Below the pieces are notes generated by a model, which saw only the letters and a list, made by a program, of their open reading frames with translations, had not been told where the DNA came from and ran no database searches. Both the position numbers and the translations under genes were made by a program. A stretch of 64,000 nt of DNA from Pseudomonadota bacterium (lineage in GTDB: Bacteria > Pseudomonadota > Gammaproteobacteria > Pseudomonadales > Pseudohongiellaceae). The stretch covers positions 113,132 to 177,131 of the forward strand of contig JAQCKF010000003.1 of the NCBI GenBank assembly GCA_027592275.1, read 5' to 3'. Positions 1 through 64,000 of this stretch are shown in pieces; position 1 is the first letter of the stretch; each line of letters opens with the position of its first letter.

Positions 1-189
1 TTAACACATGGATGGGATAAGGAAAAATTCATAGCTGAATCTACAACCAAGACGCCTACAGGTGACGACTACAGTAACCTGTGCATCGGTTGCGATAAAT
101 TTCATGTAGAGGTGTTGGGCGCAGCACTTGATGAGAAGCGACGTGATCGTCGAGCTCAACGTATGGGCGTACTGGCTACTAATGGATAA
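1..189 (+). CDS. C-terminal end of a truncated gene, function unknown
   Basis: An open frame runs from base 1 to a TAA at 187-189 and gives 62 residues with no stop. The visible part contains LCIGCDKFHVEVLG and a basic stretch (DEKRRDRRAQRMG). The CxxC pair could bind metal or be a redox pair, but I do not recognise the family. The start lies left of the window, so length and domain content are unknown. It is followed by 33 bases and then by the ABC-importer operon on the same strand. It is called a gene because the frame is open to the edge and the composition is protein-like; a chance open frame of this length is possible. Confidence 0.5.
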   Translation, partial: LTHGWDKEKFIAESTTKTPTGDDYSNLCIGCDKFHVEVLGAALDEKRRDRRAQRMGVLATNG

Positions 190-222
190 ATCAATTTCGC
201 TACCAGCTTTCTTGAGATATCA

Positions 223-1455
223 ATGGCGCAGTTGAAACCATCATTTACACTTATTCGAATATTTTTTTTATTCGTTGTATTGCCTCACTCTTCGCTAACA
301 ACAGCTCAAGCTATTGATGTCGCGGACTGGTCAGCGCTGGAACAGCAGGCGCGCGGACAAACTGTCTACTTCAATGCCTGGGGCGGCGAGCCCAGAATAA
401 ATAGTTACCTCAACTGGGTTGCCCAGACGCTAGAGCAACGCTTTGACATCACTCTTCAACATGTGAAAGTCGCTGACACTGGCGAAACTGTCTCGAAGAT
501 AGTTGCTGAACGGCAGGCTGGCAATGATACAAACGGCAGCATCGATCTGTTGTGGATCAATGGAGAAAACTTCGCAGCACTTAAGGAGAACAATCTACTG
601 TTCGGCCCTTGGGCGGAGCAGCAGCCCAACTTCGGTTTAGTTAATGCGAATCGATTCCCCGAGATGCGCGAAGATTTCACGGTGCCCACAGATGGCTTAG
701 AGTCGCCGTGGACCCGATCACAACTCGTTTTCTATCACGACAGCCAATGGCTGGTAGAGCCGCCTCAAACGATAGCTGCAATACTGGATTGGTCGACGTC
801 GAATCCTGGTGAATTCACCTATCCTCGTCCGCCTGCATTCCTAGGAAGCACCTTTCTCAAGCAGGCAGTTCTCGAAATCTCCGACAACGATCCAGCACTG
901 TTTGCTCCGGTCACTGATGATGAATTCCAGCGCGTCACAACCGGATTGTGGGACTACCTCGATGCGCTTCACCCTACTCTATTGCGAGCGGGCAGATACT
1001 TCCCTAACTCCGCCGCGCAGCTGAGAAGACTCATGGGCGACGGCGAAATTTCTCTGGCGCTAGCATTCAATCCAAACGAGGCCTTGCTCTCGGTTCGCAC
1101 GGGAGAGCTACCAGACAGCGTGCGAACCTATGTACTGCAAGGCGGCACGATCGGCAATGTCAGTTTCCTCGCGATTCCCTACAACGCGCAGCATAAAGCC
1201 GCAGCGATGATCACTGCTAACTTCCTTCTCTCCATCGAAGCACAAGCCAGAGCCAGTGATCCAGATCATATGGGAAGCACAACCGTGATTTCCATAGAGG
1301 ATTTAGATGTGGGTGCCCGCGGGCAGTTTGATTCATTAAGCTCCGATTTAGCAGCTGCTAGTCCAGATGAGCTAAGCCGCAAGTTGCAGGAGCCACACCC
1401 CTCCTGGACCCCCGCCCTTGAGCGCGCCTGGATCCAGCGCTACAGCGCAAGATAG
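223..1455 (+). CDS. ynjB: ABC transporter substrate-binding protein, YnjB-like
   Basis: This is a 410-residue periplasmic solute-binding protein. Residues 1-30 form a Sec signal peptide (hydrophobic IRIFFLFVVLP, ending TAQA). The mature part has the look of the extracellular solute-binding class seen in E. coli YnjB, including VYFNAWGGEPRINSYLNW near the N terminus and DLLWINGENFAAL in the middle. Length matches YnjB (about 390). The next gene starts three bases after the stop and is a fused permease, and the third gene is a short ATPase, which is exactly the YnjB-C-D order. The substrate of that family is not firmly established; thiamine-like or other small solutes have been suggested by homology. 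The family call is fairly safe, the substrate is unknown. Confidence 0.85.
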   Translation: MAQLKPSFTLIRIFFLFVVLPHSSLTTAQAIDVADWSALEQQARGQTVYFNAWGGEPRINSYLNWVAQTLEQRFDITLQHVKVADTGETVSKIVAERQAGNDTNGSIDLLWINGENFAALKENNLLFGPWAEQQPNFGLVNANRFPEMREDFTVPTDGLESPWTRSQLVFYHDSQWLVEPPQTIAAILDWSTSNPGEFTYPRPPAFLGSTFLKQAVLEISDNDPALFAPVTDDEFQRVTTGLWDYLDALHPTLLRAGRYFPNSAAQLRRLMGDGEISLALAFNPNEALLSVRTGELPDSVRTYVLQGGTIGNVSFLAIPYNAQHKAAAMITANFLLSIEAQARASDPDHMGSTTVISIEDLDVGARGQFDSLSSDLAAASPDELSRKLQEPHPSWTPALERAWIQRYSAR

Positions 1456-1458
1456 CCG

Positions 1459-3138
1459 GTGCTACGCTGGGCAAGCCATAGTCTCATCTTCCTGCTAGCA
1501 GCACCGATTCTACTGGGCACGCTCATTGCTAGTTTGCCAGCCTTTGGCTATTTTCCACCCTTGGGAAGTTCGGAGTTTTCCCTAGAGGCATGGCGCGAGC
1601 TATTCGAAGTGCCAGGACTAACTCGAAGCGTATTGATCAGCCTAATTTTGGGAGTCTTAACGCCGCTGATTTCCCTGACACTAGTATTTCTCTATCTGGC
1701 TAGTGCAACGGAGAGTAAATTGGATCTGTGGATTCGCCGACTCGTTTCCCCCTTGCTCTCATTTCCACATGCTGCTGCCGCATTCGGGCTCGCCTTCTTG
1801 ATCGCACCCTCCGGACTACTGAGCCGAATTATATCCCCAGGACTGACAGGCTGGGAGCGGCCACCGGATATTCTTATTGTAAATGACACATGGGGTCTCT
1901 CTTTGTTGTTCGGGCTTGTTGTCAAAGAAGTGCCTTTCCTTCTACTTATGTCCTTAGCAGCTCTACCACAACTCCAGCCCAGGCATCGTGTAGAGGTTGC
2001 CCGAACTCTCGGTTACCGGCCCACAATAGCCTGGCTCAAAGTAATTGCGCCCAGCCTGTATCCCTTGGTGCGCCTGCCCGTGATTGCAGTCATAGTCTTC
2101 GCCTCCGCCACAGTCGATGTAGCGCTTATTCTCGGGCCCACTCTTCCGCCTACATTAAGTGTTAGGGTTTTGTCGTGGTTCAATGATCCCGATCTTAATC
2201 TTCGCTTTCTAGCGGCCGCCGGATCACTATTACAACTGGGCGTGAGTCTGATAACTGTAGCAATCTGGCTAGTGCTGGAGAAATTCGCCGGCCTGCTTTG
2301 GCGGTTTTGGCTGGCAGCAGGAAACCGCAATACTGGAGAGGGTCTGGCATTTGCAATAGGCCGAAGTGCGATGCCACTTGTGTTAATAGTAATTGCAGGA
2401 AGCCTACTCGCTCTTTTAACCAATGCTTTTGCTGGCCCTTGGCGCTATCCCTCTGCCCTGCCATCGTCTTGGACGATGCAACACTGGGCAAACAGTCTTG
2501 CAGATCTTTCATCACCACTATTTAACACAGTGCTAATCAGCATTAGCTCCACACTGCTTGCTCTGATATTAGTAGTGGCAACACTTGAGTCAGAGCGACA
2601 ATCTGCTAAGGGTAGAACTACCGCGTTATGGTTACTGTATCTGCCCTTACTGATTCCGCAACTTGTCTTTCTGTTTGGCATCATCGTGCTGACCGAATTT
2701 GCAGGGTGGCAAGCGAACTTGGGCCTTGTGATATTCGGTCACCTGTTGTTTGTGCTGCCTTATGTTTTCTTGTCACTCTCTGAGGCGTATCGTCAATTGG
2801 ATCCACGTTGGACGCAGGTGGCATCCACGCTAGGGGCGAGTCAGTTAAAGTCATTCTGGCGGATCCGGATTCCTTTACTGCTCGCACCGTGTCTTACCGC
2901 TGTAGCAATCGGCATGGCGATTAGCATAAGCTTGTTTTTGCCCACTCAATTGTTAGGAGCGGGACGAATTACGACTATTACAACTGAAGCTGTCGGGTTG
3001 ACGTCTGGAGCGAGTAGGAATTTGATTGCGGTTTGGGCGGTAGTGCAACTTTCGTTACCAATAGCAGGCTTTATGATGGCTCTATTTATTCCAAAATTTG
3101 TTTGGCGTAATCGTAGCGGGATGATCAATACACGATGA
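1459..3138 (+). CDS. ynjC: ABC transporter permease, fused two-domain, YnjC-like
   Basis: This 559-residue inner-membrane protein carries about twelve hydrophobic segments, arranged as two consecutive binding-protein-dependent permease domains (roughly residues 45-270 and 345-550). Each half holds an EAA-like cytoplasmic loop: ARTLGYRPTIAWLKVIAP in the first and ASTLGASQLKSFWRIRIP in the second. Fused permeases of this size are typical of YnjC and its iron/thiamine relatives, so one polypeptide can form the whole channel. The start is a GTG at 1459, three bases after the ynjB-like stop, and the 3' end overlaps the next gene by four bases (ATGA). Tight spacing implies one transcript and translational coupling. 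Confidence 0.85.
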   Translation: MLRWASHSLIFLLAAPILLGTLIASLPAFGYFPPLGSSEFSLEAWRELFEVPGLTRSVLISLILGVLTPLISLTLVFLYLASATESKLDLWIRRLVSPLLSFPHAAAAFGLAFLIAPSGLLSRIISPGLTGWERPPDILIVNDTWGLSLLFGLVVKEVPFLLLMSLAALPQLQPRHRVEVARTLGYRPTIAWLKVIAPSLYPLVRLPVIAVIVFASATVDVALILGPTLPPTLSVRVLSWFNDPDLNLRFLAAAGSLLQLGVSLITVAIWLVLEKFAGLLWRFWLAAGNRNTGEGLAFAIGRSAMPLVLIVIAGSLLALLTNAFAGPWRYPSALPSSWTMQHWANSLADLSSPLFNTVLISISSTLLALILVVATLESERQSAKGRTTALWLLYLPLLIPQLVFLFGIIVLTEFAGWQANLGLVIFGHLLFVLPYVFLSLSEAYRQLDPRWTQVASTLGASQLKSFWRIRIPLLLAPCLTAVAIGMAISISLFLPTQLLGAGRITTITTEAVGLTSGASRNLIAVWAVVQLSLPIAGFMMALFIPKFVWRNRSGMINTR

Positions 3139-3764
3139 CTAATTCTGTTCTTGAACTAAAAGATATAAGTATTGCGCTAGGCGGCAAACAGTTGCTCGAG
3201 ATTGATTGCCGCGTAGGTCCGGGAGAGATTCTCACCGTCATGGGTCCTTCCGGTTCGGGCAAGTCATCCTTACTTGCGTATATAGCAGGGTTCTTGGCGC
3301 CCGCGTTTGAGTCTAGCGGTGCGGTGCTGGTCAATGGAACGGACATCTGTTCACTAGCTGCTGAGCGTCGCCGCATAGGCCTATTGTTTCAGGACCCGCT
3401 GCTATTTCCTCACCTTAGTGTCGCTGGAAATTTACGCTTTGCCATGCAAAGCAATGCACAGCAGAAAAGCCAAGCTATCTGTGATGGGCTTAATGATATT
3501 GGGCTCGCGGGGTTTGATGATCGCGACCCAGGCACTCTCTCGGGTGGACAGGCATCACGTGTCGCATTGCTACGGCTTTTACTCTCCGCCCCAAACGCGG
3601 TTCTCCTGGATGAGCCTTTTTCCAAGCTGGATACCCAACTACGCGAAGAAACCAGAACACTGGTTTTCGATAAATTGCGGGCCAGCGGCTTACCAACTAT
3701 CCTCGTAACTCACGATCAGGCCGACGCTGAACAAGCCGGCGGTCAAATTCGCACTCTACTTTAA
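3135..3764 (+). CDS. ynjD: ABC transporter ATP-binding protein, YnjD-like
   Basis: This 209-residue ATPase drives the importer encoded by the two genes before it. Visible motifs are Walker A GPSGSGKSS (about 37-45), Q-loop in LLFQDPLLFPHL, signature LSGGQ, Walker B VLLDEPFSKLD and the switch histidine in LVTHDQADAEQAGG. It is at the short end for the family and lacks any C-terminal regulatory domain, like E. coli YnjD (217 residues). The ATG lies inside the stop of the permease gene (ATGA overlap). The gene ends 30 bases before the convergent aldolase gene, with no obvious terminator between them. Confidence 0.88.
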   Translation: MTNSVLELKDISIALGGKQLLEIDCRVGPGEILTVMGPSGSGKSSLLAYIAGFLAPAFESSGAVLVNGTDICSLAAERRRIGLLFQDPLLFPHLSVAGNLRFAMQSNAQQKSQAICDGLNDIGLAGFDDRDPGTLSGGQASRVALLRLLLSAPNAVLLDEPFSKLDTQLREETRTLVFDKLRASGLPTILVTHDQADAEQAGGQIRTLL

Positions 3765-3794
3765 GAGACTCTGATCCTTGCTGTGCAGAACACA

Positions 3795-4736
3795 CTAACG
3801 GCCACTCGCGTCGCGGCCGCGGTTGAGCGCATCCTGGACACCAGTCGATAGGCCTCCATCTAGTCCGACGGTAACAAATCGAAAACCTTCTGCTAGCCGC
3901 GCCTCGACGGTGGTTGAGTTTGTAGTTATAGCGCAAGGGACGTCGTGAGCTAGGCAGCTGCTAAGCACAGTCTGAATTGCGGCCTCGACCTGAGGTGCCG
4001 CTGCGCTGGCATAACCCATCGCCGCGCTCAGATCGGATGGCCCGATAAAGATGACGCCTGTGCCGGGTACGGAAATGATTTCCTCGATGTTTTCAACTCC
4101 CTCCGGCGTTTCAATCTGAATAATGGCAAGCAACTCACCACTAGGGTCTAAGGGCCACAGATCTGCCTTCGCAATGTAGTCCCTTGTTCCCCAATACCAA
4201 ACTGCATTCGACGGGTTGCGTCCACGCAGCCCCGCTGGCTCATAGTCGTCTGCGCCATTGAGTTGTGGATACCGGCTCGCCCGAATCGCCATCTCGGCCT
4301 CGGCCGCATTGTTTACAGAAGGGAACATCACACCAAACGCGCCCACATCCAATGCCTGCTTCACTTGAGACAGTACATCCTCGCCACCGCTTGCCGGGAT
4401 ACGTACGAATGGCACGACGTTCGGTTGCAAGCTGCCCTTCTCCAGGATTGCGCGCTTATCGGTCATACCAAGCAGGAACTCTCGAATCCGCTCAACATCG
4501 AAAGGCGCGTGCTCCATATCGATGATAATGAAATCCAAGCCCGATCTGGAGAGAGATCGAGCATTGTTGAGTGAATAATCGAAAGATAAGAGGCCAAACG
4601 CAGGCTCATCGTTTTCCAGCAAGGCTATCGCTTTATTCAAGCGCGTATCTGCCTGCTGCGCTGCTGCCCCAGTCCAGCTTATTAGTAGGGCAAGTGCGAG
4701 GCTAACCCCTGCAATTGGCTTCATTCGTTTTTGCAT
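3795..4736 (-). CDS. HpcH/HpaI aldolase-family protein with signal peptide
   Basis: This is a member of the HpcH/HpaI family, class II metal-dependent aldolases that cleave or form 4-hydroxy-2-keto acids. The family landmarks are intact: a histidine in IIIDMEHAPFD, an arginine in PFVRIP, the metal-binding glutamate in IQIETPEGVENI and aspartate in FIGPSDLSAAMGY. The frame is open further upstream, but the ATG at 4736 is preferred because AAGGAAA lies just before it and the protein then starts with a signal peptide (MQKRMKPIAG... ending GAAAQQ), giving 313 residues. An exported copy is odd, since characterised members such as HpaI and GarL are cytoplasmic. Periplasmic location is inferred from the leader only. 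Confidence 0.8.
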   Translation of the reverse strand: MQKRMKPIAGVSLALALLISWTGAAAQQADTRLNKAIALLENDEPAFGLLSFDYSLNNARSLSRSGLDFIIIDMEHAPFDVERIREFLLGMTDKRAILEKGSLQPNVVPFVRIPASGGEDVLSQVKQALDVGAFGVMFPSVNNAAEAEMAIRASRYPQLNGADDYEPAGLRGRNPSNAVWYWGTRDYIAKADLWPLDPSGELLAIIQIETPEGVENIEEIISVPGTGVIFIGPSDLSAAMGYASAAAPQVEAAIQTVLSSCLAHDVPCAITTNSTTVEARLAEGFRFVTVGLDGGLSTGVQDALNRGRDASGR

Positions 4737-4992
4737 CGATTTTTCCTTGTTAAAAGGCCCAGTCAAGCGCCTCAATCTAGAGCAAATCATCCAACAAAGC
4801 GACTGACTCACGATCTGACGGATTGGTAAATAGTGCCAGAATCCCCTGACTTTTCAATTGCCTAATTCTCCTTCGGGCCATAAATTGCGATACCCTCTAC
4901 CCAAACCAACTGTTATATTGAGTCGGCTACCAACTATTGGTGGCCATTTCAGTCGTTCAGGGGCTCATTCTGCCCTGATTAAGGAGAACACC

Positions 4993-6129
4993 ATGAAGAC
5001 TATAAAAAGCATAGCCGGCCTCACTGCCGTCATGCTTATAAGCGGCGCGCTCAACGCCCAGAGCGCAACTGTGCTCTACAACGAGCGGGTCGTAGAGCTG
5101 GAGCAAACGCTGCCAGACGCTACCGACCTTTGGGTTAAACCCGAAGACCTTACCCGAGTAAACGATTTCGTTCTTAAGCCTGAAGGGGCTTGCCTGGACG
5201 AATTGTGCGTTCCGGTTCTGCAAGATCGAGACAGCGCCATGTTTATTACCCGGCAGGGACAACCATGGTTCAACGTTACCGAGCTAGCGGACAAACTGCA
5301 GCAAGCCTACGTCACGGATTACAATGACGGCATCTGGAGTTTTGGCACTGTGCCAGTAACGCGTCAGTCTTTCCTACGCGGTGGCGAAGCACCCGATTTC
5401 GAACTGATGGGTCGCGATGGCGAACTCGTTCGTCTTTCAGATTTTCGAGGCAAAAAGGTATTACTCCTTACTTGGGCCTCGTGGTGAGGATGTCGTCTAG
5501 ACGTGCCCGTGTGGCAGTCCATATACGAAGAACTCAAGTCTGAAAATTTTGAAATTATCTCCGTCGCGCAAGACACTGGCGGCGAAGAAGCTGCTGGACA
5601 CATCTTTGACGATGCGAATGTTAGCTATACAGCGATTATCGATGTGAACCATCAGATAAGCTCGCTCTACAATTTGGTCAATGTCCCCTCAGGTGTTTGG
5701 ATCGATGAACAAGGATCGATAATGCGCATCAATGAAGGCACCTATGCGAAGGAACATATGAATGGCGCATGGGGTACCAATGATTACGTGCCCATCGTCC
5801 GCGACTGGGTAGCAAAGGGAGCCGACAGCGAACACGTCTGGGATAGAAGTAAGGTGCGGGAAAGTATCATTCAACGCACACCTGAAGCCGAGCGCGCCCA
5901 GCCTGCGTTCCGTCTAGGTGGATATTACTTTACCAATGACAACGATGAGAAAGCGGAACAATACTGGACCATGGCACAGGAGTTAGATCCTACTAGTTGG
6001 AACTACCTGCGGCAGGATCTACAGTATGAAGAAGGTGGCTCTGCTGGACCCGAGTGGCGTGCTAGGCGCGAACAGATAGAAGGTGCAGGTGGCGCTTACT
6101 ACGCACCGCTGGAAATCAAAAACAACTAA
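4993..6129 (+). CDS. TlpA/ResA-like redoxin, probable selenoprotein (in-frame TGA at 5485-5487 read as Sec165)
   Basis: Reading through one TGA joins two same-frame open stretches into a 378-residue exported redoxin. The ATG follows a strong AAGGAG (4981-4986). Residues 1-24 are a signal peptide (ends NAQSA), 25-125 an N-terminal module with Cys67 and Cys72, 130-300 a thioredoxin-fold redoxin, and about 300-378 a helical TPR-like tail. The redoxin part starts GGEAPDFELMGRDGE and reads LLLTWASW-TGA-GCRLDVPVW, so the TGA sits precisely where TlpA-type proteins have the first catalytic Cys (WASWC). Homology runs on unbroken after it, including the cis-proline region VNVPSGVWIDEQG. A hairpin with bacterial SECIS features starts 12 nt after the TGA. 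Expected role: periplasmic thiol/disulfide or peroxide redox chemistry. An artefact or pseudogene is the alternative, but TGA on the catalytic position makes it unlikely. Confidence 0.87.
5500..5519 (+). promoter_or_regulatory. Putative bacterial SECIS element downstream of the in-frame TGA
   Basis: GAC (5500-5502) pairs with GTC (5517-5519) and TGCC (5504-5507) with GGCA (5513-5516), with a single bulged G at 5503 and the five-base loop CGTGT (5508-5512). Twenty bases separate the TGA (5485-5487) from the loop. Known bacterial SECIS elements are small hairpins inside the coding region with the apical loop about 16-37 nt after UGA, a G in the first two loop bases and often a bulge on the 5' side. 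All three features are present. The element would be bound by SelB to recruit Sec-tRNA. Pairing was done by eye, without an energy calculation. Confidence 0.68.
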
Positions 6130-6157
6130 CGAAGCTTCTGTAGCTTAGTAGTTACCC

Positions 6158-6199
6158 ATCAAAAAAGCCGACCAAGTTTCCTTGGTCGGCTTTTTTGAT
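6158..6199. terminator. Bidirectional intrinsic terminator
   Basis: A near-ideal inverted repeat: ATCAAAAAAGCCGACCAAG, loop TTTC, then the exact complement ending in TTTTTTGAT, 19 base pairs. A run of A on one side and T on the other lets it act in both directions. It lies between the convergent selenoprotein gene and the NHL-repeat gene and should end both transcripts. Confidence 0.95.
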
Positions 6200-6224
6200 T
6201 CTAAAAATATCTACTGCTGTGCGC

Positions 6225-7346
6225 TCAAAGCGCATTCCAAGCAGGACTTATTAACAAGTCAGGATCAGCACCAGGCTTGGGAACAAACTTCTGTGTACGA
6301 CCATATTGGTTGTCGCCACCGTACAAATTTCCAGCAGGATCTACACTGAAAGAATGCACTTCGATATAACCATCAGGCAATGCCAACGGCACTAGCCAGG
6401 TATATTTTAAGTTGCCTTCGAAATCGAAATTTACAAAGCGAAGTGGACCTAAGTCTGTAATCCAGAAATCATCTTCATTGACGATGATGTCCAAAGGTAA
6501 CGTAAGCTGGCCAATCGATCTTATGAATTCGAATTCTACTGGGTCGTCCGTCGCTTGCCAAAGATTGACTCGGTTTCCAGTACGATCGAGAACAAACACG
6601 CGTCCATCAGGCCCAATTGCAACCGAGTGGATCGTCTTAGTCTGACCCGGACCTTCTCCTTCGCTGCCGAATTCGCCGAGATAGTTCATATCACTATCCA
6701 TAATCATGATGCGATTATTATCTAATCCATCTGCGATTAAGATACGACCATCTTCCATGAAAGCGATATCCTGTGGCCGGCCAAAATGAGTGCCGTCGGA
6801 TCCAGACACGTTTTTCTCGCCGTAGGTCGCAAGCACTTCACTTCCGTCGTTCGCTATCACGTAAATTTGGTGAAACGTTTCATTTACCAACCAAATGCGC
6901 TTCTCGGGATCGTAAGGATTGATTCGAATCCGGTGAGGGCCGGGGCCCGCCGAGCCTTCACACAGATAATCCAGATGATCCCAAACTTCGATAGGCTCAC
7001 CGTCTGAATTGACTATGAATAGGCAGTTATTCCAAGTACGGCGCGCCGTGTCTCTTAGTACATTAAGGCCTGCATGACCCGCAAATCCCAGAAAGTCATC
7101 GGGTAGTGGGTAAGGTAAAACGGTTTCACCGCGCTGGGCAATGATGATGCGATCAGCCGATTCGGCCAAGACACCCGAATTGCCGCCGAAGGCATAACCT
7201 GCTTCAGCAAAGGGGTCGGCCCATAAGGAGACAACGTTATAAGGACTCTCACCAATAGGCCCACGGGCATTGCCTTGCTGGGAAAATGCGGAGCTAGATG
7301 CGAAGAATGCTAGCGCGAATAGGGCTAGCCGGTTCAGTTTAAACAT
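6225..7346 (-). CDS. Exported NHL-repeat beta-propeller protein
   Basis: This 373-residue protein has a signal peptide (MFKLNRLALFALAFFASSSAFSQQ) followed by NHL-type repeats, for example HFGRPQDIAFMEDGRILIADGLD, TIHSVAIGPDGRVFVLD and HSFSVDPAGNLYGGDNQYGRTQKF. The pattern resembles the propeller of peptidyl-alpha-hydroxyglycine amidating lyases and other extracellular six-bladed propellers, but no enzymatic residues can be assigned with confidence. The frame is open for 28 more codons upstream; the ATG at 7346 is chosen because it gives a clean signal peptide with a purine-rich AGAGG upstream. Single gene, ending at the shared terminator with the redoxin gene. Likely periplasmic or secreted; substrate unknown. 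Confidence 0.8.
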   Translation of the reverse strand: MFKLNRLALFALAFFASSSAFSQQGNARGPIGESPYNVVSLWADPFAEAGYAFGGNSGVLAESADRIIIAQRGETVLPYPLPDDFLGFAGHAGLNVLRDTARRTWNNCLFIVNSDGEPIEVWDHLDYLCEGSAGPGPHRIRINPYDPEKRIWLVNETFHQIYVIANDGSEVLATYGEKNVSGSDGTHFGRPQDIAFMEDGRILIADGLDNNRIMIMDSDMNYLGEFGSEGEGPGQTKTIHSVAIGPDGRVFVLDRTGNRVNLWQATDDPVEFEFIRSIGQLTLPLDIIVNEDDFWITDLGPLRFVNFDFEGNLKYTWLVPLALPDGYIEVHSFSVDPAGNLYGGDNQYGRTQKFVPKPGADPDLLISPAWNAL

Positions 7347-7680
7347 GATGGTAGAGCCTCTCTTATGATCTTTGTGGTCACTTGTTGTTTTAATTATTGC
7401 TTTCAAGCTTATCATGACAAATAACGCCATAGAAATTCAATAAACTACGAAAAAAGCACAAATTGTTGCAAATAAGGGTTTTTCAGCCCTTTGCTAGTCA
7501 CTTTCGTTGAATTTTAGCAGTCCGTCTCGGATTGACTTAGACCTCTAAGCTGATAGTGTGATATTCCAATAATGCGCAGATTGCAGAATTTCACTATCAG
7601 GCTCATCTTGCTACTATCCAGAGCAGTCTAGCTAGCCAATGTTCAGTGCATCTGTGTGAATAAGAAGAAGGGGCCACACC
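7347..7680. other. Divergent intergenic region without a gene
   Basis: 334 bases separate the divergent NHL-repeat gene (minus) and the next gene (plus), so promoters for both must lie here. A TTGACT at 7532-7537 could be a -35 box for the plus gene, but no -10 at the normal distance is convincing. A short hairpin AAGGG/CCCTT lies around 7473-7492. I see no open frame worth calling. Confidence 0.5.
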
Positions 7681-8679
7681 ATGATTAAAAAGATATCCCT
7701 CATATCCCTAACGCTCGTTCTTGGCAACGTAGCAGCCGCTCAAGAATACCAGATTCCAAAAACTGAATGGGGCGTACCCGATTTTCAGGGAGTCTGGAAA
7801 CACGCGACGGTCATGCCGCTTGAACGTCCAATAGAACTGGGTGAGAAACGTGCCTACACCGAGGCAGAGGCTATTGCACTCGAGTCTGTGGTGCAGCAAA
7901 AATTTGAGGACAACAATGAGCCACTCGATCCGAACAGACCACCTCCTGTGGTGGCCGAGTCACTACCCCCGATAGGAAACTACGATCTGTTCTGGCGTGA
8001 CGATGCGAAATTCATCCCCACTATAGATGGTGAATTCAGAACGTCCGCGATCATCGACCCCGCTAATGGGCGCATGCCTGAACGGACAGCACAATTCGAT
8101 GCGCGTATGGATCAGTTTCGTGGAGGCAGACCCGGACGGACTAGCGACGGCCCCGAAGGTCGCGGACTTGGTGAGCGCTGCCTCGTCGGTTTCGGAAACT
8201 CCGCTGGCCCGGTAATGAGCCCTGTTATCTACAACAGCCACCTGCAGTTCACGCAATCACCTGGCTACGTGACGATTACAGCAGAGATGGTTCACGATAC
8301 ACGCATTGTTAAGATTACCAGTGAGCGATCCGCAGCAGCCGAGACACACCGCAAGTGGATGGGAGACGCGATTGGTCGTTGGGAAGGTGACACCCTCGTT
8401 GTCGAGACCAAGTACTTCAACAACTGGCACACATTGCGAGGCATGCCGGTTAACAACATGACCATCACTGAGACCTTTAGGCGTGAGTCAGGCAATAAAT
8501 TGATCTACGGATTTACCGTAGACGACCCAACGCTTTTTACTTCGACGTTCAGCGGCGAATATCCCTTGTCGAGAATCAACGAACCAATCTACGAATACGC
8601 CTGCCACGAAGGCAACTACGGCATGATAGGCATTCTGGCTGGCGCCAGAAAATTGGAAGAGTTGGATAGCGACGACTAG
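7681..8679 (+). CDS. Exported protein of an unrecognised family, paralogue 1
   Basis: This 332-residue protein has a signal peptide (ends NVAAAQE) and a mature region opening with IPKTEWGVPDFQGVWKHA. The convergent gene at 8738-9730 encodes the same family: shared blocks include PDFQG/PDLQG, the NGR(M/L)P segment, RCL followed by GP, the GRWEGDTLVVETK/AHWEGDTLVVHTQ block, PIYEYACHEGN, and GILAG near the C terminus. The conserved histidines and tryptophans suggest a folded periplasmic domain, but I do not recognise an enzyme or binding fold. Start ATG 7681 is preceded by AAGAAGAAGGGG. It probably has its own promoter in the 334-base gap upstream and ends at a clear terminator. Confidence 0.8.
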   Translation: MIKKISLISLTLVLGNVAAAQEYQIPKTEWGVPDFQGVWKHATVMPLERPIELGEKRAYTEAEAIALESVVQQKFEDNNEPLDPNRPPPVVAESLPPIGNYDLFWRDDAKFIPTIDGEFRTSAIIDPANGRMPERTAQFDARMDQFRGGRPGRTSDGPEGRGLGERCLVGFGNSAGPVMSPVIYNSHLQFTQSPGYVTITAEMVHDTRIVKITSERSAAAETHRKWMGDAIGRWEGDTLVVETKYFNNWHTLRGMPVNNMTITETFRRESGNKLIYGFTVDDPTLFTSTFSGEYPLSRINEPIYEYACHEGNYGMIGILAGARKLEELDSDD

Positions 8680-8689
8680 TTTGCAGTCC

Positions 8690-8722
8690 AAAAAAAAGGT
8701 CGGGGCTTAGCCGACCTTTTTA
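8690..8722. terminator. Bidirectional intrinsic terminator
   Basis: AAAAAGGTCGG (8693-8703), loop GGCTTAG, CCGACCTTTTT (8711-8721): an 11-bp stem with A-rich and T-rich ends on either side. It sits between two convergent paralogous genes and can serve both. Confidence 0.92.
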
Positions 8723-8737
8723 GTATGGGGATTTTCC

Positions 8738-9730
8738 TTAGGGAGAGCCAGCATCCTTGGGCGTTCCATCACCATTCATACCCTCCGCTTCATAGCGGCG
8801 CCAACCTGCAAGTATTCCCGCGAGCCCATGATTTCCCTCATGACAGGCATACTCGTAAATCGGCATGTCGGTTCTACGCATTGGCACCTTAGCTGACCAA
8901 GATACATCCCATGTCTGAGAGTCTTCGACGGTAAAGTCATAGTCGAGTGTATTCTCATCGACACGTGTGAACCGCTCGGTTACGCTCATGTTTGAAGATG
9001 CGCCGCGGGCAGTTTGGTTGTAATAGAAATCTTGCGTGTGGACAACGAGCGTATCGCCTTCCCAATGAGCAATCGAATCCCCATCCCATTTAATCTGCCG
9101 CGTATGGTGCTCACTGTCTAGGCGAATTATCCGTGCCCGGTGAATCATCTCATTTAGGATCATGATGTGATCTTCGGTCTGCACCAGCTGCATATTATTG
9201 TTATAGGCACCCGGTACCATCGGTGGTCCTGCACCATTGCTCATCAGGCAACGGTCGGCTAATGTGCGAGCCTCCGGCCCAAGGCTTAACCTTCTATTTT
9301 CTGCGACCACCGCACGCCTGCTCTGTCCTGCTGCGTTTGCCTGCGGAAGACGACCGTTGGGCGGATCGTAGATAAGCGAGGTACGACGGTCGGCAATCGT
9401 CTCGACACCGCGTTCATACCAGAATTCGTTGTAGGAGATGACGCCTGGCGGATAGCCAGCCCCTCCTACTGAATCTATGATGAGGTCGCGATTCTGACGT
9501 CGATTCTCGAAAGCTGCCCATTCCTGCGCCTCTTCTGCTGTAAGCGTAGCTTTGTCGGCAAGCTCGGATGGGCGGTTGAGAGGGGTGAGTGTGCGAAAGG
9601 TGTAAGTGCCCTGTAAATCAGGATGGCCATATTCCGTGCGTGGAATTACGGATTCCTGCGCTTGTAGTACTGGGGCCAACAACAAGCTGGTAACTGCTAA
9701 AGTCAGGATAGATGTGATCTTGTGCTTCAT
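8738..9730 (-). CDS. Exported protein of an unrecognised family, paralogue 2
   Basis: This 330-residue protein has a signal peptide (MKHKITSILTLAVTSLLLAPVLQAQ) and then IPRTEYGHPDLQGTYTF, matching the opening of the convergent neighbour. The C-terminal blocks AHWEGDTLVVHTQDF, MPIYEYACHEGNHGLAGILAGWR and the MSVTERFTRV segment line up with the other copy (MTITETFRRE). The two are clearly homologous but far from identical, so the duplication is old rather than an assembly artefact. Function is unknown; the pairing of two copies tail to tail around one terminator suggests related roles, possibly on different substrates. ATG at 9730 has GGAGACACA just upstream. Confidence 0.8.
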   Translation of the reverse strand: MKHKITSILTLAVTSLLLAPVLQAQESVIPRTEYGHPDLQGTYTFRTLTPLNRPSELADKATLTAEEAQEWAAFENRRQNRDLIIDSVGGAGYPPGVISYNEFWYERGVETIADRRTSLIYDPPNGRLPQANAAGQSRRAVVAENRRLSLGPEARTLADRCLMSNGAGPPMVPGAYNNNMQLVQTEDHIMILNEMIHRARIIRLDSEHHTRQIKWDGDSIAHWEGDTLVVHTQDFYYNQTARGASSNMSVTERFTRVDENTLDYDFTVEDSQTWDVSWSAKVPMRRTDMPIYEYACHEGNHGLAGILAGWRRYEAEGMNGDGTPKDAGSP

Positions 9731-9912
9731 TGTGTCTCCTCAATCTTATTCGTTGTATTAAGAGGTAGCCGCTAAAAGCTACTCTTGTTAGCAAGCATTT
9801 CCAAGGTAAATTTGCTCTTTCTCTGCATCGACGCTCTACATAGCAATAGCGCCGATCTAGAATAAACGACTAAGGAATTGAATAGTCGCTGCTGCTCTTC
9901 TAGAATCATTCG

Positions 9913-10404
9913 ATGCTATTTTTTCTCAAACAAACTAAAACACTCTGGTTGCTGTTCCTAGCCAGTATTGCACTGGCCATCGGGTTTCAACTGGCAACGC
10001 CACTCGCTGGCGGGGCCCTGCTTGATGTCAGTACCACCTTGGCCGCATCCGAAGACCTGCTGCAGTCTATGTCTGCCCAGCAGAAGCGGGCACATCTGTG
10101 GATTACCCTGTTGCTGGATGTCCCTTTCCCATTCGCCTATGGTGGATTGTTCCTAGGGCTGTGCCTACGGCACGGGGGCAGGTTTGCTCTTTACTTAGCA
10201 GCTCCTGCTTTCCTCGTTATTCCAGTTGATCTGATCGAGAATGCTGTGCAGGTCATAGCGCTATTGGGGAACGAAACACTGTTGCCCGCGAAAGCCTATC
10301 TAACACCCGCCAAGTTTCTGCTGTTTTATGCAGCCGCAATAGCCGCAATCGGTAATCTGAGCATCAGCTTAGGCTTGAGAGTTTTGAGAAAGTTTACTCA
10401 GTAG
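9913..10404 (+). CDS. Four-helix integral membrane protein, unknown function
   Basis: This 163-residue protein is mostly hydrophobic, with about four membrane segments (LWLLFLASIALAIGFQL, LLLDVPFPFAYGGLFLGL, FALYLAAPAFLVIPVDLIENAVQVIALL, FLLFYAAAIAAIGNLSISL). The ALLDV segment and the acidic intramembrane motif PVDLIENAVQ are distinctive, but I do not assign a family. It stands alone between two minus-strand genes, with its own transcript presumably starting in 9731-9912. The ATG at 9913 has no strong Shine-Dalgarno match. Inner-membrane location is inferred from hydrophobicity. Confidence 0.65.
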   Translation: MLFFLKQTKTLWLLFLASIALAIGFQLATPLAGGALLDVSTTLAASEDLLQSMSAQQKRAHLWITLLLDVPFPFAYGGLFLGLCLRHGGRFALYLAAPAFLVIPVDLIENAVQVIALLGNETLLPAKAYLTPAKFLLFYAAAIAAIGNLSISLGLRVLRKFTQ

Positions 10405-10576
10405 CTGTCTCGGGCGATAAACAATGTCTTACGTCCACCGCAATTGAATGACTGCCTATTGCGCCGCCATACCCTCTCAGATCATTCACGATCTCGTATT
10501 TCTTTACAGTGTGTGCACAAGGAGAATATCGCCGTTTGCTTTTAGTTAATGTTATTCGAAAACACTCGAACATAAA

Positions 10577-12763
10577 CTAACTAATAGAAGAACCCTGCAT
10601 CGCTTTGAGTTCGCGGCGCCTCGCATGCAATCTAGGCTCTGTATAGCCGTTAGGTTGATTCACGCCATCAAAAATTAAATCGCAAGCTGCCTGGAAGGCT
10701 ATCGAGTTTTCAAAATCGGGGGCCATCTTGTGATAGAGAGAGTCACTCGCATTCTGTTGATCTACGATCTGCGCCATGCGTTCTAGCGATTCTCGAACCT
10801 GCTGCGATGTACAAATATTGTGAAGCAACCAGTTTGCGATATGTTGACTCGATATACGTAGCGTAGCTCTATCTTCCATCAACTCAATGTTATGAATGTC
10901 AGGCACTTTAGAACAGCCTATTCCTTGATCCACCCAGCGCACGACATAGCCGAGAATACTCTGGCAGTTATTGTCCAAATCCAATTGCACAGATTCAGCG
11001 CTCATTGCGCTAGGGTCTTTGATAATAGGCAGGGTAAGAATGTCATCGAGTTTCGCGACAGGACGCTGTGCGAGCTCCAACTGGCGATCAAAAACGTTTA
11101 CGTAATGATAGTGCATCGCATGCAGTACTGCTGCGGTCGGCGATGGCACCCATGCGGTGTTTGCGCCTGCCATCGGATGAGCGATTTTCTCATCCAACAT
11201 CCTCGCCATAAGATCAGGCATCGCCCACATGCCTTTGCCGATTTGAGCTTTGCCCGACAATCCACAGGCGAGGCCTATATCTACATTGCGATCCTCGTAG
11301 GCGGAAATCCAGGGTGTGGATTTCATCTCTGCCTTTGGCACCATCACGCCAGCTTGCATGCTGGTGTGTATTTCATCGCCGGTACGATCTAGGAATCCAG
11401 TATTAATAAATGCAACACGGCTCTTCGCGGCGCGTATACATTCCTTGAGATTTACACTGGTACGTCGCTCCTCGTCCATGATGCCAATCTTCAGGGTATC
11501 ACTCTGAAGACCTAGAAATTCTTCTACGGCTGTGAACATGTCGCAGGTAAATTGAACCTCCGCCGGCCCGTGCATCTTTGGTTTGACGATGTAAATGCTG
11601 CCCGTTCGCGAATTGCGGGTATTGTTACTCTTTCTTATATCGATTGATGCAATTGAACTGGTAATAACGGCATCTAATATCCCTTCATAGATCTCTTCAC
11701 CGTGCTTATCGAAGATGGCGCTATTGCGCATCAGGTGACCGACGTTCCTTATTAGCAGCAGGCTCCTACCGGGCAGAGTAATCGTACCCCCTGACACATC
11801 CTGGAATTCTCTATCGGGATTGAGAGTCCGAGTAAATTGAGAGCCTTTCTTTGAGAATGATTCCGCTAGATCTCCGCGCATGAGTCCTAGCCAATTTCTG
11901 TAGACCTCAACCTTGTCTTCGGCATCTACAGCGGCAACGGAATCTTCACAGTCCTGAATTGCGGTGAGTGCCGCTTCCAGATTGATGTCTTTAACGCCAG
12001 CGGGATCGGTGCTGCCAATTTCAGAGTCACGATCTATTAGAATCTCAATATGCAGGCCGTTATTCACAATCAATAACGATTCTGGTGCGCTAGCTTCACC
12101 GAGATAGCCACGCAGTTGGTCTGAATCTACCAGAGTGGTAACGCCCTCATCCATTTCAACCAAGAGCTGGCCGCTGATAACTCGATAGGTTCTGGCTGCA
12201 TCATGGCTGGCATTTATGAGTGGGCAGGCCCGATCGAGAAAGCTCTTTGCGAAGGCGATGACCTTTTGTCCACGTAACGGGTTATAGCCCTGTGTGCGCT
12301 CACAGCCATCAACCTCTCCGATTACATCTGAACCATAGATGGCATCAAACAGACTTCCCCAACGTGCGTTCGCCGCGTTCAAGGCGAAGCGCGCATTCTT
12401 GACGGGCACCACCAGCTGTGGGCCAGCCATGGTTGCGATTTCAGGATCGACATTCCCCGTACAGATAGAAAAGTCATCGCCCTCTTCTACTAAGTAGCCA
12501 CTATCACGTAGAAATTGCACATAGGCGATAGAGTCGAAGGGGGTCTCGCCATGGCTCGTATGCCACTCGTCAATTTGCGCCTGAAGCTTATCGCGCACAG
12601 CCAACAGGGCAGTATTGCGTGAAGTAAACTGGTCAATTATCGACTCGAAGCCTTGCCAGAAATCTGCCTCGGTCAGCCCGAGCTCAGGCAACAGCTGTGT
12701 GTTAATGAAGTCCGCCAAAAGCGGATCAACCTGAAGTGTACCTTGTTGGATTTTTTGATTCAT
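10577..12763 (-). CDS. glcB: Malate synthase G
   Basis: Malate synthase G condenses glyoxylate with acetyl-CoA to malate in the glyoxylate or glycolate pathway. The 728-residue length is that of the G isoform (E. coli GlcB 723). Recognisable family blocks are [27 protein letters not shown], the [19 protein letters not shown] segment with the active-site arginine, [14 protein letters not shown], and [18 protein letters not shown]. It is cytoplasmic and needs Mg2+. There is no isocitrate lyase or glycolate oxidase gene beside it here, so it is a stand-alone gene that may be controlled separately from aceA. The start ATG follows a purine-rich stretch (CACTCAACACCT on the plus strand gives AGGTGT). 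Confidence 0.97.
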
Positions 12764-12918
12764 AGGTGTTGAGTGTACTAACTACAGGCCGAATGTTCAC
12801 CCTCAGCAATGACAGCGGTAGGGCAATTGAATAGGAGTGGATCAGTTGAAAAGCTACACGTGGGCAGCGCTAAAAAATTTACTACGCGTTGCTAACCTAC
12901 AGTTGCGCGTGGACCTTT

Positions 12919-13278
12919 TTAACTAGACGCTAGTTCGCCCATACGCTTTACCGAGTCATGCATCTCATCAAGTGTAGCCTGAAAGCGATCCTCCACATCT
13001 TCGCCTTGATCACGCGCCACGGCGGCAGCATTGAGTTGGCGAATAAGCTGAATGATGGAGTCTCCCTCTTGTCTAAGTTCGATATAGCGTCTTTCGTTAG
13101 GAAATACCATGCTGGACAAACCCCAGACGCCGGCCTCCATTAACAAAACACCTACGAGAGCTATAGGGAGTTGCATCTGAACTGTTAGCGATGGGCTAAG
13201 TATCACCGCTGTAAATATTATTCCAATGCCAAGCCCGGTGAGCCCCACATCTATGCTGCGTCGAATATTTCTTCCCAA
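12919..13278 (-). CDS. Small two-helix membrane protein with coiled-coil tail
   Basis: This 119-residue protein has two hydrophobic segments (VGLTGLGIGIIFTAVILSP and LPIALVGVLLMEAGVWGLSSMVF) and then a charged, probably helical tail from about residue 65 (RRYIELRQEGDSIIQLIRQLN ... FQATLDEMHDSVKRMGELA). I do not recognise the family. The tail probably lies in the cytoplasm and could mediate oligomerisation. It sits between malate synthase and the esterase operon on the same strand, with 65 bases to the latter; cotranscription is possible. The ATG at 13278 has AGGAG-like sequence upstream (GAAAATAGGAGCTTGC). Confidence 0.6.
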   Translation of the reverse strand: MGRNIRRSIDVGLTGLGIGIIFTAVILSPSLTVQMQLPIALVGVLLMEAGVWGLSSMVFPNERRYIELRQEGDSIIQLIRQLNAAAVARDQGEDVEDRFQATLDEMHDSVKRMGELASS

Positions 13279-13343
13279 AGCAAGCTCCTATTTTCCTGTC
13301 GTCGACTTTTGTGCGATTCGCCCTCAATCCCTAGCCCTACAGA

Positions 13344-14603
13344 TTATGGATTGACGCGCAAACTGAGAGCCGCAGTATAGAGCAATGACTTGTCACGATC
13401 TCTAACTACCCAATCCAATAGCGTGTTCATATCTTGTTCTACTTTACCTATAAACAGAGAGCGTCCGTTAACAACCACTTGTATCTGTTCCGAAAAATCC
13501 ACTTGTTCGGGACTTAACAAGAGAGTGAACGCGTCGACCGACTCCGCGGTGACGGTAAAACTATTGCCCTGCCTGCTGACAGTCATGATCCCTGGCTGCC
13601 CTTCGACTGCCAACTCTTCGATTCGCATCCAAAGATTACGGTTGTAGCGATCGCTACGGTCAGTAACCCAACGCAGCTGGTTTGGAAATGGATCACGGGG
13701 ATTGTCGAGTTTGAATTGCTCGATCATGGGTTGCTCGTCGGGAAGCCAATTCGTATTGTGCCCACCGTCTTCTATCGCTCTGAACACATGATCTATGTTT
13801 GCTTCTTGCAGAATATTGATGAACGGCTCAACAGACGATACTGGGTAAAGTGGGTCATTCTCGCCATTTACAATATACAGCGGCCTGCTCATCAAATTCT
13901 CGAAGAAGAGCTTATAGCCAGGCCCGCTCTGCGGGTTTCTGAGCACACCGGGATGCCCGATGTAAGGTAAGAATGCGGCCCATTGTGTCGATTGCTTGAA
14001 GGCAAAAAAATAGGCCCCGGTGCCACCATCAGACACTCCGCTCAAGGTGACCCGATTGTCATCTATGTTATAGGTTTGCTTTAACTCTCTTAATATTGAA
14101 GGCAGATTGTCCGCTTGATTCTCAAACCACCAGAACGCTGCATTCCATGCAGCTGGCACGACTACGATTCGATCTTCCTTCTTTAGTGATTCGTATCCAC
14201 GCCGCCACCACTCGCCGCCCGGCTCCCATTCTGGCCGACTAACTCCCCCATGCAGCATGAATTCAACAGGATAACTTCGTGTGGCGTCGTAGGTTTCGGG
14301 GATCAGATAAACGAAGGGATAGCGGGTTCCATCGATGTCGATTCTAGCGCTTTCCTGCTGCCCAAGAGCAACGTCTTGCGCAAATGCCGGTCCTGCATCT
14401 AGCCACTTATATAGCGTTTCGATATCCGCTGCTCGCGCTATGAGTTCGCGCTTGCTGCTTTCTATCTCCGCCTCGGTACTCGCAGCCCAGAAGGCAGTTA
14501 CTAATTCAGAGCCATGTAATTCTTCAGCCGCACAAATCTGCCCGAATGCAAACATCGGGAAAATCATCAGCGCGGTTAAAATCTGTTTCACATGAGTTTT
14601 CAA
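13344..14603 (-). CDS. Exported alpha/beta-hydrolase (esterase-like), TTG start
   Basis: The mature protein shows an alpha/beta-hydrolase: YPVEFMLHGGVSRPEW is the oxyanion-region HGG, TLSGVSDGGTGAYFFAFK carries the nucleophile GVSDGG, and DGGHNTNW would supply the catalytic histidine. A C-terminal beta domain follows (TVTAESVDAFTLLLSP). Most likely an esterase or related hydrolase of the periplasm. The frame is open far upstream, into the neighbour gene. The TTG at 14603 is chosen: it lies one base past the stop of the metallo-beta-lactamase gene, has GGAGAA seven bases upstream, and starts a signal peptide (KTHVKQILTALMIFPMFAFGQICAAEE). That gives 419 residues. A GTG at 14591 is the alternative. 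Coupled translation with the upstream gene is expected. Confidence 0.8.
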   Translation of the reverse strand: MKTHVKQILTALMIFPMFAFGQICAAEELHGSELVTAFWAASTEAEIESSKRELIARAADIETLYKWLDAGPAFAQDVALGQQESARIDIDGTRYPFVYLIPETYDATRSYPVEFMLHGGVSRPEWEPGGEWWRRGYESLKKEDRIVVVPAAWNAAFWWFENQADNLPSILRELKQTYNIDDNRVTLSGVSDGGTGAYFFAFKQSTQWAAFLPYIGHPGVLRNPQSGPGYKLFFENLMSRPLYIVNGENDPLYPVSSVEPFINILQEANIDHVFRAIEDGGHNTNWLPDEQPMIEQFKLDNPRDPFPNQLRWVTDRSDRYNRNLWMRIEELAVEGQPGIMTVSRQGNSFTVTAESVDAFTLLLSPEQVDFSEQIQVVVNGRSLFIGKVEQDMNTLLDWVVRDRDKSLLYTAALSLRVNP

Positions 14604-14604
14604 T

Positions 14605-15471
14605 TCAGAGTTCTCCACCCAGTTCTGTATACAGTGCACGCAGGAATCTGTCTGGATCGCCGTATTGTGCATTGTAGGCTGCAGTAGGATCAGCCGCGGC
14701 GACTTGCTCGTAAGACATGTTCCTCGCCAGCAGATCTTCAACCTGATCCGATACATCCAACACCATATCGCGAAATCCCATAACATCTTCGCGATTGGAA
14801 ACTACTCCGTGGCCCGGCAGGATTTTCGTATTCGGACCCGCAACCCCGATTAGTCTGCCCAGCGCCTCTAGCGTCCCTTTTAAGGTGCCTCCATTGTTGG
14901 TGTCAATAACCGGGAATGCCGTAGTTCGAAATACATCACCGGTATGTACCACATCGGAGTTTTTAAAATGGATAAAAGTGTCGCCATCTGTGTGCGCTGG
15001 CGGTACCGGAAATGCATAAACTTCCTCGCCATTAAGGTGAATAGTGATCGCATCACTGTAGGTGAGTACCGGCAGCGCTGCTGCAGGTGCTTGCTGCGCT
15101 AACCTAACGCGTATTTCGTCGCGCGCGAGAATCAGCACACCCATATTGCCGAGGTTTTCGTTACCACCGGTGTGATCACCGTGAACATGGGTATTGATCA
15201 GGAACCGAATTTCTCCGTCGGATAGGCTGCGAATGGCGGCGACAATTTTCTCGGTAAGGGGTGCGAACTGATCATCGATCATGACGATACCGTCTTCACC
15301 GATGGACAGGCCGATATTGCCTCCGCGGCCCTCAAGATAGTAGACACTACCTGCAACATGGTGGGGAATAATTTCCACACTACTGAAGTCTTGCTGAGCA
15401 AATACGGAGCTGGCCAGTGTCAGGCTGGAGAGAAATAGCACGAGTGATTTCAGGCATTGATGTCGGCGCAT
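14605..15471 (-). CDS. Exported metallo-beta-lactamase-fold hydrolase
   Basis: This 288-residue protein has a signal peptide (LVLFLSSLTLASSVFAQQ) and the MBL-fold zinc motif INTHVHGDHTGGNE, with downstream ligands in FPVPPAHTDGDTFIHF, VVHTGDVFRTTAFPVID and ILPGHGVVSNRED. It is a metal-dependent hydrolase of the periplasm. Similar exported MBL proteins occur beside dehydrogenases and in quinohaemoprotein relay systems, and others are mistaken for lactamases; resistance should not be inferred. It is the first gene of a two-gene operon with the esterase-like gene, whose start is one base away. Confidence 0.88.
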   Translation of the reverse strand: MRRHQCLKSLVLFLSSLTLASSVFAQQDFSSVEIIPHHVAGSVYYLEGRGGNIGLSIGEDGIVMIDDQFAPLTEKIVAAIRSLSDGEIRFLINTHVHGDHTGGNENLGNMGVLILARDEIRVRLAQQAPAAALPVLTYSDAITIHLNGEEVYAFPVPPAHTDGDTFIHFKNSDVVHTGDVFRTTAFPVIDTNNGGTLKGTLEALGRLIGVAGPNTKILPGHGVVSNREDVMGFRDMVLDVSDQVEDLLARNMSYEQVAAADPTAAYNAQYGDPDRFLRALYTELGGEL

Positions 15472-15764
15472 GAGGAAACTCCTAGCGGGAAAGGCGTTGA
15501 TTGACTGGGTTGGATCGAATCGAGCAACTCATCTGATAGAAATAGGAGAATAAGAGCCTGAAGCCAGAATGTCCAATGACGCCCGTTCGATTCGACCTTA
15601 TTTCGATTCGAGCCCAACTAGTTTAAAGTAAACGCTTCTTTTGGTTGTCTGGGACCGCAGACGCAACAATTATTGAGTGGTTTTGCTCCATACAGCGTAT
15701 AAGACGTAGCTAAGAGATAAAGAGTTAAGAGACAAAATTCAAACAGCGGGCGAACTGGAAGCTA

Positions 15765-16550
15765 ATGTTGATCAAAGTTGAGAATCTAGCGCAGAAACTG
15801 GGCCGAGGACGCAGCTCTCTCGCCGCCATTATCGCTATGCTTTACCTGACCCTAAGCGTCTCGGCATTCAGCCAGGATAGCCTGCCGCAACTTGATCTCG
15901 ACCTACCTCTACGTTTGGATTTTTCCGGATCCTGGGAGAAGGATTTCAGGCGCAGCGACAATTGGGAAGATGAGCTAAACCGGACTCTACGTGTTCGCCA
16001 AGAGTCTGCGATCCGGCAGCAGTCCTCACCCGGTTCATCGCGAAGCCGATCGACTCCTCCAATTTCCATCGGCAATCTGAACCTGCCGCGTAGTCGTGGC
16101 CGTGGGGCGAGCATCGTCGATTTAGCTCGATTGGCAGAATACATCAGTCGACAGAGCGTCATAGATATAGTGCAGACTAGAGATGAAATAAGAATCGAGC
16201 GTCACGGCGAGGCAGCATTAATCTGTGGTGTTGAGTATGAACGACAGCAAACATTCTCCAGTGAACATGGAGTTGAGGTTTGTGCCTGGGATGGGCAACA
16301 GCTAGTCTTTCAGATCATGCTGCCCGATGACCTGACCATTATGCATCGCTTCACGGTGTCTTCGAATCAGCAGGTGCTCAACCTACTTACCAGCATCTAC
16401 AGCAAGCGCAGCGAGCCATTCAACCTCATTCAGGCGTTCAATAAATATGAGGCACCGCGTGATGAATTTAGCTGTATTCAAACCCTGAGTCGCGGTCAGG
16501 TTTGCAGTCAAGCCGGCACCGATCTATCGACGGTGTTGGAAGACTTTTGA
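15765..16550 (+). CDS. Exported protein, unknown, first of a pair
   Basis: This 261-residue protein has an N-terminal hydrophobic leader (SSLAAIIAMLYLTLSVSAFSQDS) preceded by a basic stretch, so it is probably exported. Residues 40-100 are rich in R, S and D, and the C-terminal half is globular (EIRIERHGEAALICGVEYE, EHGVEVCAWDGQQLVFQIML). I see four cysteines that could pair in the periplasm (in LICGV, EVCAW, FSCIQ, QVCSQ). The family is not recognised. GGAAG precedes the ATG at 15765. The end overlaps the start region of the next gene, so the two are surely cotranscribed and probably work together. Confidence 0.65.
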   Translation: MLIKVENLAQKLGRGRSSLAAIIAMLYLTLSVSAFSQDSLPQLDLDLPLRLDFSGSWEKDFRRSDNWEDELNRTLRVRQESAIRQQSSPGSSRSRSTPPISIGNLNLPRSRGRGASIVDLARLAEYISRQSVIDIVQTRDEIRIERHGEAALICGVEYERQQTFSSEHGVEVCAWDGQQLVFQIMLPDDLTIMHRFTVSSNQQVLNLLTSIYSKRSEPFNLIQAFNKYEAPRDEFSCIQTLSRGQVCSQAGTDLSTVLEDF

Positions 16551-17743
16551 ACTATTTGAGAAACACAACGAGTATTCGTGTTCTTACAGCGTTGTTAATA
16601 TTGCCGTTCACTACGTGCTCACTGAGGCCCCCTGAAGCAGAACCGGTCGCGGTGGTGGAGCGCGCCCTAGATCTTGTTGGCGATGTGCCTCTAATTCAGG
16701 CAATACAAGTTCCATCGGCGAGCGCATTGCTAGAAGTCGGTGTGCAAGTTTTCGGTACTGCGCAGAAAGAAGCCGGAGAGTACGAGATAGGCGATTGGGT
16801 ATTCGACGAAATCATTCAGAAGGAGACACAATTCCTTCCTCACCTGCTGAAGAACACTCTGGTCGATTCCAGACAATGGGGGGCCATCAGAGTAATTCCC
16901 CAGAGCGACCCCTCTCTCGACTTATTCGTTGAAGGACAAATTATTCAATCAGATGGCGAGACTCTTGAACTGCAGATTCGCGCATTCGACAGCAGCGGTC
17001 GAGAATGGTTGAACAAAACCTATGCAGATCAAAGTATTCAGGAGGAGTATCCAGAATCCACTAGGTTTACTTTGGACAATACTTTCGATTCCATAAATTT
17101 CATCGATCCCTTTCAGGATATTTATAACCGCATTGCTAACGACCTCGTTGTCGTGAGAACGAATCTAGGCGAGCAGACACTTGACGATCTGAATCTCGTA
17201 ACCGACATGCTCTACGCTAGCGATCTATCCCCCAATACTTTTTCAGGCGCACTAAAAGAGAATGAAGATGGCCTGTTGATAGTCGACAGTCTCCCATCAC
17301 TCGACGATCCCATGATGGCTAGAGTTGCCGACATGAAATACCGTCATCATCTTTTTATCGATACCGTGGATGAGTACTATCAAACACTCTATGAAGACAT
17401 TCAGCCCGCTTATGTTCTATGGCGTCGATATTCGATTGATCAGATCACTGAGATAGAAACGTCGCAGCAAGAAGCAAATCGAAGCGACTATGGCGGCTCG
17501 AGTGGTTTCTTATCCCTTAGCCAGCGCTATGATCGCTTTAAGTGGAGTAAGATATTTGAGCGAGAATTTAATGACCTGGCTGCCGGCTTCAATAACGAGC
17601 TTGCGCCTGCCTTTCTAGAGCTGAATTCTCAAGTTCATGGACTAACAGGGACAATGGAGCAACAGTACCGAGAATGGCGTGGCATACTACGAAAGTTATT
17701 TGAGTTGGAGAACGGCGACTTAACACCAGACGCTACCGAATAG
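16502..17743 (+). CDS. Probable lipoprotein, unknown, second of a pair
   Basis: The long form is 413 residues and overlaps the upstream gene by 49 bases. A TTG at 16547 (TTGA overlap with the upstream stop) gives a shorter and more natural protein starting NYLRNTTSIRVLTALLILPF followed by TTC, which looks like a lipobox with the modified cysteine. I favour that start. The rest is acidic and without recognisable domain: there is a beta-rich part (DLFVEGQIIQSDGETLELQIRAFDSSGREWLNKTY) and a helical end (FELENGDL). Probably anchored in the inner or outer membrane, facing the periplasm, together with the exported product of the gene before it. Function unknown. Confidence 0.65.
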   Translation: MQSSRHRSIDGVGRLLNYLRNTTSIRVLTALLILPFTTCSLRPPEAEPVAVVERALDLVGDVPLIQAIQVPSASALLEVGVQVFGTAQKEAGEYEIGDWVFDEIIQKETQFLPHLLKNTLVDSRQWGAIRVIPQSDPSLDLFVEGQIIQSDGETLELQIRAFDSSGREWLNKTYADQSIQEEYPESTRFTLDNTFDSINFIDPFQDIYNRIANDLVVVRTNLGEQTLDDLNLVTDMLYASDLSPNTFSGALKENEDGLLIVDSLPSLDDPMMARVADMKYRHHLFIDTVDEYYQTLYEDIQPAYVLWRRYSIDQITEIETSQQEANRSDYGGSSGFLSLSQRYDRFKWSKIFEREFNDLAAGFNNELAPAFLELNSQVHGLTGTMEQQYREWRGILRKLFELENGDLTPDATE

Positions 17744-17784
17744 AATTCGCTTGCTGTAGGTGCTCGCTTGGTTTGTAGCTCCAG

Positions 17785-17871
17785 CTAAACAGAGACTATA
17801 ACTGCCCAGCAGACTAGAGCTACTACAACGGGTGCGATCATCAGAAATACTAGGTGTCTTGTGTGGATCAT
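17785..17871 (-). CDS. Possible small membrane protein, 28 residues
   Basis: An ATG at 17871 with GAGGGCGAGACA just upstream starts a 28-residue frame, MIHTRHLVFLMIAPVVVALV and eight more mostly hydrophobic residues, which would be a single membrane helix. The frame extends upstream to 17988, but that part is not hydrophobic and has no ribosome site. Small one-helix proteins of this type exist as subunits of larger membrane complexes, but nothing here says which. The gene is too short to be certain; it could be chance. Confidence 0.35.
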   Translation of the reverse strand: MIHTRHLVFLMIAPVVVALVCWAVIVSV

Positions 17872-18053
17872 TGTCTCGCCCTCTTCTTTTCTGTGTATAT
17901 CAGAAATCAAATATAACACTAACAACGTTGGAATCTGTGTCGCTGCGACACTATGACGCGGCCAGTAACTTTCGCCTATTTTTCGCACTAAGCTCTATTT
18001 AACTGAACGTTCTGTAGGCGTATACTCGACTAAAAATAGAAAAGGCGTTGACC

Positions 18054-18602
18054 ATGACTGATGCAGAGACTCTTCCTGAGACGGGCAAAAAATCACGCAA
18101 TATCCTCATCGCCGCTGGCGGCACTTTGTTAGTTGCCCTCGTTGCCGGCTTTCTAATCTACTCATCAATTTGTCCTTGCGAGCGTACTCCCGGCGGCTTT
18201 CTATTTGGAGAACGTGCGAGCGAGCCAGTGAATGATTGGTCGTTCGCAAACGACGTACCACTTTGTCAGCTGCAAATTTGGGCGGGCATAAGGCCCCATG
18301 CGATAAATCTCAACTGCATGTCGACTCCCGAGGGTGAACTCTATCTCAGTTGTTCAGTGTGCACGTCGAAATACTGGGCAGCTAAAGTGGGAGAGGATGA
18401 AACGGGTGTTATGCGCTTAAACGGCGTCGTCTATCCCGTGGTAGTTAATCGCGAGACCGATTCCGCTGCGATGGACCGCGCTTGGGCCGCTCGAATAACG
18501 AAGCTACAAATCCATGGCGGCGGGCCGTCCAATCCGAAACCACCATCCGATGCTGAGCGGCCCGATCACTGGTGGACCTTTAGGATTGTCTCCTCCAGTT
18601 AA
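18054..18602 (+). CDS. Membrane-anchored protein, unknown
   Basis: About 182 residues: a polar N terminus (TDAETLPETGKKSRN), one membrane helix (ILIAAGGTLLVALVAGFLIYSS) and a soluble domain, probably periplasmic. The domain has six cysteines in two groups, one just after the helix (ICPCERTP) and one in the middle (PLCQLQIW, NLNCMS, LSCSVCTSKYW). The pattern hints at metal or disulfide, but I do not recognise the family. The ATG at 18054 fits AAAAGG eight bases upstream; a TTG at 18048 in the same frame is possible. It ends with a clear terminator and has no close neighbour in the same direction. Confidence 0.7.
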   Translation: MTDAETLPETGKKSRNILIAAGGTLLVALVAGFLIYSSICPCERTPGGFLFGERASEPVNDWSFANDVPLCQLQIWAGIRPHAINLNCMSTPEGELYLSCSVCTSKYWAAKVGEDETGVMRLNGVVYPVVVNRETDSAAMDRAWAARITKLQIHGGGPSNPKPPSDAERPDHWWTFRIVSSS

Positions 18603-18620
18603 GATTTGGTTTTGACGTCT

Positions 18621-18658
18621 TAAAAAAAAAACGATGCCTCTCGGCGTCGCCTTTTTTT
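18621..18658 (+). terminator. Intrinsic terminator
   Basis: CGATGCC, loop TCTC, GGCGTCG followed by CCTTTTTTT; ten A precede the stem. It follows the membrane-anchored protein gene by about 25 bases, and the A-run would let it work for the convergent hydrolase gene as well. Confidence 0.85.
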
Positions 18659-18691
18659 ACTGCCAGAATTTCTCCTTAGACTAACAAAGTC

Positions 18692-19570
18692 CTAAGCCAG
18701 ATTGTTCTCAAACAGATTCAATAATCGGCTCCAGGCGCGCTCGGCTTGAGCCTCGTTATAAACTTGGGAGTCTGGTGGGCACCAGCCATGCAGTGTGCCC
18801 CCATAGACTTCAATTTCAGCTGATAGGTCTGCCGCGGCGTAGGCTTCCCCTAAAGTAACTTTAGCCTCAGGAGTGCTTTCGTCATCATTTGCTGCAACGC
18901 AGTGCAGCATCGCCGATTGCGTTTGAGGAATTAATAGATGCGGGCTGTTGTCAGCATCCGTAGCTAGGCCGCCGCCATGGAACGTGCCGCCGGCGCCGAG
19001 GCGCTCAGGTACTGCTGCAACTGTGCGCATTACCATCGGCCCACCCATGCAATAACCTGTTGTGCCAATGCGGCGGCTAGTATCTGTAGCCGACTGTTGA
19101 TCCAACCAGCTCACCATAGCCCTAGCGTCAGTGAAATGAGTTTCGGCATTTAGGTTGCGCGCCATTGGCAACACGATCTCACGAATTTCAGGTTGACCGA
19201 AGCTTGCACCTTCGCCAACTACAGGCGAGATGGCATCACGATAGAAAGGATTCACAACCAAGACCGTATAGCCGGACTCTGCGAGGCGCTTGCCCATCAT
19301 GCGAAAGGCGGGTCTTAGTCCAAGAATATCAGGCCATACAATGACAGCGGCGTGACTGCCGCTAGAGGGATGAACGAAATAACAATCGGCCACGCCATCA
19401 GGAGTCGTAATGTTTACGTCTGACTCTGTTACAGACTGCGCATTCGCTACTGGGGGAAGCAACATAGCCGCGCTCGCTGTGGCCGTCAGCATATTGAATT
19501 TTCGTCGACTGAGTTTACCGTCACTATTAATAAATTCCTCAGCGTCTTTCTGGGTATCTAGATCACACAT
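18692..19570 (-). CDS. Dienelactone hydrolase-family protein with Tat signal
   Basis: This 292-residue alpha/beta-hydrolase of the dienelactone hydrolase group has the cysteine nucleophile in RIGTTGYCMGGPMVM, and a likely catalytic histidine in YGGTLHGWCPPD. DLH enzymes cleave dienelactone in chlorocatechol breakdown, but most homologues have other or unknown substrates. The N terminus carries a twin-arginine motif (LSRRKFNML) followed by a hydrophobic stretch and PVANAQ, so it should be exported folded through Tat. Exported DLH proteins are less usual than cytoplasmic ones. No aromatic degradation genes are nearby. The ATG at 19570 follows GAGGAGAACAAG. Confidence 0.87.
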   Translation of the reverse strand: MCDLDTQKDAEEFINSDGKLSRRKFNMLTATASAAMLLPPVANAQSVTESDVNITTPDGVADCYFVHPSSGSHAAVIVWPDILGLRPAFRMMGKRLAESGYTVLVVNPFYRDAISPVVGEGASFGQPEIREIVLPMARNLNAETHFTDARAMVSWLDQQSATDTSRRIGTTGYCMGGPMVMRTVAAVPERLGAGGTFHGGGLATDADNSPHLLIPQTQSAMLHCVAANDDESTPEAKVTLGEAYAAADLSAEIEVYGGTLHGWCPPDSQVYNEAQAERAWSRLLNLFENNLA

Positions 19571-19714
19571 CTTGTTCTCCTCGAGAGCTCAGAGTTTGAG
19601 CCAATATTGTTTTATTCTATTATCAATGATATGAGAGTATTTGGGACGGGAAGAAAACTCAATACAATTCTCCACAATCCCACTTATGATTACTATGACT
19701 GCCTTGTGAACCCT

Positions 19715-20845
19715 ATGCAAAAAAGCCTCAGCAGACGACAACTACTCCAATATAGCCTAGCGGGCCTAGTCCCGTTTGGCGCGCACAGCTTCAGCTATGC
19801 CCAGCAGAGTACTGTTCGAACCATTGCCGGTACTGGTGTCGCAGGTTTTGAGTCCGAGGGAGCCATTGGCAATCTTGCGCAGACGACACGAGTTAACAAC
19901 CCCTACGGCATCGTACTCGGGCCCGATTCAGCGCTGTATTTCTGCGAAGTAGACAGTGGTCGAGTCCGCCGCCTGGATCTGAATACCAGACTCTTAACTA
20001 CTGTGGCTGGCAATGGTGAGAAAGCTTATCGCGGAGATGGAGGTCTTGCCTTAGATGCCTCTTTCTCTGCGCCTCATGAGATCCGTTTCGATACCCAGGG
20101 CAATCTCTACATTGTAAGCAGGGACTCGCATACAGTCCGCCGTGTAGATAAAAGCAGCGGCCTAGTTAGCACAGTGGCTGGAACTGGAGAAGCGGGATTC
20201 TCTGGCGATGACGGATTGGCAAATGCAGCGCAATTGCGCCAGCCTCACAGCATTGCATTCGATGCGCGCGGAAACCTACTCATCTGCGATATTGGCAATA
20301 GCCGTCTACGGCGAATCGATATGAATAGCGGCATCATTAGTACTCTATCGGGAACAGGTGAAAGAATTGCAACGCCTGATTCCGGACCGATCACAGGAAC
20401 ACCGCTACTTGGGCCGCGCTCTATAGATACCGACGCAGAAGGAAATACGTATTTAGTTCTGCGCGAAGGAAATGCCGTATATCGACTAGACGTCGCGGGC
20501 AATCGCCTGCAGCGAATCGCGGGCACTGGAAATCGTGGATATACGGGCGATTCAGGTGCTGCTATCAATGCTACTTTCAACGGCCCTAAAGGAATCGCCT
20601 ATTCAGAGCAAGATCATAGTCTCTACATAGTGGATACCGAGAATCATGTGATTAGACGCATGTCTTTGAACACAGGAATTGTGGATACGGTGTTAGGTAG
20701 CGGCGAGAAAGGTGACGGCCCCGATGGCGATCCTGGGCAATGTAAGTTGAATCGACCTCACGGCGTTTGCGTTCACGCTGGCTTGTTGTATGTGACCGAT
20801 AGCGAAAGTCATCGAGTAAGGGAAGTATCGGGCTTACTCGGCTAG
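19715..20845 (+). CDS. Tat-exported NHL-repeat beta-propeller protein
   Basis: This 376-residue protein starts with a twin-arginine leader (MQKSLSRRQLLQYSLAGLVP) and is followed by five to six NHL repeats with the typical endings TVAGNGEKAYRGDGG, TVAGTGEAGFSGDDG, TLSGTGER and RIAGTGNRGYTGDSG. Each repeat starts near a P-H/Y-G-I/S-A-F-D type line, such as QPHSIAFDARGNLLICDIGNSRLRRID. NHL propellers bind ligands or partner proteins, and a few are lyases. The frame is open 36 codons further upstream, but the ATG at 19715 gives the Tat leader and is preferred although its ribosome site is weak. It is transcribed away from the hydrolase gene; the two may share a regulatory region. Confidence 0.82.
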   Translation: MQKSLSRRQLLQYSLAGLVPFGAHSFSYAQQSTVRTIAGTGVAGFESEGAIGNLAQTTRVNNPYGIVLGPDSALYFCEVDSGRVRRLDLNTRLLTTVAGNGEKAYRGDGGLALDASFSAPHEIRFDTQGNLYIVSRDSHTVRRVDKSSGLVSTVAGTGEAGFSGDDGLANAAQLRQPHSIAFDARGNLLICDIGNSRLRRIDMNSGIISTLSGTGERIATPDSGPITGTPLLGPRSIDTDAEGNTYLVLREGNAVYRLDVAGNRLQRIAGTGNRGYTGDSGAAINATFNGPKGIAYSEQDHSLYIVDTENHVIRRMSLNTGIVDTVLGSGEKGDGPDGDPGQCKLNRPHGVCVHAGLLYVTDSESHRVREVSGLLG

Positions 20846-20961
20846 AGAAGCCTAGGAAGTTCGAACTAGTCCATTGAAGAGACGCGTTGACCTGTAGCAG
20901 ATCAAAGAACGAAAATTCACATAAGCTAGAATACTTTAGTACATAGACAAACGGAGACGAT

Positions 20962-21225
20962 ATGAATGAAGAAAAGGTAAAGCAGCTCCTTAAGGAACTC
21001 TTGGAGGAAATTGGCCAGGGCGAGAACCCAGACGAGGAACTACTAGGCTCTGCACAGCGGCTGCAGTCAGACATCGATTCGCTCCTGAACCCTGAGGTCG
21101 ATACTGCAGACAATACTGTCATGGATGACTTGATCGCCTTGGAGGCACAATTCGCAACCAGCTACCCAGTGGCCGAGAAGATTGTGCGCGAGCTTGTGAA
21201 TAGTCTAAGCCGTATTGGTATTTAG
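20962..21225 (+). CDS. DUF4404-family small protein
   Basis: This 87-residue soluble protein begins NEEKVKQLLKELLEEIGQGE and ends with AEKIVRELVNSLSRIGI, the pattern of DUF4404, small acidic helical proteins common in gammaproteobacteria. No biochemical role is known to me. The predicted structure is a bundle of helices with a mid-region EALEAQFATSYPVAEKI-like segment. The ATG at 20962 has ACGGAGACGAT just upstream, a good ribosome site. Single gene, convergent with the next. Confidence 0.8.
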   Translation: MNEEKVKQLLKELLEEIGQGENPDEELLGSAQRLQSDIDSLLNPEVDTADNTVMDDLIALEAQFATSYPVAEKIVRELVNSLSRIGI

Positions 21226-21257
21226 CTCTGCGGCTTAGAACACTCTGTACCTAGTTG

Positions 21258-21665
21258 TTAATTTACGCGATGCAACTCGAGTGGAATAGAGCCATCGCGA
21301 CTGCCCAGCATAGTTGCGAAGAAGGTATCTCCCCAGGTGTACTTTTCCTGCATCATGTCGTTGATTCTGTCCGACTTATCGAGACGTTGAACCACGGTAT
21401 AGGTTGCGGTGATCCCATTGCGAGCCACTTCTATTTCTGAGTTTTGTAAGATCCTGCTGAACCACGCGGATCCGTCAGCGCCTACCCTTAGATATTGGAA
21501 ACCCTCATCATCCATAACCCACAACCTAGTTGACTGCACCTCCCCCAAATCATCGGTAGTGTAAAGGTCAACCACTTCAACTCGCTCCGCAGCAAGTGTC
21601 TGCACCACTAGCAATACAAGCACTAAGCCGGTGGGCACTCCGATAGCCCAAAGTAGGTATTTCAT
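21258..21665 (-). CDS. Membrane-anchored protein, possibly split-barrel nitroreductase-like
   Basis: This 135-residue protein has an N-terminal hydrophobic helix (WAIGVPTGLVLVLLVVQTLA), then a beta-rich domain: VDLYTTDDLGEVQSTRLWVMD, FQYLRVGADGSAWFSRILQN and IEVARNGITATYTVVQRL. This resembles the deazaflavin-dependent nitroreductase/DUF385 split-barrel group (line starting with threonine-rich strand, then a SAWF/AWYH-type block), but the match is by eye. Its gene starts opposite the MarR gene, and the palindrome between them could control both. Alternative: another small periplasmic beta-barrel. Confidence 0.6.
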   Translation of the reverse strand: MKYLLWAIGVPTGLVLVLLVVQTLAAERVEVVDLYTTDDLGEVQSTRLWVMDDEGFQYLRVGADGSAWFSRILQNSEIEVARNGITATYTVVQRLDKSDRINDMMQEKYTWGDTFFATMLGSRDGSIPLELHRVN

Positions 21666-21730
21666 TTAATTTCTCCCTTATTCAATTTCCTATCATTCCC
21701 ACATCAGCGTCCTGTGACATTGATGATTTC

Positions 21731-21771
21731 CAAACACTTTAACATTAAACTATTTAATACTAAAGTGTTTG
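21731..21771. promoter_or_regulatory. Nested palindrome, probable MarR operator
   Basis: CAAACACTTTA (21731-21741) is the exact complement of TAAAGTGTTTG (21761-21771), and ATTAAA (21744-21749) of TTTAAT (21753-21758), all around one centre at 21751. Only two position pairs mismatch across 41 bases. It lies in the 158-base divergent gap between a MarR gene and the split-barrel-like gene. MarR proteins bind such palindromes as dimers and usually repress their own promoter, so this is a likely operator for one or both genes. Confidence 0.7.
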
Positions 21772-21823
21772 ATGTTCAATCAATTCGAATTACAATTGCA
21801 GGACTAAGCTAATAGGAATTAAC

Positions 21824-22288
21824 GTGACCAAGAAGAAATCTAATGAGCCAAACGAAGCAACTCTCTTCACCTATTTCAATGAGATAAGCATCATCGCGCA
21901 GCTGAGTATCGCGCTATTTGATCGGAATCTGCCCCTAGGGCTGAATAATTCGCAGTTTGGCGTACTGAATTGGTTCAGCAGAGTGGATACCCAGGCAAGC
22001 CCCGGTCGTCTAGCAACTGCATTCCAAGTTACTCCCGGCGCCATGACAAACACCCTGAAGAAGCTCGAATCCAAAGGCCTAATAAAAGTAGCGCCCGACG
22101 AGCTGAGCGGCCGCAAGAAGAAGGTAACCATTACCTCAAAAGGTGAAAAAGCTCGAAAACAAGCCATTGCAGCCTCCGCGGGGCTATTTCAGGAATTCGC
22201 CGAGAACTGCCCGCAGGAAAATATCGAATTACAGATCGAGCAGCTACAAAAAGTGAGAGAATACTTGGATCAGCGCCGCTACAACTAA
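21824..22288 (+). CDS. MarR-family transcriptional regulator
   Basis: This 154-residue winged-helix DNA-binding protein has the MarR layout: helices (IIAQLSIALFDRNLP), the recognition region LATAFQVTPGAMTNTLKKLESKGLIKVAP, and the wing DELSGRKKKVTITSKGEK, followed by a dimerisation helix. MarR dimers sense small ligands such as phenolics or oxidants and repress transport or detoxification genes. The start is GTG at 21824 with TAGGAATT upstream. A 41-bp palindrome lies just upstream of the gene and probably is its operator. The regulated target is likely the divergent gene or genes elsewhere. Confidence 0.9.
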   Translation: MTKKKSNEPNEATLFTYFNEISIIAQLSIALFDRNLPLGLNNSQFGVLNWFSRVDTQASPGRLATAFQVTPGAMTNTLKKLESKGLIKVAPDELSGRKKKVTITSKGEKARKQAIAASAGLFQEFAENCPQENIELQIEQLQKVREYLDQRRYN

Positions 22289-22309
22289 GTCGGGCTCTGG
22301 GTAATAAAT

Positions 22310-22354
22310 TAGGCAAAAAAAAAGGCTACCTTGATCATTTGATCGTCGGTAGCC
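22310..22354 (-). terminator. Leftward-facing terminator-like hairpin
   Basis: GGCTACC (22324-22330) and GGTAGCC (22348-22354) are complementary; inside them GATC repeats pair as well. Nine A stand to the left and no T-run stands to the right. Read on the minus strand this is a hairpin followed by nine T, a normal intrinsic terminator for leftward transcription. On the plus strand, where the MarR gene ends, the U-run is missing. Confidence 0.65.
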
Positions 22355-22547
22355 CGAAATACGTCAACTTTTGGGAGATTGACGCTGGATAGCATGAAGT
22401 CACGCGCTTTGAGAGCCTTTAAGCTGTAAAAAGCACTGATTCTAGTTATTGCTACGACTGTTATTTGTAATTGGATTAACTATCTAAAAACTTTTAGCCC
22501 GAAACATCAAATTCAATCCTTTCACCACACACAACATTGAGACTATT

Positions 22548-23069
22548 TTGGGGCCCAAATTGAAGAAAATATTGAAATGGATAGGTATTGGCATCGCCGT
22601 ACTGGTGATCAGTATCGCTGTGCTTCTCGGCAGCATGCGCTTTCACGACGGGCCGCTCGAGATTCTAAGCGGTGGCCCTTTCACGACTGGTGAGCTCAAC
22701 AGCGCGCCAAGTGATTGGGACTTTCTCAAAGATCGCGCCACAATTGAATTCCAGACCATGGACCCTGCACAGTCGCGCACCGTGTGGCTAGCGGCCTTTG
22801 ATCAACGTTTGTTCGTAGTAAGTGGATATATGACAACTAACTACGGTGCTATCTGGAAAAAATGGCCGTACTACCTTGAAGCAGACGATTCGGTGATACT
22901 GCGCATTGACGGCAATCTTTATGAGCAAAGGCTGCAACGCATCATGAGTGGGCCAGAGGTCATACCGGTGCTAAACGAATTCAGTCGCAAGTACGGTGAT
23001 GGAGAGGCTGCGAGCGCCGACGCTGTTGCCAGTGGATATACGTGGATGTTTGAGGTCGTAGACCGCTAA
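22548..23069 (+). CDS. Membrane-anchored protein, unknown
   Basis: About 173 residues: a basic N terminus and one hydrophobic helix (WIGIGIAVLVISIAVLLGSM), then a soluble domain with TIEFQTMDPAQSRTVWLAAF, FVVSGYMTTNYGAIWKKWPYYL and VILRIDGNLYEQRLQRI. The latter parts have a beta-barrel look and slightly recall the split-barrel-like protein across the MarR gene, so this may be another member of the same broad fold. The start is unclear: the listed TTG at 22548 or a TTG at 22560, neither with a strong ribosome site. Function unknown. Confidence 0.6.
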   Translation: MGPKLKKILKWIGIGIAVLVISIAVLLGSMRFHDGPLEILSGGPFTTGELNSAPSDWDFLKDRATIEFQTMDPAQSRTVWLAAFDQRLFVVSGYMTTNYGAIWKKWPYYLEADDSVILRIDGNLYEQRLQRIMSGPEVIPVLNEFSRKYGDGEAASADAVASGYTWMFEVVDR

Positions 23070-23108
23070 TACTGGCGGTTTTGGCTATCAACTAAATAAC
23101 ATTGAGAG

Positions 23109-23606
23109 ATGAATGGTTTGATGAGTTTGATAAGAATTTTTACGGTAGGCGGCACCATAGATAAGATCTACTTCGATGCGAAGAGCAGCTACGAGGTGGC
23201 CCCCCCGAATATCACCGAAGTTCTTTCTGGCCTTAGCCTAAATTTGGACTACGATGTTGTATCACTGATGCAGAAGGACAGCCTTGAGATGACTGACGCA
23301 GACAGAGAGGCCGTTCGTCAGGCTGTGAGCGAGACAATCGAGGACATGATCATAATTACCCACGGCACAGATACGATGACTAACACAGCTAAGGGACTGA
23401 GTGATATTCCAGACAAGACAATCGTTCTCACCGGTGCCCTCAGCCCCGCTCTGTTTAAAAACTCCGACGCTATGTTCAATATCGGCGCGGCGTTTACGGC
23501 AGTTCAGACTAAGCCAGCTGGTGTTTACATCGCTATGAACGGCGTGATTTTCGACCACGACAAGGTCAGAAAAGATGTTGAGAACAATAAATTCGTGGCA
23601 TTATAA
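23109..23606 (+). CDS. Single-domain asparaginase-like protein
   Basis: This 165-residue protein matches only the N-terminal domain of L-asparaginases. RIFTVGGTIDKIYFD holds the first catalytic threonine and ITHGTDTMTNTAKGL the second Thr-Asp pair. A complete type I or II enzyme has about 330 residues. No C-terminal domain follows in any frame before the next gene, so this is not a recent break; single-domain asparaginase-like proteins are known in gammaproteobacteria. Whether it has asparaginase activity is uncertain, as the active site normally needs residues of a second subunit. Start ATG 23109 or 23121. Confidence 0.8.
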   Translation: MNGLMSLIRIFTVGGTIDKIYFDAKSSYEVAPPNITEVLSGLSLNLDYDVVSLMQKDSLEMTDADREAVRQAVSETIEDMIIITHGTDTMTNTAKGLSDIPDKTIVLTGALSPALFKNSDAMFNIGAAFTAVQTKPAGVYIAMNGVIFDHDKVRKDVENNKFVAL

Positions 23607-23647
23607 AATCAGTCTGATCCACACTACACGTGTTACTGGAGTTACAG

Positions 23648-24871
23648 ATGATCGCAATAAAACCAATAAGCAAACTACTCACACTCTGCACACTTTCGAT
23701 AGCTCTCGCTGCCTGTGACGATGCCAACAGCCCTGAGCCCATGCAAAGCTTAAGCTTCGCGGATTCTTTTCAGACTCAGTTGATTCAGGCACAGCCCGGC
23801 GACGTGATCGAGGTTCCTGCTGGCATCCACGAATTCACACGCAGCCTGTCGCTGACTGTTCCCGGAGTGACGATCAAAGGCGCCGGCATGGACTCTTCGA
23901 TTCTTTCTTTCAAGAATCAGGCGCAGGGTGCTGAGGGTTTGCTAGTAAGCGCAGACGACTTCGTCATTCAGGATCTGGCAATTGAGGACACTGTGGGTGA
24001 TGCCCTCAAGATCAATCAGAGCACGAATGTCACCATACGTCGCGTTCGCACAGAATGGACGCGAGGCGCCCACACAGAGAACGGTGCCTACGGAATCTAC
24101 CCAGTCCAGACGAAGAATGTGCTCATTGAAGGCTCAGTCGCTATCGGCGCATCCGATGCCGGCATCTACGTCGGTCAATCTAGCCAGATCATCGTTAGAA
24201 ACTCCCGCGCCGAATTCAATGTTGCTGGCATCGAGATAGAGAACTCTACCTTTGCCGACGTGTATGACAACGTGGCAACTAACAATACCGGAGGTATTCT
24301 TGTCTTCGACCTACCGAATCTACCGGTACAGGGTGGGCAGGCGACTCGCGTGTTCGACAATGAGATCTATGAGAACAACACAGAGAATTTTGCGCCGGAA
24401 GGAAATATTGTTGGCAATGTACCTCCGGGAACCGGCTTGCTAATTTTGGCCAACGACAACATAGAAGTTTTCGAGAATAATTTTCGCGACAATAAAAGCG
24501 TAAACATCATGGTCTATAGTTTCGCCCTGGGTGGGCGCACAATTAAGGACCCTGAATACGATCCCTACCCGGAACAGATCTACATCCACGACAACAATTA
24601 CGAGGGTGGTGGAACGGTGCCCGGGCACACTGCGCTAAAGGCGTGGCATGCTATCAGCGGACTGAATTCTCCAGATATTGTATGGGGCGGTCTTGTTAAA
24701 CCTGGCAGCGATGGTGAGAATATTATTTGCTTAGGCGAGGCGAGCAATGAAAGCTTCATGGACCTTAAGGGCGGATTGGATCCGAATGACATCTCTTATG
24801 ACATTACGCCACACAAATGCAACTTACCGCGCCTTCAGAGTATTTCTTTCGATTTTCCAAGAGACGACTAA
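23648..24871 (+). CDS. Parallel beta-helix lipoprotein
   Basis: This 407-residue protein has a lipoprotein leader (LLTLCTLSIALAAC, Cys as the lipid site) and then a right-handed parallel beta-helix of repeated strand-turn units, for example VIQDLAIEDTVGDALKINQSTNVTIRRV, NVLIEGSVAIGASDAGIYVGQSSQIIVRN and AGIEIENSTFADVYDNVATNN. This fits the parallel beta-helix repeat family that includes NosD-like and polysaccharide-active proteins. It may bind or cleave a carbohydrate, but no catalytic residues are obvious. The ATG at 23648 is chosen over 23630 because CTGGAG lies at the right distance upstream. Ends at a strong terminator. Confidence 0.85.
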   Translation: MIAIKPISKLLTLCTLSIALAACDDANSPEPMQSLSFADSFQTQLIQAQPGDVIEVPAGIHEFTRSLSLTVPGVTIKGAGMDSSILSFKNQAQGAEGLLVSADDFVIQDLAIEDTVGDALKINQSTNVTIRRVRTEWTRGAHTENGAYGIYPVQTKNVLIEGSVAIGASDAGIYVGQSSQIIVRNSRAEFNVAGIEIENSTFADVYDNVATNNTGGILVFDLPNLPVQGGQATRVFDNEIYENNTENFAPEGNIVGNVPPGTGLLILANDNIEVFENNFRDNKSVNIMVYSFALGGRTIKDPEYDPYPEQIYIHDNNYEGGGTVPGHTALKAWHAISGLNSPDIVWGGLVKPGSDGENIICLGEASNESFMDLKGGLDPNDISYDITPHKCNLPRLQSISFDFPRDD

Positions 24872-24912
24872 CTCTAAGTTACAAGCGAGATTTTTTAACT
24901 AGCTTATCATTC

Positions 24913-24950
24913 AAAAAACCCCGACAACTTTACAGTTAGCGGGGTTTTTT
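24913..24950. terminator. Bidirectional intrinsic terminator
   Basis: AAAAAACCCCG (24913-24923) pairs with CGGGGTTTTTT (24940-24950), with inner AACT/AGTT pairing. It ends the beta-helix gene and, on the other strand, the hydrolase gene that stops at 25023. Confidence 0.92.
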
Positions 24951-25022
24951 ATTGCTGGAAAAAAAAGAGATGTAGGATCACAGATGTTCATCTTGTAGCA
25001 AAGCCTACATGGTGATGAGAAC

Positions 25023-27023
25023 TCAATCGAATATGAAATCATTGCTGTGAGCAATGTCCATATACGTTTGTTTGAACCCTTGCAGCAAGTAGCCCTCACT
25101 GATAAGCGTGTCGGTTGCCGCTTCGTACAGACTCAGATAGCCGCTGAATGATGAATACATTGACGCAATAGGAGTACGCTGATCACTAGCCTGATCAGCT
25201 TCCGCCTGGTTTGTTGGCAAAGGTATGTAGCCACCTGATAATCGTGCCAGCGATTTCTCCGCGCCTGTGCTGACGGCACGAAGGTTCCAAGGCACGAAAG
25301 TCGCTAGGGGAACCTGAGTCGTTGGCGGCAAAACGGTTGATCTCTCCGAATCATTATTGTTGCTATTTACAGCGGGCACTAGAGCCTGGTAATACATATC
25401 AGTTGTTACAGGGTGCCTATCTATAATTCGTTCTTCCGCCCAACGATCGCCATAGCTGGCAAAGCCAGGTGTATAAGCTGCGTCGGGATGATTTACTCCC
25501 CTAAGCTGATTCCAAGCACGGCTATTAATACGGCCTTCAATGTGAGAAGGCACTAGAGAGCCATCCGCTATTTGCGGATAGCGAGATGGGGGCGGAGCTT
25601 CGTCATTTGCTACCCAGTCATACATTGCTACGAGCAGTGACTCGGAAATGGGCGCCCACATATTCGGATTAGGCGGCAGCTGCCCCGAGGTTGCGGCACG
25701 TGGTAGTCCGCTTCCAGAGCCATGCTGCGAACCCCCTATGGAATAGAAACGCACCTCTTCGGGTAGCACGGCGTCCGTAGTTCCCTGAGGGTTTGTGTGC
25801 GGAAGCGAACCGCCTCTCACCCAGTATTCATTTGATGTCTGGATGTGCATTACCTTCGGTACCGTGCCGCTCGCGCGAGCCTTGCCGAGAATACTATCGG
25901 TGCGCCCGGTAAACGGATCCGTGCTTTCACCATAAGTAAAAGGAAACAGGTCATTTGGAAAGAGGTGGTTCGAGTGTTGACCGTTGGTTCGAGTGGGCAT
26001 AGCGAAGCGATTGTTGAACATGCCATAGCCACTGCCTGCTATAACAGGGATCACGCCATCGAAAACCTTGCGTCCATTTAGGTCTTCGTTGAACCCATCG
26101 AACATAAATTGACGTAACAGTCGCCCACTCTGTGAGTTGCCCCAAGCAACCGTGCTGTGGATATCTGGCAGCCCCAATTGCGTGAGTTCATCGGCAGCAT
26201 CGTCACCGAAACGTATCGCCGAGACCATGTCGCGGATAGCGGCCATACCTGCACCCGCCAGAACCGGATTGTGTGCCTCGTAGACGAGTTCATACAGCAT
26301 TCCCGGCTGAAACCCACCAGCAACACTCAAGTTAACTATTGGCTGATTGCTGTCGTTCTCTGCAACAACCTCAAGCTGAAATTGAGAACGTTCGACAGGC
26401 AATCGCGGGTCATCTTGATAGAGACGTCGGGTCAAACTTGCACTTGCTAACCCAGCAGCAGTTGGTTCATAAGCTAGATGTCCGTCACCTGCTATGTTCA
26501 CTTTCTCAGCTGTCGCTCCTACACTAACCTCGTATCTGACGCTGCCGGTTATGCGTTGCTCTGCGGAACCCACGATCGGCGCATGCAGACGGAGTCGCCC
26601 GTCTTGTGGTGACAACTCATTGATCCATCCAGTAGCCAGATAGGTAAATCCCATTCCGCTCAGGGGGTGTAATAGCGATCGCTCCGGTGGAAACGAGCTG
26701 CCTCCACGGTTGTTCACGTTATATAGCAAGCCGCCGTTAGCGACCGAGACGGAGGGGACCAGTATTCTAAAATCAGCCGCATACTCGATCAGGCCATCGC
26801 CGTTCAAGGGTGCATACGCTATATCGGTGACCGCCCCATTCAGGTCCTCGTTAGGATCGAGTGTGAAGTAGGCAACCCCGGAGATCGATTCATAGCTGAA
26901 GTCGACATTCGAATCAGAGAGGGTATCTCGGCTGGTGATCTCGATACGCTCGATATCTGCAAGCGTAGTGACAGAGGTCAGTAATGAGAGCGCTACGATG
27001 AATAGGCTTTTGAATAGTTTCAT
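25023..27023 (-). CDS. Exported alpha/beta-hydrolase domain protein (large)
   Basis: This 666-residue protein has a signal peptide (LFIVALSLLTSVTTLADIE) and a nucleophile elbow AWGNSQSGRLLRQF with serine, in the pattern of the large exported alpha/beta hydrolase domain family (Abhydrolase_10-like). Other shared blocks are NRGGSSFPPERSLL near residue 120 and QHGSGSGLPR later. Substrates of this family are poorly known; esters of large molecules are plausible. It is the first of a series of minus-strand genes but has 36 bases and more to any neighbour and its own terminator at the 3' end. Start ATG 27023 is preceded by AGAGCAAACGGATACC without a perfect ribosome site. Confidence 0.82.
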   Translation of the reverse strand: MKLFKSLFIVALSLLTSVTTLADIERIEITSRDTLSDSNVDFSYESISGVAYFTLDPNEDLNGAVTDIAYAPLNGDGLIEYAADFRILVPSVSVANGGLLYNVNNRGGSSFPPERSLLHPLSGMGFTYLATGWINELSPQDGRLRLHAPIVGSAEQRITGSVRYEVSVGATAEKVNIAGDGHLAYEPTAAGLASASLTRRLYQDDPRLPVERSQFQLEVVAENDSNQPIVNLSVAGGFQPGMLYELVYEAHNPVLAGAGMAAIRDMVSAIRFGDDAADELTQLGLPDIHSTVAWGNSQSGRLLRQFMFDGFNEDLNGRKVFDGVIPVIAGSGYGMFNNRFAMPTRTNGQHSNHLFPNDLFPFTYGESTDPFTGRTDSILGKARASGTVPKVMHIQTSNEYWVRGGSLPHTNPQGTTDAVLPEEVRFYSIGGSQHGSGSGLPRAATSGQLPPNPNMWAPISESLLVAMYDWVANDEAPPPSRYPQIADGSLVPSHIEGRINSRAWNQLRGVNHPDAAYTPGFASYGDRWAEERIIDRHPVTTDMYYQALVPAVNSNNNDSERSTVLPPTTQVPLATFVPWNLRAVSTGAEKSLARLSGGYIPLPTNQAEADQASDQRTPIASMYSSFSGYLSLYEAATDTLISEGYLLQGFKQTYMDIAHSNDFIFD

Positions 27024-27125
27024 GATGGTATCCGTTTGCTCTTCTTATTAACTTATAGGCGCGGAAACACTGGAACAGTGAGTTTTTAACATTTAGCAAG
27101 AAGAGTCAATGACTTCGAGCCCGAC

Positions 27126-28088
27126 CTAAGCCGACTCTGTCAACGCGGCCCTTTTATTGGCTCGATACTGTTGAAATACCGGCATTAGAGCCGTAAGCGC
27201 GGACCCCACGACTAGCAGAAAAGCCCCAAGCAAGGACAGCATACTTAAGCGATCTGAGAAGGCGTAGTCGGGCTGGAAGAAGACAACAAGCTTCAGCGAG
27301 CCTATTGTGAATAGCGGCGCTAGCGCGAGGACGGCGCTGACTTTGGATGCATCCCAACAGTTCAACGCCTCAGCAAAACAACCATAGGCGATAATAGTGT
27401 TTAAACAGCAGAACAACAGAAGATAGAGCTGAATCTCACTAAGTTGGAAAAGACTTAGTGGCGAAATAAGGGGGAGCAGCACCACACTAGAAAAAGCATA
27501 GATTAAAAATAAAATCTGTACCGATGAAAAACTATTCAGCAATTGCTTTTGCAACAGGGCATAGACAGTCCAGGTTATAGCGGCGAAGACTACGATGATT
27601 ACACCGATAGTTCCTCTATTCTCAAGACTGAGCAATTCACTTAAGCGATCGTTAAAGAAAAGCAAAAGACCGCATATTATTAACGCTGTTCCAACTTTTT
27701 GTACTGCGAAGAACGGCTCCTTATACAGGAAGACTCCACCTAAGATTAGGAACAAAGTGGTAAGTTGAATTACTGCTTCACTTGTTTCACCGTTGACAAA
27801 ATTTAAGCTATAGGAGAAGAGGAAATAGTTAATACAAAGCCCGACGGCCGCAAATAGGAGAAACCATTTTATCTGGACTGCCTGCCGTAATACCTGCGGT
27901 AACTTTCTTTGAATGACTAGCCATGCAAAGAGCACTACACCTGCTGCAAAGAATCGGTACCATACGATAGTGATAGCATCCATCCCTGCCAGCAACTCCT
28001 TCAATGCAACAGGCAACATACCCCATAGCATCGCTGAAACGAGGGACAGGAAGAATCCGGTTGTATGTTTTATTGTTGGGCTATGCAT
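27126..28088 (-). CDS. DMT/EamA-family transporter
   Basis: This inner-membrane protein of 320 residues has ten hydrophobic segments in two EamA repeats. Landmarks are FLSLVSAMLWGMLPVALKELL at the first helix, TIVWYRFFAAGVVLFAWLV at the second, VNGETSEAVIQLTTLFLILGGVFLYKE, and in the second half NTIIAYGCFAEALNCWDASKVSAVLALAPLF. EamA proteins export or import amino acids, nucleosides or other metabolites; the substrate here cannot be told. The frame extends 17 codons upstream (28139), but the ATG at 28088 (HSPTIKHTTGFF) places the first helix normally. Single gene. Confidence 0.87.
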   Translation of the reverse strand: MHSPTIKHTTGFFLSLVSAMLWGMLPVALKELLAGMDAITIVWYRFFAAGVVLFAWLVIQRKLPQVLRQAVQIKWFLLFAAVGLCINYFLFSYSLNFVNGETSEAVIQLTTLFLILGGVFLYKEPFFAVQKVGTALIICGLLLFFNDRLSELLSLENRGTIGVIIVVFAAITWTVYALLQKQLLNSFSSVQILFLIYAFSSVVLLPLISPLSLFQLSEIQLYLLLFCCLNTIIAYGCFAEALNCWDASKVSAVLALAPLFTIGSLKLVVFFQPDYAFSDRLSMLSLLGAFLLVVGSALTALMPVFQQYRANKRAALTESA

Positions 28089-28309
28089 GAACGAATCCGC
28101 AACCGCGGCCTCAATTGCGCATGACGCGAGGCCAATCAAAATTTTATTCAGGGAAGTTACTACAGGATTACAATCTGATTATCTAAAAGCCTACTACCAA
28201 CGCTAGGACAAACTAGTTTCCTTAGTGTCGAGTGTAAACCATATCTCGCGCGCTACCTATTCGATTCGGACCTAGGAAATTGGGCTGATCCGCTTACTCT
28301 AGAGAGAAA

Positions 28310-28861
28310 TCAGGATAGCTGTATGTGACGAGAGAAACGCGCGCTCAGAAATTCCATCTGATCGGCGAGTACATTGTGATTTGATAGATAGAGGAACTCG
28401 TATTGATTCGGCACGAAGGGTATCGCCAACAGTTCCATATTAGCCTGTTCGGGAGAACGATCGGCTTTTCGATTATTACAGCGTCTGCAGGAAGTTACGA
28501 CATTGGTCCAAACGTCTATGCCCCCCCGAGAGAGAGGCTGTACATGATCTCGAGAGAGGTCATTCTGGGCAAACTGACCGCCACAGTAGAGACAGATGTT
28601 CTGGTCGCGTCTAAATAGAAATCTATTTTCGAGCGGTGGGTTGAATCTATTTTCATGGACCTTGCCGTCGCATGCAACAATGCTGGGCAGTCGCAGCACG
28701 GATTGCTTACCGCTGCGATTAATACCTCCGCGCATCTCGAAGACAGTGCTGCCAAGAGACCAGACGACTAGGTCTTTAACCAGCAACGTTGCTGTCTCTT
28801 CTTGGGTAAGCCAGCTTACCGGGATACCCGCTTTGTTCAACCTTAAAATCTTAGCATTCAC
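28310..28861 (-). CDS. HNH endonuclease-family protein
   Basis: This 183-residue protein contains an HNH nuclease domain in its middle: zinc-binding CLYCGGQF, the catalytic block LSRDHVQPLSRGGIDVWTN and the second pair TSCRRCNNRKADRSPEQA. The N-terminal part (AKILRLNKAGIPVSWLTQEE) is the conserved extension of a widespread proteobacterial HNH group whose role is unclear. It may act on damaged or foreign DNA, but no phage or restriction genes are close by. The start is GTG 28861, with AGGGTGA upstream. Nothing suggests that it is part of a mobile element. Confidence 0.88.
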   Translation of the reverse strand: MNAKILRLNKAGIPVSWLTQEETATLLVKDLVVWSLGSTVFEMRGGINRSGKQSVLRLPSIVACDGKVHENRFNPPLENRFLFRRDQNICLYCGGQFAQNDLSRDHVQPLSRGGIDVWTNVVTSCRRCNNRKADRSPEQANMELLAIPFVPNQYEFLYLSNHNVLADQMEFLSARFSRHIQLS

Positions 28862-29022
28862 GTAGAATCACCCTACGACAATCGCCCAAAATCAGGAAAC
28901 ACTTATGGAGTTTACTCCTTCTTATTATCGGCGCAATCTCGTCTCGCTAAAACGATAAGAGAAGTGTGGATAACTGAAGTATTTTGAAAACGAGGCGGTA
29001 CGATGTCGTCGGGTAGTGAACC

Positions 29023-29715
29023 CTAGCTATTCTGGTTTTTCACAGCAAGACGCGCTTTGTGTTTAGCCCATCCACCGTTGCTCAACCAGTAAGCTGTTTG
29101 CAGGACCAAGAGCAGTGCAAGGAATAGAGGTAAGCTACCATAATCGGGACCACCAACCTGGAAATAGAACACCGCTGTATAATATCTATCTTCAGTCGGA
29201 TGCTCCGCAGTGACCACGCCGATATAAGTGCCCTTACTATCGAACTCATAGCTCGCCGTATAGAAGCCTCCAGGCTCGATACGCTGAGGCTCGTAATAAA
29301 CCGTTGCCGCCTCGAGATCCTCTATGGCGAGCACATCCTCCATAGCCGCATACTGCCCTACTTCATTTATGTCGCGGATGATGCGAAAGTCGATAAGCAT
29401 CTCCGGCATCAAGTTATGCAAATATTCCATGACGAAAACTGAACGCGAGACGTCAGGAATGTCTTCACAGAATTCATCTGAACCTCTAGTCTCCGGCTGG
29501 AATACCGTGAAGTGCGCCTGCAGAAAATTGATGTTAATTACACAGAGGTCTTCTTGGAAGGCAACGCCACCATGGGCGCTCGCATACTGACCCGACAGTG
29601 TCGAGGCAAGTAAAAGTAGAGCGAGAAGAATCCGGCGCGGGAGGCGAGGAGTGAGGTGAGTAGTGAGGTGAGTAGTGAGGTGAGTAGTGAGGTGAAGAAT
29701 CAAGTGAAGGCTCAT
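29023..29715 (-). CDS. Exported membrane protein with repeated N terminus, unknown
   Basis: This 230-residue protein starts with repeats of Leu-Thr-Thr-His (residues 8-22), coded by 12-bp tandem DNA repeats. A basic segment and signal-like helix follow (RRILLALLLLASTLSGQYASAHG), then a periplasmic domain (FQEDLCVININFLQAHFTVFQ, GFYTASYEFDSKGTYIGVV) and a C-terminal membrane helix (LPLFLALLLVLQTAYWL). The repeat lies before the true leader. The mature N terminus AHGG is often found in metal-linked periplasmic proteins, but I do not recognise the family. A later internal start skipping the repeats cannot be ruled out. Confidence 0.65.
   Translation of the reverse strand: MSLHLILHLTTHLTTHLTTHLTPRLPRRILLALLLLASTLSGQYASAHGGVAFQEDLCVININFLQAHFTVFQPETRGSDEFCEDIPDVSRSVFVMEYLHNLMPEMLIDFRIIRDINEVGQYAAMEDVLAIEDLEAATVYYEPQRIEPGGFYTASYEFDSKGTYIGVVTAEHPTEDRYYTAVFYFQVGGPDYGSLPLFLALLLVLQTAYWLSNGGWAKHKARLAVKNQNS
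29651..29698 (+). repeat. 12-bp tandem repeat in a coding region
   Basis: GTGAGGTGAGTA stands three times in a row from 29651 to 29686, followed by a fourth copy that deviates in its last bases (GTGAGGTGAAGA). The unit is a multiple of three, so copy changes lengthen or shorten the Leu-Thr-Thr-His repeat at the N terminus of the minus-strand gene without shifting frame. Confidence 0.9.
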
Positions 29716-29832
29716 GTCAAACAGGGTTGTGGCTACTATGTGTGGCGACTAAAAGAGGTGCCTACCTTAACATATTTGCAAGATAGGCGCTAAGCGCAAT
29801 GCTCGAGATGGTCATTGCGTGGCTGCGTTTAT

Positions 29833-30525
29833 CTACCAAGCAATGATGCTACCGTCATAGTTAAAGAAGCTGCCTGAAGTTTGTGGATCTAGATCATCGA
29901 TAACCTTCAACATGCCCCTCACGCTGGTTTTTGTATCTATCAGTGCATTCGGTCCGCCCATGTCAGTCAGTACCCAGCCCGGATGCAGGACAGCGGCGCT
30001 AAAGCCCTCTCCCGCCAAATCTATAGCCAGGCTCTTAACCACGCTATTCAGTGCCGTTTTGGAGCTACGATAGATATAGGATCCACCCCCGCTATTATCA
30101 TCGATGGAACCCATCTTGGATGTCAGGTACACCATCTTCTTGTCTTTACCCTGCCGAAGATTCGGCATAAGCAATTGACTGAGAATCAGTGGCGCAACTG
30201 AATTTATCTGTAATACCGAAGCCCAGAGCTGGCCATCTACTTCACCAAAATTGGCGTTGCGCGGCCCATAAACCCCTGCGTTATTGATGAAAATATCGAC
30301 CGGCGTATCAGCCAATAACTGCACAAATTCCAGCATAGATTCGGTGGAGGAGACATCCATCTGGTGAACTTCCAATTCATCATGACTACTGCGTAGTTTC
30401 ATCAAGTCGTCAGCTGCTTCGATATCTCTGCACGTAGCGATAACTCGGTCACCGCGCGAGAGACACTGTTTCGTGAATTCCAAGCCAATACCGCGGTTCG
30501 TTCCCGTTATTAAAATAGTAGCCAT
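29833..30525 (-). CDS. Short-chain dehydrogenase/reductase
   Basis: This 230-residue SDR-family oxidoreductase has the nucleotide-binding motif ILITGTNRGIGLEF at the N terminus, the structural NNAGV at about 82, a catalytic Tyr-Lys pair in YIYRSSKTALN, and the serine upstream in LTSKMGS. NAD(P)H use is certain; the substrate is not. The end (SGSFFNYDGSIIAW) is typical of small SDR proteins often annotated as C-factor-like. Cytoplasmic, single gene. The ATG at 30525 has AATAGAGAAG immediately upstream. Confidence 0.9.
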   Translation of the reverse strand: MATILITGTNRGIGLEFTKQCLSRGDRVIATCRDIEAADDLMKLRSSHDELEVHQMDVSSTESMLEFVQLLADTPVDIFINNAGVYGPRNANFGEVDGQLWASVLQINSVAPLILSQLLMPNLRQGKDKKMVYLTSKMGSIDDNSGGGSYIYRSSKTALNSVVKSLAIDLAGEGFSAAVLHPGWVLTDMGGPNALIDTKTSVRGMLKVIDDLDPQTSGSFFNYDGSIIAW

Positions 30526-30669
30526 CTTCTCTATTCCTAGCTGTTTTTAATCAGCTTGGAGTCTATCAAATCTAGCGCAGCTGGTAAGTAGCAAGTCCAA
30601 GATATGCTCCGCCTTTAGGGCCGCTGGAGAGTCTTATCCTCGATTAGACTGAAGTGCGCGGTAAACTTC

Positions 30670-30678
30670 TGCTATAAT
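30670..30678 (+). promoter_or_regulatory. Extended -10 promoter for the TonB-dependent receptor
   Basis: TGCTATAAT (30670-30678) is a perfect extended -10 box. No good -35 stands at 17 bases, which is tolerated in extended -10 promoters. It lies 63 bases before the ATG of the receptor gene, which faces the SDR gene divergently. Confidence 0.6.
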
Positions 30679-30740
30679 CCTGCGTCTGATTCACCAAGCG
30701 AGTTAAATCGTTCCTGGTTAAGCCCTCTAGCGAGAGACCT

Positions 30741-33212
30741 ATGCGCAGCAAACCCCTACCGGCGGCCTCAATACTACTATTCGCAGTTCTGCAGGGTGTA
30801 GGCTCACTGACTCTCGCACAGGATGTAGAAGAAGTACTGGTCATCGGTGTAATCCCAGCCGGTGCTGGCATAGATAAAAACAAGATTCCCTTTCCCGTTC
30901 AGAACCGCAACGCATCCGATATAGAGAACGCCAACCCGCTGAATATCTCAGACTTTCTCAGGCAGAGTTTCAGCAGCGTGTCGCTCAACGATGCGCAGAA
31001 CAACCCCATGCAACCTGATCTACAATATCGTGGCTTCACTGCCTCGCCCCTACTCGGCTTGGCGCAGGGATTGGCGGTCTACCAAAACGGCGCGCGTATC
31101 AATGAGCCTTTGGGCGATGCCGTGAATTGGGATCTTTTGCCGCAATCAGCAGTACAGTCAATAACTCTCTCTGGTGGTGCCAATCCATTGTTCGGACTTA
31201 ACAGCTTGGGTGGCTCACTTATCATTGATATGAAAGATGGTTTTAGCTCACCCGGCAGCAGTGTCGAGATTAGCTCGGGCTCGTTCGGTCGTACCACAGC
31301 AAACATCGAGTTCGGCGGAAACAACGGCTCACTCGGCTACTACGCAAACTTAGAAAGTTTCCAAGAAGACGGCTGGCGCGATCAATCTAATTCAGACGCA
31401 TTAAATTTCTATGGCAGTGTTGGCTGGCGATCGGATTCGACACGACTCAACTTCAACTATCAATACGGCGTATCAGAACTAATTGGCAACGGCGCATCAC
31501 CAACAGAATTGCTTGCACTGGATAGGGAAGCAATTTTCACAGGTCCGGACATAACCGAGAATAATATGCAGATGGCCAGCTTCGACTATGCGCATGACGT
31601 GAGTGCGAACATCAGCTTTGGCGGCAATATTTTCTACAGAAAAAATAAGACCGATTCCTTCAACGGTGATGGCTCTGAATTTGCAGTCTGCAGCCTCGGC
31701 GGCATGCCACAACTTCTCGATGAGATAGAGGAAGATGATCTCGAAGAACTTGGTCTTATGGATAGCGATATCTGCAACAATCAGTTTGCTAATAGTGATG
31801 CTCTTGAAGTATTCCTAAACCAGACTGCATCCATGCTAGATCTTGAAGCCGAATTTAATCTGGAGAGTTTCACAGATGACATATCGGGCTCGGGAATTCT
31901 TTCCGACGAGGGAATTAATAATCTTAGCGATCGGGTTCAGGAAAGCGTAGGTGCCGATTTCCAATGGACGATTCGCGGAAATTTTCTTGGTTACAGCTCG
32001 CAGGTCATTGCCGGCGGCGCGTATTATCGAGGCGAGTCAGATTTCAATTCGATCTTAGAGCTGGCAGAGCTCGATCCTATTAGCAGACTGACGCGGGGCC
32101 TAGGTACTGGCACGTTCGTTGACAGCGAAGCGACTTCAATAAATACCGAGACAGAATCCAGCAGTGTGTATATCTCTACTACTATGGACCTGAGTTCGAA
32201 TGTGGCGCTAACACTATCTGCACGCGGAAATTACACTGACGTTACGCTTCTCGACAGGTCCGGTGTACGGCCAGAACTCAACGGCAGCCATAATTTTTCT
32301 AGAGTTAACCCTTCGCTAGGACTTACTTGGCAGGCTAGCGACAGCCATACCTTATATACCTCTTATAGTGAATCTTCTCGGGCGCCTACTCCAATCGAAC
32401 TTGCCTGCAATGAAGGCGTCTTCGATCTAGCCGTAGCCTTTGCAATAGAAGCAGGCGAAGACCCAGGTGACGTGGATCTGGAATGCCGCCTACCGAATGC
32501 CTTCTTGGCCGATCCGCCGCTGGATGATGTGATCGCTAAGAGTTTCGAGTTAGGATCACGCGGCTTTATCAAAGACATCGCATACTCACTGGGAGTGTTT
32601 CACACACTGAACAAGGACGACATCTTGTTTCAGACCACCGGCCGTTCCACCGGCCTTTTCGCCAACGTTGACGAGACGAGACGAGCTGGAATAGAGTCTA
32701 GTTTGCAGGGGAAGTGGCGCGCGTTCAGCTGGCTAGCAGCTTACAGTTATATCGATGCGACCTTCGAAGACAACTTTAAAGCACTGAGCCCAAACCACGA
32801 ATTTGCAGACGATGAAGATGAAATAACAGTACGTGCGGGTGATCGCATTCCTGGCATACCGCAACACCAATTCAAGGTTTCCAGCGATTACCGTTTCACC
32901 AACGGCCTAAGCATCGGACTAGACGTGCTCAGCAATGGCGGCCAGGTTTTGCGCGGCGATGAGTCCAACCAATTAGACGAAATCTCCGGCTATACTACTG
33001 TCGGTATGCGCGCTCGTTACAGCATCAATGAAAAACTGGAAGTATTCATGAAGGTAGATAATCTTCTGGATAGAGAATACGAGAGTTTTGGTTTGCTGGG
33101 CGAAGAGCCGGGCGAGCTAGGAGTACCTATCATCGAAGACTTTACCAACCCTGTGTTCTTAGGTGCCGGAGCTCCAAGAGCGACATTTCTTGGAGTTCGT
33201 TACAACTTCTAA
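30741..33212 (+). CDS. TonB-dependent receptor
   Basis: This 823-residue outer-membrane receptor takes up a siderophore, vitamin, sugar or metal complex with energy from TonB. After a signal peptide (ending LTLAQD) comes a TonB-box-like EVLVIG, the plug (residues about 40-170: LQYRGFTASPLLGLAQGLAVYQNGARINE, LFGLNSLGGSLIIDMKDG) and a beta-barrel that ends in RATFLGVRYNF with the usual terminal aromatic residue. Cysteines in the barrel loops (VCSLGG, DICNNQ, LACNEG) may make disulfides. The substrate cannot be told from the sequence; no uptake genes adjoin it. Promoter candidate at 30670. Confidence 0.93.
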   Translation: MRSKPLPAASILLFAVLQGVGSLTLAQDVEEVLVIGVIPAGAGIDKNKIPFPVQNRNASDIENANPLNISDFLRQSFSSVSLNDAQNNPMQPDLQYRGFTASPLLGLAQGLAVYQNGARINEPLGDAVNWDLLPQSAVQSITLSGGANPLFGLNSLGGSLIIDMKDGFSSPGSSVEISSGSFGRTTANIEFGGNNGSLGYYANLESFQEDGWRDQSNSDALNFYGSVGWRSDSTRLNFNYQYGVSELIGNGASPTELLALDREAIFTGPDITENNMQMASFDYAHDVSANISFGGNIFYRKNKTDSFNGDGSEFAVCSLGGMPQLLDEIEEDDLEELGLMDSDICNNQFANSDALEVFLNQTASMLDLEAEFNLESFTDDISGSGILSDEGINNLSDRVQESVGADFQWTIRGNFLGYSSQVIAGGAYYRGESDFNSILELAELDPISRLTRGLGTGTFVDSEATSINTETESSSVYISTTMDLSSNVALTLSARGNYTDVTLLDRSGVRPELNGSHNFSRVNPSLGLTWQASDSHTLYTSYSESSRAPTPIELACNEGVFDLAVAFAIEAGEDPGDVDLECRLPNAFLADPPLDDVIAKSFELGSRGFIKDIAYSLGVFHTLNKDDILFQTTGRSTGLFANVDETRRAGIESSLQGKWRAFSWLAAYSYIDATFEDNFKALSPNHEFADDEDEITVRAGDRIPGIPQHQFKVSSDYRFTNGLSIGLDVLSNGGQVLRGDESNQLDEISGYTTVGMRARYSINEKLEVFMKVDNLLDREYESFGLLGEEPGELGVPIIEDFTNPVFLGAGAPRATFLGVRYNF

Positions 33213-33235
33213 GTGCAAACCTCGTAAGCTCAACG

Positions 33236-34270
33236 TTACCTATTACGCAAGAACTCCACAGCTCGATCTGGAAAGTCGGTAAACACGCCATCAATACCCG
33301 CACGAAAATAATGTATTTCTAGCAGATCTTCATAACTACTCGCGTAGTCCGGGACCTCGCCCGGATCTAAGCGATAGGTGTAGGGATGAACTTGCATGCC
33401 GGCGGCGTGAGCTCTAGCCACGAAATCGCTAACTTGAATATCTCCCTTCTGAGAGGCTCTAGAAACCACTAGGCCCTTCTCTGGGCCAACGCCATCCGCG
33501 TATGCCGACAGCTTATCCATGCCGTCTTCTTCGAACATCCATGGATAGGCAGAATCGCCGCCGATCAATTGCACGAGATTTAGGTCGACGCCTTGCGCCG
33601 GCAAAATTTCATCATGAATGATCTTTAACTCTTCAAAACTAAAGGTCTGGAGAAATATTTTGTCTTGCTTGCTGGTGTAGCCATAGGATTTAAGCATTCT
33701 AACGACGGCTGTGCTGATGTCTTTTCCTGCTTCACGGTGAAATTCTGGGCCTTTGATTTCTGGGTAGATACCGACGTTCTTTCCGGTGGATTTATTCATG
33801 CCCTGGATTAATTCGATTTCTTCTGACAGTGTCGGCACACTGAAGGTGGATTCTGCCATTGGGAATCGATTGGCATAGCCCTGCTTTTTCTCACCATTTT
33901 CGATATCGAAGCCTTCGCTTGCCCGAAGTTGCCTTACCTCATCAAGAGTGAAATCGATAGCGTAGTAACGGCCATCATCTCTCACTCTCTCGGGAAAACG
34001 CTCAGCGACGTCGGTAGTTCTATTCAGGGTGATGTCGTGCAGGACGATGAGATGGTCGTCCTTGGTCATTACGACATCTTGTTCTATATAGTCGGCACCC
34101 ATGGCGAATGCCATGGCCTTGGCTTGCAACGTGTGCTCGGGCAAGTAGCCACTGGCACCCCGGTGAGCGATAACGACTTTCTGTGACTGTGCCTGAGTAG
34201 AGAGTGTTGCTGCCATGAGTAATATACCGATTGCCTTAGCGGCGATTGATCTGAAACGGGAAGAATGCAT
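33236..34270 (-). CDS. glpQ: Glycerophosphodiester phosphodiesterase, periplasmic
   Basis: This 344-residue enzyme hydrolyses glycerophosphodiesters to glycerol-3-phosphate and an alcohol. The active-site start VVIAHRGASGYLPEHTLQAKA, metal ligands in ADYIEQDVVMTKDDHLIVLHD, and IYPEIKGPEFHREAG are intact, and the overall order is that of E. coli GlpQ. A signal peptide (AIGILLMAATLSTQAQSQ) makes it periplasmic. The frame extends 35 codons upstream to 34375, but the ATG at 34270 has AGGTGA upstream and starts just before the leader. The symbol follows closest family resemblance and is not proven by context; no glpT is near. Confidence 0.9.
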   Translation of the reverse strand: MHSSRFRSIAAKAIGILLMAATLSTQAQSQKVVIAHRGASGYLPEHTLQAKAMAFAMGADYIEQDVVMTKDDHLIVLHDITLNRTTDVAERFPERVRDDGRYYAIDFTLDEVRQLRASEGFDIENGEKKQGYANRFPMAESTFSVPTLSEEIELIQGMNKSTGKNVGIYPEIKGPEFHREAGKDISTAVVRMLKSYGYTSKQDKIFLQTFSFEELKIIHDEILPAQGVDLNLVQLIGGDSAYPWMFEEDGMDKLSAYADGVGPEKGLVVSRASQKGDIQVSDFVARAHAAGMQVHPYTYRLDPGEVPDYASSYEDLLEIHYFRAGIDGVFTDFPDRAVEFLRNR

Positions 34271-34408
34271 TAGAGTCACCTGTGTGCCTGCCTGAGAATA
34301 TAGGATGCTCTCTAGGCGATGAATGATTGAGCGTAAGTCTAAGCGACGGACTGTGTCGTTTATATTACAAAGCATACCGGCAATACAACAGTAGTCGCCA
34401 GAAGCTGC

Positions 34409-36793
34409 TTAAGAACCCAGTCGATAGCGCAATTTTATAGCGATCGTATCAACAATCCTGTCATTCCATGACTGTTCGAGGAGATCCTGGAATGTATTGA
34501 AGGAATTGCTTGGCAAGTTGCTTCCCCGAGTATAGACCACGAATAAATCAGACAGTGGAGCGATCTGCCAGCGATATCTAGCTTGAAAGGTGAGACGGCT
34601 GATAACGAAATCGTCTGGAGTCGTATCAGGATTAGCCACCTGCTGCAGAAAATCTAAACTATTAGGATTTACCTGCCAGAAGCGATTTTCAAACGCCTTG
34701 ATAGCAGTCCATTGTGCGGTAAGTCTAAGTTGCTGAAACGCTGTTACGAAGTAATTCATCTCCAATCTAGGAGCCCATTGATGGGCTTCGAAGCTTGTGT
34801 AGTTACCACCACCTTTGTGTACCAGAAGCGCCTCCCTATCGGTGTAGTTTAGACTAAGATCGGTGGAGAAGCGGTCGTCAGGCCGCCACACGATGCCCGC
34901 TCCACTTTCTATTCTAGCCGGACCGAGTTCGTCCGTGTCTAAATTCAGACTGAGGTTGTAGGAGATCGACTCTGCTGGATTTGTGCTGTAGCGAACGTTT
35001 GCGCCCCACCGCTCGGGCAAACGAAAGTCGCCCGTGCCGCGCCCCAGCCTGTCATCAATGCGTCTAGGGAAATAGCGCAAACTGACGTCGAGGTTATCGT
35101 TGTTGAGATAATTGTAGTCACGATTTAGGAACAAGCCCATGCGCACTGGCTGTCCTGAAGTGTTCCATTGATTGGTAAAGAATACGCTGGTGGTTCTCTG
35201 GCGAAGTTCAGGAATATCGGATTCCGTTAAGAAATAGTTATAGTCCATATTCATCTGATCGTTTCGTGCCAAGAACCCAAGATCGGAAATATCCAATGTA
35301 TCGTCTATATAGGTAGAACGAAGCGTGTGTTGTGCTCCCCTGCGCGGGCGAAAACTCACATCGGCGAAACCACCGGTTCCAGTAACACCCTGTACATCAC
35401 TATGCATAAATTGACTGTCTACTATCCAGCGGCTGTCCGCTGAAAAATAATGAGCATCTATCGAATTAACAGTGGCATCGATCTCAGAATGGGAAACGTC
35501 TGTGCCCATCCAGCCCAATGCCCGACGACCACCCGCGCTGGTGTCCTCGTATAACACTCTAGCTATGGTGAAGTCACGTCCCTCAGCCTGCAAATTAACT
35601 CGAGAGCCATCAGCAAGTGTGCCCCGAATTTCGCTATCGTCTTCTGAGGCGAGTAAGGTTCCATAGCGCCAGTTGCCATTCTGACCGGCCAGTTTTACTG
35701 CGCCCAAGAGCTCCGTGTTTCTACTTAAGTCTGTCGGCACTACGCTTACGTCACTTGGCACATCGTACAATGCAGCAGCACCTATACGGCGCGTGTTTAA
35801 TAGCGAGATAGGGCCACCTGGGCCACCTCGACCAGAGGTGCGTGGCGAGGTATTGAAGATGTCCTGCCCTTCGAGGAAAAAGGAACGCCTCTCAGGAAAA
35901 AATACTTCAAACGCGGTCAAGTTGACCACCACATCGTCCGATTCAACATTACCGAAATCCGGATTCAATGTTGCTGACAAGAGTGTATTAGTCGTTGGCC
36001 TCCAGAAAATTTCAGTTCCAACTTTGAATTCGGTCTCGTTTGAAATATTGTCTACGACCGTCGAGGCAAAAGGGTAATAGGTAAGCTGTCTGCGTGGCTC
36101 TATGTCCCTGAGTTCGTATTTCTGGAACGCGGACAAATACTGATTCACGGTACGAGGTAGTGGTGGATTGGACCAGGCCTCGCCACCGAGATGCCCGACC
36201 TGCCGCTCGAAATAGAACCCGACCTGCCGCACATCTTCTACCTGAGGCAGCGGCATCATGGCCCAGGGAATGAAGTACTCCACGCTCCAACCGTCGTCCA
36301 ACGCCTGAGTGCGACCATTCCAGGATCCATCCCACTGCATGTTCATTTGACGTTCTGGGAGTAGCGATGCATCGGTCAATGAATCGCCGAGATTGATGCG
36401 TAGAAAATATCCGTACAGGCCGTCACCTGAAGCATCTATACCCACCACGAAGCCATCGCGATCAAGCTGTGTGTCTCTAGAGGTCATGCGCGCAACTAGT
36501 GTGCCGGGGGGTTGATAATTAATCGCCGAGATATAGATTCCCTGTTCGGTATAGAACATCCGAATATGGGTCTCGTAGACAGCGTCTGCCAGTGTGTCAG
36601 GATTGATGACCTTCATGCCGTCGATCACCGGCAAGTCATCCCAAACTGCCTCGTCGACGAATCCATCGAGATTAATATTGGCAACGCTTTCGTCTAAACG
36701 CGTCATCTGCGGTATAGATTGTTGAGCTAGAAGTGGCCATGACAGCAAGCAGAGGGATAGACCGAGGCAATCGCGCCAGAAGGTAACTTTCAT
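34409..36793 (-). CDS. DUF5916-family outer-membrane protein with CBM9-like domain
   Basis: This 794-residue protein has a signal peptide (LGLSLCLLSWPLLAQQ), an N-terminal domain like carbohydrate-binding family 9 (NLDGFVDEAVWDDLPVIDG, about residues 38-220) and a long, strand-rich C-terminal part, the DUF5916 arrangement, with FEVFFPERRSFFLEGQDIFNTS as a marker block. The C-terminal half has alternating aromatic and polar residues and probably makes an outer-membrane beta-barrel. Biochemical role unknown to me; many homologues lie near peptidase or transport genes, and here a large peptidase stands upstream. ATG at 36793 is preceded by AGTGAAAAA. Confidence 0.85.
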   Translation of the reverse strand: MKVTFWRDCLGLSLCLLSWPLLAQQSIPQMTRLDESVANINLDGFVDEAVWDDLPVIDGMKVINPDTLADAVYETHIRMFYTEQGIYISAINYQPPGTLVARMTSRDTQLDRDGFVVGIDASGDGLYGYFLRINLGDSLTDASLLPERQMNMQWDGSWNGRTQALDDGWSVEYFIPWAMMPLPQVEDVRQVGFYFERQVGHLGGEAWSNPPLPRTVNQYLSAFQKYELRDIEPRRQLTYYPFASTVVDNISNETEFKVGTEIFWRPTTNTLLSATLNPDFGNVESDDVVVNLTAFEVFFPERRSFFLEGQDIFNTSPRTSGRGGPGGPISLLNTRRIGAAALYDVPSDVSVVPTDLSRNTELLGAVKLAGQNGNWRYGTLLASEDDSEIRGTLADGSRVNLQAEGRDFTIARVLYEDTSAGGRRALGWMGTDVSHSEIDATVNSIDAHYFSADSRWIVDSQFMHSDVQGVTGTGGFADVSFRPRRGAQHTLRSTYIDDTLDISDLGFLARNDQMNMDYNYFLTESDIPELRQRTTSVFFTNQWNTSGQPVRMGLFLNRDYNYLNNDNLDVSLRYFPRRIDDRLGRGTGDFRLPERWGANVRYSTNPAESISYNLSLNLDTDELGPARIESGAGIVWRPDDRFSTDLSLNYTDREALLVHKGGGNYTSFEAHQWAPRLEMNYFVTAFQQLRLTAQWTAIKAFENRFWQVNPNSLDFLQQVANPDTTPDDFVISRLTFQARYRWQIAPLSDLFVVYTRGSNLPSNSFNTFQDLLEQSWNDRIVDTIAIKLRYRLGS

Positions 36794-37085
36794 TTTTTCA
36801 CTCTACGGTGGCTTTTCATCACTGCGACCAATACTAGCTCGGGCAGGCGGGATAATAAGGAAATCACTATATCCTATCCATTTCAAGAATTAACAATCGG
36901 AAACAAATAGTCACAAGTTTACGCTAGATGCAGCGCTGCCTCTTTAGGGCCTAGCGGGTCAAAATTAGTTATTTGCCATATTTCGTCACTATTGACCTGC
37001 AATCTGCCTTTATTCGGCCCATCGCTTGTCAGATTACTGCGTTGTAATACACGCTAATCTACTATCAATTGCTAAGGAGTATCCG

Positions 37086-37235
37086 GTGAAACTGTTCAAG
37101 AAGACTCAAAATTGTCTATTCGTTGAGGAAGAGAGGTATAAATGGGCCACGAAGAAATCTGCCATGAGTCGTCATCTGATTACAGTATCTGTGCTGTGTC
37201 TGCTTGCAGCATTTCTCTTTAGTACGCTGCGCTAG
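37086..37235 (+). CDS. Small tail-anchored membrane protein, 49 residues
   Basis: A GTG at 37086 with AAGGAG at seven bases (CTAAGGAGTATCCG) starts a short frame KLFKKTQNCLFVEEERYKWA that ends in one hydrophobic helix (LITVSVLCLLAAFLFSTL). A longer in-frame start at 37026 has no ribosome site. A strong Shine-Dalgarno and helix make this a credible small membrane protein, unannotated by length-based gene callers. Its TAG at 37233-37235 shares the four bases CTAG with the stop of the convergent peptidase gene. Function unknown. Confidence 0.55.
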   Translation: MKLFKKTQNCLFVEEERYKWATKKSAMSRHLITVSVLCLLAAFLFSTLR

Positions 37236-40200
37236 CGCGCTTGCAGGACGGCCTCTGCCGTTAGCCGCTGATCGCCGCGCTGAATATCCAAGCGCACGGT
37301 ATCGCCAGGTGCTGATTCCCTAAGCAGATTGGAATAGACCTGTAGATCGGTCATAGTTTGCTCATTGTAGTTGAGCAGAATATCTCCAGAGCGCAGACCG
37401 GCCTGTTCCGCAGCACCGCCTGGAGTAACATCACTTAGTCGCACACCAACACCAGAAAAAGCGAAATCTGGCACCGTACCTAGGCTCGCAGATCGCTCTC
37501 CACTTGCCCCGCTGACTCTCGAGCGCACTTGAACCTGCGCACCAGCAAGTGTCACCCGCAGCGGTTCAGTATTGTCGGCGAGATAAACCACAGCCTCTTC
37601 TAGCCAGAGTGCCACATCAGCCATGCCGGCCAGATCGAGCATGTCTGCGGTATCACTCAATTGATGATAATCCTCATGCACGCCGCTAAACAGATGGATG
37701 GCAGGTATGCCTGCATTCAGAAAGCTCACATGATCGCTGCTAGCAATCGTGTTGGCGGGAAAGTTGGAATTTACACCAATAGTGAACCCGATACCTTGTG
37801 CCATGAAGGGCCACTCATAGGCGCTATCGGTAGCGAATACTTGCAGATCTCGGCCATCGAGACGCCCCACAGCGTCCATATTAATCATAGCGTAGAAGTC
37901 TGAGGCGCTGAAACCGACGGGTGGATTGTCTACAAAATATTTTGAGCCGAGTAAGCCGGATTCTTCTCCGCTGAATGCAACGAAAATAATTGGTCTCTGC
38001 GGCGTAAAAGCGCGGACGAGCTGACTCGCTACTTCTATCAACGTGGCGATACCCGCCGCGTTGTCATCTGCCCCTGGGAAATGACGACCAGATTGTGAAT
38101 CGATACCTAGGTGATCATAGTGTGCCGCGATAATCACAGGCTCACTACTTAGCGACCGGTTCACACCCGGAATCATGCCGACGATATTCGCCATCTTGAC
38201 ACTGCCTTTTCCAGCAACGCTTTCATTCCATTCTTGACTATAGGTTCCATTAATTGTCTGTAGTCCGGCGGCTCGAAATTGTCCTACAATGTATTGCGCA
38301 GCCAGATCGATACCCTCTGTCCCTAACCCTCTACCCTGAAACTCTACGGAACTTAGTTCTGTCGCGTGTTCTTTCAGCTGATCAATCCTATACTTCGAAG
38401 GGAGTACAGTAAGCGGTTCCTGCACAGGTAGATTCTCGAAATTCACCGCGGCCTGAATACCTGGCTTGACCCATTGCATTGGTGAATCCGGACTCGACCA
38501 AACCCCTTTTACATCGTTCTTAGGTTCATCGCCCAAGAAACTCAGATAGGAATATTTCCCGTAATGCGGCAGCTTCTCTATCATTCCGGGCATCGCTATC
38601 ATCTGATCTACATCGATGAAGCCCAAGGCGAGGTCCGAATTGGCTGGATGGCGAGCAACTAGCACACTGCTTCTGTCTGCAAACTCTACATCTGTTCCAC
38701 CCATTAGGATTCCCGCTGGACTCATCTGAACCCCATACAATTCACTCGCAGCGAATGCAGATTGTGCGAAGGGATTGTTACGTCCGAGCACCCACACCGA
38801 TCGATCCTGCGGCAGTTCTGCGATGTCTTCTGCGTTTACTATCTGCGCATCGACACCCGCGGCGAAGGACTCAACCATCAGCGCCCAATGCTGTCGGTTC
38901 GCTTGCGGCAATACGAAGCTGATGGTCTGGGCTCCGAATAGTTCACCGATAGTGGGAGGCGTCTCTTTCCTATCCAAAGTCCTGAACACATCGAAGTAGG
39001 GGTCGACTAATACGGCCTGCAGTTGATCGTAGTTATCTGCCATGACGCCTTCGAGGCGCTGAGTAATATCGATGTCATAGATTTCCGGAATATCGTTTCC
39101 TTCGTAATAGAGTGCAACTGGAACTCTAAGTGCATAAGGATCTTCTGTCTGAATCTGCGCGAACATTATTCGAGCACGATCACCAATGACCTCTTCCACT
39201 GAGATAGATAACTCTGGCGCGCCAGTTCGATCAATCCATTGACTGAAGAAGCCACTAAGGTCCAAGCCACTTAAATTGGTAAAATGTAGCGAAATATCTT
39301 CGAATGTCGCACGCTTGAATTTGTAGTCCTCATAGAACTGCCGCAACCCTGCCAGAAACAATTCATCGCCTAACTGAATTCGAAGCATATGCCAGAGCAT
39401 AAGGGTCTTGCCATAGCCGACGGCTTGAGATGCCGCTGAGTTACGCGAGGTAAATTGTGAGAGAGGAAAGTCTGCACCATCGGCGACGTAGTTCTTGTAC
39501 CTTGCCAGCATTTCTTTTCGATACTCATGCCCTAAGCCATCCATTTCTCGAAAGAGATGATCGGCAAGATAAGCCGTTAAGCCTTCACTCCAGTTTCCTG
39601 TCTCGTAATCAGGATAGACTCCGTTGCCCCACCAGTTATGTAGAATTTCATGCGGGTAGGAAGACTCGAGTATGAAGGGGAAACGAATCACCTGTTCACC
39701 GAGGAGCGTAAACGATGGCATCCCGTATCCGGTTTCCCAGAAATTTTCGATAAGCGCGAATTTGCTATAGGGATATTCGCCTAGCAGTGGTTCGTATAGA
39801 GCCAGGTAGCGCCCTGTCGCATCCATGTATTTTGTTGCTAGGTCCGGATCGGGTGTTCGCAGGTAAGCAAGAACCTCAACATCATCTGCTTGCTGTGAAT
39901 ATTCGGTAAAATTGGCCGCGATCAGATAGACCTCTTCCATGGGCTGATCGCTTCGCCAGCCATTGCCACCAAGGCGATCGCCTTGGCTAACCGCTGTCCA
40001 GCTGTTCGCTGAATCGGCGAACTCTACCTGTACTTCAAAACTGATCAGGTCGCCGCCGAAGTCTGCAACCCAGGCGCTGCCCTTGTTTAGATAGACACCC
40101 TGCTCGCCAATTATGCCCGAACTCTGAGCAAAGCTCTGCGCATACTCGGCGCTTGTCTGCTCGGCGTTATCGAAGATCGTCCCGCTATAGATAAGAACTA

Positions 40201-40600
40201 GCTGATTTGAATTTCTGCGAGGCGAACTAATACTGTACACGGTCGTTGCAGCGGCTAGAGCCCCGGTATTGTTTATTCCCGGTACATCTGCTTGCGGGTC
40301 GGTTGCAAGAGCTTGTAGGCGTCTGGGATTATTAGTGATGCGAAGATTGCTGTTCAACGAGAAGCGTAGTGGCGAGGCAAGTATCGAATCCGACAGGGTA
40401 ATGGTGTCTTCTACCCAGAGTGATTGGTTCTGTGGATCGAGGGTCACCTTAAGACTATGGTGGACAAGCGCGGGCTCACTCTCCACAGCATCGACAACCT
40501 GCGCCGATGCAGAACCCCCTATCAATAAGAGCGCGTAGCACAGGCTTAAACTAACAGTGACCGTTCGATGCAACACGCTTTGTGAAATCCTGTTTGTCAT
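37232..40600 (-). CDS. Exported M1-M28-PDZ three-domain metallopeptidase
   Basis: This 1122-residue exported protein joins two zinc peptidase families. Residues 35-560 are M1-like: HEILHNWWG (317-325) and the zinc glutamate in NWSEGLTAYLADH, but GAMEN is replaced by GYGMPSF. The second part (about 700-1020) is M28: AAHYDHLG, PGADDNAAGIATL, SGEESGLLGS, INMDAVGR and SSDHVSFLNAGIPAIHLFSG supply the usual ligands. A C-terminal PDZ-like domain (about 1030-1120: GVGVRLSDVTPGGAAEQAGLRSGDILL) follows. A signal peptide ends SASAQ. It would be a periplasmic or secreted aminopeptidase with two active centres. A start at ATG 40600 fits. Confidence 0.92.
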   Translation of the reverse strand: MTNRISQSVLHRTVTVSLSLCYALLLIGGSASAQVVDAVESEPALVHHSLKVTLDPQNQSLWVEDTITLSDSILASPLRFSLNSNLRITNNPRRLQALATDPQADVPGINNTGALAAATTVYSISSPRRNSNQLVLIYSGTIFDNAEQTSAEYAQSFAQSSGIIGEQGVYLNKGSAWVADFGGDLISFEVQVEFADSANSWTAVSQGDRLGGNGWRSDQPMEEVYLIAANFTEYSQQADDVEVLAYLRTPDPDLATKYMDATGRYLALYEPLLGEYPYSKFALIENFWETGYGMPSFTLLGEQVIRFPFILESSYPHEILHNWWGNGVYPDYETGNWSEGLTAYLADHLFREMDGLGHEYRKEMLARYKNYVADGADFPLSQFTSRNSAASQAVGYGKTLMLWHMLRIQLGDELFLAGLRQFYEDYKFKRATFEDISLHFTNLSGLDLSGFFSQWIDRTGAPELSISVEEVIGDRARIMFAQIQTEDPYALRVPVALYYEGNDIPEIYDIDITQRLEGVMADNYDQLQAVLVDPYFDVFRTLDRKETPPTIGELFGAQTISFVLPQANRQHWALMVESFAAGVDAQIVNAEDIAELPQDRSVWVLGRNNPFAQSAFAASELYGVQMSPAGILMGGTDVEFADRSSVLVARHPANSDLALGFIDVDQMIAMPGMIEKLPHYGKYSYLSFLGDEPKNDVKGVWSSPDSPMQWVKPGIQAAVNFENLPVQEPLTVLPSKYRIDQLKEHATELSSVEFQGRGLGTEGIDLAAQYIVGQFRAAGLQTINGTYSQEWNESVAGKGSVKMANIVGMIPGVNRSLSSEPVIIAAHYDHLGIDSQSGRHFPGADDNAAGIATLIEVASQLVRAFTPQRPIIFVAFSGEESGLLGSKYFVDNPPVGFSASDFYAMINMDAVGRLDGRDLQVFATDSAYEWPFMAQGIGFTIGVNSNFPANTIASSDHVSFLNAGIPAIHLFSGVHEDYHQLSDTADMLDLAGMADVALWLEEAVVYLADNTEPLRVTLAGAQVQVRSRVSGASGERSASLGTVPDFAFSGVGVRLSDVTPGGAAEQAGLRSGDILLNYNEQTMTDLQVYSNLLRESAPGDTVRLDIQRGDQRLTAEAVLQAR

Positions 40601-40633
40601 AACATTTTTAGAGACTAAGTAGCGCGACTAGGA

Positions 40634-41854
40634 TTAAAGCCCCAACAGCTCCAGTGCTTGTTTGTGATTCCAATCGCTCATGTGGATCTGCGAAGTTCCA
40701 TCAGCAGTTCGCGTAGTACTCCAGGCCAACTGACTTCCATCGGGTGAGAACACCGGAAGGATATCTGTGCCTGCAGTATTGGTTACCCGAACTGGGGGAT
40801 TCATTCCTACCGGGTCTATCATGAACAGTTCAAAATTCGCATTACCAAGGATATTGCTGGAATAGATAATATAGTCGCCGCTTGGATGATAGTACGGGCC
40901 CCAGGAGACCATCGCGTCTGCGGTCAATTGGCGCTGACCACTTCCATCGACATTCATAGTCCAGATCTCCGCGGAGTTACCGTCTGGATTGAAGCGACGC
41001 CACACAACCTTGTTATTGTCTGGGCTAAAGAAAGGGCCACCATCGTAGCCGGGCGAATGAGTAATCTGCCTAACGTTCGAACCGTCTGCATCCATTAGAT
41101 AGAGGTCCATGAAATACGAGGCGTCGTCGTCAAAAAGTTTTTGCTCGGCCTGACTCAAGTTGCGCTGATAGGCCTCACGGTTTGACGCGAATAGAATCTG
41201 ACTACCATCTGCTGAATAGGAGCCCTCGGCGTCATAACCATCGATATTGGTAAGATTGACTAGATTGTTGCCATTGCTATCTGCCTGATAGATATCGTAG
41301 TGGCGGTCGTAATCCCAGCCATAGGGCCGACTGATACCACTGTTGCGTATGGAAATCTCCTGAACCTGTTTAGCGCGTGCATCTGGGTCCTCGTGCGTAG
41401 AGGAAAACATCACCATATCCAGAGTCGGATGAATCCATGAACAAGTAGTAAGGCCAATCCCAGGAGATACTTTTTGTGAGCTGCCATCTGCTAGATTCAA
41501 GACATATATCTGATAGAAGGGATTGTCTCCAACGGTCTCGCTCTGGTAGATGAAGCGATCACCATCTGCACTGAAATAACCCTCTCCAGAACGCAGACTG
41601 CCTTCTATCAACTGATGGGTATTAGAGAGTAACTGATTTTCATTGTTACTCTGTATTGATGCGTCTGCAGGCGCAGGTGCAGGTGCAGGTGCAGAATAGC
41701 TCGCGGCGGCCACGCCATCAGGCTGACTGGGTGCGCTTGCGTCAGCACTTGTATCCTGAGCTGCAGCCAAGATGGAAAATCCAAGATAGCCGGACAATAT
41801 AAAACTAGTCGCGACCAGAGTCTTAATGAGTTGTTCTCCAGAGATATTATTCAT
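40634..41854 (-). CDS. TolB-like PD40 beta-propeller protein, exported
   Basis: This 406-residue protein carries a hydrophobic leader (FILSGYLGFSILAAAQDTS), a Pro-Ala spacer (SAPAPAPAPADAS) coded by a short GGTGCA-type repeat, and repeated TolB/PD40 units, such as EGYFSADGDRFIYQS, DGSQILFASNREAYQRN, FFSPDNNKVVWRRF, VDGSGQRQLT and FSPDGSQLAWSTTR. It resembles TolB-like propellers and the propeller of dipeptidyl peptidases, but has no peptidase domain. Its gene stands 33 bases upstream of the peptidase gene, in the same direction, so the two may be cotranscribed and the propeller could help the peptidase. The role is inferred only. Confidence 0.83.
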   Translation of the reverse strand: MNNISGEQLIKTLVATSFILSGYLGFSILAAAQDTSADASAPSQPDGVAAASYSAPAPAPAPADASIQSNNENQLLSNTHQLIEGSLRSGEGYFSADGDRFIYQSETVGDNPFYQIYVLNLADGSSQKVSPGIGLTTCSWIHPTLDMVMFSSTHEDPDARAKQVQEISIRNSGISRPYGWDYDRHYDIYQADSNGNNLVNLTNIDGYDAEGSYSADGSQILFASNREAYQRNLSQAEQKLFDDDASYFMDLYLMDADGSNVRQITHSPGYDGGPFFSPDNNKVVWRRFNPDGNSAEIWTMNVDGSGQRQLTADAMVSWGPYYHPSGDYIIYSSNILGNANFELFMIDPVGMNPPVRVTNTAGTDILPVFSPDGSQLAWSTTRTADGTSQIHMSDWNHKQALELLGL

Positions 41855-41925
41855 GGCGATGTCCAGTCTAAAAATTGCTTCGTAGTTTTCGTCGTTGAGT
41901 CTTTTCTATTTCGGTCAACTGCACG

Positions 41926-42924
41926 CTAACCGAAACGAAAATTTTGCTGTTGAGGAAACACGCCAAACAGGCCGCCCGTGTGGATGAAAACCACATTTTT
42001 TGCGCCACGAAGCGCGCCCGCGTCTCCTTTTTGCAGCTCCGTTACCATGCCATGAAAGGCTTTTCCTGTATAGACTGGGTCTAAAAAAATGCCCTCGCTA
42101 CTGGCTAACTCGGCAATGCTATCAAAAATCTCAGGGCCTGCAACTCCATAGCCGGGACCTACATAGCCCTCTACAGTTCTAATCTTCATCTTATCCTCAT
42201 CGAATTCTTGATTGTATCGTTGCTTCCAGAGCGTCACATCTTCACGAATTTTCTTCTCGAAGTAGGCGGCATCGTCGCTGACATTAAAAGCTACTACCTG
42301 ACTCCCCATTCCGAGTAATTCTCCGCCGACAATCAATCCTCCCTGCGTTCCTCCAGATCCAGTAGCGGTAACTATATATTCTGGCTCCATCTTCAGGTCT
42401 TGAAAATTTTGCTTTAACTCTTCGCTCGCCTTTATATAGCCCCATAGCCCAACTTCATCGCTAGCTCCGACTGGAATAAAGAAAGCCTTTCGGTCCTGAG
42501 AAGCATAGAGGGCCTGTAATTCTGTCGCTAAGTCTTCATGTCCGCGCCATTGACCCTGACTCAAGTAACTGATCTGGGCTCCGCAGAGATAGTCCATTAG
42601 CAAGTTACCTTCTGGCATGTCAGGTTTCTCACCGCGAAGGATAAGATGTACTTTCATACCTAATCGCGCGCCCAGCACGGCGGTAGCTCGACAATGATTC
42701 GATTGGATGCCGCCGCAAGTGATCAAGGTGTCACATGATTGATTCTGGGCCTCAGCAATACAGAACTCTAGTTTCCGTATCTTATTCCCAGAAACTTCGG
42801 TGCCAGTGAGTTCGTCACGCTTGATCCAGATAGTTGTATCTTTAAAACGCTTGGAAAATCTTTCCAGCTTTGTAATAGGTGTGGGCAATTGTGCGAGTTC
42901 TATTCTTGCCGGCCATTTGATCAT
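41926..42924 (-). CDS. dcyD: D-cysteine desulfhydrase / ACC deaminase-family PLP enzyme
   Basis: This 332-residue PLP-dependent enzyme belongs to the group of D-cysteine desulfhydrase and 1-aminocyclopropane-1-carboxylate deaminase. The PLP lysine is in ELTGTEVSGNKIRKLEFC, the phosphate- and cofactor-binding block TLITCGGIQSNHCRATA follows, and TATGSGGTQGGLIVG is the glycine-rich loop. Both activities eliminate ammonia from small amino acids; which one is present cannot be told by eye, and D-cysteine desulfhydrase is the more common in this class. Cytoplasmic. It follows the Mo operon after a terminator, so it has its own transcript. Start ATG 42924. Confidence 0.85.
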   Translation of the reverse strand: MIKWPARIELAQLPTPITKLERFSKRFKDTTIWIKRDELTGTEVSGNKIRKLEFCIAEAQNQSCDTLITCGGIQSNHCRATAVLGARLGMKVHLILRGEKPDMPEGNLLMDYLCGAQISYLSQGQWRGHEDLATELQALYASQDRKAFFIPVGASDEVGLWGYIKASEELKQNFQDLKMEPEYIVTATGSGGTQGGLIVGGELLGMGSQVVAFNVSDDAAYFEKKIREDVTLWKQRYNQEFDEDKMKIRTVEGYVGPGYGVAGPEIFDSIAELASSEGIFLDPVYTGKAFHGMVTELQKGDAGALRGAKNVVFIHTGGLFGVFPQQQNFRFG

Positions 42925-42952
42925 TTGAAACGTCTCTGATTAATCTGAGTTA

Positions 42953-42992
42953 AAAAACAAAAAACGGAACAAGAGCTAGTCCGATTCCGTTT
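42953..42992 (-). terminator. Terminator of the Mo-hydroxylase operon
   Basis: AAACGGAA (42962-42969) pairs with TTCCGTTT (42985-42992). Read leftward the hairpin is followed by TTTTTTGTTTTTT. It lies between the last gene of the molybdenum operon and the desulfhydrase gene, both on the minus strand. Confidence 0.8.
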
Positions 42993-43063
42993 CTGCGTAG
43001 TTTCATCCTGATAGCCCAGCGAACGGCTTCAGAACAATCTTAGGCTGCTTTTTTGTCTTGGGT

Positions 43064-43477
43064 TTACTTCTTAGTTGCGTCGTAAGTCTCAACACCGCCA
43101 GCTGCAGGGGCCGAGGCCTTTGCAGTATCGAGTGGCTTCAAGGCTTCGCTGTACAGAAACAAATCTGTGAGCACGGCGCGAAGGTGAATGGACGCGTTTA
43201 GATTGTCCACGATCTCCGACCCAATTTTTTCTTGACTAAGAATGAAACGGATAGCAGCTCCAGCATTTCGGCAATCGCTAGCAATTACTTGCTCGAAATC
43301 ATCCTTGCTCTCAGAAAAAGCCGTCGATATGTTTTTCATCCCGACTGAAATTCCTTCGATGATGGGCCTAGCATGTGGACCCGGTCCCGTCTCATTTTGT
43401 GCAGGTCGTCCCTGAGCGGCAAAAGCCAACAGGAACTCGTAGCCAGATTCTATGGCTTCTATATCGTCTTCTATCAC
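43064..43477 (-). CDS. Small unknown protein at the end of the Mo-hydroxylase operon
   Basis: This 137-residue soluble protein starts with GTG and is mostly helical: EDDIEAIESGYEFLLAFAAQG, GISVGMKNISTAFSESKDDFEQVI, FLYSEALKPLD, with an Ala-rich tail. No signal peptide, no membrane segment and a single cysteine (SDCRNAGAA). I do not recognise the family. It lies 56 bases after the cytochrome b gene in the same direction and before the operon terminator, so it is probably cotranscribed and may help assemble or regulate the Mo enzyme. That role is inference. Confidence 0.65.
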   Translation of the reverse strand: MIEDDIEAIESGYEFLLAFAAQGRPAQNETGPGPHARPIIEGISVGMKNISTAFSESKDDFEQVIASDCRNAGAAIRFILSQEKIGSEIVDNLNASIHLRAVLTDLFLYSEALKPLDTAKASAPAAGGVETYDATKK

Positions 43478-43533
43478 AGCGTTTTACTCGTTAGTCGTTT
43501 TCAGGTTCGTATCAAAAAGCGATACGAAGGGAT

Positions 43534-44301
43534 TTAGTCGGCTTCTTTTGGAGACCATAAACTCGTGTCATGGTTTGCCGTCATCTCATCTTCCGAAATC
43601 CAACCAGATACCATAGAACGTGTATAGAATAATTTTTCTGGTCTCAAGGCGAAGTAGATATGCGTTGACGCAAGAGCTACTAGCGCAAGAGTAGAAAGAC
43701 CATGCAATAAGAACATCAGACCAAGTGTGTCTTCTGCCATGCTATTGGTTCGATCCCAAAATGGGGTGTCGATCTGCAAGAACAATAAAATACCAGTGGC
43801 AATAACCGCCAGCACTACTACTGTTACTGCCCAATGCATACCCTTCTGCTCGAAAGTATATTTACCCGGCTTCTGGGTTGAATCGAATGGCTCGCCGAAA
43901 TCTTTCGGGGCAAGAATCATAGACTTGAAATCTTGCCAGAAAAGCGAACGGATAATATGAAACACCACCACGAAAGTAAGTAAGAGTCCGGCGATCCAAT
44001 GGATGTTCAGCCAGGCAATACGCAGCCCTAGAATTGGAGCCACACCTGTCGCAATGAGAGTCAGAATGCTTGCGGCCATCACCCAATGAAACAATCGATC
44101 GATAGTCTCATGACGAAGTACCCGGCGACCTTCAGATGAAGCCTTCTCTATCTTCTTATTGGCCAATGCCGCCATGATAATCGCATGCGCTGCAAGTAGG
44201 ACTAAAACAGCAACAGCAACAACCCAGAGTAAATCCCATGAAACACCGAGAATTACTTCCTCGCCCCAAACATCGCGTTTATAGCGGACAATTTCTCCCA
44301 C
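43534..44301 (-). CDS. Membrane cytochrome b (formate dehydrogenase gamma-like)
   Basis: This 255-residue inner-membrane protein has about five hydrophobic segments and histidines placed as haem b ligands: DRLFHWVMAASILTLIATGV, WLNIHWIAGLLLTFVVVFHI, GMHWAVTVVVLAVIATGILLF and FLLHGLSTLALVALASTHIYFAL. This is the cytochrome b561/FdnI type that passes electrons between a periplasmic enzyme and the quinone pool. The first helix (LLWVVAVAVLVLLAAHAIIM) is an added anchor. The start is GTG 44301 with GAGGG upstream. Its position inside the Mo-hydroxylase operon suggests it is the electron acceptor of that enzyme. Confidence 0.85.
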   Translation of the reverse strand: MGEIVRYKRDVWGEEVILGVSWDLLWVVAVAVLVLLAAHAIIMAALANKKIEKASSEGRRVLRHETIDRLFHWVMAASILTLIATGVAPILGLRIAWLNIHWIAGLLLTFVVVFHIIRSLFWQDFKSMILAPKDFGEPFDSTQKPGKYTFEQKGMHWAVTVVVLAVIATGILLFLQIDTPFWDRTNSMAEDTLGLMFLLHGLSTLALVALASTHIYFALRPEKLFYTRSMVSGWISEDEMTANHDTSLWSPKEAD

Positions 44302-44370
44302 AGTACAGCCCTCTCGTTTCTTATGTTTATTATTTAGTTTCTATTTAGCTAATTCGAGAAGACCCGAGGT

Positions 44371-45366
44371 TTAACCTCGGATCGCTCGCTTAACTAGATT
44401 TTCCATTAAAGGCACTTTGAAATGATTGTAGTTCAAAGGTCTAGCGCCCTCAGTGGACATGGCCGCAACTCGATCGGCTAATTCATCTGAACGTTGCTGT
44501 CCGCGAATAGCATTCTCGACAGCTTCCAGACGCCTAGGCGTGCATTCAACTGCACCGCAAACTATGCGAGCATCTGTAATCGATCCACCTGAAACTTTGA
44601 TCGCCGCAGCAACATTCACTAGGGCAAAGTCCCATACATTTCTATCGGCGACTTTCTCGAAATAGAACTCCGCATTTGCCCACTCATTGGGTAAGCGAAC
44701 CGCTGTCAGAATCTCACCTTCATTCAACACTGTCATATTGACGATGTCGCGATCAGGTCCTACAAAGAAATCTTGAGCAGGAATCAATCTCTCTCCACTA
44801 ACACTAGCTACGACCATAGTTGCATCAAGAGCGACCAGAGCAGGCGCAGTATCCGAAGGGCTTACCGCAACGCAGCGGCTGGCTCCGAAAATAGCGTGTT
44901 CACGATTTAAGCCTTCTGGAGAATCTGCATAGCAAATATTGCCACCGGCGCGATAACAATCGAGTCCACGGCGGTAATACCAGCAACGTGCATCTTGGTT
45001 CAGATTGCCGCCCAATGTTCCGACATTGCGAATCTGAGGGCTGGCGACCTTACTGGCCGCTGTTGCGAGAAGGCCAAACTTTGATTTCACCAGTGGATGA
45101 TTAGCGATGTTTGTAAGTGTTGTCACTGCGCCGATTTCAATACCGTCTGCAGTTTCTTTCACTCCTTTCCAAGCATCGATCTGAGCTATCTCGATCATCG
45201 CTGCAGGGGACTTGTTGCGGTCTTTCAACCAGCCATAAGTGTCCTGACCGCCACCAACTATCCAGCCGTCTTTACCTAGAGTATTTGCTAAATCCAGAGC
45301 ATTTGCTTCATCAGTAGGCTGATAAAGTTCGATATCGGGCATTACGTCATGTGATGTTGCTGGCAT
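44371..45366 (-). CDS. FAD-binding subunit of a molybdenum hydroxylase, with four-Cys insertion
   Basis: This subunit passes electrons from the iron-sulfur subunit to FAD. Recognisable are GGGQDTYGWLKDRN for FAD binding, TLGGNLNQDARCWYYRRG and VAVSPSDTAPALVALDATM. An insertion holds four cysteines (in DARCWYY, LDCYRAG, NICYADS, SRCVAVS), which match the 4Fe-4S cluster loop of the beta subunit of 4-hydroxybenzoyl-CoA reductase and of PaoB; most xanthine dehydrogenase-type FAD subunits lack it. Start ATG 45366 follows GAGG and lies one base past the stop of the Mo subunit; the longer frame to 45417 overlaps that gene and is not needed. 331 residues. Probably exported with the partner subunits. 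Confidence 0.9.
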   Translation of the reverse strand: MPATSHDVMPDIELYQPTDEANALDLANTLGKDGWIVGGGQDTYGWLKDRNKSPAAMIEIAQIDAWKGVKETADGIEIGAVTTLTNIANHPLVKSKFGLLATAASKVASPQIRNVGTLGGNLNQDARCWYYRRGLDCYRAGGNICYADSPEGLNREHAIFGASRCVAVSPSDTAPALVALDATMVVASVSGERLIPAQDFFVGPDRDIVNMTVLNEGEILTAVRLPNEWANAEFYFEKVADRNVWDFALVNVAAAIKVSGGSITDARIVCGAVECTPRRLEAVENAIRGQQRSDELADRVAAMSTEGARPLNYNHFKVPLMENLVKRAIRG

Positions 45367-45367
45367 A

Positions 45368-47791
45368 TCAACCTCTGAAATTGTTTTGAGCAAGAGGAGT
45401 CGCGTCTTCCGAAACACCTGCTATATGGTTAATGATCATATCTGTAGTCACAGGCGCGGCGTCGAACATATGCCCACCTAGTGCGTCCGAGATAGCAGCA
45501 TTCAATGCGGCGGATACTGCGCCCATTGATGGCTCACCAATACCTCTGGCTCCTACAGGGTTTTCTGGATCAGGCAAATCTACCCAACCCGTTCCGATTT
45601 CAGCCGGCGTATCTAGATACGTAGGTATTTTGCTCTGCCAAAAACCTGAACTAGCTGGAAGGCCATTCTGAGGATCATAAAGGTGTCTCTCAAGTACTGA
45701 CAAACCAATACCCCAAACCGCTCCGCCTCTCAGCTGATTTGCTACACCTTGTGGATGAACAACTGTTCCACACTCAGCGATAGTCACCAAATCCAGAATT
45801 TCAAACTTGCCCGTTTCCTTGTCCAGTTCGATTTCTGTAAACGTTACAGTGAAACCTGGAGGATTATTGCTATGACTAGGATCGTGATAAATACCCATCA
45901 GAGCAGAACCGGCTAGTCTTGAAACCGACAATGCAGTAAGTGTATTCAATTCTTCGGGAAGATCTGATTCACCGGAGAATTTGCCACCTAGCTCCATGCC
46001 ACGTTGGGCAACTTCTGCGTAGGTCATGCCCACTGTGTTGTCTGCGATCTGATGGACTCTAACGCCATCGACATCGTAATCAGCAACGTCACCACCAAAA
46101 TCCATCGCAGCAATTTCTTTCATCTTCGCTAGCAAGTCTTGCGCTGCACCGAAGCAGGTTCGAGTGTTAGTAAAGATAGAGTTACTGCCGTCCTGCGGCG
46201 AAGTAATCGGTAGATGTCTGTCAGTACGACCGGTAACCACATCGCAATTTTCCCATGCCATCTTCAACACTTCTGCAGCTGCGCGAGAAGTCGATGCATA
46301 AGAATAAGTACCCAGGTTACCGACACCATTGTGAATTTGTAGGCGTCCGCTTGGCATTAATCGAACTATTCCATCCATGCCGCTGCGACCCGCATTGTGA
46401 TATCCCTGACCGATGCCAAGGCCTCTCACTTTGCTACCATTTGTTTGTCTGGCACGGCCTTTCTTGCCTTCCCAGTCAAACTGCGCTGCGCCCATCTCTA
46501 ACGCTTCGGGCATATAGGCGCTGGTAAAAGGCTCGCTTCTTGGCCCACTCACATCACCGTTTTGCGCCGCGTTAAGCTTGCGAATCTCTAGACGATCTAG
46601 GCCTAGTGATTCGGCTGCCTTGTCCATAATAGGCGCCATTATAGCCATGATTTGATTCTCACCTGGGCCACGCTGTGCGCCACGGTGTCCGGTATTGGTA
46701 CCGATAGAAGTATTGCGGAAGCGCATTGCTTCTGTCTGATAGAGTGCGCTTACACCCGCTGCCGCAGAGTTAGCATCGCCGCCGCCGCCTTTGCCGCCGT
46801 TATCAGATATGCAGTACATATCCATGGCAGACATAGAGCCGTCAGACTTGAATCCAACTTTGAGCCAGCCTTGCAGACCCTGTCTAGCTCCGCCAATGGT
46901 GAATTCTTCTTCACGCGTAACACGCATCATCACCGGGCGATTGATTTTCTGTGAGAGTTTGGCCGGAATCGCCATGCTCGGGATACTTCCCGCGCGAGCT
47001 CGCTGGCCAAAACCACCGCCGGTTGCCTCATTGATGAAAACGAAGTCTTCTAGAGGCACACCCACGATTGCTGCCATAGGCTCAGCGATTGCGCTCAAGC
47101 TCTGGGAAGTGCCGTGTAGAAAACATTTACCATTTTCCCAGTAGGCCATGGCGCTTCTCGGCTCCATGGACATATGTGGATAGCCAGCTGTTGAAAAAGT
47201 AGTTTCATGTACGAAATCGGCAGCAGCAAAACCTGCTGCAAGATCACCGTATTCCCAGCTTTGCTGTGCTTCAGCCGTTGGCTCGTTACCACTTCTAAAA
47301 CTAGCAACCTGGTCAGCGGTCCATTTTTCTTCTGCAAAACCTTCTCTGAAGATAAAAGTGTTGCCGCCATTGTAGGCGTTGGCTCCACCTTCGGAAAGGC
47401 TGTCCAGCGGATCTAGAACAAAGGGTAATCTTTCGATCGTCAGCGATATTGCAGCGATTGCGTCTTCCGCCGTCTTCTCGTCTATAGCTGCTACTGCAAG
47501 AATGGGTTCTCCCATAAGAGTAGGCTCATTCGTTAAAACTTTAAGACTCGGGCTCTGTGGTTCGCCATCTGGATAGACATCGTCGGCTGTCAAAATACCA
47601 AACACACCTTCCATCGCTAGAGCCGCAGAAGCGTCAATGTTGACAACCCGACCGTGGGGAACGGGGCTGGTCAGTAATCGGGCGTACACCATGCCATCTC
47701 GCGCATAGTCTTCAGCGTACTTAATACGGCCTGTAACCTTGCCAGGCACATCTGGTGGAACAAAATCTTTACCAATATGCATATAAGCCAT
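45368..47791 (-). CDS. Molybdopterin-binding subunit of a xanthine dehydrogenase-family enzyme
   Basis: This 807-residue catalytic subunit binds the molybdopterin cytosine dinucleotide and hydroxylates an aldehyde, N-heterocycle or similar substrate. Marker blocks are DVPGKVTGRIKYAEDYARDGM at the start, EATGGGFGQRARAG, NTGHRGAQRGPGENQIM and near the end PVGARGIGEPSMGAVSAALNAA, which holds the active-site glutamate (GIGEP). No own signal peptide; it would be carried through Tat by the small subunit. The substrate is not fixed by the sequence. It starts five bases after the 2Fe-2S subunit gene and its stop is one base before the FAD subunit. Confidence 0.93.
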   Translation of the reverse strand: MAYMHIGKDFVPPDVPGKVTGRIKYAEDYARDGMVYARLLTSPVPHGRVVNIDASAALAMEGVFGILTADDVYPDGEPQSPSLKVLTNEPTLMGEPILAVAAIDEKTAEDAIAAISLTIERLPFVLDPLDSLSEGGANAYNGGNTFIFREGFAEEKWTADQVASFRSGNEPTAEAQQSWEYGDLAAGFAAADFVHETTFSTAGYPHMSMEPRSAMAYWENGKCFLHGTSQSLSAIAEPMAAIVGVPLEDFVFINEATGGGFGQRARAGSIPSMAIPAKLSQKINRPVMMRVTREEEFTIGGARQGLQGWLKVGFKSDGSMSAMDMYCISDNGGKGGGGDANSAAAGVSALYQTEAMRFRNTSIGTNTGHRGAQRGPGENQIMAIMAPIMDKAAESLGLDRLEIRKLNAAQNGDVSGPRSEPFTSAYMPEALEMGAAQFDWEGKKGRARQTNGSKVRGLGIGQGYHNAGRSGMDGIVRLMPSGRLQIHNGVGNLGTYSYASTSRAAAEVLKMAWENCDVVTGRTDRHLPITSPQDGSNSIFTNTRTCFGAAQDLLAKMKEIAAMDFGGDVADYDVDGVRVHQIADNTVGMTYAEVAQRGMELGGKFSGESDLPEELNTLTALSVSRLAGSALMGIYHDPSHSNNPPGFTVTFTEIELDKETGKFEILDLVTIAECGTVVHPQGVANQLRGGAVWGIGLSVLERHLYDPQNGLPASSGFWQSKIPTYLDTPAEIGTGWVDLPDPENPVGARGIGEPSMGAVSAALNAAISDALGGHMFDAAPVTTDMIINHIAGVSEDATPLAQNNFRG

Positions 47792-47796
47792 GTTGA

Positions 47797-48381
47797 TTAT
47801 CCTATTTGTGCTGCGCGCATGACGCCGTTAAGGTAAGAATCATAAGAACCACAGCGGCAGATGTTACCTGCCATAGCTTGCCGTGCTTCTTCTCTTGTTG
47901 GGTTAGGGTTAGAACGCAGTAACCCTACAGCGGACATGACCTGACCTGGCGTGCAGTAACCACACTGTGGAGAAAGCTCATCCACAAAGGCTTGTTGCAC
48001 GGGGTGAAGATCGCCGTTGGCCGCTTCTAGACCCTCTACTGATTCGACTCGCATATTCTTTACAGAGTGCGTAAGTATTGAACAGGCATAGCTTGGGATG
48101 TCGTCAACAAGAACGGTACACGCGCCACATTCGCCGCGATTACATCCTAGCTTCGTGCCCGTAAGGCCTAGTTTGTAGCGCAGGGTAGATGCCAGTGTCT
48201 CCTGTGGAGCCACGTCTACATTACGCATCTGGCCGTTTATGTTTATTCTGATCATACGTTCCACTGCACCAGCAGGTCTTGACTGGCCATTGGCCGTGTA
48301 CCAGATTGTGGTTGAAGTGGCAGCTGCACCAGAGGCTATTACCCCTTTGATAAAGCGTCTACGGGTTAGTTTTGGATTCAC
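47797..48381 (-). CDS. 2Fe-2S subunit of the molybdenum hydroxylase, Tat signal
   Basis: This 194-residue subunit has a twin-arginine leader (KLTRRRFIKGVIASGAAAT) and two 2Fe-2S centres: the plant-type GCNRGECGACTVLVDD with C near YACSIL, and the C-terminal helical domain with PQCGYCTPGQVMSAVG and GNICRCGSYDSYLNGV. It is the first gene of the operon, starting with GTG 48381 after GGAGGCGAA. Its leader should send the assembled enzyme to the periplasm, as in PaoABC. The promoter must lie in 48382-48755, shared with the opposite gltB promoter region. Confidence 0.93.
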   Translation of the reverse strand: MNPKLTRRRFIKGVIASGAAATSTTIWYTANGQSRPAGAVERMIRININGQMRNVDVAPQETLASTLRYKLGLTGTKLGCNRGECGACTVLVDDIPSYACSILTHSVKNMRVESVEGLEAANGDLHPVQQAFVDELSPQCGYCTPGQVMSAVGLLRSNPNPTREEARQAMAGNICRCGSYDSYLNGVMRAAQIG

Positions 48382-48755
48382 GGTTTACATTCGCCTCCGT
48401 AATGTGGACAGGAATTCTGATTTTGAATTGTTTAATCTAAATGAGAACTATTCGCATAAATTGTTTTTCTTATTAGGTAGTTAGCCTCGGTTAGAATAGA
48501 TCACCTTTTGCTTTTTATCAAGCAACTGAAAACCGTGAACGGCATGTATTTTGGTCGTTTCAGCGGATTTCACAAATACCTACCGCGGAATTCTCCTGCA
48601 ATCACGAACATATCTCTAACTCATCTTAAAACTCGCGAGAAAGTCCGCCTTTTTCCCTATCACTCGCTTATGATTTGCGCCGGCTTCACTCAAAACAATT
48701 GAACTATATTACGACAATATGTTGCCAATATAGTCGATTTCAAGGCCCGTCTATC
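48382..48755. other. Divergent intergenic region before the Mo operon and gltB
   Basis: This 374-base stretch is A+T-richer than the genes around it. It should hold the promoter of the Mo operon (minus) and perhaps regulatory sites for gltB. A short frame at 48508-48702 could code 64 residues, but it has no ribosome site and no recognisable content. I do not see further repeats or hairpins that I can defend. Confidence 0.4.
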
Positions 48756-48783
48756 TTGACATATTCTGATGCAATGGTATTGT
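48756..48783 (+). promoter_or_regulatory. Sigma-70 promoter of the glutamate synthase genes
   Basis: TTGACA (48756-48761) is a perfect -35 box and TATTGT (48778-48783) a good -10, with 16 bases between. Transcription should start near 48790, giving a leader of about 200 bases before gltB. Confidence 0.75.
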
Positions 48784-48789
48784 GTTCGG

Positions 48790-48994
48790 CCCTTTATGCA
48801 TAGCTCAAGAGTCGCTGTGTTACTCGCACAGAGGGGGAGCAGATTGAATAGTCAGGCCCTATCAAGGGAATCTCTGATCAAATTCAGCAGAGCAGTACCG
48901 CCTTGTGACCCGAGAGACCCTGTCTCAATGGGGGAGGAAGTTGCGGAAGAAGAAAAGAACTAAGTAGCGACTACTGCACGAGAAACTAGTGACT
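48790..48994 (+). promoter_or_regulatory. Structured leader RNA of gltB, possible cis-regulator
   Basis: Several hairpins can form: CTGTG/CACAG (near 48815-48831), AGATT/AATCT with inner CCCT/AGGG (near 48842-48873), GAGAC/GTCTC (near 48921-48933) and AGTAG/CTACT (48963-48975) just before the start codon. The first and third are followed by similar G-rich strings (AGGGGGAGCAG and TGGGGGAGGAAG). AGTCGCT near the 5' end can instead pair with AGCGACT in the last hairpin. I cannot match this to a known riboswitch; glutamate, glutamine or ammonium control would be natural but is inference. Confidence 0.45.
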
Positions 48995-51900
48995 ATGAGC
49001 AACGAAAACCGCATCCCTCTAAAGTTTGGGTATCCCGAAAAAACAGGACTCTATGATCCATCTCGGGAAAAAGATTCCTGCGGCGTAGGATTCGTTGCAA
49101 ACATAAAGGGCCAACCTAGTCACCAGATAATGTTAGATGCCTATCACCTTAATTCCCGCATGGATCACCGCGGGGGTTGTGGCTTCGAAGCGAATAGCGG
49201 AGATGGCGCGGGCATCTTGATGGCGTTGCCGAACAGCTTCTTTCATAAGGTGGCAAAAACCGAATTCGATACCGACCTGCCCGCTATGGGTCAGTTCGCG
49301 GTGGGCAACATATTCCTCCCGCAGATAGACGAAGAAAGACACATCTGCCGGGAGGCAATTAATCAAATTATCGCCGAAGAAGGTCAGTCACTCGTCGGCT
49401 GGAGAGAAGTACCCATCGACGCCAAAGGCGCCGATGTAGGACCTGCCGCGCTTATGGCACAGCCAAGAATCGAGCAGCTCTTTATAGCCGCCGAGGCAGA
49501 TCTGGATCAGGAACAGTTCGAAAGAAAGCTATACATTATTCGCAAGCGATTTACACACCGCCTGCGGCTAGACACCTCCTTAACTGAGGCGAAGCAAGTT
49601 TATGCTTGCAGCCTGTCCACTAAGGTCATCGTATATAAGGGCATGCTAACTCCTGGCCAGCTGTTTCCTTTCTATGGCGACCTTACAAATCCCGATTTTG
49701 AAACCCATATGGCGATGGTGCACTCACGCTTTAGTACCAATACGTTTCCTTCATGGGATAGGGCGCAGCCGAATCGTTTCATGAGCCACAACGGTGAGAT
49801 CAATACTCTTCGTGGCAACGTCAATTCAATGGTAGCTCGCCAGGGGAAAGCCAAAACAGATGTTTTTGGCGACAAGCTCAAAACTATTTTCCCAGTTATT
49901 GATGACGACTGCTCGGACTCGGGCAGCTTCGACGCCGTGCTGGAATTCATGCTGATGTCGGGTCGATCACTACCTGCCTCAGTGATGATGATGATTCCCG
50001 AAGCCTGGCAGTCCGACACAAACATGGCCCAGGCTAAGAAAGACTTCTACGAATACCACTCCGCGTTGATGGAGCCTTGGGACGGACCGGCTTCTATCGT
50101 TTTCTCGGATGGCCACTATATAGGTGCAGTACTTGACCGCAATGGACTACGCCCCAGTCGCTACTATGTTACCCATGACGACAAGGTCATCATGGCCTCA
50201 GAAGTTGGCGTGGTGCATGTCGATCCCGAAAATGTAAAACTAAAAGGCCGCTTGCAACCAGGCAAGATGTTTTTACTGGACTTCGAAGAGGGACGCCTTA
50301 TCCCCGACGAAGAAGTAAAGAACACGATCGCCAGCAAAAGACCCTATGGTGAATGGCTTGCTGACCAAAAAGTTACACTTGGCCACTTAGCTAGCGGCAG
50401 TGCCGCGCACTCCCTAGACGGCGAGAATATTCTGCAACGCATGCAGGCTTTCGGTTACACCACCGAGACGATGCAGTTCATGTTAATTCCCCTAGTAACT
50501 GAATCGCGCGATCCACTCGGCTCCATGGGAAATGACTCTGCACTTGCTTGTCTCTCCGATAAGCCACGCATGATTTACGACTATTTCAAGCAGCTGTTTG
50601 CACAGGTTACGAATCCGCCTATTGACTCGATTCGTGAAGAGATAGTTATGTCACTGCGCTGTTTTATCGGTCCGGAAGGCAATTTATTGCAAACCACTCC
50701 CGAGCAGGCGCATCGCCTAAGCCTGGACCACCCAATCCTGTCCAATCAGCAACTGACTGATATTCGCGACATGAACTATCGCGGCATGAAGACGAAGTTG
50801 ATCGATAGCACGTTCAAGAGCTTGGAGACGAATGGATTCGAGAATGCCCTAAACCGAATCTGCACAGAAGCCGAAGCGGCTATCGACGATGGCTTTGCAT
50901 TCGCGATACTTTCCGACCGACTTACTTCCAGCTCTCGCACTCCTCTTAGTGCCTTACTCGCCTGTGGTGCCGTGCATCAACACCTTATAAAGGCGCGTAA
51001 GCGAACGCAGATCGGTTTAATAATCGAAACTGGCGAGGCGAGAGAAGTACATCATCACTGTCTGCTAGCCGGTTATGGCGCAGATGCCATTAATCCTTAC
51101 CTTGCCTTTGAGGCACTGTGGCAAGCACAGCAGGAAGGCTTCCTTGGCGCACTGTTCGCGGATGAAGATGCACTTGTTGCTGGCTATAAGAAGGGTGTGG
51201 CTAAGGGCATGTTAAAAGTCATGGCGAAGATGGGTATCTCCACACTACATTCCTATAAAGGCGCACAGATATTTGAGGCGGTCGGTTTGGCAGATGATGT
51301 CGTTCTGCGCTGTTTTACAGGTACGGCTTCGCGAGTACAAGGCGTCAACTTTGATGTGCTTAAACAAGAAACAGAACGTCGCCATGCATTGGGCTTTCCC
51401 AAGCGTGACAGTGATCGCATCCCTGTACTTCCAAATCCGGGGGATATTCAGTGGCGCTCCGGCGGCGAAGCACACATGTGGAACCCGGACACTATTGCGA
51501 ACTTACAAATCGCTGCACGCACCAACAGCTCAGAAGCCTATGCAGCCTTCGCGAAGCATTCGAATGAAGACGCTACTCGACGTTGTACGCTTCGAGGCCT
51601 TCTAGATTTTAACAAAGACTCAATCCATGCTATTCCCATTAGCGAAGTTGAGCCAACTAGCGAGATCGTAAAGCGATTCGCAACGGGAGCGATGAGCTTC
51701 GGTTCGATCTCTGAAGAGAGCCACGAAACATTAGCCATTGCGATGAACCGCATGGGCGGCAAGTCAAATACCGGTGAAGGCGGCGAAGATCCAGAACGCT
51801 TTAAACTGTTGCAGAACGGCGATTCGAAGCGCTCTGCTATCAAGCAGGTTGCCTCGGGAAGATTCGGCGTTACTGCATGGTACCTAACAAACGCCGATGA

Positions 51901-53542
51901 ATTGCAAATTAAAATCGCGCAAGGTGCAAAGCCGGGCGAAGGCGGAGAACTTCCTGGCGGCAAAGTTGATGAGAAGATCGCACGTATTCGTCACTCTACT
52001 CCTGGCGTGGGACTTATCAGTCCACCGCCACATCACGATATTTATTCAATAGAAGACATAGCTCAGCTGATTCACGACCTGAAGAATGCGAACCGTGAAG
52101 CGCGTATTAGTGTGAAGCTGGTTGCCGAAGTTGGGGTTGGCACAATCGCAGCTGGTGTAACCAAAGCGAAGGCCGATCACCTTGTTATTGCCGGACATGA
52201 CGGCGGCACCGGCGCATCTCCTATTACTTCTATTAAGCATGCAGGCCTGCCTTGGGAATTAGGCGTCGCAGAAACTCACCAAACGCTTGTTATGAATAAT
52301 TTGCGCTCTCGGGTCACCCTGCAGACCGACGGTCAATTGAAGACCGGACGTGACATCGCCATTGCAGCATTGCTCGGCGCAGAAGAATACGGATTCTCCA
52401 CCGCGCCGCTAATCACCCTCGGCTGCATCATGATGCGCAAATGTCACCTCAATACCTGCCCAGTCGGAATCGCTACTCAGGATCCCGAACTGCGCGCCAA
52501 ATTTAAGGGAAAACCCGAGCACGTAGTGAACTACTTGTTCATGGTGGCTGAAGATATGCGCAGCATAATGGCGGAGTTAGGCTTTCGCACCGTGAACGAA
52601 ATGATAGGACGCGCCGACTTACTGAAGATGGACGAGGCTATCGACCACTGGAAGGCGGACGGCATAGATCTCAGCAACATGCTGCAGCCGGCCAAAGTCA
52701 TCTTTGAGGGCACTGAGTTTTATAAGACTAAGGACCAGGACCACGGCCTCGACATGGCGTTGGACAATAAATTGATTCGTCTGTCTAGATTGGCACTAGA
52801 GACTGGCGACAAGGTCGATATTGAGACTGAGATCATCAACACGAATCGTGTTGTTGGCACTATGTTGTCAAATGAGGTGGCAAAGCGTTGGAAAGAGGCC
52901 ATGCTGCCCGAAGATACTATCAATATTAAACTCAATGGCTCCGCTGGGCAGAGTTTAGGCGCTTGGTTAGCTAAGGGTATTACCCTAACCGTGGAAGGCG
53001 ATGCTAATGATTACGTCGGCAAGGGCCTCTCCGGCGGCAAGATCATCGTTTACCCACCGAAGAACTCCACCTTCAAAGCTGAAGAGAGTGTTATCGCAGG
53101 CAACGTGAACCTGTATGGCGCAACCGCAGGCGAGGCCTACTTCAGAGGTATCGTCGCTGAGCGATTCGCCGTAAGAAACAGCGGTGCCATAGCAGTTGTC
53201 GAAGGCATCGGCGATCATGGCTGTGAATACATGACTGGCGGTCGCGTCGTCATCTTAGGTAAGACTGGTAGAAATTTTGGCGCCGGCATGAGCGGCGGTA
53301 TCGCTTATGTCTGGGATCCGGAGAACGATTTTCCGAAGCAATGCAATACAGGCACTTTCGAACTCGAACGGCTCGCCTCTATCGACGATATTCTGGAATT
53401 GAAGGCGATGATCAAGAAGCATTTCTTGTATACCGATTCGCCGGTAGCGAAGAACATCCTAGACAATTGGGAGCAGAACCTGCGCCATTTCGCCAAGGTT
53501 ATACCAACGGATTACAAACGAGTTTTAGACAACGCGGTATAG
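48995..53542 (+). CDS. gltB: Glutamate synthase large (alpha) subunit
   Basis: GltB makes two glutamates from glutamine and 2-oxoglutarate, central to ammonium assimilation. It has about 1515 residues, as in E. coli. The N-terminal amidotransferase domain begins after a short propeptide at [13 protein letters not shown], the cysteine being the nucleophile. The FMN-binding synthase domain follows with the 3Fe-4S pattern Cys-x5-Cys-x4-Cys in [20 protein letters not shown], then the C-terminal beta-helix domain ([39 protein letters not shown]). ATG 48995 or an in-frame GTG 48989 can start it. gltD follows 75 bases later on the same strand, so one transcript is expected, controlled by the leader upstream. 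Confidence 0.98.
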
Positions 53543-53617
53543 TCACTAAATAATTAGAATAATTCTGTAGCAAGCAGTACGCAGCTCCAGAAGGTTAGTT
53601 GAAAGGGTTAGAGCTAA

Positions 53618-55057
53618 ATGGGAAAGCCAACAGGATTTAAGGAATTTACTCGCCAGACCGAGCCTTATCGCAATGCGATGGACCGGTTGCTGGACTATAA
53701 AGAAATTTATACAAGCCACAATGACGAACTCCTGAACCGTCAAGGTGCTCGCTGCATGGATTGTGGCGTGCCCTTTTGTCAATCAGAAGAAGGCTGCCCG
53801 GTCTACAATCTAATTCCTGAGTGGAACGATCTAATCTACAAGGGTCGCTGGAAAGAAGCGCTAGAGCGTTTGCATAAAACCAATAACTTCCCAGAATTCA
53901 CCGGGCGTGTTTGTCCTGCACCGTGCGAAGGAGCCTGCGTCCTCGGCGTCAACGAGCCCGCAGTAACAATCAAGAACATCGAGTGCGCAATAGCAGATAA
54001 GGGTTTCGAGAATGGCTGGGTAGTAGCGAACCCTCCACAGCAGCGTAGCGATAAGAAGGTGGCGATCATCGGCTCAGGGCCTGCAGGACTGGCAGCAGCA
54101 GCGCAGCTGAACCTCGCGGGACATAACGTCACCGTCTATGAGAGAGACGATCGCATTGGCGGATTGCTGATGTATGGCATACCCAACATGAAGTTAGAGA
54201 AGGACGTGGTCGATAGGCGCGTGAACTTACTCAGAGAAGAAGGCATTAACTTTGTAGCCAATGCCGACGTAGGCGGCAGTGGCGAGAATGGCGTTGATGT
54301 TGAGCAGCTACTGAACGACAACGATGCCCTACTATTAGCGACCGGCGCTACTACTGCTCGCGACCTCAACATCCCAAACCGTGAAGGCGAGGGTATTCAT
54401 CTGGCGATGGAGTTCTTGCACAAGAACACGAAGAGCCTTTTGGATTCTAATCTAGAAGACGACAACTATCTAAGTGCGAAGGGCAAGAAAGTCATCGTCA
54501 TCGGCGGAGGCGATACCGGTACCGACTGTATAGGCACCTCCCTACGACACGGCTGTCAGTCATTAGTGAATTTCGAGATCATGTCCATTCCCCCTCTCGA
54601 TCGGGCAGACGACAACCCCTGGCCACTGTGGCCCAAGATCTACAGAGTAGATTATGGTCATCAGGAAGCCGCCGAGAAATTTGGCAATGATCCTCGAGTG
54701 TATTCGATCTCTGGAAAAGAGATCGTGCGAGATGCCGATGGGCGCCTAAAGGGCATCAACACAGTAAATGTGGATGAGAAATTCAATGAGGTTCCTGGCA
54801 GTGAACAGTTCTGGGAAGCCGACCTAATCCTCCTATCCATGGGCTTCTTAGGGCCGGAGCACTATCTTAGTGAATCCTTAGACCTAGAACTCGATCTGCG
54901 CTCCAATTACAAAGCAGAGTATCGCGATTTTCAAACATCCAAGGCCAAAGTCTTTGCCGCTGGCGATTGCCGCCGTGGGCAATCACTGGTGGTTCGCGCT
55001 ATCGATGAAGGCAGACTAGTAGCCGAGAAGATCGATAGGTTCCTAAGCGCGAAATAG
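53618..55057 (+). CDS. gltD: Glutamate synthase small (beta) subunit
   Basis: This 479-residue flavoprotein delivers NADPH electrons to GltB. Cysteine clusters for the 4Fe-4S centres stand in [22 protein letters not shown] and [15 protein letters not shown]; the FAD-binding motif is [15 protein letters not shown], and the NADPH-binding motif [11 protein letters not shown]. The final [19 protein letters not shown] is typical of the family. The gap of 75 bases after gltB has no terminator. Together the two genes give the complete NADPH-dependent GOGAT. Confidence 0.97.
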
Positions 55058-55279
55058 AAAACCAGGCTCCACTGCCACGTTAGCCACGATTCCCACGCAC
55101 AAACCACTCATGAATAGTGGTGATCCTGTCGTATTAGCTGCTGCGTCAGGCCGAACAGAGCCCTCTCGCGAAAAAATTCATAATCTTACGAAAAATTTAG
55201 CAAAGTGCCCTCAAGACCAGTATATTTGACATCGGCGCCTCTAGAGCGCTCGAAAATATACAAAAAAAGGAAGCATTAG

Positions 55280-56794
55280 ATGTCCTCATCAGCAACTCAT
55301 CATTACCCCGATTCGCCACTCGCCATGTTCCTTGGGCATACGCCTGTTTGGTACAAAAAAGCCGTATTAGCGGCTCTTGTATTGAATGTTGTTTTTTACT
55401 TTACGCTTGGGGCACTGCTTACTTCTTGGATAATTCTTTTCGAGTTCATTTTTACTCTCGCCATGGCTCTAAAATGCTTCCCACTGCAACCGGGCGGCCT
55501 GCTTGCGATACAGGTGCTGGTGATGCAACTCACCGACTCGCACCATGTCTACGAAGAGGTTGAGCATGGCCTGCCAGTGATCCTACTGGTTATCTTCATG
55601 GTGGCCGGTGTGCATTTCCTAAGAGAGATGCTGTTTAAATTCATGAACAAGGTGCTTCTGGGCATCAAGTCCCGAGTAATAATGAATGTCACAACCATTG
55701 TTGTCGTGGCAATGCTGTCGGCCTTCCTAGATGCGTTGACGATCCTGGCCGTCCTCATAGCTCTCGCCACAGCCTTTTATGATGTCTATGACAAAGTGGT
55801 TTCGAAAATAGGTTATGCCGACGATCCGACAGATGAAACGGATAGTCACATTGAAGATTTACACCGTGAAGATCTCGATGGTTTCCGTGCGTTCCTGCGC
55901 GGACTTCTCATGCATGGCGCTATTGGCACCGCCATCGGCGGCGTATGTACGTTAGTGGGCGAGCCTGAGAATATCGTTATCGGTAGCGCGGCCGAATGGG
56001 ACTTCGTTACATTCGCCACAATGGTTGGACCCGCAACGATCCCAACACTCATCGCCGGCGTACTTACCTGTTTTCTTTTAGAGAAGGCGGGTTGGTTTGG
56101 CTATGGTGCTGAACTGCCAGCGGCCGTGCGGAAAATTCTGGCTGATGAAGATGCGGCGCTACAGGCGAAAGCCACTAGGGGAGATACCTTAGTAATCTAC
56201 TTTCAGGCTGTCGTAGCTGTCTTAATGATTGTTGCCCTATCTCTTCACCTTGCAGAGATCGGACTTATCGGACTAGCTGTGATCATCCTCGCCTCATCAA
56301 TGATCGGCGTTACCGACGAGCATTCAATCGGACAGGCATTTACGGAAGGACTTCCTTTCGCATCACTGCTAGTCGTGTTCTACGTCATCGTCGCTATGAT
56401 CAATAGCCAAGAGATGTTCACTCCAGTCATGAACTGGGTATTGGAGATGGAAGGTAGCCAGCAGGTCTTCATGGTATTCCTTACCAACGGCTTCTTATCC
56501 GCCATTAGTGACAACGTGTTTGTAGCTACGATCTACATGAATCAGATCACGCCATTGATGGAGCAGGGCTTAATGACTCGAGAAATCTTCGAGGCTCAGT
56601 CAGTCGCCGTAGTAATGGGAACGGGCATCCCAAGCATGTCCACACCAAATGGCCAGGCTGCATTCCTGTTCTTACTAATGTCGTCAATCGCACCGCGAAT
56701 TCGACTAGGCTATGGTCGCATGGTCTATATGGCGCTGCCGTACTTCCTAGTCTGTACTTCGGTTGCCGGTATCATCATGTACAACTGGCTTTAA
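55280..56794 (+). CDS. nhaB: Na+/H+ antiporter NhaB
   Basis: This 504-residue inner-membrane antiporter exchanges Na+ for H+, which fits a marine host. Length and order of about a dozen hydrophobic segments match NhaB (E. coli 513). Recognisable blocks are MFLGHTPVWYKKAVLAAL at the N terminus, the helix-loop PLQPGGLLAIQVLVMQLTDS, GTAIGGVCTLVGEPENIVIGSAAEW and ISDNVFVATIYMNQ. The ATG at 55280 has AAAAAAGGAAGC upstream, a good ribosome site. The gene has its own region of 222 bases after gltD and ends at a strong terminator. Confidence 0.96.
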   Translation: MSSSATHHYPDSPLAMFLGHTPVWYKKAVLAALVLNVVFYFTLGALLTSWIILFEFIFTLAMALKCFPLQPGGLLAIQVLVMQLTDSHHVYEEVEHGLPVILLVIFMVAGVHFLREMLFKFMNKVLLGIKSRVIMNVTTIVVVAMLSAFLDALTILAVLIALATAFYDVYDKVVSKIGYADDPTDETDSHIEDLHREDLDGFRAFLRGLLMHGAIGTAIGGVCTLVGEPENIVIGSAAEWDFVTFATMVGPATIPTLIAGVLTCFLLEKAGWFGYGAELPAAVRKILADEDAALQAKATRGDTLVIYFQAVVAVLMIVALSLHLAEIGLIGLAVIILASSMIGVTDEHSIGQAFTEGLPFASLLVVFYVIVAMINSQEMFTPVMNWVLEMEGSQQVFMVFLTNGFLSAISDNVFVATIYMNQITPLMEQGLMTREIFEAQSVAVVMGTGIPSMSTPNGQAAFLFLLMSSIAPRIRLGYGRMVYMALPYFLVCTSVAGIIMYNWL

Positions 56795-56833
56795 TAGAGC
56801 TTGGCAGGATTGCACCTGATTCGAGGTGCATAG

Positions 56834-56863
56834 AAAAGGGAAGAGCATTGCTCTTCCCTTTTT
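56834..56863 (+). terminator. Intrinsic terminator after nhaB
   Basis: AAAAGGGAAGAGC (56834-56846), loop ATT, GCTCTTCCCTTTT plus one T: a 13-bp stem. A second small hairpin TGCACCT/AGGTGCA stands directly before it. Both lie between nhaB and the ABC pair. Confidence 0.93.
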
Positions 56864-56954
56864 CCGTTCTGGCTATAGCTTTTTACCGTTGGTTCTTTAC
56901 GCGACCTCTTTGGAGAAGCGATGTTGTTTGTCCCCAACGTGATTCCCAGATTCC

Positions 56955-57986
56955 TTGATCCTTCGAAGATGCGGCAAATTTTCCCTCCTCTTAAACCCTG
57001 TTTCAAAATCCCCTTCTCACGCTCAGGCTGAAGCCGAATCGAGTTCCGTCTTAAGTCTACAGAATGTTTCCAAAACCTACGGCGAATTCACAGCGGTAGA
57101 CGATATAAGCTTTTCTATTCCAAAGGGCTCGATCTATGGTTTTCTTGGCCCTAATGGTGCTGGTAAGACCACCACGATTCGCATGATTCTCGAAATCATA
57201 AAACCCAGCAGCGGCAGCGTCAGTATCCTAGGTCACTCGTCAGCCCTAGATGTACGCAATCAAATTGGCTATTTGCCCGAAGAGAAAGGCCTCTACAAGA
57301 AGATGAAGGTGTGGGCGCTGATTCAATACTTCGCCATGTTGAAAGGCATGAAGAAACACGAGGCAAAGGACCAGGCTTGGCATCTGCTAGAAAAGTACGG
57401 TTTGAAAGATTTCGCCGAATCGAAAGTTGAATCACTCTCCAAAGGCATGGGACAAAAAGTTCAGGTGCTCTCGGCTGTGGCACACGAACCCGAATTAGTG
57501 ATTTTGGATGAGCCTTTCTCTGGGCTAGATCCGGTCAATCAGACCGTGTTAGAAGATCTCATCAAGGATATGGCAAAGAATGGTCAGACCGTAATTTTTT
57601 CGACTCATGTTATGCAACATGCTGAGCGGCTATGTGATCATATTCTGCTGATCGCGAAGGGTCGCAAGATCTTCGATGGAACCGTCAGTGAGGCCAAGGC
57701 TACTATCCCACGTCGAGTCATGCTCGAATCGGCGGGCGATGTCGCGTCATTGAATTCCATCGATGGCGTCATGGAAATAGTACGAGTTGAAGAAGTGGAC
57801 GTCAGTGATTCAGCTAAGCAGCAATGGCAGTTGCAGATAAGCGAGCAATTAAATCCACAGGACATCTTGCGAAGCTGTTTCGAGAAAAATATTTTACTAA
57901 GCCGATTCGAATTCACCGAACCCAGCCTGCACGATGTTTTCGTTCACCTGGTTGGTGACGATGCGAAGGAGCATGCCTTCAGATGA
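56955..57986 (+). CDS. ABC transporter ATP-binding protein, NatA-like
   Basis: This ATPase of an ABC-2 type exporter has Walker A FLGPNGAGKTTTIRM, Q-loop in IGYLPEEKGLYKKMKV, signature SLSKGMGQKVQVL (a SKGM variant as usual in this class), and Walker B ELVILDEPFSGLDPVN, then the switch histidine in TVIFSTHVMQHAE. The C-terminal extension after about residue 240 is typical of NatA-like proteins. The start is uncertain: the listed TTG gives a polar 30-residue N-terminal extension, and no ATG exists before the Walker A. The next gene starts inside its stop codon (ATGA), coupling the two. The pair probably exports Na+, lipid or a drug; substrate unknown. Confidence 0.85.
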   Translation: MILRRCGKFSLLLNPVSKSPSHAQAEAESSSVLSLQNVSKTYGEFTAVDDISFSIPKGSIYGFLGPNGAGKTTTIRMILEIIKPSSGSVSILGHSSALDVRNQIGYLPEEKGLYKKMKVWALIQYFAMLKGMKKHEAKDQAWHLLEKYGLKDFAESKVESLSKGMGQKVQVLSAVAHEPELVILDEPFSGLDPVNQTVLEDLIKDMAKNGQTVIFSTHVMQHAERLCDHILLIAKGRKIFDGTVSEAKATIPRRVMLESAGDVASLNSIDGVMEIVRVEEVDVSDSAKQQWQLQISEQLNPQDILRSCFEKNILLSRFEFTEPSLHDVFVHLVGDDAKEHAFR

Positions 57987-59563
57987 ACATGATTCGATTA
58001 ATAGCTTGGCGCGAATACATGGAAAACGTGAAGACTAAAGGATTCTGGGCGGGTATTTTAATCTTCCCTATAATTTTTACGGCCGTTTATTTCCTGCAGA
58101 CTACACTCTCCAATGCGACCCCTACCCGATATTACATCTTTGTGGATCAATCAGGCGAGTACACAGAAGCTGTAGAGACAGCAATAGAACGCGAGCACCA
58201 GCGACGAATTCTAGGAGAGTTCGTAAGCTATTTAATGGAGAACCGAAAGGAATCTAATCTCGATCTCACGGCTGTCGGACAAACCAATCCCGCAGACCAA
58301 TTAATAGACGGCGCCGATGCAGACGAAGTAGCAGCACTGGAACAGTGGTTAGACAGTGGCGGCCTGAATTTCGCTCTGACAATGGCGCGCCCGGCACTAA
58401 AGGAAGAGATACCGCCTTTTGAACAACCCTCGCGACAGTTTATCTCCGCGGAACTGCCCGAAGGTATCGATAGCTCGGCAACGCCCGAAGAGATAGCGCA
58501 GGCGCTTCGACCCTATCTCAGTGGCGATAGAAAGCTAATGGTGAATTCACAGCCCAGCGACCTATTCGCGTTAATTCTTATTCCTGCCAACGTGAATGAG
58601 GATGTCTCGCGCCCTGGCGTCATTGTTCAGCCAGCCGGCCGACCCACAGGTATTCAGTACTGGGCGAGAAACCTCACAGACTCCCGCCTACCAGATGCCA
58701 TTAGTAGTAGTATCAATTCAGAGATTCGTAATCGCGAATACATAGGGCTGGGAGTAGACAATCAGATCGTCCTTAACGTGCAACGCACGCGCATGCCCAT
58801 TAGCCAGCTCGACCCGACTGCAGCGATCGGTGAAGAAGCCGTTAGCGTAGCAGACACCTTCCGGCAACTCGCACCGATCGGTTTCGTGTATCTGATGTTT
58901 ATATCCTTGATGCAAAGCGTTCAATACCTGCTGAGCAACACTATAGAAGAGAAATCGAATCGCATTATCGAAGTGTTGCTCGCCTCGGTGACTGCAGGCG
59001 AACTCATGATGGGAAAACTCCTAGGGATTGGCCTTTCAGGTTTAACGACTATCGGGGTGTGGCTACTTTCGTTCTTCCTGTTCATTACTCTCTATCAAAG
59101 TAGTCAGACAGAACTTATTGGTCAGATACTGGATGTGATTCTCGGCTCTGAATTAATCCCCTGGTTTGTGTTCTATTATTTCGCTGGATACGCGCTGTAC
59201 TCTGGCGTTTTTCTCGCTATAGGGAGTCTGTGTAATACCTTGAAAGAAGCACAGGCGATGATGATGCCGATGATCTTGATTCAGGTGATCCCACTCGCGA
59301 TGATGGTGTTTGTGGTTCGCGATCCGGACAATACGATAGTTAGAATCATGTCCTGGTTCCCTCTATTTACTCCCTACCTCATGATGAATCGCGCAGCTGC
59401 CGATCCGCCACTTATCGATGTGATTGGCACCACCATTGTGTTACTTCCAAGCATCGTCTTCGTTCTCTGGCTCTCTGGCAAGGTCTTTCGCATGGGCGTA
59501 CTGCGTACCGGCCAGCCACCTAGGCTGATTGAGCTTCTACGCATGATGCGCCAAGGAAATTAG
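57983..59563 (+). CDS. ABC-2 type permease, NatB-like
   Basis: This 526-residue membrane protein has one N-terminal helix (GFWAGILIFPIIFTAVYFLQ), a large periplasmic domain of about 270 residues, then five to six helices with VYLMFISLMQSVQYLLSNTIEEKSNRIIEVLLAS, the marker of ABC-2 permeases of the NatB/YhgE type, and a final helix TIVLLPSIVFVLWLSGKVF. With the ATPase before it (four-base overlap) it forms a complete exporter, two copies of each subunit being likely. The substrate is unknown. It ends 17 bases before a convergent gene. Confidence 0.88.
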   Translation: MNMIRLIAWREYMENVKTKGFWAGILIFPIIFTAVYFLQTTLSNATPTRYYIFVDQSGEYTEAVETAIEREHQRRILGEFVSYLMENRKESNLDLTAVGQTNPADQLIDGADADEVAALEQWLDSGGLNFALTMARPALKEEIPPFEQPSRQFISAELPEGIDSSATPEEIAQALRPYLSGDRKLMVNSQPSDLFALILIPANVNEDVSRPGVIVQPAGRPTGIQYWARNLTDSRLPDAISSSINSEIRNREYIGLGVDNQIVLNVQRTRMPISQLDPTAAIGEEAVSVADTFRQLAPIGFVYLMFISLMQSVQYLLSNTIEEKSNRIIEVLLASVTAGELMMGKLLGIGLSGLTTIGVWLLSFFLFITLYQSSQTELIGQILDVILGSELIPWFVFYYFAGYALYSGVFLAIGSLCNTLKEAQAMMMPMILIQVIPLAMMVFVVRDPDNTIVRIMSWFPLFTPYLMMNRAAADPPLIDVIGTTIVLLPSIVFVLWLSGKVFRMGVLRTGQPPRLIELLRMMRQGN

Positions 59564-59579
59564 CAGTCTTAGGAGCGAT

Positions 59580-59936
59580 CTAGTTTTTCGGGGGAGTTAC
59601 GGTACGAGCCGATGTCTGTCCGCAATGCACGCATTGCTTGGTTAATAAATTCAGAAAAATGCTCTTTACATAAAATTGTTTACAACAGTTAGGACAATTT
59701 CTCATCGACATATCGATTGCAAACCCGGCGTATACAGCCATGTAAATCCACATCATAGAATCGATGCTGTGCCCATTGTTAAGCAGCATCCAGATCGCTA
59801 CAACATACACCGGTAGAGTCAAGAAACAGACAGCGAGACGAGTCCGTGCTCTGACGATGCCGCGCAGATCCTTACCAAACTTCACGGAATCCCGGGTTTC
59901 GGGGGTTTTCTCATTGGGCTTCTGAGATTTAGGCAT
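59580..59936 (-). CDS. Two-helix membrane protein with zinc-ribbon-like tail
   Basis: This 118-residue protein has two hydrophobic segments (LAVCFLTLPVYVVAIWML and MMWIYMAVYAGFAIDM) and a C-terminal pair of CxxC motifs: RNCPNCCKQFYV and KQCVHCGQTSA, spaced 22 residues as in a zinc ribbon. It probably stays in the inner membrane with the ribbon in the cytoplasm. I do not recognise the family. It stands 19 bases after the LysE gene on the same strand, so it may be the last gene of that transcript. ATG at 59936 is followed by basic residues. Confidence 0.7.
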   Translation of the reverse strand: MPKSQKPNEKTPETRDSVKFGKDLRGIVRARTRLAVCFLTLPVYVVAIWMLLNNGHSIDSMMWIYMAVYAGFAIDMSMRNCPNCCKQFYVKSIFLNLLTKQCVHCGQTSARTVTPPKN

Positions 59937-59955
59937 TCGCTTGAGAGGGCTCTTG

Positions 59956-60585
59956 TCAGACTAATAACGAATTTACCGCGTTCCATCCCTGAATTAAACC
60001 AATAAATAATAATATACCTGCCAGCAAGCGATTAACCACAGTACTGCTTTCTTGTAGGCGGGTTTTCAAATAAGTGCTCGCTACAATAAAGCCGTATAAC
60101 GCGACCAACTTACCAATGAATACCCCAAGCAGAAACCAAGCTAGGGTCAGCCCCATGTACTGAAACTCGAAGTACTGACTTATGGTCGCTAAGGCGAAGA
60201 TCCAAAATGGTACGGCTTGGGGATTCAGCCCCGCAATTATTAGTCCGTTTCGGAAGAAGGATAACGGCCTACTTTGTTGCTTCTTCAGAGTTGGTTCTGC
60301 TTTGCGAGTAAATATGAAAATGGCCAAGGCAATAAAAACAAATGCCAAGAAAAATTTGACGAAGACATTTGCATCGAGAAACGAGCTAATTAGCGCACCG
60401 AAGCATATGGCAATCAACGCCTGCAGACTCTCGATTATTGAGGCAGCGAATGCGATTTCGATACCGCTGCGGCGGTCGTAGTCGATAGTCGTCTTTACTA
60501 CCGCCAGATTGATCGGTCCGAATGGAATAGTTCCTAGTAAGCAGACGAGAAAACCAACAAAAAGATAAAGGAATGGATTTTCCAT
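59956..60585 (-). CDS. LysE-family amino-acid exporter
   Basis: This 209-residue membrane protein has six hydrophobic segments and the LysE opening GFLVCLLGTIPFGPINLAVVKTTI (the P-F-G-P-x-N block), a middle AGLNPQAVPFWIFALATI and a final helix AGILLFIGLIQGWNAV. LysE-family members export amino acids or cations such as manganese; the substrate here is unknown. It starts two bases past the stop of the ABC exporter gene (60588), so both are translated from one message, and a shared function in export is likely. Start ATG 60585 has AAAGGG about a dozen bases upstream. Confidence 0.85.
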   Translation of the reverse strand: MENPFLYLFVGFLVCLLGTIPFGPINLAVVKTTIDYDRRSGIEIAFAASIIESLQALIAICFGALISSFLDANVFVKFFLAFVFIALAIFIFTRKAEPTLKKQQSRPLSFFRNGLIIAGLNPQAVPFWIFALATISQYFEFQYMGLTLAWFLLGVFIGKLVALYGFIVASTYLKTRLQESSTVVNRLLAGILLFIGLIQGWNAVNSLLV

Positions 60586-60587
60586 AT

Positions 60588-62417
60588 TTATTGATAACCC
60601 TTTGCTTGCAAATTAAACAGGGTAGCGTACTGCCCATCAAGATCAAGTAACTGTTGATGGCTGCCCTGCTCCATTATCTCCGCCTTCTCTAGCACGATAA
60701 TATGATTAGCCATGCGTACAGTTGAGAATCTATGAGAAATAATAATTGAAATTCGATTGTTGGTTAAATCAGCAAAATACGCAAAAATTTCGGCCTCGGC
60801 TCGCGCATCGATAGCCGCCGTAGGTTCATCCAGAATCAAGATGTCCGCTTTGCTACGCATAAAGGCGCGAGACAACGCGATTTTTTGCCACTGGCCGCCG
60901 GACAATTCCTGCCCATCCTTGAACCAAGTGCCGAGCTGCGTCTCGTATTTGCGGGGTAAGTCTTTCACGAATGCCTCAGCCATACCCTTGCGTGCTGCCT
61001 CGGAAATTTGATCGTCATTGCCGATGCTATCAACATCGCCAATTCCAATATTCTCGCCAACGATCAGCTGATAACGAGCAAAGTCCTGAAATATCACTCC
61101 AATCTTTTCACGGATAGTATCAAGATCCCACTCTTGAAGGTCCAATCCATCGACGAGTATTCGTCCCTCAGTTGGAGCATACAGACGAGTAAGCAATTTA
61201 ATCAGCGTAGTCTTGCCACTACCATTCTCACCTACGATCGCCAGACTCTCGCCGGGGATGATGTGCAAATTGATGCAGTTCAAGGCAGGCGTCTGCGCCC
61301 CTGGATAGGAGAAACTAACATTCTCAAAACGAATTCCATCGGCGGGGTCGGGGCCCTGTGTCTTATCTCCCGTATGCTCCGGCACCTTGTGTTCCAAGAA
61401 TTCAGTCAGATTCGACAGGTAGAGATTATCTTCATACATACCATTTATCGAGGTCAGGCTATTTGTCACGGAATTCTGACCAAGGCGGAACTGTGCGATG
61501 TACATCGTCATCTGCCCGATAGTGATGACGCCCGCGATGGCAGCAAAGCCTACCCAGCCATAGGCGAAGTAGAACGCTGCGCTGGCAAACAGGCCTAGAA
61601 CATATCCCCAGAAACCTCTTCTTAGAACCAGGGATCGATCTTCTTTATAGATATTGCGAAAGATATCCACGTAACGCTCTAGGAACAACTTACCTAACTG
61701 CAAGAGCTTTACTTCCTTAACTCCATCTTCACGCGTCAGCACCATTTCTAGATAGATCTGCATGCGTCGTTCGGCTGAACGCCTACGGTGTATGCGAAAT
61801 GCCTCGCCTGAAAATTTCGCCTCAGCAAGGAACGCAGGAACGCCAGCTAGGCCAAGTAGCAATACTGCATAAGGAGAGAATTGAAAAAGCCATATACCAA
61901 TTGTAGTAAGAGCGATGACATCTCTAAATAGATCGAACGTCTTTATTACAAGACTAAGCGGTCTACTGGATGCTTCGCGACGAGCACGCACGAGCTTGTC
62001 GTAGTACTCCGCATCTTCGAAGTGCGCTAACTCGAGAGTAAGAGCCTTTTCAAGAATCATTACGTTGATCTTGTTGCCCAATAACACGCGCAATATGGAT
62101 TGGCAGACCGTGCTGATGCGTTGAGCACCGGTCATCAACACTACTAATCCGGCTTCCAGAAACACATAGTAAAGTGCATCGCTGCGCAATTGTTCTGCGT
62201 TGCTACCATCATCTTGAACCGCAGTGGAAACTACGTCGACGAATAGTCCGCCTACAGAAGCAATCAATGCTGGGAGGAAGCCGGACACTAAGGTCGTCAG
62301 CGCCATGACGATCGTGAGCTTCGCACTGGTACTCCAAACGATCTTTAGAGCGACACCGCTATATTGAAACACCGAAAGGAATTTCTTAATGGGATTTTGA
62401 GGATCTTGCTTTTCCAA
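60588..62417 (-). CDS. ABC exporter with fused membrane and ATPase domains
   Basis: This 609-residue half-transporter of the type I exporter class has six membrane segments (residues about 30-340) and a C-terminal ATPase: Walker A AIVGENGSGKTTLIKLL, signature ELSGGQWQKIALSRAF, Walker B ILILDEPTAAID and the switch in IISHRFSTVRMA. It works as a dimer. The membrane half contains EDAEYYDKLVRARREASSRPL, a block seen in exporters linked to peptide or lipid transport. No peptidase domain is present. Together with the LysE-like gene it probably forms an export operon. Start ATG 62417. Confidence 0.9.
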   Translation of the reverse strand: MEKQDPQNPIKKFLSVFQYSGVALKIVWSTSAKLTIVMALTTLVSGFLPALIASVGGLFVDVVSTAVQDDGSNAEQLRSDALYYVFLEAGLVVLMTGAQRISTVCQSILRVLLGNKINVMILEKALTLELAHFEDAEYYDKLVRARREASSRPLSLVIKTFDLFRDVIALTTIGIWLFQFSPYAVLLLGLAGVPAFLAEAKFSGEAFRIHRRRSAERRMQIYLEMVLTREDGVKEVKLLQLGKLFLERYVDIFRNIYKEDRSLVLRRGFWGYVLGLFASAAFYFAYGWVGFAAIAGVITIGQMTMYIAQFRLGQNSVTNSLTSINGMYEDNLYLSNLTEFLEHKVPEHTGDKTQGPDPADGIRFENVSFSYPGAQTPALNCINLHIIPGESLAIVGENGSGKTTLIKLLTRLYAPTEGRILVDGLDLQEWDLDTIREKIGVIFQDFARYQLIVGENIGIGDVDSIGNDDQISEAARKGMAEAFVKDLPRKYETQLGTWFKDGQELSGGQWQKIALSRAFMRSKADILILDEPTAAIDARAEAEIFAYFADLTNNRISIIISHRFSTVRMANHIIVLEKAEIMEQGSHQQLLDLDGQYATLFNLQAKGYQ

Positions 62418-62451
62418 ACTATGCTCAGTACTTTAGATTCGAACTAGGAAT

Positions 62452-62486
62452 AAAAAAAGGGTCTTAGTTAGCACCAAGACCCTTCA
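62452..62486 (-). terminator. Intrinsic terminator of the methyltransferase gene
   Basis: AAGGGTCTT pairs with AAGACCCTT; read leftward the hairpin is followed by seven T. It sits between the methyltransferase-like gene and the ABC exporter gene, both on the minus strand. Confidence 0.85.
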
Positions 62487-62537
62487 CTTTTTATCTTGCT
62501 ATAGATTAGTAAAGTTTCGAACTACTACATTTATAAA

Positions 62538-63245
62538 CTATAACTTCATGAACTTAAGAACGATGCGATCAGTATTGCGTTCCAGCGATGGATCGAATGG
62601 ACCAACCGAATGATCATCTGCGTCGTTATTTAGCACGTCACTAACACCCGCCAGTACGAAGCCAGATTCAAGCACTGCCTTAACAGCATCTTCGAATGCG
62701 ATTCTATGCAAAGTTGCATTGTCCGCGCCAGAAGTACCCTCGTGATCAATAACAGCTAATATTCCACCGGATTTCAGCGCGCCCATTACCTGACCTAGAA
62801 TGCCTTGAGCAGCCGCTGGGTCGGAATTGTGAAAATCATGGAAGTTCAATGCTGTGATTGCAAAGTCCACTGAGTTCGCTGAGATATCAGAAATTGGTGT
62901 CAGCCACTCGTCTACATTTGACAGACGCCCAGCTCTGGCTGTCGCTGCCTCAGCAGCACGGCCTCCTGGTCGATTCTGCATAAGCACCTTACCGTTAGGG
63001 CCTACTGCGTAGGACAGAACTTCTGTGTACCAGCCACCGGATGCATTGATATCCAGCACAGTCATTCCAGCTTCCAAACCAAGAGCATCCAAGACTGCTG
63101 GAGCCTGACGGCTGGCGTCTCTTTCTTTATCAGCCGCTGGACGATCGGGATTTGCCATCGCTCTTTCTAGAGCGGCCATATCGAGCGCCTGAGCGCTGCT
63201 GCAAACTAAGCTGCAAATTGCGAGCAAAGATAATACGGATTTCAT
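62538..63245 (-). CDS. Exported methyltransferase-like protein
   Basis: This 235-residue protein has a signal peptide (KSVLSLLAICSLVCSSAQALD) and a class I SAM methyltransferase fold: motif I is VLDINASGGWYTEVLS, close to the usual D-x-G-x-G-G, and the later DFAITALNFHDFHN and ILAVIDHEG lines match a predicted exported methyltransferase family (COG4798-like). SAM is not known to be present in the periplasm, so either it is cleaved late, or it uses another ligand. The ATG at 63245 is preferred over 63251 because AAGGG then stands eight bases upstream. Single gene with own terminator. Confidence 0.8.
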   Translation of the reverse strand: MKSVLSLLAICSLVCSSAQALDMAALERAMANPDRPAADKERDASRQAPAVLDALGLEAGMTVLDINASGGWYTEVLSYAVGPNGKVLMQNRPGGRAAEAATARAGRLSNVDEWLTPISDISANSVDFAITALNFHDFHNSDPAAAQGILGQVMGALKSGGILAVIDHEGTSGADNATLHRIAFEDAVKAVLESGFVLAGVSDVLNNDADDHSVGPFDPSLERNTDRIVLKFMKL

Positions 63246-63460
63246 AATCATGACCCTTTTATGTGAGTTCCTAGAGTTGATCCTGCCAAATATCTTTAGT
63301 GGTGGCTTTCAACTGGATAATCTCCGTGAAAGCACCTATTTTTAAAGATAGGTTTCAAATACAGGGCATAGGAGCATAAACCAAGCACGGTGGGGAGTAC
63401 ACAGTTATTCGATGAGTCGAATAACCGCTCTAGAGGGCCGTTTTACGGGTGTTCCGAGGG

Positions 63461-63649
63461 TCAGTGGAGGCGGCGTTCCATCTTAAGTTCGGACTCGAAA
63501 AAGTCTTTTACCTGCAGTAATTGCGTCACATCACCCTCACTTTCCATGAGAGGCATGTGCATTTCAATATCGCCCAGAATATTAGTAATACTGCTTGTAT
63601 CTAAAGTACTGAGATCCAGATCAAACGGGAAATTAGATTCCTTTGACAT
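63461..63649 (-). CDS. Small acidic protein, unknown
   Basis: The ATG at 63649 gives 62 residues, SKESNFPFDLDLSTLDTSSI, then GDIEMHMPLMESEGDVTQLL and a charged helical end FFESELKMERRLH. The frame is open to 63703, but that part is only serine-rich and has no ribosome site; AGGGAG stands 11 bases before the ATG. There is no signal peptide or cysteine. Family not recognised, so it may be a small regulatory protein or a chance frame. Confidence 0.5.
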   Translation of the reverse strand: MSKESNFPFDLDLSTLDTSSITNILGDIEMHMPLMESEGDVTQLLQVKDFFESELKMERRLH

Positions 63650-63703
63650 ACTCTGACTACTCCCTGAGGTGCTCAGGCTCCGATTTGGCCCGAATTTTCG
63701 CAC

Positions 63704-64000
63704 AAAAGTAGTATCGACTGACTTTAAGAAATCTTCATAAGAATTTCTTATATATAGGGTTTTTTGAATTTAGAGTCTAGATAATTATATTAACAGTGTT
63801 AACTTTACGCGGTTCACATCTGGTATTACACTATCCCCCGAAGTTGGTGAAGTGCCTTCTGGGCTAGTCTAGAAAATAATAAACGGGACAGCTAAGTCCT
63901 ACTGTAAGTGAGGGGTTTCAGGATGGCAGCTCTTGACCTTTCCCCTAAGTTAGTACCACTCGCAGGATGAGAAATTCATTCTAAGCTGCCCTCTCAGCAA
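63704..64000. other. Right-edge region, possible left end of an IS3-like element
   Basis: No gene is visible here. 63704-63860 is A+T-rich. From 63934 the line TGACCTTTCCCCTAAG followed by TTAGTACCAC resembles the ends of IS3-group insertion sequences as I remember them, and a small inverted repeat AGGATGA/TCATTCT follows (63965-63983). Most IS3 elements have the orfA start a little further on, beyond the window. This cannot be settled from the half that is visible. Confidence 0.3.

Follow-up and report, generated by a model that had tools for sequence, protein, structure and literature searches.

A probable selenoprotein with a Sec-Gly-Cys motif in a ResA/TlpA-like domain, encoded across an in-frame TGA codon

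Introduction

When two open stretches of the same frame are separated by a single TGA codon, is this codon a stop or is it read as an amino acid? The window considered here, i.e., the whole stretch of 64,000 nucleotides that was analysed, raises this question at positions 4993..6129 of its forward (+) strand, where the TGA falls inside the active site of a redoxin domain. A preliminary description had interpreted this locus as a selenoprotein gene encoding an exported TlpA-like redoxin. We predict, with high confidence on the basis of the sequence comparisons reported below, that the one in-frame UGA is decoded as selenocysteine (Sec), which would result in a single 378-residue, probably exported protein with a predicted ResA/TlpA-like fold, likely a thiol-disulfide oxidoreductase with a Sec-Gly-Cys site.

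Gene and domain organisation

The sequence and its translation confirm that a single TGA (5485-5487) divides one frame: the gene (4993..6129, +) is 378 codons long, contains one in-frame TGA and ends with TAA. A ribosome-binding site, AAGGAG (4981..4986, +), can be read 6 bases upstream of the ATG at 4993, i.e., in front of the first part, as had been described. Residues 1-22 (4993..5058, +) resemble a signal peptide according to a scripted hydrophobicity profile and inspection by eye, with a basic start, a hydrophobic core and the residues ALNA directly before a Q; judging from this signal-like start, the protein is probably exported. The N-terminal domain that follows (residues 23-117; 5059..5343, +) yields a confident predicted model and has no Pfam match above cut-off and no clear match in the PDB. 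It contains Cys67 and Cys72 (codons at 5191..5208, +), which form a CX4C motif and are, apart from Cys167, the sole Cys residues of the protein. Both are Cys in 78 of the 80 UGA rows of the alignment, the other two rows being gapped here, and in all 56 full-length rows (the window's own included).

The ResA/TlpA-type redoxin domain (residues ~125-280; 5365..5832, +) was delimited by Pfam, PDB and fold matches, the best of which, in both sequence and fold, are ResA, DsbE and TlpA-type proteins. The local translation around codon 165 reads TWASW-TGA-GCRLDVPVW, and the aligned homologues place the predicted Sec165 at this TGA (5485..5487, +), which falls on the first residue of the active site. 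The match to PF00578 (57.8 bits, residues 130-243, cut-off 26) spans the TGA, and ResA/TlpA chains in the PDB also match across it. Cys167 (5491..5493, +) pairs with residue 165 in the U-G-C motif and is kept in all UGA rows (85/85) and all Cys rows (59/59). The domain is followed by a helical C-terminal tail in the predicted model (residues ~281-378; 5833..6126, +), for which TPR-like matches were found at sub-threshold scores only. The earlier designation as a redoxin is, therefore, valid for the middle domain (~125-280) and not for the whole protein, since this domain lies between an N-terminal domain of ~95 residues and the helical tail. Likewise, "TlpA-like" applies to the fold and not to the CxxC motif, as only one residue separates U from C in U-G-C.

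Conservation of the TGA codon

Relatives in named genomes were searched with an alignment of the part 3' of the TGA, so that neither Cys nor Sec forms were favoured. At least 164 relatives were confirmed among the candidates examined, and among the best 80, which were kept, codon 165 is TGA in 79. The 80th locus (L104) lacks the active-site region; its homology starts only downstream, 126 bases from the edge of the locus, and is preceded by unrelated sequence. The records are labelled as Gammaproteobacteria, Pseudomonadales, Alphaproteobacteria, Acidobacteria/Vicinamibacteria, Planctomycetaceae, Hydrogenedentota, Acidimicrobiales and others. The extracted frame of 18 rows (out of 80) has a further TGA besides codon 165; no row was dropped, and we take these codons, for the rows as a group rather than singly, to reflect a frame run beyond the gene ends. 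The best 120 of 716 matches in a protein database fall into two groups, 55 proteins of full length and 65 C-terminal fragments that start just past the TGA. At residue 165, 54 of the full-length homologues carry Cys and one carries Leu. Related sequences enter these tallies of codons and residues individually.

The recurrence of the same TGA codon in 79 loci excludes chance. It also makes a sequencing or assembly error for TGC or TGT untenable: Cys is indeed the residue of the Cys-form homologues, but the identical codon recurs in separate records, so that the probability of such an error is negligible. The concern that relatives might carry TGA elsewhere is countered by the same observation. 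The preliminary description had further expected that gene callers would split the gene. This is indeed the case, since a plain listing of open reading frames breaks at the TGA and, among the best 120 database matches (of 716), the 65 at 79% identity or more are all headless fragments, mostly unnamed or called "hypothetical protein". Gene finding thus breaks the gene at its catalytic residue, and its database copies have been entered as fragments.

The split listing and the abundance of C-terminal fragments could also be expected if the TGA were a true stop, i.e., if the locus were a pseudogene or contained two genes encoding a 164-residue N-terminal protein and a 208-residue protein starting from the GTG at 5503. 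We consider this very improbable. The codon kept is TGA, not TAA, TAG or a stop shifted in position, and such a frozen TGA is a strong argument; furthermore, the split would fall inside the redoxin active site and the 55 full-length homologues are unbroken. Selection points the same way. The dN/dS values against nine near loci range from 0.013 to 0.060 upstream of the TGA (computable in six; in the other three, synonymous sites are saturated) and from 0.017 to 0.068 downstream (computable in all nine), i.e., below 0.07 on either side wherever computable. Both sides are under strong protein-level purifying selection, and the part downstream of the TGA is, consequently, not dead. The reported continuity of coding potential and redoxin homology across the codon is borne out.

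Two relatives deviate at the motif itself. P0043, the protein with Leu165, falls inside an otherwise UGA-containing acidobacterial group, and L071 reads U-I-C, since codon 166 is changed; both cases might reflect a change in the coding sequence, a decision made during annotation or an error. Within the order of the source organism, 10 of 293 genomes (own included) yielded 13 matches at E <= 1e-20. Seven of these contain one TGA and six contain none, one of the latter (L036) being an ordinary CGPC redoxin. One genome of the order (G255) possesses three UGA-containing paralogues (L028, L037 and L039). The gene was found at this threshold in none of the 11 listed genomes of the same genus or family, although six of these 11 do possess SelA; its distribution is, therefore, patchy and not simply tied to the machinery for Sec insertion. 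A branch of UGA forms (L067, L068, L072-L076, L085 and kin) has proteins that start like MAxxxMAYPELRHPF, without a hydrophobic stretch, when start codons are assigned by script, suggesting that the Sec-Gly-Cys enzyme may also occur in a cytoplasmic form.

Selenocysteine machinery and its co-occurrence with the gene

The assembly that contains the window (3.2 Mb, 43 contigs, 95.5% complete) was searched for the components of Sec insertion, as the preliminary description had advised, and all were present: SelA (529 bits), SelB (383 bits, above cut-off), SelD (286 bits) and a tRNA-Sec with anticodon UCA (66.9 bits). Judged from this gene content, the organism can insert Sec. The SelD match (G000:C41:130070-130990, L126) occupies the final part of an open frame of 759 codons, the front half of which resembles, by eye, an FAD/NAD-binding oxidoreductase, making a fusion probable. 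The same genome has 18 AhpC-TSA matches, four of which contain one TGA, i.e., the gene described here and three others, each with the TGA at a plausible active-site place: FTGG-U-TMQ (L122; G000:C2:13111-13476), FDW-U-PYC (L123; G000:C1:178056-178451) and GHW-U-PYC (L124; G000:C22:4558-4923). These three are probable further selenoproteins of this organism.

SelA was also searched for in 41 genomes, derived from 32 of the 79 TGA loci and from nine genomes of the order. It is present in 34 of the 36 UGA-bearing genomes, and the two others have a tRNA-Sec at 66.9 bits. SelA was detected in none of the four genomes with Cys forms of the redoxin and was also absent from one genome with an ordinary redoxin. 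In the tRNA-Sec search, the four Cys-form genomes reach at most 46.9 (gathering score 47); since a tRNA-Ser of the window's own genome scores 49.1, such matches are probably other tRNAs. This distribution bears on the possibility that a near-cognate tRNA (e.g., tRNA-Cys or tRNA-Trp) decodes the UGA without insertion of Sec. Such decoding would equally account for a conserved read-through, and nothing specific speaks for it. It would leave unexplained the association of the TGA form with SelA or tRNA-Sec, the Cys at the aligned residue in nearly all full-length homologues and the freezing of synonymous sites at SECIS distance (see below), and we regard it as extremely improbable. Decoding as Sec thus remains the preferred reading.

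A SECIS-like hairpin downstream of the UGA

A SECIS-like hairpin can be drawn at 5500..5519 (+), i.e., GAC-(g)-UGCC, the loop CGUGU and GGCA-GUC, with the loop beginning 20 bases past the UGA. SelB and the Sec-tRNA would bind this hairpin and insert Sec. The clearest signal lies in the codons: when the window is compared with its 24 nearest loci, codons 170-173 (GAC GTG CCC GTG) are free of synonymous variation, which holds for 0 of the 172 conserved columns lying outside residues 160-180 in these 25 loci. Codon 171 has G as its last base in the window and in each of the 79 loci (80 rows), compared with a mean of 44% for the V/L codons of the same genes. The consensus fold of 40 of the 80 rows is a UGCC/GGCA hairpin with a five-base loop, and its four core pairs can form in 80/80 rows and in six of six further TGA loci vs. 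one of five Cys loci. In the window, three more pairs beneath a bulged G extend the core stem to 7 bp.

Most stem letters are, however, fixed by the amino acids. The stem shows no compensatory changes, so that covariation neither supports nor refutes the hairpin, and predicted energies past the TGA are not lower than those of synonymous reshuffles (mean z +0.19). The 20-mer of the window folds into the hairpin at -6.8 kcal/mol, and 5 of 200 shuffles fold equally well; a 33-mer, which forms a second hairpin and retains three of the four core pairs, reaches -8.0 kcal/mol, and in a 40-base piece a different fold wins. The available text of a review gives as criteria for bacterial SECIS elements a loop of 3-9 nt with G in one of the first two positions, a stem of 4-16 bp, a distance of 16-37 nt from the UGA and an energy limit of -7.5 kcal/mol (PMC13188914). 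The loop CGUGU with its G second, the core stem of 4 bp and the spacing of 20 nt agree with these shape criteria as given there, whereas the energy of the 20-mer misses the limit and that of the 33-mer passes it but with an altered fold. The main support for a SECIS element therefore comes from the freezing of synonymous sites.

A tree of 145 rows built with FastTree (85 UGA, 59 Cys and one Leu; three UGA pairs are near-identical) shows UGA forms intermingled with Cys forms. At least seven changes between the two are required, each of them by branches with good support; long-branch warnings apply to three rows. The residues encoded by the stem-forming codons, V/L171, P/S172, W174 and Q175, are all kept in 85 of 85 UGA forms but in only 16 of 59 Cys forms, although a phylogenetically independent test of this retention points in one direction only and is not significant (median p 0.25). 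With its 85 UGA and 59 Cys sequences and at least seven switches, this set provides a test bed for two questions, i.e., what a U-G-C centre gains over a C-G-C centre by using Sec instead of Cys, and how a protein is constrained by a SECIS within its own coding region.

Relation to known families

The preliminary description raised the possibility that ResA-like WAxxUGC selenoproteins had been catalogued. This proved to be right: the NCBIfam family NF041054 (WAxxUGC_long, an equivalog) is named "ResA-like WAxxUGC motif-containing protein", and the available text of a 2008 survey lists "Prx-like (UGC-containing)" selenoproteins (PMC2398784). UGC-containing Prx-like/TlpA selenoproteins also appear in the lists of two reviews, as far as their text is available (PMC9312934, PMC13188914). 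In the available portions of these papers, the kind is known by its domain and motif, i.e., an AhpC-TSA/TlpA (PF00578-type) domain with U-G-C, it was found in environmental sequence, and Cys homologues are counted alongside. The protein of the window is likened to it on domain and motif alone; the N-terminal CX4C domain, the signal-like start and the SECIS evidence come from the present analysis, in contrast to the domain and motif listings in those portions. In view of NF041054 and of these printed entries, as far as available, the protein belongs to an already published kind of selenoprotein and not to a new one. A search of the open-licence literature found no experimental study of this kind.

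NF041054 itself models a sister group of the window's branch. The window's protein shares its WAxxUGC motif (WASWUGC) and, by eye, the N-terminal CX4C, but scores 247.4 bits (best stretch residues 45-254), below the curated cut-off of 300. Seven other UGA relatives in the same scan also remain below it (232-255 bits), whereas 467 and 479 bits are reached by two relatives that read WAPY-U-GC. These two lack the signal-like start of the window's protein when starts are chosen by eye. NF041054 may thus leave the window's branch unnamed.

Compared to ResA, TlpA and DsbE (CcmG), the fold of the middle domain is the same, but CxxC is replaced by U-G-C (C-G-C in the Cys forms), with one residue fewer, and extra N- and C-terminal regions are present. 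Cys167 aligns with the second Cys of the ResA motif CEPCKKE, and Asp170 with its Glu, which is probably Glu80. This Glu has a role in tuning the active site of ResA; the PDB contains a ResA E80Q variant.

Possible function

In the proposed mechanism, Sec165 would attack a disulfide and Cys167 would resolve the intermediate as a selenenylsulfide. More speculatively, the invariant pair Cys67/Cys72 might pass electrons to or from the Sec-Cys pair. A different function has been weighed, i.e., that of a peroxiredoxin-like peroxidase that does contain Sec. Peroxiredoxins have the catalytic motif TxxC, which the window's protein lacks, with Ala162 at the place of the Thr, three residues before Sec165. 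The closest matches in sequence and fold, ResA, DsbE and TlpA-type proteins, and the invariant partner Cys two residues on also argue against a peroxidase, a function that we find unlikely, albeit less so than the alternatives to Sec decoding discussed above. A thiol-disulfide oxidoreductase is, therefore, preferred. A more elaborate scheme, in which the protein is a selenoenzyme with two centres, the invariant CX4C pair in a domain of no described family relaying electrons to a strained Sec-Gly-Cys centre in the ResA-like domain, and in which the SECIS hairpin dictates the residues V/L171, P/S172, W174 and Q175, a constraint relaxed after conversion to Cys, is put forward tentatively, as it is rather doubtful that all its parts hold.

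Genomic surroundings

Two neighbouring genes, at 7681-8679 (+) and 8738-9730 (-), both have signal-like starts, and neither has a Pfam match at E <= 0.001. Both match the same places in related loci and, hence, resemble each other. After the gene, a terminator-like element can be read from the sequence at 6161..6196 (+), consisting of an A-run, the hairpin GCCGACCAAG and a T-run; it is symmetric, lies between convergent genes and is a likely terminator for both.
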